Positions 1-64,000 of a stretch of 64,000 bases of DNA are shown here, piece after piece. The translations under genes were made by a program, and so were the position numbers. How positions within the stretch are numbered: the first letter of the stretch is position 1; each line of letters opens with the position of its first letter. The stretch covers positions 3,199,044 through 3,263,043 of the forward strand of contig NC_061076.1 of assembly GCF_021917145.1 (NCBI RefSeq). Direction: 5' to 3'. The notes below the pieces were generated by a model. The model worked only from the letters and a program-made list of their open reading frames with translations, had not been told where the DNA came from and did no database searches. This stretch comes from Hypomesus transpacificus (Eukaryota; Chordata; Actinopteri; Osmeriformes; Osmeridae).

Positions 1-2990
1 ATAATTGAATTTGATGCAGGGGATGATGATTTATATTCTGTATGTCAGAATCCTTTACATAAAACGCAATTTTCATAGAAAATTTTATTTATTATGCCGT
101 TCAAATTGACTCATGAGAAAAGCCCACAATGTTGCAGCTGCAAAGACGGGTCACACATCTCCACAAGCCCTGCCAGACCAAGACCTTGGTCCCCCCCAGT
201 CCTCCCAAGGCTCTACAGTAGTTCAGCACTGAAAGACAGAGAAGAAACAGGATGTCCCCAGTATTTCAGGGTAAAGAATGCGTGGCCAAGCGGTCATCTA
301 TTCAAGGGTAAGGAAGGGACATTTCCCACGACACAAACTCCAGCATTTCCTGGAATGCTGGGACTTTTGTACACAAACTGGACCTGAGGAATGTCAAACT
401 GCCGAGTCCAGTGAGTTCTGGCTGACGCAGATTCTGTCCTCCTGCAGAGACTGGACCCTGAGTCCCAGGCAGCATCCATACATCATCCTGCCTGCCTGCA
501 CCATGGCTCTCTGGGAAAATCTACATTCATGAAATATCAGCATTGACAGAGGCTGGGCGACCTATGACTTTACCCCGAGGTGGATGTTTCACCACCAGTC
601 TTCCTCTCTGGGGTCTCCCGCCAAGTTTTTCAAACTGACTGTTGAATATGTTTGAACCCTATAGGCTTGCTGCTGTACACATTTTTCGTTGTGTTTGAAA
701 TCACACAGCAATGAGATGACTTGAATTCTACACTGAAAACTAGTCTAGAAATGTGCTGATTGAGCTTCAGTGAGAGTCTGTTAAAAACAGACCATTCTTT
801 CCACACTCCTTCTTCTGTTTCGGTCTTGATGACTTTACCAGGCAGGAGTGAAAGCTGCTCCTTCAGTGTCAGTTTGGCAAAAATGCAACCTGCATTTCTC
901 AACCATCTCTCTCTGTGTCATCTCCTCCCAGTGTTGCCAGAACGGAACTGTTTCTCCTCTCATCTGCGTGTGGTTTCATAAGCAGATAAGGAAAGTTATG
1001 AACCGTTTGTTTCAGGTTTTTACCAGTCTAGATTCAATTCTCGAGAAGGGGGAATTCTTTCAGTCTCTCACCCCAGTCCCAGTCATCCTGTATGGCTGAT
1101 TGGTTTTACAGAACAGGGAAATTCCTTCTATTTTTACCTCACATCCCTCTACCATTGACTCCAAAAACCTCCCTGCATCAGATGGATAGACATGTCTTCA
1201 TATACTTAATACTCGCGATCAGTCTTGTAGTTGCGATAATTGTATAGCTGTACTGTTTAAGGAGTACAAGTTCTCTTTCATAAAAGACAGAACCAGCCAC
1301 AAAGCCTGACTACATAAAGTAAAATTCCGAAAGAAAATCCGGATGGAACCCAGACAGACACAGAATTTAATCAGCCAGGAGGGAGACAGAAAAAGGTCAC
1401 AGATACTGGGGCAGCAACTCAATCCCCCATGCCCCCACAGAGCTAGACGCTACGTCTGAGAGATCGGATTCACCAGGTCCACACCAGAACACAGGAGCAG
1501 GGCTCCAACACAGGCAACCCAAACCAGGACGAGGAGAAAAAGAGGAATCTACGGATCACAGCTGTGAAGCTTGAGAGGAATGTTGAAGTCATACACATGT
1601 CATCTCACTTGCTTGCCTATTACTAAAGCACATGGTTACTTTGAGACTCTCATGGGTCTTCTAATAGTGCGATGACACAGGTGACGGAAGCAGGGTTCTG
1701 ATGGTTACAAGTCCTCTCGAACCAAAAGTAGTAACTGGCGATGGTCTAAAAATACTCTCTATTCATCCTGACCCTGTATTTGATCTTGAACTTGTGGTGT
1801 GGTACTGCCAGCATCTCCATTGTTTAGGAAAGATTGGGTTCCAGATAGAATCACATGCATGCATGTGATCCACCAGAGTTAACAGAGCCCTTATTTGAAA
1901 GGAGAAGCCCTCACCAAACAAGCCCCCATCTCCTTCCTCCTTCCCAGGCCTCAAGGGCAAACACAAACAAACAAACAAACAGCTACCTCCTTTCACCCTT
2001 TCACAATGACATGAACCATAAATGGTCACTTAGTCACCATCTGAGTGGGTGTGAAGACTATGTCTTCCATCTATCGAATTCTATCAAACAGTGTTGTTGA
2101 AAGGGTTTGCTTGGGGTTACTTTTGGTGCCGCTGGAAGTAGTTTAAATCTTGTCATCTAAGATGTCCAGACTGCACATGCACTACACACATCATGTATTT
2201 GAAAGGTCTTGCTACGTAATCTTCTTCGAATCTGGACCAGCTTTGAGCCTGTGAATGTCTTTTCTGAAGCTTTGCAGTGTCCTCACATGCTCCTTCACAG
2301 AATGCGACAACAAAAAGCTCTGCGTGCGAACTCATGGCCGCACCAGGTACATTGTGCCATTTCAGTTTCACCACATTAACCAGCACACGCTTGCAGCCGT
2401 TTCATTTCTGCTCATCACTCTCACATAGGACATCCTGCTGTGCTTCTGCAAGGTTACTGACTAGAACCAGTCAGTGACTCATTTTGAATGCAGTGCATTC
2501 AGGCAGTCAGATACTGGCAGTGAGACCACAGTGTCAGATGTTCTGACCATACTATTCTGGTTTTTCAAGGAAGTTGTGCATTTTTCAATGACATCCCCCT
2601 ATGACTTAACCAAACCCCTATGACTTAACCAAAACCTAAACTGCCCAAAAGCTTACCTAGAAGCTCACATACGTAACAGACACCTGCTCCATATTTGGTC
2701 CCGGCAGCATCCGACTGCTCCTGCTCTTTTTAAGGTGTGCTCAGAACACAGCGTGACTCCTCAGAAGCTTCAACAGGACACAAGGCCTGCCTGTTGTCTC
2801 TGAAGCATCCAGGAACATTTCTGGTGCTGCAGGTCTCACACACAAGTAGGACTCCATCCCTCATCTCTTTCTCTCTCCCTCTTTCTCGCCCTCTCTTTCT
2901 CTCCACGTATTTGGCTTTGAAAGGATCCGTTTTTTTATGGTATGTGTCATGCCTCCCCCCCATCTTTCTCCTCCACCTCTACGCTACAAT
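1..2990. other. Intergenic DNA without a recognisable gene
   Basis: Only short, unrelated reading frames occur on either strand, with no splice-linked series and no family motif. Minor structure is visible: a roughly 20-bp direct duplication (CCCTATGACTTAACCAAA type) at about 2595-2635, an (ACAA)n-like run near 1963-1980, and a pyrimidine-rich stretch at about 2865-2905. I see nothing else to annotate. Confidence 0.6.
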
Positions 2991-2997
2991 ATTGGGG

Positions 2998-3988
2998 CCT
3001 GTGCAGACCTGGTCCTGTGTGGACCTGGTCCTGTGTGGACCTGGTCCTGTGTAGACCTGGTCCTGTGTGGACCTGGTCCTGTGTTGACCTGGTCCTGTGT
3101 AGACCTGGTCCTGTGTGGACCTGAGCCTGTGTAGACCTGGTCCTGTGTAGACCTGGGCCTGTGTAAACCTGGGCCTGTGTTGACCTGGGCCTGTGTAGAC
3201 CTGGTCCTGTGTAGACCTGGGCCTGTGTAAACCTGGGCCTGTGTTGACCTGGGCCTGTGCAGACCTGGTCCTGTGTGGACCTGGTCCTGTGTGGACCTGA
3301 GCCTGTGTAGACCTGGTCCTGTGTAGACCTGGGCCTGTGTAAACCTGGGCCTGTGTTGACCTGGGCCTGTGCAGACCTGGTCCTGTGTGGACCTGGTCCT
3401 GTGTGGACCTGAGCCTGTGTAGACCTGGTCCTGTGTAGACCTGGGCCTGTGTTGACCTGGGCCTGTGTAGACCTGGTCCTGTGTTGACCTGGTCCTGTGT
3501 GGACCTGAGCCTGTGTAGACCTGGTCCTGTGTAGACCTGGGCCTGTGTTGACCTGGTCCTGTGTAGACCTGGTCCTGTGTAGACCTGGGCCTGTGTTGAC
3601 CTGGGCCTGTGTTGACCTGGTCCTGTGTTGACCTGGGCCTGTGTAGACCTGGGCCTGTGTAGACCTGGTCCTGTGTAGACCTGGGCCTGTATAGACCTGG
3701 GCCTGTGTTGACCTGGTCCTGTGTAGACCTGGTCCTGTGTAGACCTGGGCCTGTGTAAACCTGGGCCTGTGTCGACCTGGGCCTGTGTAGACCTGGTCCT
3801 GTGTTGACCTGGTCCTGTGTTGACCTGGTCCTGTGTAGACCTGGGCCTGTGTAGACCTGGGCCTGTGTTGACCTGGGCCTGTGTTGACCTGGTCCTGTGT
3901 TGACCTGGGCCTGTGTAGACCTGGGCCTGTGTAAACCTGGTCCTGTGTAGACCTGGGCCTGTGTAGACCTGGTCCTGTGTAGACCTGG
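2998..3988. repeat. 16-bp minisatellite, about 60 copies
   Basis: The array repeats the unit GACCTGGTCCTGTGTA with a 16-bp period. Variants sit at a few fixed positions (GGTCC/GGGCC/GAGCC and GTGTA/GTGTG/GTGTT). Sixteen is not divisible by three, so each frame reads three units as a 16-residue peptide repeat. The minus-strand unit has no stop in any phase, which produces a long open frame that I treat as spurious. Higher-order structure is visible: a block of several variant units beginning near 3120 recurs near 3300 and near 3410. Expect length polymorphism and possible assembly collapse. Confidence 0.95.
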
Positions 3989-3989
3989 T

Positions 3990-4500
3990 TCACTGGTGTT
4001 TGGTGTGAAGGAGAAAACACATACATCTCAGGAGATGTGATGAGTGTACCAGATGAACACCAGCTAACTACATGCACACATCCTCTCATGTTTACACAAC
4101 CAGTACACACAGTACATAGACAGGCACTCAGTCATGATAAACCTCAACACATACATACATTCACCTGATCATGCAACACATCCGAATATTTTATACTCAT
4201 GACCACTATCTGCAAAAAGATACATCCTCATTCGAATAGTCTGTGGTCTAAGAGTTAGTTAGTTACTGATTGTGATAATTATGTGGACATTCTGCACAAC
4301 AGTTGTTGAACCTGGCGGTAGTACAGTTGTGGTCCATTATAGAGCTGCTGAAGGACTGCTCTTATCTGTCCCATGGAGCTGCAGCCAACAGCCATGCTGA
4401 TGGGATCTCAAGGGGAGGAACACAACAAAATTACAGGAAATTCCCTCTTGGTTGGCTCCCACCAACACAAAGAATGCCTTTTTAAAATCAGGCTATTTCC
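3990..4500. other. Intergenic spacer between minisatellite and GA-rich arrays
   Basis: Unique-looking AT-rich DNA with no reading frame that resembles a protein family. Nothing supportable is seen. Confidence 0.5.
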
Positions 4501-4517
4501 ACATTGTTACATTGCAT

Positions 4518-4630
4518 AAGAGAAGGAGAGAGGGAGAGAAAGAGAGAGAGAGAGAGATAAGGAGAGGGAGAGAGAAAGAGAGAGAGAGAGAGATAAGGAG
4601 AGGGAGAGAGGGAGAGAGAGAGAGAAAGCC
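4518..4630. repeat. GA-rich microsatellite with internal direct duplication
   Basis: (GA)n and GGGAGA tracts, with a block GAGATAAGGAGAGGGAGAGA repeated about 40 bp apart. Simple-sequence DNA; the short Arg/Glu-rich reading frame across it is not a gene. Confidence 0.9.
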
Positions 4631-4801
4631 AAACTGGCTTGTGAGGGCAAGCTAAATTACGTGGTGATGTGAATTATCACGGCAATGTTGAACTGAGTGT
4701 GTTATGATGGACAGCGCTGAGACATCTACTATCTCCAAATCTCAGACATCGCCGAAAGATTAGTGAACTAGTGTTTTATTGCCACCTAGTGGATATGGTA
4801 T

Positions 4802-4903
4802 GAACAGAGATAGAGAGATACAGAAAAAGAGATAGAGAGAGACAGAGAGAGAGAGAGACAGAGACAGAGAGAGAGAGAGAGAGAGACAGAGAGAGAGAGA
4901 CAC

Positions 4904-4935
<32 letters not shown>

Positions 4936-4942
4936 AGAGAGT
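4802..4942. repeat. GA/GACA-rich microsatellite
   Basis: Compound (GA)n and (GACAGA)n array with runs of up to about ten GA units. It is the second purine-rich array within 500 bp. Confidence 0.9.
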
Positions 4943-4999
4943 TGGGAATGATGGAGAGAGGGCATGGTGTAGAGTTGAAGGCTAAATAAACCGACTAAT

Positions 5000-6106
5000 C
5001 TTCCCGGTGGCTCATCTTCCTGCTGCTTCTGAGTAGTGATGTGTCACCTATGCAGGGCTAGCACGTCTCACGTGATAGGAGGAACCGGCAGCTACACACA
5101 CGTTCTAGGAACGCACTGTGCTTCGAACAGCCGGACCATTTGGGGTAAACAGAAGATTTCGAATATGTTATGACTTCAAACATGATTTCAACATGAGTTC
5201 TCAAAATTGTCTTTCACAGTAAACACAAACATTTACATACATCCAAGTTCTTCGCCAGAGGAAGAGTCTTATCCGTTATGGGATCATCTTTAGCTTTGTG
5301 TCATTGCTTTTCGTTTGGATCTCCGGCCCATCTTTCTGACATGATGAGAGCAGTCATTGAATGCCATGATATGTTCCCATCTCCACAGTGGACTTTCCAA
5401 ATGCAGACTGTTGCACTTCTGTGAACCATAGACTGTTGCTTCATGACGTTTGCTCTCCTTTCCTCAATCCAAAACATAGATGTGTTCTTCATGGTGGTTT
5501 CCAAATGTCTCTGTTCCAGCGGGCAGTATTGCTTTTACGGAGCGGTGGGTTTTTAATCAGTACTTTTGACCGTTTGACCGAGGTTTGGCTGTGTGATACT
5601 GGTGGAGGGCCCACTTGACAGAACTCCTAGATTCCACATGTAGACATTTCTTTGCTACTAGGGAATACTGCCCTCTGTCTTCCGGCCAAATAATGACAGG
5701 CTGCTTGAGAAGTTGCAATGTCTCAGTGCACCGAGACCAGACATCTGTTTCGTCGTATCAAAGAAAGGCTCTGAGAACATCCATGGTGCTGGTGTAAAGG
5801 GGAGTATAGCGAGGAGAGAGGGGGGAGCAGGAATAGGGTGATGGCCATGTCACACCAGAGCACCTGGTCTGGAGGAAGTAGTCGAGGCTCCACTATAGGC
5901 TGGGAAAGAATCCTGTTTACATCCAAGGGACCTTGTGATAGTGGAGGAAACGATAACAAGACAATCACAAAAGCAGAACCTCTTCCCAGGCTCATCTTCT
6001 CATTCCATCCTCTCCTGAGCTGCTCTGCCCGTCTCCAGGTTTTGGGTCCCCCTTCTCTCCGTGACAGTACCAGACCCAGCTGAACCCAGGACCGTGCGGT
6101 CGACTC
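5000..6106. other. Upstream region of hsd17b1, presumed promoter and 5' UTR
   Basis: No coding exon is recognised. The 100-300 bp before the hsd17b1 start codon presumably hold its 5' UTR, but I see no convincing TATA box. A pyrimidine-rich stretch at about 5985-6060 lies directly upstream. Confidence 0.4.
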
Positions 6107-8222
6107 ATGACCCAGACAGTGGTGCTGATCACAGGCTGTTCCTCAGGGATAGGCCTCAGCCTTGCTGTGCGACTGGCCTCCGATGCTAGCAAGACCTACA
6201 AAGGTAAAGTTATGATAGGCTCTTGCCTATCACTTTAAGTACAATGCGTTTGTTTGGACAAAACAAGCGTGGGTACATCTCAACCCGATGAGATGTAGAC
6301 AGTATGACATGCTGATGATTGACTGATTTTGGCCTTTACCCGTTATTGTACATCCAAACGTTAACTGCATTATCTTAAACTGGTGTAATTTGTATGTAGC
6401 CCGATGCAAATGACAGTGTTATCTGCAGACCTACAGTACACAGACGTGTCATGTCTATGTTGTGTCAAACATGTCCTTGACCAATGAGATACGGTTGCTT
6501 AGTCTACGCCACCATGAGGAACCTGTCCAAGAAGGAGCGTCTGCTGGAGTGTGTGAAGGGTCTGCACAAGGACACCCTGGATGTGCTGCAGATGGACGTG
6601 ACAGACAAACAGTCCATCCTGTCTGCCAGGGACCGGGTCAGGGAGAAGAGGATCGACATACTGGGTACTGTCCTGTCTACCAGCACAGAAACACTGTGAT
6701 GATACTGTGTTTGGTGAAACACAGTCTGTGTGTCTGTGTGTGTGGAGAGGGGAGGGGAAAGAGGGGGCATGTTTAACTAAGGATAGTAAACAAAAACAAA
6801 AAAGACCTTGTGGGGACATTTGCTTGGTTCGTACAACGTAGGGTTTAGAGTTAGGGGGAACATGGAATTGAATTGTCAGTCCTTGCTAGAATGGTTAAAC
6901 GAATCTGTGTGTGTGTGTGTGTGTGTTTGTTTTTTGTTTGTGTGTCGGCCTGTCTGTTTGTGGTGCCCTCAGTTTGTAACGCTGGAGTGGGTCTCATGGG
7001 GCCTGTGGAGGTGCAGTCTCTGGACACCATGAGGCAGATCCTGGAGGTGAACCTGCTGGGCACCATCAGCACCATCCAGGCCTTCCTGCCAGGGATGAAG
7101 GCCCAGAGCCAGGGACGCATCCTGGTCACAGGCAGCATCGGAGGCCTGCAGGGTGAGAGAGGACAGTGCTGTGTGTGGCTTAACGTGGTGCATAACATGA
7201 GAAAAACTAACCCTAATTGTCAAAGTTATCTTTTTGGTGCCAAAGGACTGCCCTTTAATGAGGTTTACTGCGCAAGCAAGTTTGCTGTAGAGGGTATGTG
7301 TGAGAGTCTGGCCATTCTGCTGCAGCACTTCAACATCCAGTGAGTTCAAAGGTCTTCTTCTGCATTCTTTGTACATTTGTGTTTGGTAGCATCGTCTCTT
7401 CGGGTGTTTTAATGAGTAGATAGGAAGAGGGCAAAGAAATGTGAAGACTTTGTGTCCCATCATGCAGTGTGAGCCTTATTGAGTGTGGCCCCGTCAACAC
7501 GGACTTCCTGAGCAACCTGCAGATGGCGGAGCCAGGCGACTCTGCCCTTCAGCAGGTGGACAGCCACACGCGGAGCCTCTATGACACCTACCTGCAGCAC
7601 TGTGGGGCCGTGTTCCAGAACGCAGCGCAGGACACTGAGGACATAGTCAAGGTACAGTCTGGGACCAACAGTGTTTCTAATGAAGTTGAGTTCCAGTTCT
7701 TTGTTTTGAAATGACACTCGATGGGACATCATACCTCCAGAATGGGGCACTTGCCTACCATAAATGTTGTTAAAGGTAAGATGATCCCCTTGTTACGGTA
7801 CACTGTACTCCTTCCAGGAATGGCGGGTTATCTGATGCTCATACACACTGGTGGGAGATTAACTATCTGGTTATCTGGTATTCATCCCTGGCTAATGCAC
7901 TCAGCTCCGTGAGAGAGTGATGTCATCTGGAACACTTCCACTGTTCTTCTGCCCCTGGAGTCCTTTGCCAACACATTAAACCAAAGTTATTTAGGAGCTC
8001 TGTGTGACAGTGTAATGAGCAGTGTGGTGTAAACCTGAACTTTCTGTCGGTCCATAGATCTTCATGGATGCAATACAGTCAGACAGCCCTGCCTTCAGAT
8101 ACTACACCAACAGTGCCCTCCTACCCCTGACCAGCCTCAAGGTCACTGCCCCAGATGGGTCCCAGTACATCAGAGAAATGAGCCAGCACATCTTCTCAGC
8201 TGGCAGCACAGAGGAACCATGA
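6107..8222 (+). CDS. hsd17b1: 17-beta-hydroxysteroid dehydrogenase type 1
   Basis: Short-chain dehydrogenase/reductase that reduces estrone to estradiol with NADPH; in fish it is chiefly an ovarian enzyme. Six coding exons join in frame with GT-AG introns: 6107-6203, 6503-6664, 6973-7152, 7246-7339, 7468-7651 and 8058-8222. The total is 882 nt, 293 aa, somewhat shorter than human HSD17B1. The Rossmann cofactor motif TGCSSGIG lies at residues 9-16 and CNAG at 88-91. The catalytic tetrad is complete: Asn113, Ser141, Tyr154 and Lys158 in YCASK, one residue offset from the human enzyme. The start ATG lies 8 codons before the glycine motif, as expected. All key residues are intact. The related retinol dehydrogenase rdh8 is the main alternative. 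The [10 protein letters not shown] segment and the 17q21 neighbourhood favour hsd17b1. Confidence 0.92.
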
Positions 8223-8476
8223 TGGGCTTTTAACTGGACAGCAACTTTAGAGAGACGAAGGGAGGGGGTGGGATATCTTGGTTCGAAATCCTTTTTAACT
8301 AAAGCCAAAATCGCTAGTTTTGCTTAATGTACCAATCCTGCCTTTAATTCATATGTAATCATCTTAATTGAGGTATGTTAAAGGGCCTATGTTAACGTTT
8401 ATGACGTACAATGCCTACTACAATGTAAGTCTGCTAGAGTGTCGCTTTGAAATACTTTCTATCTTCATGAAAACGA

Positions 8477-8482
8477 AATAAA
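8477..8482 (+). terminator. Polyadenylation signal AATAAA for hsd17b1
   Basis: Canonical AATAAA about 255 bp after the hsd17b1 stop codon, followed by T-rich sequence. Position and strand fit, but no cleavage site can be proven from sequence. Confidence 0.6.
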
Positions 8483-8499
8483 ACTTTTTTGCAAAGCTT

Positions 8500-10240
8500 T
8501 ATTTCTTCCTAATTTTAATGGGATAGGTTGTTAGTTGCAGAATTGCAGTTCAGTTTACTTTCAGTTGTACTGCCACTTAGGGCAGAGTTTCAGTACTATG
8601 AGAAAGTTCTCATGGAGATGGCAGGGCTGTGGAAATATTGTCCAAAGATAGCGCTACTATCTAAACCTGTTTATCAAGGGTTTATTCCACACATATATTC
8701 ACTTTCATGACCACCACACCACACAGATGAGATATAAATAAAGATTATTTTTAAGAATGATCTATAGTTCAGTAAACTTTCTTTTAAGGAATTACCATCA
8801 TGTATGCTGAGAAAAACGATGCTGAGGAAACCAGATGTTAAGTCTCTTTCAGAAACATCATTGGGCCAGCTGTATATCTGCTTGTCCACAAGGCGGCTTC
8901 TATCCTGATGTAAGATCTTTTTTTAGATCAAAATCACTAATTTGATTTATAGTAGAGTCAATTGAAGGAAATTGGAATAGACATGCCACTTGTTGTTGAC
9001 ATGCCACAGTGTAATTTCTCCCTGAAATTACACTGTTAATAATTATTTAAATTAACCAGAAGTAAAGTGTTAATGCAGGTTGGCAAACTGATAATAGAAT
9101 GACACAGGGAAGGTTTGTCGTTGGTCATTTCGTTGGAAAAAAAATTAAATACATCAAAGGTCATCTACATTTTAAGTAAAGTGAAGAAATGTACAGAGGA
9201 GTGTCTAGCATCACAAAATATTTTGATGAATAGATTAAACTGTATCTCCAGTATAACCACATCACCATAGATTAGGACAACTCGTTGGAGAGTGCTCATA
9301 GGTTATATAAACGATCTGATGTTCTCAAGTCTAAAGAGAGAAGACACACACCAGGATAAGCTGAAGAACAGGATGATCTCAGTTACATGTACAGTAAGGA
9401 TCCTGTTCATTCCCTAATTGGGATGCTGCCCTACTTCTGACCCCTTAATGGGCTCTAATACCTTCAGTTCTGGCTGTGCTAGCCTTACTACATAACCACT
9501 TAATGCAGGACAGCCCACAGATCATGGTGATGCAGTTTTAGTTAATGACCTCTTCTCTTGCCACTCAATCATCCCTGTGACAATAATGAATGGATACATC
9601 AAATTAAGTGAATATATCGAGTTATTTAGCTGTTTTTTTCCAAGCGACATGGAAGTTAGATTTTATGTCATTAATGATTAAACAGAGCCCTGCCATGTGA
9701 ACCTGCTTATTTGCAGGAAACGTCTTCCCGGGTTGGTTTGATAGTGCCAGGTACCAAAGTCCAGGTGAGTCACGGGTACAGGCAGTGCATCACAGTGTGC
9801 CTACATGTTGACCTTTTGCTTCATTCATAATTACAATCGACTGGGCTTTGGCTTTTGTCACAGTCATCTGTGGTGAGATATCATCTTTCTGTGCGTGTGT
9901 GTGTGTGAGAGAGTTCTGATATTGAGTGTTAAATTAGTGTTCTTTTAGTAGCCTACACCATATTATACCTTCCTTACCACTGAACAGAAAGATAATCAGC
10001 ACAGCTGCTTATGTTGGGTACGGAACCATAATGATCAAATTAATTTAAGCAGTCCATAGGTTCCTCCCATTTTCTCTACGTCATTCCTCAAGGCTCCGTC
10101 TTTTATAAGGAAACAGCTTGAGTGACACATCAGTTCGCACCACTGCTAGGTGATATCGGAATCGACCTGGGAAAGCCGGCCGGTTACCGGAGGGAACAAG
10201 ATCATCTCATTCAACTTTTATAATAGAATAAATAAAATAA
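8500..10240. other. Intergenic region between hsd17b1 and coq10
   Basis: AT-rich with no recognisable gene. It contains a perfect 12-bp-arm hairpin at 9007-9035 and a short GT microsatellite near 9894-9906. A TATA-like sequence (TTTTATAAGG) at 10101-10110 lies about 135 bp before the coq10 start codon and could be its core promoter. Confidence 0.45.
9007..9035. repeat. Perfect inverted repeat, 12-bp arms, 5-nt loop
   Basis: Arms CAGTGTAATTTC and GAAATTACACTG are exact reverse complements around TCCCT. No open frame or known element surrounds it. It could be a MITE remnant or a chance palindrome in AT-rich DNA. Confidence 0.8.
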
Positions 10241-10241
10241 A

Positions 10242-12538
10242 ATGGCAAACAAAACTACACTACTTTTCCGGGCGCTTGTTGAGATGTCTGAGATGCACTC
10301 TACGAAACTTGCTCGAGGACTTACAAACAAAGCAAATACCAGGTAAGCGTTACTGTAGTTAGCTACGATACAGTAGAATCCACCGGCATTTTATTAGTTA
10401 GTTGGTCAAACAGACGGTTAACATTTGGTTGTTGGGAATATTCTATATAAGATATTTGTTTTTAGCTTACCCAGAAATAAATATGTATAATTATATATAT
10501 ATTTTGATATGGACTATCAGATATATTTCCACGTATTCGTATTTGAGATTAGAATGAAGAGTTTGAGGTGAGCTGAAAAGTGCGGTGGAATGTCACAACT
10601 CAAAAGAACGTCAGTCGCCTGGGGCAACAGCTAGCTACACATGGGCAGAAAACGTGCTAAACCACAGATGCCAGTTTCAGTTAAAACATTTTCATACAGC
10701 ACAACCTAGTTAGGAATCATCCATTATGATATTGTAAACCTACAGTGGGCTGCACTGATGTCTAACTGGGTTGGTTCATTTTGAATAATGCAGTCTTTCA
10801 ATTGGTAGGGCAGTTTGTCTGAACGTTGTTGAGAGAAATTCATGTGAAGACAAACAGAAATCAAATAGTAACTAAAATCTCTTCCTCTTTATCCTCCCAG
10901 ACACCTAAGCTCCTGTGGGGTCCTGGCTGCCCGGCGGGCCACCTTGCCCCTGTCCCCAGCCTGTCCCATGACCACACCTTCTCGCAGCTTCATCAACCTA
11001 GCTGCCGCCATCACTGCACGCAAGATGGACTACTCTGAGTGTCGGACACTAGGGTAGGTCTCTCAACCAAACCAGCGTGTACACTCACTCACTCCCAGTT
11101 TTCCCTAAAACACCCTTTTGTAAGATCATGGTGAGAAGCAATCAGCTTGACGTGCAGTCTGTGTCTTCTGTTTCTGATGCAGGTTTACTCCAGAACAGAT
11201 GTACAGTGTTGTGGCCAGTGTGGACCAGTACCGGCACTTTGTCCCCTGGTGTAAGAAGTCTCGTGTCGTGAAAGGCACGAACGGCGATGTCCGGGCTCAT
11301 CTAGAGATCGGGTTCCCCCCCATTGTGGAGCGCTACACTTCAGAGGTCACAGTTGTCCCCAACCACCAAGTCAGGGTGAGTGTCCAACCCTAACTTTGTC
11401 ACACTCATAAGAACTTAAGATAAAGTATCCGTGTTTTAACTTCCTCACAAGAGTTGCAAAGGTTAACAGTGGTGAAGAAAAAGTAGCCAGACAATGATAA
11501 GGCATGAGATCTGCTAGATGATGATTTAGGAAGTGATCAGCTATTCCAAGGTGACCAATCACCTGTTTGACCTGCTGCTGACATTGTACACCTTCTCTCG
11601 AGGGCTTCTTGAGGCTTTGTCTGGCTCTGCAGTCAAGGCTAAAGTGTCGTGTCATGTGTCCTCAGGCCGTGTGCACAGACGGATCACTGTTCAGCCATCT
11701 AGAGACGTTGTGGAGGTTTGCCCCTGCGGCCAAGGACCAGCCAGGCTCCTGCAAGGTGGACTTCTATGTAAGTGAATACAAGGATCCTCTTCCCTCTCTG
11801 ACACTAGATGTCAAATGAATCCTCGTATGAACACATTGAAATCAGGCTAGTGGTTGGTTGGTCATATCAACAAATGTTACAGCGCCTTTTAGCAAGGGCT
11901 CTTTGCTCAAGTACAATGAGTTGACAGCTAGAGTTTGGGCCTTGAGATCAAATAGCATGCGATGCCTACTGCCATCTTGTTCTTTTCATATTGGATTTAT
12001 TATTGGAGGGGGAAGTGTTCAGCAAAGCCTATTAGGTTCTATGTATAAACCCTGAACCCATGAGCCCAGTCATGGATCCCTCTTAAAATAGTCTACCTAA
12101 GAGGGCCACTGGCGGGAACGTTGTGACCTCGGTGTCTCAGATTGTTGCCAGGGCAACTAGGCTGGGGATTAGAAGGGCAACCCACTGGTGCCTGTGAAAA
12201 AATGGCCGTAGAATGACTTGGCAGATTAGTAGTTGTATGAATAGACGGTGTGCGGAGGTTCAAGTACGTTTGGTCCACCTCAATTGGGCCTTCAGCACTG
12301 GTTTTTAAATGCAAAGTGATCAGCTTTTTTGTCTTCACTCAAACAAACTCACGTCCATCTTTCCTCCTCCCTGCAGGTGTCCTTTGAGTTCAAATCCCTG
12401 CTGCACTCTCAGCTTGCAAACGTTTTCTTTGACGAGGTGGTCAAGCAGATGGTGAATGCCTTTGAGAAGCGGGCGGCCAGTCTGTACGGTGGTGCCCCTG
12501 CTCCTCCCCACATCCCAGGGAGGAGGAGGTCTGTGTGA
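10242..12538 (+). CDS. coq10: Coenzyme Q-binding protein COQ10, mitochondrial
   Basis: START-like lipid-binding protein of the polyketide cyclase/COQ10 family. It binds coenzyme Q in the mitochondrial inner membrane/matrix and is needed for efficient respiration and Q biosynthesis. Five exons join in frame: 10242-10342, 10901-11053, 11183-11375, 11666-11767 and 12377-12538. The total is 711 nt, 236 aa, close to the human paralogues. Residues 1-60 are Arg/Ser-rich and fit a mitochondrial presequence. Family hallmarks are HFVPWCKKS, the EIGFPP..ERYTS segment, [14 protein letters not shown] and [13 protein letters not shown]. The C-terminal tail ([10 protein letters not shown]) diverges from the mammalian ending. 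The first exon is the least certain: its start is chosen because its donor phase fits exon 2. I cannot say whether this is the A or B paralogue. Confidence 0.9.
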
Positions 12539-12540
12539 GA

Positions 12541-12553
12541 CCCCCCCCCCCCC
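12541..12553. repeat. Poly-C tract in coq10 3' UTR
   Basis: A run of 13 C residues begins 2 bp after the coq10 stop codon. It is a plausible site of sequencing or assembly length error, but lies outside the coding region. Confidence 0.9.
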
Positions 12554-13083
12554 TTTCCACCACCCTCAGCCTCCGCAAAGACTGATGATAGACTGCACCT
12601 TTGTTCCCATTCGACATACCATGTCTTGGAGCGCCACCTAGTTCTGAATCATCCGTGGTGATATTGTAGAGCTGGTGTGTCTGAGCGAGAATACACTTTC
12701 CCAACCAACGTCACAACTTCCCAACACACCCCACGCACTCATGGTTATGTGTCATGAAAGAGACTTCTTGTGTTTCTTTCTAATTGTCTTAAGGATTCTA
12801 TTTTTGTATTTGAATTCCCTTTGGTTATGAGCCACAAGACTACAACATGTCTATTTATTTATTTAACATAAAACTACAATTTATTCACTTGAATGTACAT
12901 AGACCCTTTTTATTTGGGGGGGATAAAAGTTAATGAGTTTTGTAGAACGTTTAAGGGACTTTTTCTTATGTTTTGGAATGTGGTGTGACCAATTGATTCC
13001 CCTGCAATGTTCAAAACACATTAGAGGGTAGCTTTTTCTTGTCCTACACTAAATTGTTTTATTTAGTGTCAAAATGATGGAAA

Positions 13084-13089
13084 ATTAAA
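13084..13089 (+). terminator. Possible variant poly(A) signal ATTAAA for coq10
   Basis: ATTAAA about 545 bp after the stop, followed by a T-rich stretch. No canonical AATAAA was noticed nearer the gene, so this is a tentative 3' end. Confidence 0.35.
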
Positions 13090-13099
13090 AAGCCTATTT

Positions 13100-13736
13100 T
13101 TGTTAACCCATTGCTTCATGTTTTTTCATTTGGCTTGCTTGTGTTTTATGTACTTGTGTCTTCTTCCTTGTGACTGGAATTGTTACCACTGACCTACATT
13201 TGAATGTTGCATATGTATACAGTAATCACTGGTTGGACAAACCTTAAAATACAGGCTTCATGTACAAGCTGTCACAAATACTGTGCTAACCTAACCTCTG
13301 GATGCCTACGCAATGTTCTGTTTGAGCAGGACAGTTCAAGGAAATCACATGACTTTATAATCAGTTTGGAAATAACGGACTACAGAGGATGGCTTCTCCC
13401 TCCCTCCTCCCCCTTGCTTAACCACAGCCCGTCACCACTTCAACACATTAACAAGAAAGAGTTCAGCTCCCTTTATTCAGCTCCAGAGGAGGATCCGGAC
13501 TGTCTTTTGGCACCTGATTTGTTTTCATACAGAAAAAGCTCTCCCGTCCGAAGGGCATATTAGTGTGTTAATGCTGTGGTCGATTTTCAGGAACATTGAG
13601 TGCAGACATTGAGGATTGCTGAAAGCACCCCAGAACAAACATTCAGTCCCTTAAGTAATTTTCAACTATCCATTCAGACAACTGAACAACCATGCTTTCA
13701 CAATCTTGTGACTGAGGACGAACACTCTAGACACAG
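13100..13736. other. Spacer between coq10 and the tandem duplication
   Basis: Contains an unremarkable 119-codon open frame at about 13204-13563 with no recognised domain. Nothing else is supportable. Confidence 0.4.
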
Positions 13737-14658
13737 TTATGGAAGGCTTATTATGTCGTCATATGGGAATGTTTTGCTACACATGCTTTTCTGTCAAGTT
13801 CTTACCCGCCACCATATGGTCTGTCCCCTCTTCAGCCGGACTTGTCAAACTAGCGTAGTCAGTGGATACTAATGAGCTGCACGTGACTCTGGAATGCCTA
13901 GTGCCTTCCTACCTTACAGTTATTTCTGCTCCCACTGGGCTGGCAGAAACAGTAATACTCATCACACAGAGATGCTGTAGCCAGCTGCTCTGGCCTAGCA
14001 GCGCCCTCACAACACTCCTCACTGCCATATCTCGTGCTGCACGTGTTCTGTGTGGTCATCGCTATTCCACAGGCTAGCTTCTCAGCATATTTTTTATGCT
14101 GACCTGAATGGCAGATTCCCCGTGTGAAATACCTCACATGAAATATTAGTCTGTGAAGCTGTAAAGGAGCAGATGAGGGTTGTATGTCTGAAACACATGA
14201 CTGGTTTTATTTGACCTGACCCTAAGCCCTTTAGCTGCAATACAATATGTCCACACTGATGCTTAAGGTAACATTCAATATTGCTATTGCCACACACACC
14301 CATCACAATGGCTGGTACTGTTAGGGTAGAAAGTTGCCCTATCCATTTTTCCCTGTGTGACTAGCTAAAACTAGACGAACATTTGTGCATTTATTAAGTT
14401 AATAATCACAGGTGCACAGTTTTGACAGTATTTCAATAAATATTGTAATGCAGAGGAATGGTCTGCACAACAAGCCCCCTCATCTAATTTTCCCTTCCTC
14501 CTCTGCCAGGATACGTGATGGATAGTTTGCTTCCTGACATTTCCCATAATCCCACATTGCACAAATTGTAAGTGTGCTTTGTTGATAAAGGGAGGTTCTT
14601 CAGAGGTTGAACACTAAACCAGACTACAGGCTGTTTCAGAAGACACACAAGTTACAGA

Positions 14659-15488
14659 ATGAAGGGGATAACATTCCTATTGCTGGCACTTAGCTGCAGT
14701 TTGATCCAGGCTCAGATGGGACAGCATAACTATCCTGACAACTGCAATCTGATAAAAGACCTGGCAGCTACAGTTGAGAAACTGTCCACCGTGACGGAGA
14801 AGATGGGGCAGATGGAGACCAGGCTGCAGACGACGGAAAGAGAGTTGGAGGAGCTGAAGAAAGTGACTTTGAAGTGAGTCACTTTTCTGTTATGAAGAAT
14901 GACAAATCCTAGACGGAGCTTCCGTTGTGATATTTTGAGACAGAACAAAATAATTGAGATACTCTTCTTCCCTCCTGTATTTGTCAGGCAAGCCTCAGAT
15001 AGCTTTCTCAGCCACACTCAGGGAATCAGGCAGTGGTAACACTGGACCCTTCAATGTTGACAAACCTCTGCAGTACAAGAATGTCTACTCAAACGTGGGC
15101 AACAGCTACAACCCTGCTACAGGTGCTTTGTTATGTTCTAGATTCACACATGAGTGTATACGTGTTTAAGTGCAGGTGTGACACCTCTGTTATGTTTGAA
15201 GGTATCTTCACAGCCAGTGTGAAGGGGATGTACTACTTCCGGTTTTCCATGATGAACAACCTGAGTGCCACGCCTAACTCTGTGGTGTCCCTGATGAAAA
15301 ATGACCAGAGGCTGGCATCTGTGTGGGACACCTCAGGGACTGATGCCAATGATATTGGCAGCAACGCAGCAGTCATTCCTCTGGAGGTGGGGGACAATGT
15401 TTACATCAAACTGGTCGCCAACAGACTCATCTATGATGATGTTATGAACTACAACACCTTCAGTGGCTTCCTGCTCTTTAATATGTAA
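14659..15488 (+). pseudogene. C1q-domain protein gene, left copy, frame broken at exon 1 donor
   Basis: Same structure as the intact copy at 21605-22443: a secretory signal, a short coiled coil and a C-terminal C1q head. Blocks are 14659-14873, 14988-15122 and 15202-15488. The first GT donor (at 14874) lies one base later than in the intact copy. The join therefore has phase 2 instead of 1 and shifts exon 2 out of frame to an early stop; unspliced, exon 1 stops at TGA 14875. I found no alternative AG in exon 2 that restores the frame. The TATA box of the other copy is TGATAAA here (14583-14589). Exons 2 and 3 remain open and well conserved, so decay is recent, or the gene uses a first exon or splice site I cannot see. 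A sequencing error at one base would also explain it. Confidence 0.65.
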
Positions 15489-15906
15489 GGCAAACACTGA
15501 AAAATAGTTCAACTGAATGAATGACTTTCTTACACATCAAGTTAGTAGTCAGTAATGTGTGCAGTTTACAACACAGTGATGTTATACCTACTGTGATCCA
15601 ACTGAATTTGAGTCATTCTTAACAACACCATCTCCATTATCCAAATAAAACACACAAACACAGATTTCTGGCAGAAACACATGATCAAAAAGCATTTAGT
15701 TCTGGTTGAACAACATTATGTCTGTAACAAAATGAAAATGTACACCATTATCAACCTTTTTAATAAATGCCATGCACAAAAATGGTGGGATTGTTAATTG
15801 CATTTGTTTGTGGCAGAGCAGAAATATGCAAAAGAACAATACACTTTTTGAAGCAATGTTTAGAAAGTTATTCCATTGCATGGTATTAAAACATTCACAG
15901 TTCCCA

Positions 15907-16135
15907 CCACACTACACTTTCACTATGAGTTTGGCTGAGCATAGCGCCTCCCCCTGGTCATTAGTGGCTCTGCAGGTGTAGATGTCAATCTTCTGGCACC
16001 ACCTGGAGGAAGACTAATGTACAGTCGCCATGGACATCCTCCTCGTATTTTATTTTCACGTGGGACAACTCCTCTAACGGCTCCTCACCCCTCAGCCACA
16101 CCACTGCAGGGTCAGGGTACCCTGGGAGGGGGGGG
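15907..16135 (-). pseudogene. Relic of the last mylk exon (telokin Ig domain)
   Basis: Reads on the minus strand as YPDPAVVWLRGEEPLEE and onward, nearly matching the functional exon at 22841-23052. It carries a 2-bp deletion near 15987 (GTCAATCTTCTGG where the functional exon has GTCAGAATCTTCAGG) that breaks the frame near its end. The polypyrimidine/acceptor side (CCCTCCCAG) is kept. No upstream kinase exons precede it, so it is a dead fragment of the left duplication unit. Confidence 0.85.
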
Positions 16136-16319
16136 GGACAGGAGAGAGAGAGAGCGCGAAAGAGAGAGCGTAAGAGAACATGAAGATATATTAATAGGCT
16201 CCTGTTCAGCTGAAAACAGCACACATGAGCTGTGCAAGTCTGACTTCTAAAATGTTTTGTAACATACCACACAAGTGCATGTAGGCAGACTCCTACAGAA
16301 CATCAGAGATCATAATGAA

Positions 16320-16631
16320 TCTTTGGGCTCACCTTTCAGCTCCATGTCGACCTCTTTAGACTCCGGGCTGGGCTCGCTCACTCCTACCCTGTTATAAGCT
16401 CTCACACGGAAGCAGTACTGCGTCTGGGGCTGCAGGCCGGAGCGTACCCTGTACGAGGTGCTCTTCCACTGGGCTGTAAGCTCACTCCAATCCCCAGGCT
16501 CTGTCGGGCCTTTTGTCCTCACTTCCACCACGTAGCCCAGGACAGCGCTGCCTCCGTCGTAGCAGGGCCCAGACCAGGACAGAACCAGACTGCTGGCAGA
16601 GAGGAGGGAGACCACTGGGCTGGAGGATTGG
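16320..16631 (-). pseudogene. Relic of the mylk fibronectin type III exon
   Basis: Minus-strand open frame with a near-complete FN3 domain (LVLSWSGPCYDGGSAVLGY, then YCFRVRAYNRVGVSEPSPE). It differs from the functional exon (25601-25912) at only about two positions, one of them Trp for Cys. The exon's 5' end, including its splice acceptor and first residues (DRPQPP), was removed by the deletion at about 16632. The donor side (AAAG|GTGAGC) survives. With no acceptor and no partner exons it cannot be a functional part of mylk. Confidence 0.85.
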
Positions 16632-17249
16632 GGTGAATGCAGGACACACCTCAGTGTTCTGATGGGGTTTAACGTTGTGTAGGTACCTGCGTTTGCAGGG
16701 AAAGATGTGCGTGTGTATATTTTCTCCTCTCTCCTGTTAGACAGCCCTTATTCATCTGGATGGTGTATCAACTGTAAATACAAGCAGGATTTCTTTACAA
16801 AACACACATGAACTACAGTACAGCATGAGGATTCAACTGTTAAAACGTTCCCCTGCAAATGCCTACACAACATGATGCAGCTCATTCCCTGCTCCAGCAG
16901 CACACCATCTGATAAACTGTAAGTTACAAAACACATATGGACTATTGCGAATATAAAGAGATCCTTTGACGTGCAGTTTCATAGATGTTCAACAAATATC
17001 AGCTTACCCAACATTTCCCTTTCAACACAAAGAAACATGCAAACACACACACACAAACCAGACAAGTCACATTCTCTTAACTATGAAATTCAATTACAGA
17101 ATTAGATAACCCCATTTATGAGCACAAGTCAGAGGCACAGGTCCATATTCAAATACCGCAGTTATGGAGGTCCTCATATGGGAATCTTTAGCTACAAATG
17201 CCTTTCTGGCAAGTTCTTACCCGCCACATAGTCTGCCCCTCTCAGGGGT

Positions 17250-18077
17250 CATTGATTGCAGAACCGAATCCACCTTTTTTGGCTCTGGTCTGTAGGCTAC
17301 CTTTGTCACACCCCAACATTTGCTGTGCGCTGCTCTGTGTTCTTCCACGGAATTACAAAGAAGAACGTTTTTCAAGGATATTGAAAATGAACCACAGTCG
17401 TAAATGCAGTGATCCAGCCTGTACAGGGAATGCTGGCACTTTTTAGAGTCTTCCCAAGGCACTCGACGGGCTGTGATGTTTGTCTATGAGAAGATCCCTG
17501 TGCAGTTCGACCCTCAATTACACATTTAACTTTATTTCATGTTCCTGACTGTGTTTCATTCAGATAAATAACCCGTGTTGTCATGTAAATTTACAATTCA
17601 AGATGCATGTTCGTACAGATCTATTTTTCAGCAAGATGGCTAGAGCTAACTGAAGCTGAGTTGAATCACGACAGTTTATTTGCTAAGCTGTAGTAGTGTT
17701 AACGTTACCCACCTAAGTCGATCCTGTTTGCTTCGATAACAGAAGTGGAAATAACTAACGTAATCATTTCAAATGATATCTAGTCAATCTGAAAACAGTA
17801 TTTTGTAGACACAAGATATGTATTTGTGTCACCTTCATGTTTTAGTGAGTGTTGGCCGTGTTGTGTCTTTGCTCCGCAGCCTTGTGTTGTAGACCAACCA
17901 ATCAGTGCGCAGCTCATCTATACATTCATGAGCATACCGTAAAAGCAGAAAACCTAGCGTTTTTTTCCCAGGACAAATTCACTGGAAGCGTCCGGGGGCA
18001 TAGAACAGCACCCAACCATTTTCAGCCCAACCAATGTTGCATAATCTATTCGGAGACCTTAAGGAACAGTGTGAAAT
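17250..18077. other. Right-unit DNA with no counterpart in the left unit
   Basis: Lies between two stretches that match the left unit (about 17162-17245 and 18078 onward). No gene or clear transposon termini are recognised; it was either inserted here or deleted from the left unit. Confidence 0.45.
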
Positions 18078-18474
18078 ACCCCAAAACTTGTCAAAATAGC
18101 GTAGTCAGTGGATACTAATGAGCTGCACGTGACTCTGGAATGCCTAGTGCCTTCCTACCTTACAGTTATTTCTGCTCCCACTGGGCTGGCAGAAACAGTA
18201 ATACTCATCACACAGAGATGCTGTAGCCAGCTGCTCTGGCCTAGCAGCGCCCTCACAACACTCCTCACTGCCATATCTCGTGCTGCACGTGTTCTGTGTG
18301 GTTATCGCTATTCCACAGGCTAGCTTCTCAGCATATTTTTATGCTGACCTGAACGGCAGATTCCCAGTGTGAAATACATCATATGAAACATTAGTCTTTG
18401 AAGCTGTAAAGTAGCACATGAGGGTTGTATGTCTGAAACACACAACTGGTTTCATTTGACCTGACAAAAAAAAA

Positions 18475-18830
18475 ACACAAAAACCTTCATATGAATTATG
18501 TAATCAAATGATTCAGTAAATTATAATTTATATTCTGCCACTGTAATTGTAAACGTACCTCTCTAACAAACAGAGGGCACATAGACCATGTGCCGTAGAG
18601 AAGTGGTCATGGTGGTGGCCTAACAGTGGCATAACAGTACCAGCCATTGTGATGTATAATAAGGTGTGGGCGATACCAACATTGAATGTTAACTTTCTAA
18701 TCAGCAAATGTTGAATGTTACCAATATTGAATGTTAACTTTCTCATTAGCAAACAGAGGGCACATGGACCACATGCCCTCTGTTTGCTAGACACTTACAT
18801 TTAAATTGATCTAAACCCTTTGTCTAATTT
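18475..18830. repeat. Unit-specific insertion with imperfect hairpins
   Basis: Interrupts the alignment to the left unit after TTTGACCTGAC and begins with an A-rich run. It has two direct copies of a segment with ATTGAATGTTAACTTTCT (near 18681 and 18726). It also has a near-perfect palindrome at 18749-18787 (GCAAACAGAGGGCACATGG with a matching arm). The family is not identified; probably a degraded non-autonomous element. Confidence 0.55.
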
Positions 18831-20254
18831 GCCTAAGCTCTTTATCTGCAATGCAATGTGTCCAGACTGATGCTTAAGGTAACATTCAATATTTGTATAG
18901 ACACACACAACCTATTATACATCACAACGGCTGGTACTGTTAGGGTAGAAAGTTGCCATATCCATTTTTCCCTGTCTGACTAACTGAAACTAGCTTTTAT
19001 CCTAAGTGACATAAAAAATCACAGGTGCACAGTACTGACAGTATTACTGCCAGGGTAGGTGACTGAAGTGAGACCAAAACACATGTTGACCTGAAGAAGT
19101 TCGCCTGGGGGGTATTCCAGAAAGCGGGTTCAACAAACTGTGAACCTAACCCTGAACTTTGAGTTGATTTACTCTAAAATGGGAAACTCCGACTCTCGGT
19201 TCCAGAAAAGCTGATTTGAATTTGTTAAATCAACTCGGAGTACGTCCACTTAAGCGCGGGTATGAGAACTATTGAAAGCCAACATCAATGGCGCTCCGAT
19301 ACTAGTATTCACCATGGCACCCTGGCGACAAAAAAACGTTGTCTTACTTCACCACACTTCAGATAGAAGTGTTTATACATGTTTATGGTGAATCTGACTG
19401 AGCACATATTCCGGAAAAAAAGCAAAACGGCTGTAGCAGCTTATGGCGTGGGAGACAATTACTGGCCGAGTCAATGCATACATTTGAATGCAGTAGCCAG
19501 TCCATACATTGAACATGAACCACACTGTCCGTTAATATTACAGGTGAAAAAGTGGTGGACTTAATATAATAGCATGTTCAATGTTATATTTAATATAAAA
19601 ACATATTACCAACAGGTAGCATATTTAGCTTTGGCCTACAAGTTAGTGATTGTAGCCTATACGTAACCTTGGTTTTAATCATATTCGACATGATACAAAG
19701 TAAAAATCAGTTGGTGCCTATTTCAACTTGTCGTCGCAGTAACCCCCAACAGAATGCTTTTCATCACAGGATGATGAGGATTAAGATGATGAAGAGACGT
19801 TGACTGCTGCCGCAGAAATGGATGCAGAGAAGCCTATGTACGAAGCTACTGGTAGGCTAGTTCTCTCCCCATGTAAGCCTACTTTTATTTACAGGCTTTT
19901 GTGTAATTGTCAGTTACACTGACAATAGAAATGAATTGAAAAACGATTAGCACATTCTGATCCTGTTGAACAGAGCACGGATGCTGTACGCAGTGAGATG
20001 TTTACTTAATGGCAAGTGAATTCTGCATGTGGAATTTAATGTAATCTCTATTCCCAGTTACCAGTAAATGAGTCGTACAAACTGCATCTTATGAAGCAAA
20101 CTGACTTCATGTTCCAACCGAGGGGGGCTGTCGCTGTCTGGTGTGTGGGGCTGCATCAAATACCCTTATAGCTCTGTTAAATTGCTGCACTACTTGACCA
20201 GTGGCGGATTTGGTGATTTGGGGGCGCCAGGCGAAGACAGGCATGGGGCCCCCT

Positions 20255-20319
20255 TAACTCCTATTCTATATATATATATTAATAATGAGTATATGGATTG
20301 AAAAGAGTAAGAATAGGAG

Positions 20320-20364
<45 letters not shown>
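20255..20364. repeat. Hairpin plus (TA)n tract inside the Harbinger-like element
   Basis: TTAACTCCTATTCT and its exact complement AGAATAGGAGTTAA flank a roughly 40-bp AT-rich loop, followed by about 20 TA units. The CAGTGGCGGATTTGG start at about 20200 resembles other fish MITE termini, so a nested insertion is possible. Confidence 0.6.
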
Positions 20365-20369
<5 letters not shown>

Positions 20370-20646
20370 GATAAGCTATAGCAGCCTCAGTTGAAAAGTT
20401 GGATCAAATGAAGATATTGGGCAATGCGGTGAAAACGGTCCTAACCTCTATGACTTTATGTCACCTATTACCCTTCTAGGGATATTTTCAAGCATTTAGC
20501 CTACTCATATGCATTAATTCATCAAGAGCCCCCTTTGAAACAAGCTATTGTAACAACATTGTCACCGGCAGTATTTCAGATGGAATGGCAATTCAAACAG
20601 TACAGTAGTTACCATCTGTTAACTGAAAATAGGCCATAATAAATAC

Positions 20647-20874
20647 TGAAAAACGTACAAAAGCTTGACAATTATTCCGCTTGAGGAGTTTCGTTACATT
20701 TAGCAAATTGGTTTTTGCATTCACTTCACTCTTCTACTGTCTCACATTAACCAACTGATATGAAAAACGTACATAAGCTTGACAATTATTCCGCTTGAGG
20801 AGTTTCGTTACATTTAGCAAATTGTTTTTTGCATTCACTTCACTCTTCTACTGTCTCACATTAACCAACTGATA
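20647..20874. repeat. Two-copy tandem repeat, 114-bp period
   Basis: The segment beginning TGAAAAACGTAC and ending CCAACTGATA occurs twice in direct succession with only a few differences (for example ACAAAAGC against ACATAAGC). It lies within the Harbinger-like element. Confidence 0.9.
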
Positions 20875-21482
20875 TGACGTGCTTTGCTGAGCAGTTGCTG
20901 CAATTGATGGAATAGTCCACAGAAGTATCGGGTGGGAGGGGAAGCCTTGTTACATCTCTTTCTGGAACGGAAAACCCAGAGTTTGCCTCATTTTAGGGTA
21001 ACCCAACTCAGGGTTTTCACTAAACCTGCTTTCTGGAATACCCCCCTGGAATAAACCCAGCTCACATAGGTTACCCTTTTCGATTTGAAGCTTTGTCAAA
21101 TGAATTCTGCCTGCACGTCCTTTCACACGAGTTTCATAGCCCTGCCTAGAGACAATGGATACAGCTCCTGACCTTTCCGATAATCCCACATTGCTAAATG
21201 TAGGATGTGTGTGTAGCCGGTGTCTATCGGTTAAACTCACTCCTCAAGTAGGCCGATGTAACAAGCCACCTGCGTCAACGAATAGCTAGCTTGTTGTTAG
21301 CGTAGCTGGTAGTGGTCGCGTAGAGGTGGCAGGTTCGTTACACGTCTACAGGCCACGTCTGTTATAATCACGCACCAATAAAAACTCGCTTGGATCATGA
21401 CTAAATTAGAATGCTGATTTTGGCTTCGGTTCAAATTGTATTGCGTCTGGGTCTGGATCCGGTCCGCGGATGTGTGCATAGT

Positions 21483-21530
21483 TGCACAATGTAGGATGTG
21501 TGCATAGTTGCACAATGTAGGATGTGTGCA
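21483..21530. repeat. Short tandem repeat upstream of the C1q gene
   Basis: The unit TGTGTGCATAGTTGCACAATGTAGGA-like (about 27 bp) is repeated two to three times immediately 5' of the TATA box of the intact C1q gene. The left copy lacks this expansion. Confidence 0.8.
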
Positions 21531-21531
21531 T

Positions 21532-21537
21532 TATAAA
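21532..21537 (+). promoter_or_regulatory. TATA box of the intact C1q-domain gene
   Basis: TATAAA followed by GGGAGG, 73 bp before the start codon and in a block conserved between the two duplicates. The left copy has TGATAAA at the same place. Confidence 0.65.
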
Positions 21538-21604
21538 GGGAGGCTCTTCAGAGGTTGATCACTAAACCAGACTACAGGCTGTTTCAGAGCTCACAAGTTA
21601 CAGA

Positions 21605-22443
21605 ATGAATGGGATAACATTCCTGCTGCTGGCACTTAGCTGCCGTTTGACCCAGGCTGAGGTGGGACACCCAGCTACCTATCCTGACAACTGCAATCTG
21701 ATAAAAGACCTGGCAGCTACAGTTGAGAAACTGTCCACCATGACGGAGAAGATGGGGCTGATGGAGACCAGGCTGCAGACGACGGAAAGAGAGTTGGAGG
21801 AGCTGAAGAAAGTGACTTCGGGTGAGACAATGACCACTTTTCTGTTATGAAGAATGACAAATCCTAGACTGAGCTTTGGTTGTGATATTTTGAGACAGAA
21901 CAAAATCATCGAGATGCTATTCTTCCCTCCTGTGTTTGTCAGGCAAGCCTCAGGTAGCTTTCTCAGCCACACTCAGAGAATCAGGCAATGGTAACACTGG
22001 ACCCTTCAATGTTGACACACCTCTGCAGTACAAGAATGTCTACTCAAACGTGGGCAACTGCTACAACCCTGCTACAGGTGCTTTGTTATGTTCTAGATTC
22101 ACACATGAGTGTATACGTGTTTAAGTGCAGGTGTGACATCTCTGTTATGTTTGAAGGTATCTTCACAGCCAGTGTGAAGGGGATGTACTACTTCCGGTTT
22201 TCCATGATGAACAACCTGAGTCCGACGCCTAACTCTGTGGTGTCCCTGATGAAAAATGACCAGAGGCTGGCATCTGTGTGGGACACCACAGGGTCTGATT
22301 CCAATGATATTGGCAGCAACGCAGCAGTCATTCCTCTGGAGGTGGGGGACAATGTTTTCATCAGACTGGTCGCCAACAGACTCATCTATGATGATGCTAT
22401 GAACTACAACACCTTCAGTGGCTTCCTGCTCTTTAACATGTAA
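21605..22443 (+). CDS. Secreted C1q-domain protein (complement C1q-like / cerebellin-like)
   Basis: Three exons, 21605-21821, 21943-22077 and 22157-22443, join in frame to 639 nt, 212 aa. Residues 1-18 are a signal peptide ([13 protein letters not shown], then an Ala-rich cleavage region). Residues about 35-72 form a heptad-like coiled coil ([11 protein letters not shown] and onward) that probably drives trimerisation. Residues about 75-212 are the C1q/TNF-like jelly-roll head. Its hallmarks are VAFSATL near the start, a [15 protein letters not shown] block and the C-terminal [10 protein letters not shown]. There is no collagen-like Gly-X-Y region, so it belongs to the short C1q-like proteins abundant in fish, several linked to innate immunity. 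It has a TATA box and an AATAAA at 22654-22659. It is the intact member of a tandem pair and converges on mylk 400 bp away. The exact orthologue is unclear. Confidence 0.88.
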
Positions 22444-22653
22444 AGCAAACACTGAAACATTGTTCAACTGAATTAATGACTTTAGTACACATCAAGTTAG
22501 TAGTCAGTAATGTGTGCAGCTCACTGCACAGTGATGTTATACCTACAGTGATCCAACTGAATTTTAGTTGTTCTTAACATTACCAAAAGAAAACACACAA
22601 CAAACACAGATATTTTGAATTTTAGTTCTGGTTGAACAACATTATTTGTCTGT

Positions 22654-22659
22654 AATAAA
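22654..22659 (+). terminator. Polyadenylation signal AATAAA for the intact C1q gene
   Basis: Located 211 bp after the stop. The left copy has AACAAA at the aligned site, though another AATAAA occurs there at 15644-15649. Confidence 0.55.
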
Positions 22660-22840
22660 ATGAAACTGTACAATTATATTAACCTTATTAATAAATGCCA
22701 TGCAAAACATGTGTGGGATTACCATTCAGTTTGTGCCAGAGCAGAAATGTGCAACAGAACAATAAAGACACTTTTTGATGGAATGTTTAGAAAGTTATTA
22801 GATCAAATGGTTTTAAAACACATTCACAGTTCCCTCCACA

Positions 22841-31093
<8,253 letters not shown>

Positions 31094-31920
31094 GGCGAAG
31101 GATATTCAAGCCTGCAAAAACAATAAAATAACTTAAACAGTCATTTCCTCGGTTGCTTATCAAACTTCCTCTCCTCTCTTGTCTCTGTCACTGCATAAGC
31201 ATTTCACGCTTCTCTTTCTTTCTCTCGCAACGCTCACATGCTGTCTTACTCCCCCTTCTCTGGAACTCACTGCCAAGTCATATTATCTGTCCCCTAAGCT
31301 TCTTCCAGCAGCCTACACAAGCTTTTCTGTCTGCATGCCCACCTGTCAGTCTATCTGTCTCCCTCTCTCTTTCTCGCTCAAACGCATTCTGTCCCTTATC
31401 TAACTCCACCTCCAGAGTCTCCCAATCTCTCCCTTTCACTTAGATCCTATCCCCTAACAGCACACACACACGCACACACACTTATCAATCAGCCAGCCCT
31501 GCCCTGCCCTGCCCTGAGAGAGACAGAGAAACACGCAGAAAGGGACAGAGAGAAACTGGGGCCTTTCTATCTACACAGCCAAAGGTCACATTTGACCCTG
31601 TTTGTTTAAACCTGCTCTCACTGAACAGCTGTACTGTTAGACAGTCTTCTTGTCAATAAGTTGATTGAGCCTTGGATATGTGTGAAATAACTTGAGGCAC
31701 AGGTCATTTCCCAACTGTAATCGAAAACAACATACAGGTGAAACCCACTGTGAAGTGAGGACAAGAGAAAGCTATTGTAAATCCCTGCACACCGTGTGTC
31801 CAGGGCAACAAGGGCACGCCAACAAATTCAACTGCTGCTACGGTAACCAGGAACTCCCTTGAAACGCTTCTCTCAGGTGGTTGGTGCAGCCCTGTGCTAG
31901 CAGTGCTCACTGCTAACAGC

Positions 31921-32243
31921 CATGGGCGTATCTAGCCCTATTTGGGGGGGGGGGGGGGGGCTGGAGCCACCCCAAACGTTTCATTAGTCCCGTTTCATTA
32001 GTAAAAAAAAAGAAAAAAAAAAGAACATATACATATATTTTTTTTCTTCTTCATATTTTAAATCTAAATGTGTTAATTTCTCTTCCTAAAACCAACTAGA
32101 GGACACTTTTTTAAAATATATTTTCAAATATTTCTTCTGGGGGAACCCCCAGACCCCCCTAGTTTTCCTGGGTCACAGGAAAAATAATAGGTTTTATCTA
32201 GGGGCTTAGCCCCCCAAAAAGTGGGAACTTAGATTCGCCCTTG
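31921..32243. mobile_element. hAT-type MITE with perfect 8-bp target-site duplication
   Basis: Terminal inverted repeats are CATGGGCGTATCTA and, at the other end, TAGATTCGCCCTTG. CTAACAGC flanks both sides exactly (31913-31920 and 32244-32251), the 8-bp duplication diagnostic of hAT elements. The body is 323 bp with a 17-G tract (31944-31960) and no coding capacity. Confidence 0.9.
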
Positions 32244-33139
32244 CTAACAGCTATCACCTGTATGAAAGTATGAATTAGCTTGTGCTAACTACTACAGTGA
32301 TGTCATGGATGGTGCTAGATGTCAGAGTGTTTTTATTTAGTCTCATAGTCTCACGGCTGGCTAGTTTAGTTTGATTAATGCACTTGGTTTGAGTGTTGTG
32401 CCTTTGATGTACTAATTGCTTTGTAATTGATGTCATTTTTGTAACTTTTTCGTAACGTTCAAACATGGAACTATTTGTGAAAACTTTCAGTGGGATCCTC
32501 AGTGTCTTGTGGACCTCAGTCCTGGTTTTTCCTAAGCTTGTGTTCCTTGAACAATCTTCCCTAATCAGGGTCTCATTCATTAGGGACATGTCAGACATGT
32601 ACAGCAACCAAGTATCCTGCATCTCCTTCACACATGAATACCCTATCATCTAGCATCCCTTCCACACACAATTGTTCTGAATTCCACTGTCACTAACATT
32701 GAATACTGTTCCACTCAGAAACTGTAAATCATTAAATCAATTTCACTCCACTTCCCTTCCACAACCCCCCTTTTCCCTGCCTTCCTAAATTCCACATCAC
32801 TGATCACACAGAATACAATGTTCAAGGTCTCCAAAGACTTGTTTTGGTATCTTTTGGAAAAGGGATAAGAATTCCAAAGCAAATTGATTTAATTCCACGC
32901 TGCACCGACAGAGAGACAGCTTTTTAGCGATCTATTGTGTTGTCATGAATGTTGTGTTGTAAATACATTCCTGCCACATTACACTCTGACCCAGCACAAT
33001 AAAAGTTGCACAAGAGTTTGGGTTGTTACCACACATTGTAGAGCAGTTCCGTTGGTGGACTAAGATCTGTTAACCGCCACATTATCCTGATCCTTGTTTC
33101 TCTGATCTATCCTGATTCTTGTTTCTCACTGGCCTAGCA

Positions 33140-33210
33140 ACTGAAGCACTTTGAATTACCTTGTTGTTGAAATGTGCTCTACAAATAAACTTGCCTTGCC
33201 TTGCCTTGCA
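33140..33210 (+). mobile_element. Truncated retroposon 3' tail ending in (TTGCC)n
   Basis: GCACTTTGAATTACC, then GAAATGTGCTCTACAAATAAAC, then TTGCC repeats resembles the 3' end shared by many fish non-LTR retroposons. Only the tail is present; family assignment from memory is tentative. Confidence 0.55.
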
Positions 33211-33689
33211 TCCGTGGGAATTAGCAGCCCTGGTGATTGGCACAGGCAGGATAGAATCCTGATGGACTGACAGGATTTTCACTTAAAAGGCAGAAGAGAG
33301 GAAAAAACAAACAGGGGCTATTACTTACCAATCATACGAGCCAGAGGTAAGGAGAGAAAAACCTTGCTATTTTTGTTCACAGGGAAATAGTACGAGGTAT
33401 ATAGAGAGGAGAGAGGCCAGCCCCTCATGCCTCATCTTCAGCAACAGAGACGGGGATGACCTGGAGCTGTCTGAACATGTACACACCCACAGTAGACAAG
33501 AAAAAGATTGTGATCTAACATGCTTTACCCAGCAATACACTTGTACAATTCCGAATTTGGAATTTCAAATGGCAAAGGTCCAAGAAAGAGAAAGAAAGAG
33601 AGTATAAAGATATGACGCCATGGCTGTGATTTTGTGACCGACAAAGGCCTACGCAGACAGCCTAGTCAGGCCATGCGTCATGAGTATAA

Positions 33690-34425
33690 GGCCCCGTTTA
33701 CACGGAAGAAAAACGCATATATTTTCATGCGGTTTGGCCTTTCATTTACACGAAAACGGAAGTTTTATCACGGAAAACGATCATTTCTAAAAACTCCGGC
33801 CAAAGTGGAGATTTCTGAAAACTCCGTTTTTGTGTTTGCGTGTGCACTAGCTTAAACAGAGTTTTGGGTTCTCAAAGCTCACAGTATGGGACTAAAAAAG
33901 CATCACGTCATGAAAGCGTCCTGTTTACAGTAACACGTGCGTTCGACTTCATGCAGCGCTGGCGTCGCCTGCAGCCCGGCTGAGTTGAAGCAGCTAATGG
34001 CTTTCTCAGCTTCAACGCAGCCGGCTGTCGGCACCGCCGGTGGTTCATGAATTCGAACACAACTAGCATAAGGGTCATTTATTTGTGAATTGCGTTACAT
34101 TTCTGAATCACGAAATACATTTGTGCATCGCATTTGTGAATCATTCAAACAAATGAACCTTGCGCCTGAAAGGTAAAGGAAGTCGGTCGTGTTATTCGTA
34201 GTTGTTGATTTTGAAAATTGTGATTGGTTTGCATGGCTTTATCCTTCACATTACACTGCCGCCTACAGGTTTGGCATAGTTATGATGGCGCTCGGGGGCG
34301 TATATGCGGGTTCATGTAAACAGAAACATTTTTGAAAACGTACTTGTGTGTACGACGTTATTTTAGAAAACGGAGGGGCAGAAATATTCGTTTCTGTAAA
34401 TACCCAGCTATGTGTAAACGTGGCC
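33690..34425. mobile_element. Harbinger-like MITE with TAA duplication
   Basis: Ends GGCCCCGTTTACAC and GTGTAAACGTGGCC form 14-bp inverted repeats with one mismatch. TAA flanks both sides (33687-33689 and 34426-34428), matching the 3-bp TWA target of PIF/Harbinger elements. The 736-bp body has internal inverted segments near 33970-34020 and no coding capacity. Confidence 0.75.
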
Positions 34426-34438
34426 TAAGAGGCTAGGG

Positions 34439-34649
34439 CAGTGGTTCCCAACCCTGGTCCTCGGGACCCCCTGTCCTGCATGTTTCAGATGTTTCCCTGC
34501 TCAACACACCTGATTCAAATGAATGGGTCGTTATCTAGCTCTGCAGAAGCCTATTAACGACCATTCATTTGAATCAGGTGTGTTGGAGCAGGGAAACATC
34601 TAAAACATGCAGGACAGGGGGTCCCGAGGACCAGGGTTGGGAACCATTG
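34439..34649. mobile_element. Palindromic hAT-type MITE with 8-bp duplication
   Basis: Two arms of about 100 bp (starting CAGTGGTTCCCAACCCTGG) are reverse complements around a short centre, so the whole 211-bp element can fold into one hairpin. GGCTAGGG flanks both sides (34431-34438 and 34650-34657). It inserted 13 bp beyond the end of the preceding Harbinger-like element. Confidence 0.93.
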
Positions 34650-34789
34650 GGCTAGGGACTATGGGCCAGCCAGTACTGTCCCATCTGAACATGGGGAGGG
34701 AGGCGGGGGGGGAGCTGTCTGACCTGTCTGTCTGAGAGGGAGGCAGGATGATAATGCTCCATTCACCCTGGGAGCCTCTGCGTAATCGA

Positions 34790-34806
34790 GGGGGGGGGGG
34801 GGGGGG
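34790..34806. repeat. Poly-G tract (17 G)
   Basis: Uninterrupted run of G within otherwise unremarkable intergenic DNA. Confidence 0.95.
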
Positions 34807-37800
34807 CCGAGGCGAGCCACACAGAGCCGAGCCACTTTCACCATACAAAGGAGAGAAATAAGCAGACACAATGACCTGCACCCTTTGCTGCACACAGTCT
34901 CCATAGCTTGAATCACAGACAACCGGTTAGGTAGTGGTCTATCTCTTCATGGTCACGCTGATAAACAGTCTGGTTTAAAGAATGTTGTCTTTTATGTTGT
35001 TTCTTTGTGTCTTCTCAGACTCTACATGACCTAGATGGGGATTGAGATACACACAGCTGGGAAAGAACTGCCCCGTTAGTCACTCATTAGTTTGAAATGC
35101 TGGTAAAGGAGAACATCTAATTTGGAAAGGGTGACAGAATGGTATATTAAGAACTGAGAAAACAAAATGAAACTAACACAAGAGGTGACTGCCGGACATC
35201 ATGCCTTGGGCTTGACAAGGGCCACCACTTGAAACTAGAACATAAAATGGGAAAAATTACCGGTCAGGAAATGGACAAACAGAAGCTAAACATAGGAAGC
35301 CAAAAACAATGGTTTGGCTTCTTTTCAGATCACTGCCTGATTGGTGAGAAACAAATCAACACAAGCGTCTTCCTCTTGTGGAATACCCCACTAAATTGCT
35401 TCAGATTCCAGGTACTAGGCTGTATAGTGCATGCATAACCATGACTACCGAATTATGAAATATATTAAATAGGCCACTATGACTGGAACTGTTTTGAAGA
35501 AGGGCTCAAGACTGCTTATTGTTACCAACTTACAAGGCGATTAACACCCAAGACAATGCTAGAACAAATTTGATTCCGTAACAATAGTCAGACTTCTTAC
35601 TGAAAACGACTTTACTTTAGAGGACGTTAATGTGTTGAACGTGAAGCATAATATGCCTAATATATTATATTGAAGAGAGAAAACACTGGCTCCACCTAGA
35701 GGAAAAGCCTTGGAACAGCATGGGCATTCAAGCTCCTGCAGATCTACACTAGGGGGCACACTTGACATAGTGTGAAAGCACCCTTCCAGTATAAAAAGGA
35801 GTAATAGAAAGAAAAAACTAGCTCTATTCTGAACATCTGGTTTCAAAGAAGAACAGGCCCCTCGGGCCAATCATGTAGTTTGAGTAATGCAGATTTTTTA
35901 ATAGTAACGAGTAGACGTAGCTTTACATGCACGCACACAGAACCATTTTCCAAAGAGTTCACTGATACACTGCGACTTAATCATCTTCTAAATGAAAGCC
36001 AGACCAGAGAAAGCTAATGTTCTCTCAGTCAGTTTGTGTGTGTGTGTGTGTGTGTTTGTGCATGCTCACGGTTAAACATGACACAGAGGCTGTTTCAAAC
36101 AGGAGTAGGTGGACCAGGACTGATCCTTATCTGTCTAGCTTGGTCCAGTCCCCCAAACTTTTGAACCCTGCTCCAGAAACCGGTGTTGTCCGTGAGCGAA
36201 TCCCAAAAGTGTGAGCAAGCCCAGCTGGAGAGGTCCATCGGGAGGAGCAGTCTTGGCTCTGAGGCCAGAGTCCTCAGAGACTCAGACCAAGCCTGACCAA
36301 GACGTAGGGGGTCTTGATCTGTCTTGTCATGAGACACTGGAAATAAAGCCTTGCATGCAAACATAAGAAGACATCTGGACATCATCACAATCAGGAGATG
36401 AGGGGAAACTGAGGGGAAAACAACTTTTCCCTGACCCCGCAATACATTTGTCATTGTCTTACTATTCTGTCCAGAGTCAAGCCTGCTGGCTTAACAATAG
36501 AAGGAAGGTTAGACCATTAGACTGTAGTAAATCTTCTCCATATTTCACAAATACTCATAAAATGAAGTGTCTATACAGTTGTCCTGCCTATAGGGCCCTT
36601 TTAAACTAGAGTTTAGGAAAAATACCTACAAAATTTACTAGACAAAGGTTAAAGTTCAACAAGTGTTTGATTTACTGCAGAACGACACTCCCCTGATGTT
36701 TGTCAGCTGGTTCCAGGGCTGACCGCAGACTCTGTGGCCCATGAAAGGCAGACATGAGCAGTTCATGAGACGCAGGGCATAGACAGGAGACAGATGCCTG
36801 TGTGAAGTGTTGGTGCCACTGTGCTGGAGCTCATGTTGTCCCTGTCCCCTAGGGATGTGTGCTGGTCATCAAAGAGTACCTGATAAGGAAAGTGGTGCCC
36901 CTGGGGGCCGCCTGCCTGGTGGCTGCATTTCTCTGCACTGTCAAAGCCACTTGCTATGTCTTATTTCACATGCAACTGAACATGTGACAAAAAAATAATA
37001 TTGCACATAGTACAGATGCGTTGTAGTGTTAACAGGAGGAAAAGTGACTGTTATTGGGATGGTTCCTTAGTGAGTGTTAGGATTATTTATAAGCTACTCC
37101 TTTAAAACATCTAGAGAAGAAGTGCTTCAGAGAAAAAACAGTTTTTTTATGTTATAAAAATCCTCAAATGTCATACTTCTGTAATTTAGCAGGGAAAGCA
37201 ACGGAATTGAATCATTTTAGCATTTCAAACTCACACAGTGTACTGTTTTTATTAGTCATGTTTAAAACAACTGTCTGCATTGTTTTATTCGGCCATTTTC
37301 CCAGAAAGGGAGGCTTGGCACCTGCCACACAGTCCCTCATGTTCTGCAGGAAAGATTTGAAGTGGATGCGCCTGTTGCTTCTGGGTGGCTTCATTAGTTA
37401 GTGTGAACATTTGCTCCCCTGACCACCAGGGAACTCAGAGGAAGGGTTTAAGTTGGAGGATATTCAAACAGCTGGGATACGCTAGGCAGACCTCTGCTAT
37501 CTGCCCACATCCCCCCTCCATCTCCTCCACTTCCTACAGAGCTATGGTCTAAGGACAGCCTGACAGTTTATTCTACATGTATATGGTTTCTCATACAGCA
37601 CCTCGCTCTCTCGGTTAGTACATCCTGCTGTATTGAAGATCAGCCCCCCCAAAATATTATGTTGTTCTAATAATGACCTCTGACCTCTCCTCTCTCTGTG
37701 TTGCAGGGGAAGCTGGCCCGTATATACAACCTCTGCATGTAGTGGAGATCCGGAGACATGCAGGAGAGGGGCCCTATGTGCTCTTAGCCTGGTCAGGAAA

Positions 37801-38078
37801 TTGGAAAGTGTCCCAGAATGTCCTTGTTTGTGAAGTATGCTACCTGTTTGTGACTTACACTGCCTGTTTATGAAATATTCTGCCTGGGTATGATGGCTAT
37901 CAGCTGAAATTGGCCTCACACATGCAGCTATGGCGGAAACCCATTAAAATAAACAAATTGGGTCTAACTTAATGTCTCTGGACTGCTGGTTGCTCTGTGA
38001 TTCTGAATCCCGCAGCGCATGGTACATTTTGTATGTTTATGTAGTTAGTGTCAAGCTAGGCAGAGAACAGTGGGGGGC

Positions 38079-38098
38079 GGGGGGGGGGGGGGGGGGGG
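38079..38098. repeat. Poly-G tract (20 G)
   Basis: Uninterrupted run of G preceded by TGGGGGGC, so the full G-rich stretch spans about 27 bp. Confidence 0.95.
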
Positions 38099-40150
38099 CT
38101 CACTCACCACACAAACGCCTAAGTAAACTAAGTAACACTGTAATGTTGGTCAAGGGGCAGGGGGTCCGTTAAGATACTTGTTGCTATTCGCTAATCGCTA
38201 TCATCGTGAAATATTCTGAAAAAATGTTTATTTCAAATGTAAGATATTTAAGAATGTTGTTGGATAGAATCTCCAACTTTTTTTTCTTTAGTCTTCTCTT
38301 TTGTTGGCCACACAGACACTTTCTTTCACAAAGGGATGTGACCTCACGATATGAGGAGGATGCGTGCGTTAGAGAGCTGGACTGATCCTCTTAGCTGATG
38401 GGTGGGGGAGTATGTTGTTTTTGTGGTCTATTAGTTCCACACGTTGACCGTGACCGTCTGGAGTGCTTGTCCCCAAGGACTTCCTAGACACAACTAAACA
38501 TGTGCAGCTCCAGCAGCCACCCGAGGGGAAACACAACATCAGGACTGGAGGAAGGAAATAAGAAAATGTGGTTGTATGCCGTTGCCATAACCACACAGCT
38601 ACGATTTGTTCAGTTAATTTATACTGTTGTTACTCAGTTCAGATTCAGAAAAGTGATTTTTTTTTTCTTTATGATCTCTCGGAGAACAGTATAATAGAGA
38701 AATGAAGAAAGATTGGGAGAGAGGAAGATGTTGGCCAGTACTATTTTCTAGGTATTTCAAAGAAATGCAATCACAAGCATGAGCATGAGAGAGTGAGTGG
38801 GATAATTGTGGCGTATTCATTTGTATTCACTTGTAACTGTGCTGTTGTCTCGGTCATTCTCATCATATTATTTGTGTTACCGTGTAACTGAGATATGTGT
38901 GCCTGTTTAACTCTCCTCCTCAGTGAGGCCCCTCCAATGTCTCTGTCTGGGCAGGGCCCACATGGAAGTGATTATCCTGCGCGGGGAGGGAGAAATTACA
39001 GAGCAAACCTACAGGCTCCAGCCCTTTTATGATCACTCACTCATTCACTCACACACACACACACCACACACACGCGCAGCAAACTCACAAGAGCACTGCC
39101 GCCACCTTGCCTCCAGTGGTACATTTCCACTGCTGGCTGTGTCAGGACAATCCTCCAGTGTGCCTTCCTCCTGGTGGAGTGAGTGGTGCAGGACCAGGGT
39201 TGTAAATTCCTCTAAAAGAGTTGTTAAGAGTTAAGAAGGGCCCCATTAAAACACGGGTCTTGGTGTTCGCCAGAGAGGAGCCAGCGTAATGAGTCATCAC
39301 CTGGAGCCTGAAGGGGAGTGGAGGCTCATGGGAGGGGAAAGGTAGAATATAATGGATGGAACCCCTTTCAAAGACATCTGAAATGTACACCATATGTGCC
39401 TCAAAATCCCATTATAACAACCAGCCTCGGGAGTGAAATAAGGTTGAGACTAAAACATTTACTGTAGAGCTAATTCGAGTATTTAGGTACGTCTAATAAA
39501 TGGCTACTCCTAAGTGGACGTCCAAGGTCTGTCTCTCACCCAGCTCTCGCCCTGTTAAGCTGAGCCCCTGAAAGACCCAGTGGCTCTATTTTCCTCAGTA
39601 GCCACAGAGACGAACAGCTACTAACCACAGGCACATCAGCCAGGAGTTTCAAGGTACTGAGGTGGAACAGTAAGTGCTTTCACCCCTCTCTTTAACTTCC
39701 TAAGTGACCGCTGGTGTTTGTGTTTGTCTTAGGCTTCTGAATGTCCTCTGTGCTAGACACCAACCATTCAACTTGGATTCCACAACCACCGACACAGACA
39801 GACGGTTCTGACAGTATGCAGGAGGTGGGCTCAGCCAGGGAGATGCTTTGATTGTCCGATAATTCCAATAAAATGTGAAGACGTTGAAATGCAGCCAAAG
39901 TTGCCCTTTTGCACTGTTTGCATTGTCATCACCACTTATGCCATCATCAGCCCAATAGTTTATAAGAGTGGCATAGCTGTGTACACAATGTGGCGTCTGG
40001 CTATGCATCAACCCCCCCCTCCCCCCTCGCTCCTCCAAATGAAGACCATCATTATCCCCGGCTTGCTTCAGGCTCCCAAAATATCCTTAACGCAGCTGTC
40101 GGCACCTTTCTGTGTAGCAGCTGGAGCAGATCTGGGCGCACCCACCCTCT

Positions 40151-40155
40151 GTCTC

Positions 40156-40244
<89 letters not shown>

Positions 40245-40251
40245 ATCTCTC

Positions 40252-40293
<42 letters not shown>
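40151..40293. repeat. Compound (CTGT)n-(CT)n microsatellite
   Basis: About 20 CTGT tetranucleotides run into (CT)n with occasional TCTA/TCTG interruptions. The Cys/Leu/Ser/Val-repeat reading frames across it are artefacts. Confidence 0.97.
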
Positions 40294-40296
<3 letters not shown>

Positions 40297-40373
40297 CACC
40301 ATACTCATCCAAGGGGTTGGGCCCAGGTCGGCATACTCCAACTACATTACAGCAGAGGAAGATTCCAATTTTG

Positions 40374-40396
40374 TATTATTATTATTATTATTATTA
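40374..40396. repeat. (ATT)n microsatellite
   Basis: Seven or so ATT units, followed closely by a short (TG)n tract. Confidence 0.9.
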
Positions 40397-43300
40397 CAAA
40401 CGTCTGTGTGTGTGTGTTTGCTTACTCCAAGCCTCATCCACCCATCTTGCCGAAACCAGCCTTGAGTGGCCTGTGTGCGCAGCAGGCAATAAAAGCCCAG
40501 ACAAATGGTGTGCTTGAGGCGTGAGACTGAACCTTGGAGGGGGAGGAGGTGGACTCAGGCCACTCCACAGCTGTTTGCTTCTGTTCTCCTCCTGTTGCTG
40601 TTCAAACCCCTCTGATCGACGCAAATGGTTCAAAGAGGGACAGGGGCGGTAGGATAGCTCGGCAGAAATGTGAATGGAAAAATGTGTCAATGGAAAACGG
40701 TCCATTTGTACATTTGATGAATGCTAGTCCCCCCGAATGTCTCAAACAAACCGTTTCAGTGAAATCAGCTTTAGAGAGTGGATTTAAGATGGGTTTTTTT
40801 GTCCTTCACTGGTGTCCATCCAAGGAATCGGTAATCTTTGATCTTGATTTGTTATGGCAACCAGGCCGGGGGGGTGGGCGTCTGTATCAAAGGATATGGA
40901 CATGTGGATTTTAGCCGCCTCTCTCCTGCCAAGTCTTCCTGTTCTTGAGGCAGGTATGAGGAAAGGGAACACATAGGATGTCTGTGGCTGTAAGATTTCA
41001 AGGATGGTGAGATTCAGAGGTGGTGTGTGCTCTGGACAAACTCAACTGCCTTTCATTTCGTAAAACGAATATGTGTACGTGAGCAGAAGCGCTCAAAGCA
41101 TGATCTGATCTTGTCTTTGAGACTCCACCAGGGCGTGATCACTAACAGATTTAGGTCGATCTTTCTTTCTTTCTCCATCTGTTCCTTTGATCCAGTACTT
41201 TTCTTATCCGCAAAACATTTTTGCAGTCCTTGATTTTCCATTGAGACATAAAGCAACAATGTTTTTTTAACTAAAATCAACATTTGTGTTTGAAACTTTG
41301 GACCTCACAGCCTCTCCATAGGTATGAACAATAGGTCCTCACAAACAGCCTGGAACAGTAAAAAAAACACGAGCCATCTTCTTGACACTCTCCGAGGGCC
41401 TGTTACCATCAAGGTGAGATCACATTGTCAACATGCTGAAGAGCATTCTTCCTGCCTCCTTCTCTGCCTGTCCCTTCTTGCCCTCGAGGAGAAAACGAGG
41501 GTGCATGTTACACTTAAACCTGAGATCAGCATAGAGAAGGAAATCAAAACTGCTTTCGTTCTCAGGCTGTGTTGGAAAACTCAGTCAGTGGCGTTGACAA
41601 GCTGTAAGTGTCTGACCCACATAGATAGTCCTCCTGTTGGTCATGTAATCTGCTCAGAGTGATACCTTTGTTGTCTCAGCTTGATAGGTTGTAAAAGAGT
41701 GTGGGATGGTGAATTGAAGGCTTTTGACATTCCTCTACATATTAAGCCTGTCAGGGGTAAATCCATTGTAAAGCTTATGCAGTTTTCCTGCTGGGTCACA
41801 CAAGTCAGGCTTCAACTTCCTGACCAGAGGATATCAAGTGAAAACGGCTTTGCTGGTTACATTTAAAACACTGAAAAGTGAATCTGAGCATCTGGTACAA
41901 TTTAGTTTTCAGGGTCTGAAAGCCAAGGGTTTTGTGTTAGGATTCAAAGTATGGCAGCAACATCTTTCCTCGTCCTGATTCTCCTTTTCTTTTCTTCTTT
42001 TTGTTTTTCTTGGGAGAAAGAACGAAGCACACCAATTAAACAGAATTTTCCAAAACACCTCCCAAACCCCTTCCTACCTCTATAACAATCTCCCCACCAT
42101 GAGCACCCCACCCACATCCCCCTTCCTTTCCCTCTCCTTGCTCACTCGCCTCCCCGTGCTTCGGTGAAAGACCAAACAAGTCAGCCATTAAGTTGAGTGA
42201 AGCGCAGGAAGCGGGCCTTCAGGGCAGGCGGCCCTGTTTATAAGGAGCTAGTCAGGTTTCAGCGGCCCTTTGAAGGGAGCAGCACATAGGAGACTGTCTG
42301 TCACTGGGCCAAAGCCCGGCACTGCTCCACTGACTCACTGCATTCCCCCCATTCATTTGAGCGGAGAGGGGAAGAGAGGTGGATCAGGGTAGAGAAAGAG
42401 AGATGGGGGTGTGTGTGTGTGTGGGGGGGTAAAGGCACAGGAGGTACAGAGGGGTAGGCTAGAAGAAGGGCAGGTTAATGTATGCCCTTTCACGCCAACT
42501 TCTTGAGAAAAGAAAGAAAGCTCTTGGTTTCTTCATGAAATCCTAAATCTGAGTTGTCTCTTGTTGCAACCTATCTCCTTAGCTAGCCCCCATCAACACA
42601 CAAATAATAACTTTCCTATCTTTTCTCTTCGGGCAATAGATTTGTGGTTCACCTTCTGCACCAAGGTAAAGTCAAGCCTCTCCTAAGAATATGATTAATG
42701 AGCAATTTCTTGCACAGTTTAAACCACTTGTAGTGGAGCAGCAGTGCATTACTGTGTGCTTGTGAAGTATGACCTGCAGAACTGGAGGTGTTAAAGACCT
42801 AGGGAGTATCACATTCTCCAACACCACATTTATTTCATTACATCATCTTAGAGGTGGTTCACTTTCAGTCATTCAGTCACTGGGGGGCATCCAGTGTCAT
42901 ACAGTGCAGTCTTTACTTTGGAAAGATAAAATACTAACTTTGTGTGTTTTACCTCACTGTTTATGTAGGGATGAATAACCTCCCATAAGAACTCGGAGAC
43001 ACAAAAAACCAAGTCTCATCATTTCTTTCATGGTGGCTTGAAAGTTAATATGCCTTCTAAGGGTCTATCGTTCCTGCTATCCATGTTAGCTCATGCCCAG
43101 AGCTATGGGTAACACATTTCCATGGCAGTCGCCTCCCAGTCTGAAAGCTAACAGATGTTAAGGTATGACTCAAATGTCAACACATTGGCATGGTTAACAG
43201 GACTGTGAACCGGACCATCAGACAGGAAAGATACAGGCTGATAGGGCCAGATTGAGAAAGTGCATGGGCAGAACCAAGTTAGACATAGATAACCAGCCAG

Positions 43301-44637
43301 GGCAAACGACAAAACATTTCAGGTACAGCCTAAGCATTGTGAAACAAGGCCTATTGCAGCACCGGATCATAACTGAATTACTTGAGACTAGAGGATATTA
43401 TATTGTAGCAAGACAAAGAAACAACATGCCTTTAGGATGTATTTTGGGGAAATATGACACCTCCCTTAGCAGAGCCAGAATTATGCTTATAAGGCAGAGT
43501 TTTTGGTTTATGTTTCTAAAGGAGCCATTGTTAGTCTAAACCACAAAAAGCACATTTTATCAGACTTCCATTTAAGCACATGACATTTGACATCCTACAG
43601 GCATTAACAGTATAATGTACTACAGAAAAGCATTCCTACATGCCTTTAGAACTCCAAAGGTGTGTTTTTGAAGAACTTGAGGGTTCAACTTGATTACAAA
43701 ACTATGAAAAAATGACTGCTAAAACAAGACAGCAAAGAAACAAGTCAAAGGAAACACGGTAAAAAAAAAATGAAATCATAAGGAGTTTATTGTTTCATCG
43801 CCCCTCTGTCCTCTCTTTCCATAATGTGAAATGCATTTGATCATTAAATGACTGCAAGACTCACAACATTTACGTGCAGTATTCAACCAATTCGGTTATT
43901 GAATCAATTTGGCTATCTAATGTTCCAGTCATGGGGTGCCATCTCTAGTAAGATTAAGAAACATAAGTTTCCCACTACCTAGAAAGGACACATAGTACAA
44001 ATGTTTAAGCCTCTCATCCAAGATCCGGCACTTTCCATGTCTCTTTAAGGCACTTTGTGTGGGGTAAGAGAGAGAGAGAGAGAGAGTAGGATAGAGGCAG
44101 AGTAGAGAAAGTGTACATCCTACGAGTCTCCGATTTGATACATCAGAGGGTAAATGCTGTTACAGGACCAACTTCAAAAGCTTTAGGCTATGCCACAGTG
44201 TCAGACGGGACAATGTGTGCAATGCTCCATTCATAGGTAATAGAATGACAAACGGAGCACAGCTGACAGTACGCAAAAGCATTTCATTCATTAAATACAA
44301 ATATATACTTTCATATATTTACAAATACTATATACAGTTGCATTTAATTACATCTGACATGTTTACAGAGAAAAAGATGAAGTCCTAGAATGGCTGTTTT
44401 TTCAGGCTCCTTCCCCCGCTCCCTGTATTCCCAGCTGGTTGCTCATTCTCACGGGAGAGTTTTATGGCTGGTAACTTTAAAAAAAGACTGGTGAGCACAG
44501 TGGGGGAGGAGAGCCTGTCAGCACATGGCACTCGGTAACCATGCTTGTTGTTTGCTCAGGAACTCATGTTCAGTCATTTAAAGATCAACAGTACGTTCTT
44601 GTGTCAAGCTCACCACACTTTTCAATGATTTGGTGAT

Positions 44638-44643
44638 TTTATT
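44638..44643 (-). terminator. Possible poly(A) signal for fzd2
   Basis: AATAAA on the minus strand about 160 bp after the fzd2 stop. Vertebrate fzd2 3' UTRs are often long, so distal signals in AT-rich DNA downstream (44.2-44.35 kb) may be used instead. Confidence 0.35.
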
Positions 44644-44802
44644 CATAACTGTACAAAATCTGTGGAAATGTCTTAGAAAAATACTGGTGGCAATCTGATT
44701 ACTGTATAAAAGTAGCACTCTGACAGAAAGTAGAAAAGTGGAAAAAAATGTATTATAGAATGCATTAGAACTAATTAAAAAAAATAGTCCCACATGCTTC
44801 TT

Positions 44803-46446
44803 CTACACAGTGGTCTCTCCGTGCTTACTGTTAGTCAGCCTGGTGTAGAATTTGCGCCATGACTGGAGGGTCTTGCCTGACCAGATCCAGAAGCCAGACG
44901 TGATTCCCACAATTAGGGTCATCAGGTACTTGATCATGTAGACGGTAAAATCTGGGGTCATGCGGGGGCGGTTCTGCATGGGGCAAGGGATGGCCAGGCC
45001 CTTGCAATTATGGCTGACCCAGCTCATCTCCCAGTGGTGACGGAAAGCCTGCTCGTAGAAGAAGCAGGCGATGACAATGGTGGCAGGCACCGTGTAGAGC
45101 ACGCTGAACACGCCGATCCTCACCATGAGGCGCTCCAGCTTCTCCGTCTTGGTGCCGTCGTGTTTCATGATGGTGCGGATGCGGAACAGGGACACAAAGC
45201 CGGCCAGCAGGAAAGAAGTTCCGATGAAGAGGTAGATGAATAGGGGGGCCAGGACAAAACCTCTTAGTGGGTCTAGACTGTTGAGGCCCACAAAGCAGAC
45301 CCCGCTGAGAACATCCCCCTCGATCTGCCCCATGGCCAGGATGCTAATGGTCTTCACTGCAGGGACTGCCCATGCTGCCAGATGGAAGTACTGGGAGTTG
45401 GCCTCAATGGCCTCGTGGCCCCATTTCATACCAGCTGCTAGGAACCAGGTGAGCGACAGGATGACCCACCAGATGGAGCTGGCCATACTGAAGAAATACA
45501 GCATCATGAAGAGAATGGTACAGCCCTCTTTTTTGGTGCCTTGTACAATGGTCTTATAACCCTCAGGGCTGAAACTGTCATTGCACACCACCTTGTCCCC
45601 CAGGAAGTAGCCAGCTATGTATGCTATAGAGACCATGGTATAGCAGCCAGACAGGAAAATGATAGGCCTCTCTGGGTATTTGAAACGCTGCATGTCCACC
45701 AAGTATGTGGTCACCGTGAATAGGGTGGATGCACAGCAGAGGGAAGACCAGATGAGGATCCAAATACGAGCAAACTGTATTTCTTTATCATTGAAAAACA
45801 TATAGCCTCCACTGCTTCTAGAATGTTCACATGGTGCAGCACAATCCAGCTCATCCATAAATTTATAATTAAGATAGGATGGAACTTTGAGAACGGCTGG
45901 ACAACGGAAAGGCCTATCAGGTGTGGAGTAGACATGGACTCCTGGAGTTCCAGGGACTGGCATGAGAACGGGTGGAACAGTTGCAGTTGATTCATTCTGA
46001 CCAACACAAATGTGACCGTCGCCAAGCACGGGGAAATTCTCGCACCGTAGACGCTCAGGCCACTGGAAACCAAACTTGTTCATGAGCGCCTCACAGCCAT
46101 GCTTGGCCCTCTCGCAGATTGAGCGGCACGGTGGAATGGCTTTCTCCAATACTGTACATACGGGAGCATACATTGAGCAAAGAAAAAATTTGAGCTCCGG
46201 TGAACACTGTACCTTAACTAAGGGATAAAACTGATGCACCTCCAGACCAGCGTCCTCTTGATTGTAATGTCCAAGAAGGTTTGGCATAATGGTTTGATTG
46301 TAGGCTATGTCCGTACATAGTGGTATGGAAATAGGCTGACAAAATCCGTGGTCAGGAACTGCTATTCCATTATCTCCTTGATGCTGTCCTGAGATCAAAG
46401 AGGGCAGTAGAAATGCGAGAGTAACGAAACTCCTATGGATAATCAT
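44803..46446 (-). CDS. fzd2: Frizzled-2 Wnt receptor
   Basis: Single-exon, 547-aa seven-pass Wnt receptor for the plasma membrane; it signals through Dishevelled to beta-catenin and non-canonical branches. Residues 1-20 are a signal peptide. Residues about 30-150 are the cysteine-rich Wnt-binding domain ([12 protein letters not shown], then [12 protein letters not shown], then [20 protein letters not shown]). A variable linker and seven hydrophobic segments follow. The cytoplasmic tail keeps the Dishevelled-binding KTLQSW motif, and the protein ends in the PDZ ligand ETTV. The ending HGETTV and the [11 protein letters not shown] segment in TM1/loop 1 fit FZD2 better than FZD7 or FZD1. The linker is shorter than the Gly/Pro-rich human one. 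Linkage to meioc and ccdc43 matches human 17q21.31. The ATG opens the frame directly before the signal peptide. Confidence 0.95.
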
Positions 46447-48202
46447 TTTGGTTTTAACTCAACTCCTGTTTGGGTTATTGGTTCCAGATAAGCTCATGCA
46501 ATGTAAATCTATTTGTATTCCGCAGCATTAGGAAGTTTGTGATACTTTTAGGTAGCTAAATATCGCAGTTACAAAAGAGAAAAGTGAGCTCACTTTTTAT
46601 CCCTTCGCCTCGCTTGCAGTCAGTGGGCTGCCTGCAGCTGCTTGACTTTTCCTTTGTGCGACTTGCATGGTCCAATCAGACCGTTTCAAGTTCCCCTAGA
46701 ACTTTGTGTAATTGGGAGTATGGGAGGAGGGATCTGGGGGCCTTGAAACCGATTTCCACCCGGGTTATGTTCGCCCCGTGTACGCTTTATAGGCCTGTTT
46801 ATTTATTTGTACGTTTGATAGTCTATCCAGTCATAATTTGTATCATCATTTTCTCTGTGTCCATGCAAGTCGCATAGCGATCTCTTGTGAAGTTGTGATC
46901 AAATCAATAAACAACATGATGTTTCTGAAGTTATTTGTTAGTAGTAAGGGGAAAAACTATAACGATGAGCATTCTATTGAGATTGAGGTGTTTATAAAAT
47001 CCATTCTCTTAAAACTGTTGCTATGCCTTTTGGATGTTCCCCTCCCCCATTGATCATTCATTGGCTGGAGGGTCTAACGGGCCAATAACATGGTAGACAG
47101 CAGTAAGATTGTTACTGGAGGACGTTGATTTGATGATAGTGACCATACAGTCAGTGATAGTGACGAGCGGACACAGTAGCAACCAACAAGTGGGCCACTA
47201 GAAATCATTTATAAAAAGCTAGCTGACAGCGACAAAAAATCGTATCTAGTGACCAGCAACACATCCAGTGACTTTCCGCTACTTTGGCTATCTCCGTTTT
47301 TGTTGTTGACCCATAGAATTATATTAAGTTGAGCAGCAGCAAAAACTGCTAATTGTGCTTCCGTGTTGTCATAGCCGCCAATCATGTTAACTACGCCCCC
47401 CCCCCCTCAACACTGCTAGCTCGAGCTGGACGCTCGAGATCGCATACCCTAGTCTTACCTCACGTCATCCCAATAAATCGGTTTTAGTCAGCACCTCTAG
47501 TGAGAAGTCAATAATGAAATGGTGAATATTTACCTGTACGAATCAATTATTTAATAGTTCATCAACCTGGACCGGTCAATTATGGAGGTAAGCAGGCTTA
47601 AGTGTTAATATATAACCTTAGTCTTAATCTAACTTCTAGGGAGTGAAGCATTCCGTATATGGTCGTGCTAGCCAATTACTATAGTAGCTAGCTAGCTGGG
47701 AAAGTTTGTTAAACTTTTGGTTTCCCACTACAAATTGTGAATGGTTCTAATGAAAATGTATCCAAATAGGAGAAGATAACTAGCATTATCAATACACTGC
47801 CATTATTTCAGTCCTAGCTTCCCCAATGCTAGCCTACACAACCCGGTAAGGGATGTAGATACATATTACTACATATTTGTGTTATAGAGAAAGGAGGCAG
47901 GAGGTGGGGAGTACTGAACGGCTTTACTTTTAGTGAAAACACGCTTTTCTTCTACAACATCTCTTCTCCTACGCACCTGCACGTCCTATTGGATGGCACA
48001 ACTGCCATAGTACATTACTGCTTAGTAACAGCATATTAACTTATATCTAGTTAAATACTAAGTATATTATAAATGCTAGATTCGGTAATCCTAATGATAA
48101 TTTTTCTAATAATAATTTTCCCGATTGATTCTGATGAAATGATCTTCTTAGGCCAATGATAGTGTGAAAGGTAGAATCGCTGGAAGTACAAGAGGAGTCA
48201 GA
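46447..48202. other. Divergent intergenic region between fzd2 and meioc
   Basis: fzd2 (-) and meioc (+) diverge from this 1.75-kb interval, so both promoters should lie here. The GC-richer stretch just upstream of fzd2 (about 46590-46790) is the likely fzd2 core promoter. A 10-C tract lies near 47395-47406. meioc may have an upstream non-coding exon: a TTCTTAG acceptor precedes its start codon by about 50 bp, with an in-frame stop upstream. Confidence 0.45.
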
Positions 48203-52145
<3,943 letters not shown>

Positions 52146-53777
52146 AGCCTCCACCACACTGTGGCCTCCACACATCACATCACACAATGTCACAGACCTC
52201 TGAGGATGACATTGGTGTGCATGGATGAAATGTTTAAAGCACCACTATATATTACGAGTTCACTTGTCGTACATAAAGCTCAGTTTGGGCAAATTTAAGT
52301 TATAAATATTCAGTTGGATATTTTCAGTCTTGAAATCAAAATCTGTGTTTTTGTGATCTGTGTAAGAACAATGTAAGGCAAGAGTTTGTTTAAATTACTT
52401 TGAAATGGCAGTTCAACTCTATTATAACTCTAGGGTCCATATTCTTATCAGTGGTGTTTTATCAGCCATGTGGTGATCTCTGTAAAATGATATACAGTAC
52501 CATATTCACTAGTTATAATGAAGGAAATTATCCTTGTACTTGTTACAAAGATAATGGGTTTCATGTAGCTTTGTTAGGGATCACTAGTTTTGATAAAACA
52601 TAATTAATAGTTGTTCTTGCAGATAGGAGTCAGTAGTATGAAATGTAATTAATCCTGTATAATGTAATTAGAGACATGAATTAGTGTCATAGCTGAGATT
52701 AATGGATATAATCTTGAAAATCTAAATTTTTGTTATTTATTAAAATGTCAGTTGGCATCCAGTTCATAGGATGCTTTTACATATTTTTTAAAAATTTGTC
52801 AATCACTAGTGAAAATTACACTTGTTAAGTGAGCTTGGTAATGGAATACACTTTTCCATATATTTTCCATGTTCACATACTAATCAGTCGACAACTTTTG
52901 AAAATTTGTGTGTCCTGATAACCTGAAATAGTTGGTGCATTTTTTAATTTACCCTCAAACAATAAAGTATGAGAACAAGCAACATGTTCACATCCCTTAA
53001 ATTCCTGTTCAAGTTCAAAATGAATGTTTCACAAAGATTTTCTGTATGAAGTTATTTCATCACATATACTAAGAAAAAACAGACAAAAACGTATCTTTCA
53101 ATAAATTTGAACTTTTGTTAAAAGGCTGTTTGCAGATCTTTGCTTGTTCAGTGAATATAATACAGGTATTGAGGTAAAGAAGAAACAATTTGTTAAAACC
53201 TCCATAAATGAGTGTTAACTGAATTGAAATTATCCCTTGGTGTTGCAGCTAAATAATAGTTGTGTTAGCCTCTATACTTAAAAGTAGACATAAGGCATTT
53301 TCAAAAGTGGCACATTGCACACAACAGCATCTTAGGCATGAGCAAGAAACAAACAAGTGGTGTATTTACTCAATGTAAATAGTTGCTAGATATTTCTTAT
53401 AGAAGGTGTACTCATTCTTCATAAGTAGAAACTTAAACCGTTTAAAGAAAAATCTGCATCAAGTTAGCTCATTTTAAGAGAGACAGGTAACATGTTTGTG
53501 GAGTCCATGATCAAACATCAGTTGTTTCTTCAACTAGAGTTGAGTTAATTTATTGACCCAGTTCATGTGGAAAACGAGCTGCAAATTATCTGCCTTCTAA
53601 ACACTTTAAATATCTCTAAATACTTTAGAGAACATTTGGTAGAATCTTAGACGTATAGCAGTGTATGAAAATTTAACAAAGAACGAAAAGTTAAATCATC
53701 GAAGCTCAACAGGAAGTCACGTTCAGATGCGTTAACGATGGGCTAGTCCGCTTACAAAACCCTGTCACTCTCAAGAT
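52146..53777. other. Convergent 3' region of meioc and ccdc43
   Basis: AT-rich, presumably both 3' UTRs. A plus-strand AATAAA at about 52961-52966 could end meioc. No further gene is seen. Confidence 0.45.
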
Positions 53778-55413
53778 TTATCTTTTTCGTTCCCCTTTCT
53801 GCGTTCGTTTCTTTTCCTTGTCTTTCCTTTCCTGCTTGGACAGCTTTTCCTTCTCTCGCTGCATCTTGTCCTGTTCCTTCTTCTTCTGGGAGTCGTCTCT
53901 TGCCTGGTCGCGCTGCTGCTTCTTCCGGTTCAGGACCTCCTCCACGTTGGTGTTCTTGAACAGGGCTGAGGTTCTCGGTCAAGGAGACTCGCGTCTAAAC
54001 CCCGCCACACGTCCGACAACGAACAGGAACCATGACACACTTTTTCTATTCAGCTACGTTCAGCCATATTCTAGTTTCCAGGTAGGATACACAATTACGA
54101 AGGACATGAGTCGGAACTCACATTCTGATGAGTCAGAGTACAAAGAAGGAATGGGAAAGGATACATTTATCACCACTTGGTACACAAGCTCCACCTGTTT
54201 CCTCTTCTTCAGCTTCAGTGGTCTTGTTAAGGAAATTGACACTGGTTCTCAAGAAGATTACACAACAAGATGTTGAGTTAACTGTAAAATACCTGTAAGT
54301 AAGGTTAAAACAACAGCCTTTGATTAATAGGCTGGCACAGCATTGTCAGTGTGCCACAAGTAATGTATCAGTCGAGAATAAGACATTCCGCATACCAAAT
54401 GTAATGTTATCAATTAAAACAGATTAACCAAACAAAGGATATTCTTCGTTGTCTGTAATATTGGCATATTGAGCCAATAGGGCCTCCTTCCTCTTCTTGG
54501 ACTCCTCAGACACCTCCTTCTGTTTCACAACAATCTGGGCCTGTTTCTCTATCATGCTGGCGATGGCCTGTACCTCAACTACAAATTCAGATTCAGAATT
54601 AGTGGTGGGGAAGGCCTGAAAGAGCTGAACTGTATGTATGTACTTTGTGTATTTATCTTCTTGATTACATTTACTATAGCTAATAAGTGATGCATTCCAA
54701 AGGTGTTCTTTAAAAACAATGAAACAGTTTCTTTTATACAGCATCATACCATCTACATTGCTTTTGGAGGTAGATCGGGCACAGCTCTCGGTCCACTGTC
54801 TAATGATCTCTCCACAGACGTTATCTAGTGAATCCTCGTCCTGTGGATGAGAGACAACCAACCTTATTTGAAACTTTTTTTAAACAACAGAAATTATATC
54901 CCCAAGAGAACAATTCCTAGTTTGCGTGTCTGTAATGACTGAGCAGAAACATTCGTCTAGTACTGACTACTGTCTAAAATTAGAAAGTGTACTAACAGAA
55001 CGCAGACTATAGACTGGAGAAGCTAGCAGTCAGCTTCCCAGAGGAGCGCTAAGTTTAGTTTTATACGGTGTCATTAACATGAATAGATTGTAGTAGCTAC
55101 AAAGACGCTGTATAACGAAGTTATTTAGATAACTTTACACGTGTTCGTAACAGTAAGTTACTGGCTAACTCATTTTAGCCAACATGTTATGGTGGTGAGA
55201 GATCGAGTGAGCATGGTGCCATGCCGATAGCGTATTCACCAAAAACGCAGATAGGATTCCTTGTAATGCATCTCCCTTCTCCTCATCAGTTTCATCTTCT
55301 TGCAAGACCCCTAAAATATACGCTCCATACACCTCGCGATCCACCTCCAACGAATCTAGTCGATCATTTAGCCAGCTTTCAAACTCCCCGGCGTCTGTCA
55401 CGGGCGCAGCCAT
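53778..55413 (-). CDS. ccdc43: Coiled-coil domain-containing protein 43
   Basis: Small conserved animal protein of unclear molecular role. Five exons: 55413-55240, 54840-54750, 54578-54443, 54217-54165 and 53965-53778; 642 nt, 213 aa (human about 224). Residues 1-58 hold the conserved N-terminal helical domain ([21 protein letters not shown], trimmed to ESWLNDRL...VYGAYILG). [17 protein letters not shown] is in exon 3, and a Lys/Glu/Arg-rich coiled coil ([11 protein letters not shown] and onward, ending KGERKR) in exon 5. I chose ATG 55413 because it gives the family start MAAP; an in-frame ATG ten codons upstream (55443) is possible. The last two introns show minor-spliceosome signals, and the conserved EDEAEEEE junction forms only when they are spliced that way. 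Confidence 0.95.
53966..54164 (-). other. U12-type GT-AG intron of ccdc43
   Basis: On the minus strand the intron begins GTATCCTTTC at 54164 (U12 GT-AG consensus). It carries a branch-site match CTCCTTGAC at 53986-53978 and ends CTCAG at 53966. There is no strong polypyrimidine tract before the AG, as expected for U12 introns. It joins GDK to SLFKNTN in frame. Length 199 bp, directly following the AT-AC intron across a 53-nt exon. Confidence 0.85.
54218..54442 (-). other. U12-type AT-AC intron of ccdc43
   Basis: On the minus strand the intron begins ATATCCTTTG at 54442, the U12 5' splice-site consensus. The exact branch-site consensus TTCCTTAAC lies at 54234-54226, and the intron ends in AC at 54219-54218. 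No suitable GT-AG pair joins these exons in the conserved frame. With AT-AC the junction codon becomes Asp and reads DNEDEAEEEE, matching the family's acidic stretch. Length 225 bp. Confidence 0.85.
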
Positions 55414-55449
55414 GATGGCCCTGTTGGGTCCTAAAGACACCACGAGACT

Positions 55450-57640
55450 GTCGCGAACATTGCCTGCTACACTTCCTAGTTATCGTCAGAGAATGTATAA
55501 TAAACAGGCTCTGTTATCGTCACTTATTTTGTGCCAGCTGGTTGCACATTTTTTTTATGTATCCCGAATTCCGTTGAAGACTTCTCAATTAACGCAAAAA
55601 TAATGTTAGAAGTATGAAATAAAACACACTTTGTATGTGTTGCGTGAAGGGCCGTTGCATTTCCACATACTGCACAATTCAGCGACAGTTGCTTGCCGCA
55701 CGAGGGAGCCAGACTTCCAGGACTCAGCAATTTATGAAAACATTGATCCTTTACTGGAACTCTTCTCTAAATTGTGTCTTTGCATCAGAATATATTCAGT
55801 ATATATTTATACTATGAATTGTAAACAAAAATAAAGCCCACGTGAAGTCTTTTAATAGTGCTAAAGCTCGGATTTCTTAATGAAGAAATTAGCAACGGCA
55901 AAAGTGTTGTAATTTCTGTTTTGCATATCCCAGCATATACAGAAAAAATTAATTCATATTTCAAATTTTAAAAGGTAAATTCAAAACCAACAAATTCGGT
56001 GGTGTTTAAATGTCAATTTTAAGTATTTACTGTCACACCTTTTAAAATCATGCCACAAAACATTATGTCACTGATTTGCTTCCATACCAGAGTAGGTTTA
56101 ATGCATGTATTGATTCTTGCACGATTCTTACTGTACATTGAGGGGAGTGGTATGAGTAACCAGAGTAAGTTTCATGCATATGGCACTTTCCTAGTCAGAG
56201 TTAGCAAGGGGTGCATTTCCTGGGGTCAAAGTTTTTTGGGTCGAATTTTGGGGATCTGAATTCATGCAGAATACAAACCTCCACTTAATGATCATCTTTC
56301 ATTGCAGACGTCATATCCTATATTCTATCCCATTCGGTACCACTTGGTGGGGTCAGAAGACACAACTTTAACTTGAGATAAGCTCACTATGAGTTTATAA
56401 CCGGAACCACAGTCTTAGTAACTTTGTTCTCATAACAAATACTTAGATGTGTTTATTTCACGAGTCTGAATGCTGAAATAAGCGTTTATATGTGGTAGAT
56501 ATGGTCCTTTTTCTCATCTGGTTGAATAATAAAGGAGCTGGATTTCCGACTGACTGGCCTCCTGCAATGAGAGAGCACTCAGTATGTTTGGGGTATCACT
56601 TCTCCTCTCTCTCCCTGCTCCTGTGTAATGGCTTCACACATCGCTGGCACCGCAGTAATGAAGTGTGAAGCCCCTCTGATGCCATAGGGAAGTTGCCGTG
56701 TGTAACCGGTAAGCTATATTTTGGTGTACTGCTCCGTCACCGACGAGTCCAGAGCCCATATGTTATAACACTGAGATAAGTCATATTGTATTATTAGAAA
56801 TATTACAATAAAATAATAAGTCGTATTGAGATACTAAGTCATATTGAGATCCTAAGTCATTATTTTGAGATACGCCATGATACTGAGTCATAATATTGAG
56901 GTCCTAAGTCTCGTATTGAGTTATTTGTTGCTATAGATAGAGATACATTTGTTATCTTAACATTTATTTAATACATTATATGATCATAACTGAATTAATA
57001 TATGTGTAATTCATAGTTATAATTTATTTTATTGTGATAATAAGTCATTAAATTGAGATAACAACTCATTAATTTGAGATAAGTCTTTGCATTTAGATTA
57101 TTTAATATATTGAGATAAGTAATTAGATTGACATAAGATGTTATTTTGAAATAAACCCTGACACATAGAGCTAGCTGAGGTACAACATACAAGAACCAAG
57201 TGTACCATGTTTAACAACAAACTGAGCATGGTTTTTACAGGTAGGTAAAAACACAGTTTTAACACAAAAAACACAGTTTTTAACTGTGTACACTCTGTAC
57301 ACTCTGTGTTTCCTGCTGTGGCTTTAGCGGTGTTGTACAGTTGCGTGTGTCCCTGGCCTCTGAAGAGCAGGAGGAGAGGGAAGGTTAAGTAGGACAGGAC
57401 AGAGACAGAGAGGGGGGAAGAGCACTGGGTGTCAGTGTCAGATTGGCATGACGATAGACTGCCACAGCTTCAGTCATGTCTCAAGTAGAGAAGTCCAGAC
57501 CCAGGGGAGCCCCAGAACGCTGCCTCCTCTCTCACAGTTGCGTATTGCTGTAGGACGGCTGTCCTATTTTTATCGCCGAGGCTGCGGATTGATGCAAAGT
57601 GACGAGAGGGCCGCCAGGCCACTGAGTGGGTGGGTGCCCA
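55450..57640. other. Intergenic, AT-rich, no gene seen
   Basis: Only short frames without family features. The one notable structure is the degenerate TTGAGATAAGTCAT array annotated separately. Confidence 0.5.
56775..57145. repeat. Degenerate array of TTGAGATAAGTCAT-like units
   Basis: About twenty imperfect units of 14-18 bp (ATTGAGATACTAAGTCAT, TTGAGATAACAACTCATTAA and similar) with drifting spacing. Old, diverged simple-repeat DNA; AT-rich and capable of local hairpins. Confidence 0.75.
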
Positions 57641-57663
57641 CATGCTCTGCTCCACAGGCATCC

Positions 57664-57740
57664 CTCCCCACACACACACACACGCACACACACACACATG
57701 TAAGCACACACACACACATGTAAGCACACACACGCACACA
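57664..57740. repeat. (CA)n microsatellite cluster
   Basis: Three (CA)n blocks separated by TGTAAG and CG interruptions; a further (CA)n(CG)n tract lies at about 57908-57932. Confidence 0.95.
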
Positions 57741-58840
57741 CTCCTGTTTTCGGCTTAAAAAGAAGCCCTACGGTCGCAATGTGCAATGTCCTCTCTGTCA
57801 ACATCTCCTGTGCTCCAGCGTCAATGTGACAGCACACACCAACCCCTGGAAGAACCACCAGTCAATTTACAATATTTAAAACAACACAAAAAATAGGCAA
57901 GCCCCCCGCACACACACACACACACGCGCGCACTCTTGCAGTGCTTAATGTAACATGCAAAAAACAAGACATTGGAATAGGCGTTGGACAGGACTAAGCA
58001 AGGAGCCGTCTGTGACATCACACTCCGGGGTGTTGGGAGCTGCCTGTCGTCCGTCCTGCGGCTCGGTGGCCTTCAGGTTGCTACGGTGACTGTTGGGCGG
58101 AGAACAGTTCACCGGAACAGAGCTGAGGGTGGATTGGTGATGAGGGCCGTTCTTGGTTGTTGGCACGGAGGATGTGAGGTTAAAACTGGTGGCGGAGTTC
58201 TCCCCCGGAGAGACATGGCTGTGGCTCCCTCCTGCCAGCTCTTTAGACAGAACCACAAAAACACCACCACATGAGCATGGAAAGAGGTAATGAATATGCA
58301 GTGAAACCCAGCGTCGTCCGGGGAGACCACTGTTCGAGTTCTGAGGTTTCCTTTCTCTAAATCACCGGGAAGCACAAAGACCAGTTGACAGCGTTTTTTT
58401 TTCTCCCGTTTGGTGCGTTTGACTCCCCTAACTGTGGCCCGGAGGTTTTCAAAATGCAAAAGCTATTCTTTCCAGGTTAGTGAACTTTCATGACCTCCTA
58501 CTGTGAGGAGAAACTTTTTGGGCATTGGTCTGGCAGCCTGCCTGGCTCTCTGTGCCAGCTCCTGCCCATCTTGGTGGACGAGGTGGCTGAACACGTCTAG
58601 ACAGCCAAGTGGAGGAGGGCAAATATTTAGCTCTACCACTTTAGGAGGGATTCCAGAACTGGTCCCAGTGCCAGGCCGTGCTTCCAGGCCAGGGATCAGG
58701 CCAGGTCCCTGTGCCTCTCTTCCGGCTGTTTCCTCACTCTGTATTCAGGGTCACGGATCTCATTTCTGGGATAATATTTCAAGCGGGCCACAGATGGGGA
58801 ATTAAATTGAAGACCTGGCTTGGTGTGGGGCATTAGAGAT

Positions 58841-58854
58841 GGGGGGGGGGGGGG
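58841..58854. repeat. Poly-G tract (14 G)
   Basis: Uninterrupted run of G in intergenic DNA. Confidence 0.9.
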
Positions 58855-60573
58855 TGTCGGCTCTGAAAGAAAGAGGGGAAGGAAAGCTAAAAGGTCGTTG
58901 TGATTCTCTGAGGTTTAAGGGTTGTTTTGTCGGGATTTGTGATGAAATGTCTCTGTCTCCAGTGCTCAGCAAAGTATTTCCTCATGAAAAGGCCCTATCT
59001 GATTGACAGGGTCGTGCTGACTCCTCACAGCCAACGTGGTTGTTTACATGCAAGCTCAAATATTTACCCAAATGGGTTGCAAATGAAAGCTCGCCTCAGG
59101 GACTGTCTCTGCCAAAAGGTTCTTTGCCTCATGTCATTTAAGAAAGAGAGATTGCGAACAAGATAACCTATCCGAAAAAGGGTTAGACAAATCAGTAGTC
59201 AACATTATTTGACTTCAAACCCAGCTCTCAGCAGATGACCATGGTGGTTCGGCATTGAAATTCAGCACAAGTCCGTAACTTCTGGTCTATACCCCCTACC
59301 CTCCTTCGGTCTGACAGCATCGGAGGAACAAGGTCGGAGAGGGAGGGGCATCTGGGATTTTCCCATGGTTCCACAGTGTGAGAGTTGGCGTGGGCGCAGG
59401 TTTTGGGGTCTGAGTTGTCACGTCTGCTCCTGGGCTCAGCCAGCCCTGCTCGACTGGTGGCCGTCACTCAGGCGCTCACAGACAGCGCAGCGCCGTCTCA
59501 TGCCACCTGTGCTCTCCTCGTGTTTGATTGGAGCTGATTGATGTGGACGGCCTCCACCACTGTGCCTGACCTCTCTTCAGAGAGCCAAATAGTTTTACTT
59601 GCCAGGCTGTGGAGGTACCACTGTTTTGAACTTCAGTGGCTGCATTATCTCCAGGTGGAATTTTCCTAACACAAATTGGCCTTTTGTCGTTTTTTGGGGG
59701 GTTGGATTTGTTTGGTTGGAGAGGGAATGTGTGTGGATGAGTGTGTGTTTTCACCTTAATGAAGAGGGACATTGATGTCTCTCTTATTCAATCTGTGAGG
59801 GCTTTCGAATTCTGTTTAGCAGTAGCTGTTTGAGAGTGCCATTATTGACTGGGATGACACAGTCTTCTCAATTACTGCTTATTAGTTCCAAAAGCAGCCA
59901 TGACAACATTTATCAGGGGAAGCATCTTACATTTACTCTCCCACCTCATCCTAATTGTCCCCCTCAGGACAGGCGTAGCGGGTGTCAGTAGGACCGCTAT
60001 CGACAGCTCAGCAGTCATATACTTCACACTCGACCTGAGGAGCGGAGAGTTCAGGGCACATGTCCACATGGATTGACTAATTTGATCTGAGCTGAGCGAC
60101 ATGGCGGTCGGAGACGCAGTGGTATTTATAGTGTGGGTGAGGCTGTGCAGAATGGACCGGTAGGTTTGGTGGAGCACATTCAGAGCCGGGGGAGGGTAGG
60201 GGTGGCTGAGGAAGGCTTGGCAGTTGGGCATAGCAGGAGGAGTGACAGGGGTGAGGTGTGTGGGCGGTGGGGGCCAGGGGGAGGGTGGGTAGTTATAGCC
60301 TCTTTGCATCCCAGCGTGAGGGGGAGATATGCCTCTGTGCATCTCAGCCTGGCCTTTGAGTGAATGACAGAGTCACAGGTCACTACTGGCTGTCTGGAGA
60401 TGTTGTCTGTCCACAATGGACTCTCGTCACATAGAGATATACGCTGCCTGTCTGTCACTTTTACTCCCTGATATTTCCCCTCCTTTGTCTGCATGTCCGA
60501 TACTGTGTATGGCCCAGTTTCTCACTCGACCGTGTGTGAGAGAGTCTAGTAAGTGGGTGTCTGGGAGTGTTTC

Positions 60574-60576
<3 letters not shown>

Positions 60577-60623
<47 letters not shown>

Positions 60624-60640
60624 GTGTGTGCGTGTGTGAG
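60577..60640. repeat. (GT)n microsatellite
   Basis: About 28 GT units with a few GC interruptions. Confidence 0.97.
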
Positions 60641-60827
60641 TGAGTGAGAGTGAATGTGCTGCGAGATAGTAATCTCCTGACGAAGCCGGCTGTTGCCCCT
60701 CCATCTCAATGAGACCTCCCCTGCCTCCTGCCTGCCCCCCCCAGAGACAGACAGATTCAGATCTGAGCCCTCCCTCCACTCAGCCCCCCCCCACCTGCTG
60801 CTCCAAGCAGCGCTCTTTTAAAGTTAA

Positions 60828-60854
60828 GAGTTTAGAGGCTTTGCCTCTAAACTC
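60828..60854. repeat. Perfect inverted repeat, 12-bp arms, 3-nt loop
   Basis: GAGTTTAGAGGC, TTT, GCCTCTAAACTC. It forms a strong stem-loop in otherwise pyrimidine-rich DNA. No U-tract or flanking small-RNA gene features are evident. Confidence 0.85.
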
Positions 60855-62059
60855 CCTCCCACCCCTCTGCCTCTCCCACTGCTACGACTGCGCACCCTAG
60901 CAATTTGCCTGAAGTGTCCACAGCTTTGTTCCTCTCATCCCCACACAGGAGTCTCCCGGCCCTTCGTTTTTCACATGGCGTCAGCCATCACAACACATAT
61001 TAATCATGCTTTTTCCAATCGTTTCGGCCGCACAAACCCAACTTTTCTTCCCAGCCAATTAAATCCTATGATGAATCTCCGTGGAGTGCTCCGCCCCCAA
61101 ACTCCAGCTGCAGCGAGGATGAGTCATGTCAATTGGCTGAAGAAAATCAGCTGCACTCACACAAATAAGGGAGAGAGAAATAAAAAGGGTTACAAAAAAA
61201 AATGAAAACAAAAAGGGCGAGAGGAGGATTAGCATCCATCCTGCCTGTTGGGCAACCGGGGAAGGCGGGGGAATTATCTTGGCGTCGACACTAATGTGGT
61301 GACGGTTGTTGTTTCCTAAACTGATTTCCTTAATCCGCCGCTTGCTCCACGCCCTGTAAACACAGGGCCTTGTTTTGGTAATGTGGGAGGTCTTTTCTGC
61401 CTCTCTCCCCCCCTCCCCTTCCCCACCACCACCACTACTTCCAATCAACCACATGCACACCCATACAACCACACACCCCACACCCACACACCCACACACC
61501 CACACAACCACACAACCACACACCCACGCATCCGGTTAACACCTCATCCCTCTAACCCTCTCCTAGTCAGCCAGCGCCCTAATTAGTCTGAATTAAGACG
61601 AATGCCTGGGCCTCCCACGATCAATTGGTATCGAACGGACCTTCGCCCGCCCCTGCCCAGGGGGTTCTCTTAGCCGGCAGATCATTTATATCAATCGCTT
61701 TTGTTTTTCTTTTCCTCCACCCTTCTCAAGCCTCCATCCTTTATTCCACCCTTGCAAACAAGGGAGAGGTTGTGGGGAAGGTTGGCAGGAGAGAACCTGG
61801 CAGAACGGTAGCTTCTGGTGTGATATTGATGTTACCAGGCCCCAAGTCGTTGGGGTCTGGAACATTCTGAGAGCAATGCATGCACATCTGATGAGTGTGT
61901 GTGTGTGTGTGTGATGCTGCGTGCTTGTGTGAGTGTTTATGCAGTCTATGTGTGTGCCGGGTCACTTTTCGATATAGTCTCCGCTGAACTAACAAGCTCA
62001 CCCTTTACAAACTGCCCTTTCATCCTCCCCAAGACCTTCACTGAAACATTGCCCTCTTG

Positions 62060-62085
62060 ATCTCTCTCTCTCTCTCTCTCTCTTT
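62060..62085. repeat. (CT)n microsatellite
   Basis: About 12 CT units, followed by further CT-rich DNA to about 62125. Confidence 0.95.
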
Positions 62086-63769
62086 ATTTTAACCTTTATT
62101 AACTTCTCTCTCTCTTTACCTCTTTGTTTGTGTATGTGAGACAAGGCTTTATGAGTTCCATGTTTTTTATTGATTCAGCCCTTCTGGATGGATCTGATAT
62201 TGACGTTATGGCGTTCTCTCTCCTGAGCCCTCCTCTTCGTCTCTTCATCTGTGACTCAAAAACCCCACAACACATGGCATGAAATGATCCAGAACAGGTT
62301 TTAAGATTATTTTAAACTTGAGTTTCATAATAAAATATAATATGGCGTCACATAATTACAATGTAACAGAAAAGGAAGAATTGAAACGTGTTTTGGGGTT
62401 GTGCTAGTGTGTCCTCTCTGTGCCTTTGTCCTGCGTGGTGTGCTGTGGTGGGAGAGAGCAGCTCTGCTAGCCTGGAGGCAAGCTTAGGGATCGCTAGGTC
62501 GCTGCCTCATCATGCCACACTTCATGCACAGCTGAGAAGGATTTATCACGTTGGCGCCAGTTTGAGACTCCAGAGAGACGGAGAATGCTACGCCAAACTC
62601 AGCCGTGTTGGCATGATTGTGTTGGACGGGCTGGGTTTGATTGGAGACTGGGACATGGTTATCAAAAAAAGAGGGGAACAGATTTACACAGGTAGGGCAG
62701 ACCTGATGCATTAGCCACACTTTGTCTAGCTATGCCACACTGCTAAAGACTGACCCCCAGGCTACCGTTTACACTCATGCTTGTCAGTTAGGGCAGGACC
62801 AGATGGGTTCTCTGTGAATGCAGTTGTGAGTGCATTTGTGTGTGTTACCTTATCTGGTCTTGTGTTTGTTTGTGAGTGCTCCCTGCTCTTATCTTTCAGC
62901 CTTGTTTGTCCCTCAGGCTCAGTAGTCCTGCTGTTGTCCCCCCCCCCCCCCTTCCCTTCCCTCCGTCTCTCTGTCTCACTGTTTTGGTGCCCCCTACTCT
63001 TTAGTGGTAAAACCTCCAATCGCTCCATTTCTCCCTCCTCCCCTTCTCCATCTCTCTCTCCTCTCTCCTCTCTCCTCCCTGCTCAATCCCTTCTTGACCC
63101 TCCCTCCCTCCTTCCCTCCCCTGCTCCATTGCCTAAAATAGAGAATTGGGAAGCTATGAGAGCAGTTTTTAAAACAATGCATCATGGATGGGCCCGTTTG
63201 ACTACCCAAGAGTTCCTTCCTCTCTCACTTTCCTCCATAGTGTACCGTATTAATGTGACAAAGTGCCAAGCTAATATAAGCCAGTGTGTGTGAAAGATTT
63301 TGCCCATTCACTGATTTTCTTCTCATTTTCCACTTTAATGAGTCTCAGAGGAGACACACATGGTCTCCTTGTATACAGAATCCCACAAGCCAGGGTGTGT
63401 GTGTGTGTGTGCATGTGTACCTGTTTGTCTATGTGTGTGTATTTGTGTGTGTCAGTGAGTGTGTTTGAATGCGTGCCTTCAAGCGTGCATGTCACACATA
63501 TATGTTTTACACGGTATGATAGCACACAGTGCTCGAAGTTTCAACTGGGAATGTGTGAATGGCCTGAATGTTGTTTTGTTTTGCTCTCTGCATCCCTGCT
63601 GTGGTAGCAGCAGTGTAACATTCAGCCCATGAGTGGTCAGAGAGGTGTCTGGGGAGGGGGGACTGCAGGAGCCTGCCACGCTCAGCTGATGAACACATGG
63701 GGGAGCGATGAAGCAGGAGCTGGTGCCTGGTGGAGGGAGACTGATGCCAACATTGGCCCTCAGAAACAG

Positions 63770-64000
63770 CTCGGGGGGTCGCCTCAGTCCCAGCCCCCGC
63801 CTCAGTCCCAGCCCCTGCCTCAGTCCCAGCCCCTGCTTAAGTCCCAGCCCCTGCCTCAGCCCCCGCCCCTGCCTCAGTCCCAGCCCCTGCCTCAGTCCCA
63901 GCCCCTGCCTCAGTCCCAGCCCCTGCCTCAGTCCCAGCCTCAGCCCCCACCTCAGCCCCCGCTTAAGCCCCAGCCTCAGCCTCAAACCCTGCCCCCGCCC
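63770..64000. repeat. 18-bp C-rich satellite running off the window end
   Basis: Unit CCTCAGTCCCAGCCCCTG repeated about 12 times with variants (CCCCCG, CTTAAG). Because 18 is divisible by three, each frame gives a six-residue peptide repeat (minus strand GLGLRQ), which makes a long artefactual open frame. The array continues past the window. Confidence 0.93.

Follow-up and report, generated by a model that had tools for sequence, protein, structure and literature searches.

Adjacent AT-AC and GT-AG introns, probably both of U12 type, flank a 53-nt exon of ccdc43 in Hypomesus transpacificus

Do two consecutive introns of one gene, with an exon of only 53 nt between them, both belong to the minor spliceosome while being of unlike subtype, and how unusual would such a pair be? 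The question is raised by ccdc43 of Hypomesus transpacificus, which lies on the minus strand of the window analyzed here (the whole stretch of 64,000 nucleotides from contig NC_061076.1; coordinates are positions in it unless stated otherwise). Its five exons (174, 91, 136, 53 and 188 nt) give a spliced product of 213 aa with intact start, stop and frame when intron 2 is taken as 54749-54579, so that the 213-aa protein proposed in an earlier note on this DNA was reproduced with introns 3 and 4 removed. The gene model comprises the following features.

55240..55413, minus strand: exon 1, coding from ATG (MAAP...), recovered by the own-genome protein search
54841..55239, minus strand: intron 1, U2-like GT-AG, 399 nt, phase 0
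54750..54840, minus strand: exon 2
54579..54749, minus strand: intron 2, GT-AG (GTATGATGC), ends picked for 213 aa, other in-frame ends exist
54443..54578, minus strand: exon 3
54218..54442, minus strand: intron 3, putative U12-type AT-AC, 225 nt, phase 2
54165..54217, minus strand: exon 4, 53 nt, split codons at its ends
53966..54164, minus strand: intron 4, putative U12-type GT-AG, 199 nt, phase 1, T as the exon base at -1
53778..53965, minus strand: exon 5 to the stop (...KGERKR*)

The interval 53966-54442 corresponds exactly to the outer limits of introns 3 and 4 with exon 4 inside. The ends of intron 2 are ambiguous, with 11 listed donor/acceptor choices that keep the frame open (200-240 aa), an ambiguity without consequence for introns 3 and 4.

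The neighboring open reading frames match the Pfam families MEIOC and Frizzled, and human FZD2, MEIOC and CCDC43 are located together. Human CCDC43 is a protein of 224 aa encoded at 17q21.31, and the primers reported for its cloning encode a MAAPSEV start and an RGERKR-stop end (PMC12266347). The first four and the last five residues of the 213-aa product match these primer-encoded residues (MAAP..., ...KGERKR). The ends, the length and the two neighbors support the identification as ccdc43. Pfam searches with two models of the protein (213 and 223 aa) returned no CCDC43 family and a single chance match (E = 0.65, with the 213-aa model), and among solved structures there was a chance-level match to H2B only (E = 0.059). 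A paralog or second copy was considered and none was seen, all four protein matches in the genome being ccdc43 exons, with exon 4 too short to match alone. Relatives of exon 5 were sought in viral and prokaryote contigs, where 12 and 61 pattern matches, respectively, yielded none that was confirmed.

The U12 signals described for the two introns in the earlier note are all present on the minus strand.

54434..54442, minus strand: intron 3 U12 5' splice site, ATATCCTTT, exact to RTATCCTTT
54226..54234, minus strand: intron 3 U12 branch site, TTCCTTAAC, exact to TTCCTTRAC
54156..54164, minus strand: intron 4 U12 5' splice site, GTATCCTTT, exact to RTATCCTTT
53978..53986, minus strand: intron 4 U12 branch site, CTCCTTGAC, one pyrimidine change from TTCCTTRAC

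Intron 3 combines the ATATCCTTT donor and the TTCCTTAAC branch site with an AC end, intron 4 combines the GTATCCTTT donor and the CTCCTTGAC branch site with an AG end, and the exon between them (54217-54165) is indeed 53 nt. Exact donors and branch sites, together with AT-AC versus GT-AG ends, uphold the reading of both as U12-type introns of unlike subtype. The branch adenosine lies 9 nt from the last base of intron 3 (10 nt if the other A is used) and 13 nt from that of intron 4; the optimum is reported as 11-13 nt (PMC3584512), so intron 3 falls slightly below it. Phases 2 and 1 of introns 3 and 4 fit the reported bias of minor introns away from phase 0 (PMC10639083), and the T at position -1 of intron 4, the GT-AG member, agrees with a reported excess of U at -1 (PMC7367187). 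Compared with U12-type introns in general, the ccdc43 introns share the consensus 5' site, branch site, ends and non-phase-0 positions, likewise appear by eye to have no marked pyrimidine tract, and taken one at a time differ only in the slightly short branch-to-end distance of intron 3. Introns 3 and 4 are thus very probably strong, ordinary introns of U12 type, the first AT-AC and the second GT-AG, and the minor spliceosome would remove both. The RNA structure predicted for the 491-nt region is ordinary (z = -0.72; 27 of 100 shuffled sequences fold equally well).

Short motifs of this kind can occur by chance, and their expectation was estimated by first-order Markov (dinucleotide) simulation of the 64-kb window on both strands in 600 runs. 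Exact RTATCCTTT was found three times against 1.06 expected, two of the three being the donors of introns 3 and 4, and exact YTCCTTRAC was found twice against 2.9 expected, both times within these introns. Strict pairs, defined as an exact 5' site, an exact branch site and a matching end within about 400 nt, numbered two against 0.0017 expected per 64 kb (1 in 600 runs). Single motifs are at chance level, and it is the pairing of donor with branch site that stands above it. With one branch-site mismatch allowed and spans of up to 400 nt, 0.06 pairs were expected per window (100 runs). The loosest setting (one branch-site mismatch, up to 5 kb) gave 1.33 expected and six real pairs, which are introns 3 and 4 themselves plus four far ones; the intron 3 and intron 4 donors also have far one-mismatch partners, ending at 51781 and 51784. 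The third exact ATATCCTTT is at 40897 on the minus strand, where no gene was recognized and no exact branch site is near; this donor pairs only with one-mismatch branch sites, over spans of 1678 and 2758 nt.

Two other accounts of the locus were weighed against this reading. If the motif matches were fortuitous and the locus a decayed gene, the third RTATCCTTT would be a fitting illustration that single motifs can arise by chance. That account is at odds with the excess of strict pairs, with the intact start, stop and frame, and with a gene seen in one copy between recognizable neighbors, and we give it almost no weight. The other account is that exon 4 is not constitutive, either because the usual structure employs GT-AG sites or because an isoform that retains intron 3, ending in EYPLFG, is a regular product. 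GT-AG-only models were enumerated between 54486 and 53954, from the EALLAQY codons to the NTNVEE codons, with minimum lengths of 60 nt for introns and 9 nt for an inner exon. Frame-keeping solutions do exist on paper (2 with a single intron and 200 with two), and the frame of a retained intron 3 stays open for a few codons. Every one of these solutions starts at donor 54428 or 54433, which score -2.75 and -6.37 on a rough U2 matrix; the same matrix gives 0.8 and 2.29 for the donors of introns 1 and 2, and -5.02 and -2.99 for the U12 donors of introns 3 and 4 when these are scored as U2 donors. Since the first donor must be 54428 or 54433, all 202 solutions retain the EYP encoded by intron 3, and therefore none yields the EDEAEEEE junction. 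The GT-AG-only gene models were rejected for their very poor first donors. The isoform that retains intron 3, in turn, would lack the C-terminus, the last residues of which agree with those encoded by the human primers. A non-constitutive exon 4 in either form is accordingly quite improbable, if less remote than a decayed gene. Single-intron frame-keeping solutions of other types also exist (7 AT-AC and 3 GC-AG).

Removal of both introns as U12-type units is what gives the 213-aa product, and retention of either one, or of both, leads to an early stop. When intron 3 is retained, the stop follows NEEYPLFG after 139 aa and lies upstream of the intron 4 junction, which should make such a message susceptible to nonsense-mediated decay. 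When intron 4 is retained, the product has 161 aa and is without the basic C-terminus. Skipping of exon 4 shifts the frame, yet the frame stays open to 204 aa. By analogy with established U12 splicing, U11 would read the RTATCCTTT donor of each intron and U12 would pair with each branch site, leaving one adenosine bulged. If both introns are U12-type, the 53-nt exon is bounded by minor-spliceosome sites on both sides. Splicing in cells, decay of the message and dependence on the minor spliceosome are points that we infer from the DNA; on this footing, ccdc43 can reasonably be taken to be sensitive to minor-spliceosome activity, and gene finders can reasonably be expected to mis-annotate it, as the earlier note had proposed.

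The genome itself was searched for the minor-spliceosome snRNAs with Rfam families at curated cut-offs (own assembly, 437 Mb, 376 contigs). U12 and U11 each gave one match over the cut-off (129 and 119 bits, respectively), and U4atac gave two (99 and 94 bits). U6atac was not found in the assembly by its family, a search that matched in no control genome either, nor by a motif search, in which one match with three mismatches was not judged real; U6atac may have been missed by a first look, may have diverged, or may be absent from the assembly. Around a single bulged A, nucleotides 17-24 of the U12 RNA (GTAAGGAA) pair with the intron 3 branch site at 8 of 8 positions. With the intron 4 branch site they form 7 of 8 pairs if the G beside the branch A is the base omitted; if the branch A is omitted instead, the best listed U12 register is elsewhere, at nt 34 (7 of 8). 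The count of pairs with U11 is 7 of 10 for introns 3 and 4, 7 of 10 for intron 2 and 6 of 10 for intron 1, and it is non-discriminating because the control intron 2 equals introns 3 and 4.

To gauge how unusual the pair is within the genome, TCCTTRAC followed after a gap of 45-137 nt by RTATCCTTT was searched genome-wide, with the same pattern read backwards as the control. There were 29 matches (13 + 7 + 9) against 19 in the control (3 + 7 + 9), and most of the 29 are therefore probably due to chance; four of them (L005, L013, L016 and L017) are copies of one repeat. Under a strict test, which overlooks pairs whose motifs are imperfect or whose introns are longer than 1.5 kb, ccdc43 (L009) is the only one of the 29 to be accompanied, within 1.5 kb on each side, by a U12-like donor upstream as well as a U12-like branch site downstream. 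At another match, L010 (G000:C17:5896194-5896272), inspection by eye found a coding-looking stretch, ISALNIVGDLLRKVG, after a U12-like branch site, TTCCTTGAC, which is followed 13 nt later by an AG, and GTATCCCTC lies 400 nt upstream. L010 is possibly another U12 intron in the same genome.

In other genomes, 50 human and 50 mouse genes are reported to have two minor introns, and three genes in each species to have three (PMC6717393); a second source likewise gives about 50 human genes with two (PMC3584512). Most SCN and CACN1 channel genes of mammals are also described as having two minor introns (PMC2831892), and in each of 21 genomes tested the clustering of minor introns in genes was reported to be non-random (PMC7367187). 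Like the genes of PMC6717393, ccdc43 has two minor introns per gene; its pair is, in addition, adjacent, of unlike subtype and 53 nt apart. Zebrafish minor introns are given as 75% GT-AG and 22% AT-AC (PMC7367187), so that independent subtypes would give a mixed share of 2 x 0.75 x 0.22 = 33% among pairs. MORC3 offers a likeness in subtype: retention of AT-AC and GT-AG introns of this gene is reported in CENATAC-depleted and ZRSR2-mutant cells (PMC8280824), and it thus apparently has both subtypes in one gene, as ccdc43 does. The earlier note had regarded adjacent minor introns of mixed type across a tiny exon as rarer still than minor introns themselves. This holds insofar as such pairing is not common, but two minor introns per gene define an established class and about a third of pairs would be mixed by chance. 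The ccdc43 pair illustrates known biology well and is not a new kind of thing. A literature search that was far from exhaustive turned up no paper describing a mixed neighboring pair of minor introns. Among the papers searched, none tied CCDC43 to minor introns, U12 or the minor spliceosome; CCDC43 is absent from the main text of PMC8280824 and from PMC12332006 (rnpc3).

Whether the unlike subtypes do anything for the gene can be considered on the same data. They could have been kept as a lock against a splice between the donor of intron 3 and the acceptor of intron 4, sparing the 53-nt exon, which may be too small to be well defined as an exon; this would add to the reading as U12-type introns rather than replace it. 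Skipping of exon 4 would need an AT-AG pairing, which, like GT-AC, is reported to be disfavored (PMC3584512). In addition, the skipped frame is open to 204 aa, and its product would not be removed via an early stop. The arrangement in the sequence thus suggests that the unlike subtypes may protect the small exon. Against this, chance alone would make about one pair in three mixed, AT-AG is disfavored rather than excluded, and a single gene is unable to show selection. We regard a selected lock as a doubtful addition, though one with better prospects than either of the two competing accounts of the locus. If it were true, mixed subtypes should make up more than one third of adjacent minor-intron pairs, chiefly around short exons, and single-subtype versions of both introns would release skipping into the open alternative frame. 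The gene also offers a way to test whether unlike subtypes curb exon skipping where two minor introns are neighbors.

An AT-AC and a GT-AG intron of similar length, side by side in the same gene and cell, would also constitute a natural internal control for subtype-specific factors, provided that the ccdc43 introns behave like others. In human cells, CENATAC depletion is reported to affect 92% of A-type and 24% of G-type minor introns (PMC8280824). Given this selectivity, loss of CENATAC is predicted to retain intron 3 far more than intron 4, whereas loss of RNPC3 or ZRSR2 is predicted to affect both.

Several other features were noted elsewhere in the window. Two very similar C1q-like open reading frames lie on the plus strand (15003-15488 and 21958-22443), and two very similar fibronectin-III stretches lie on the minus strand (16310-16747 and 25578-25973), the first of each pair having been checked against Pfam. 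The two sets of duplicates suggest a tandem duplication inside the window. A long minisatellite-like array occupies 2947-4131, where the translations of three minus-strand frames consist of HRPRSTQAQVYTGPGL-type repeats.
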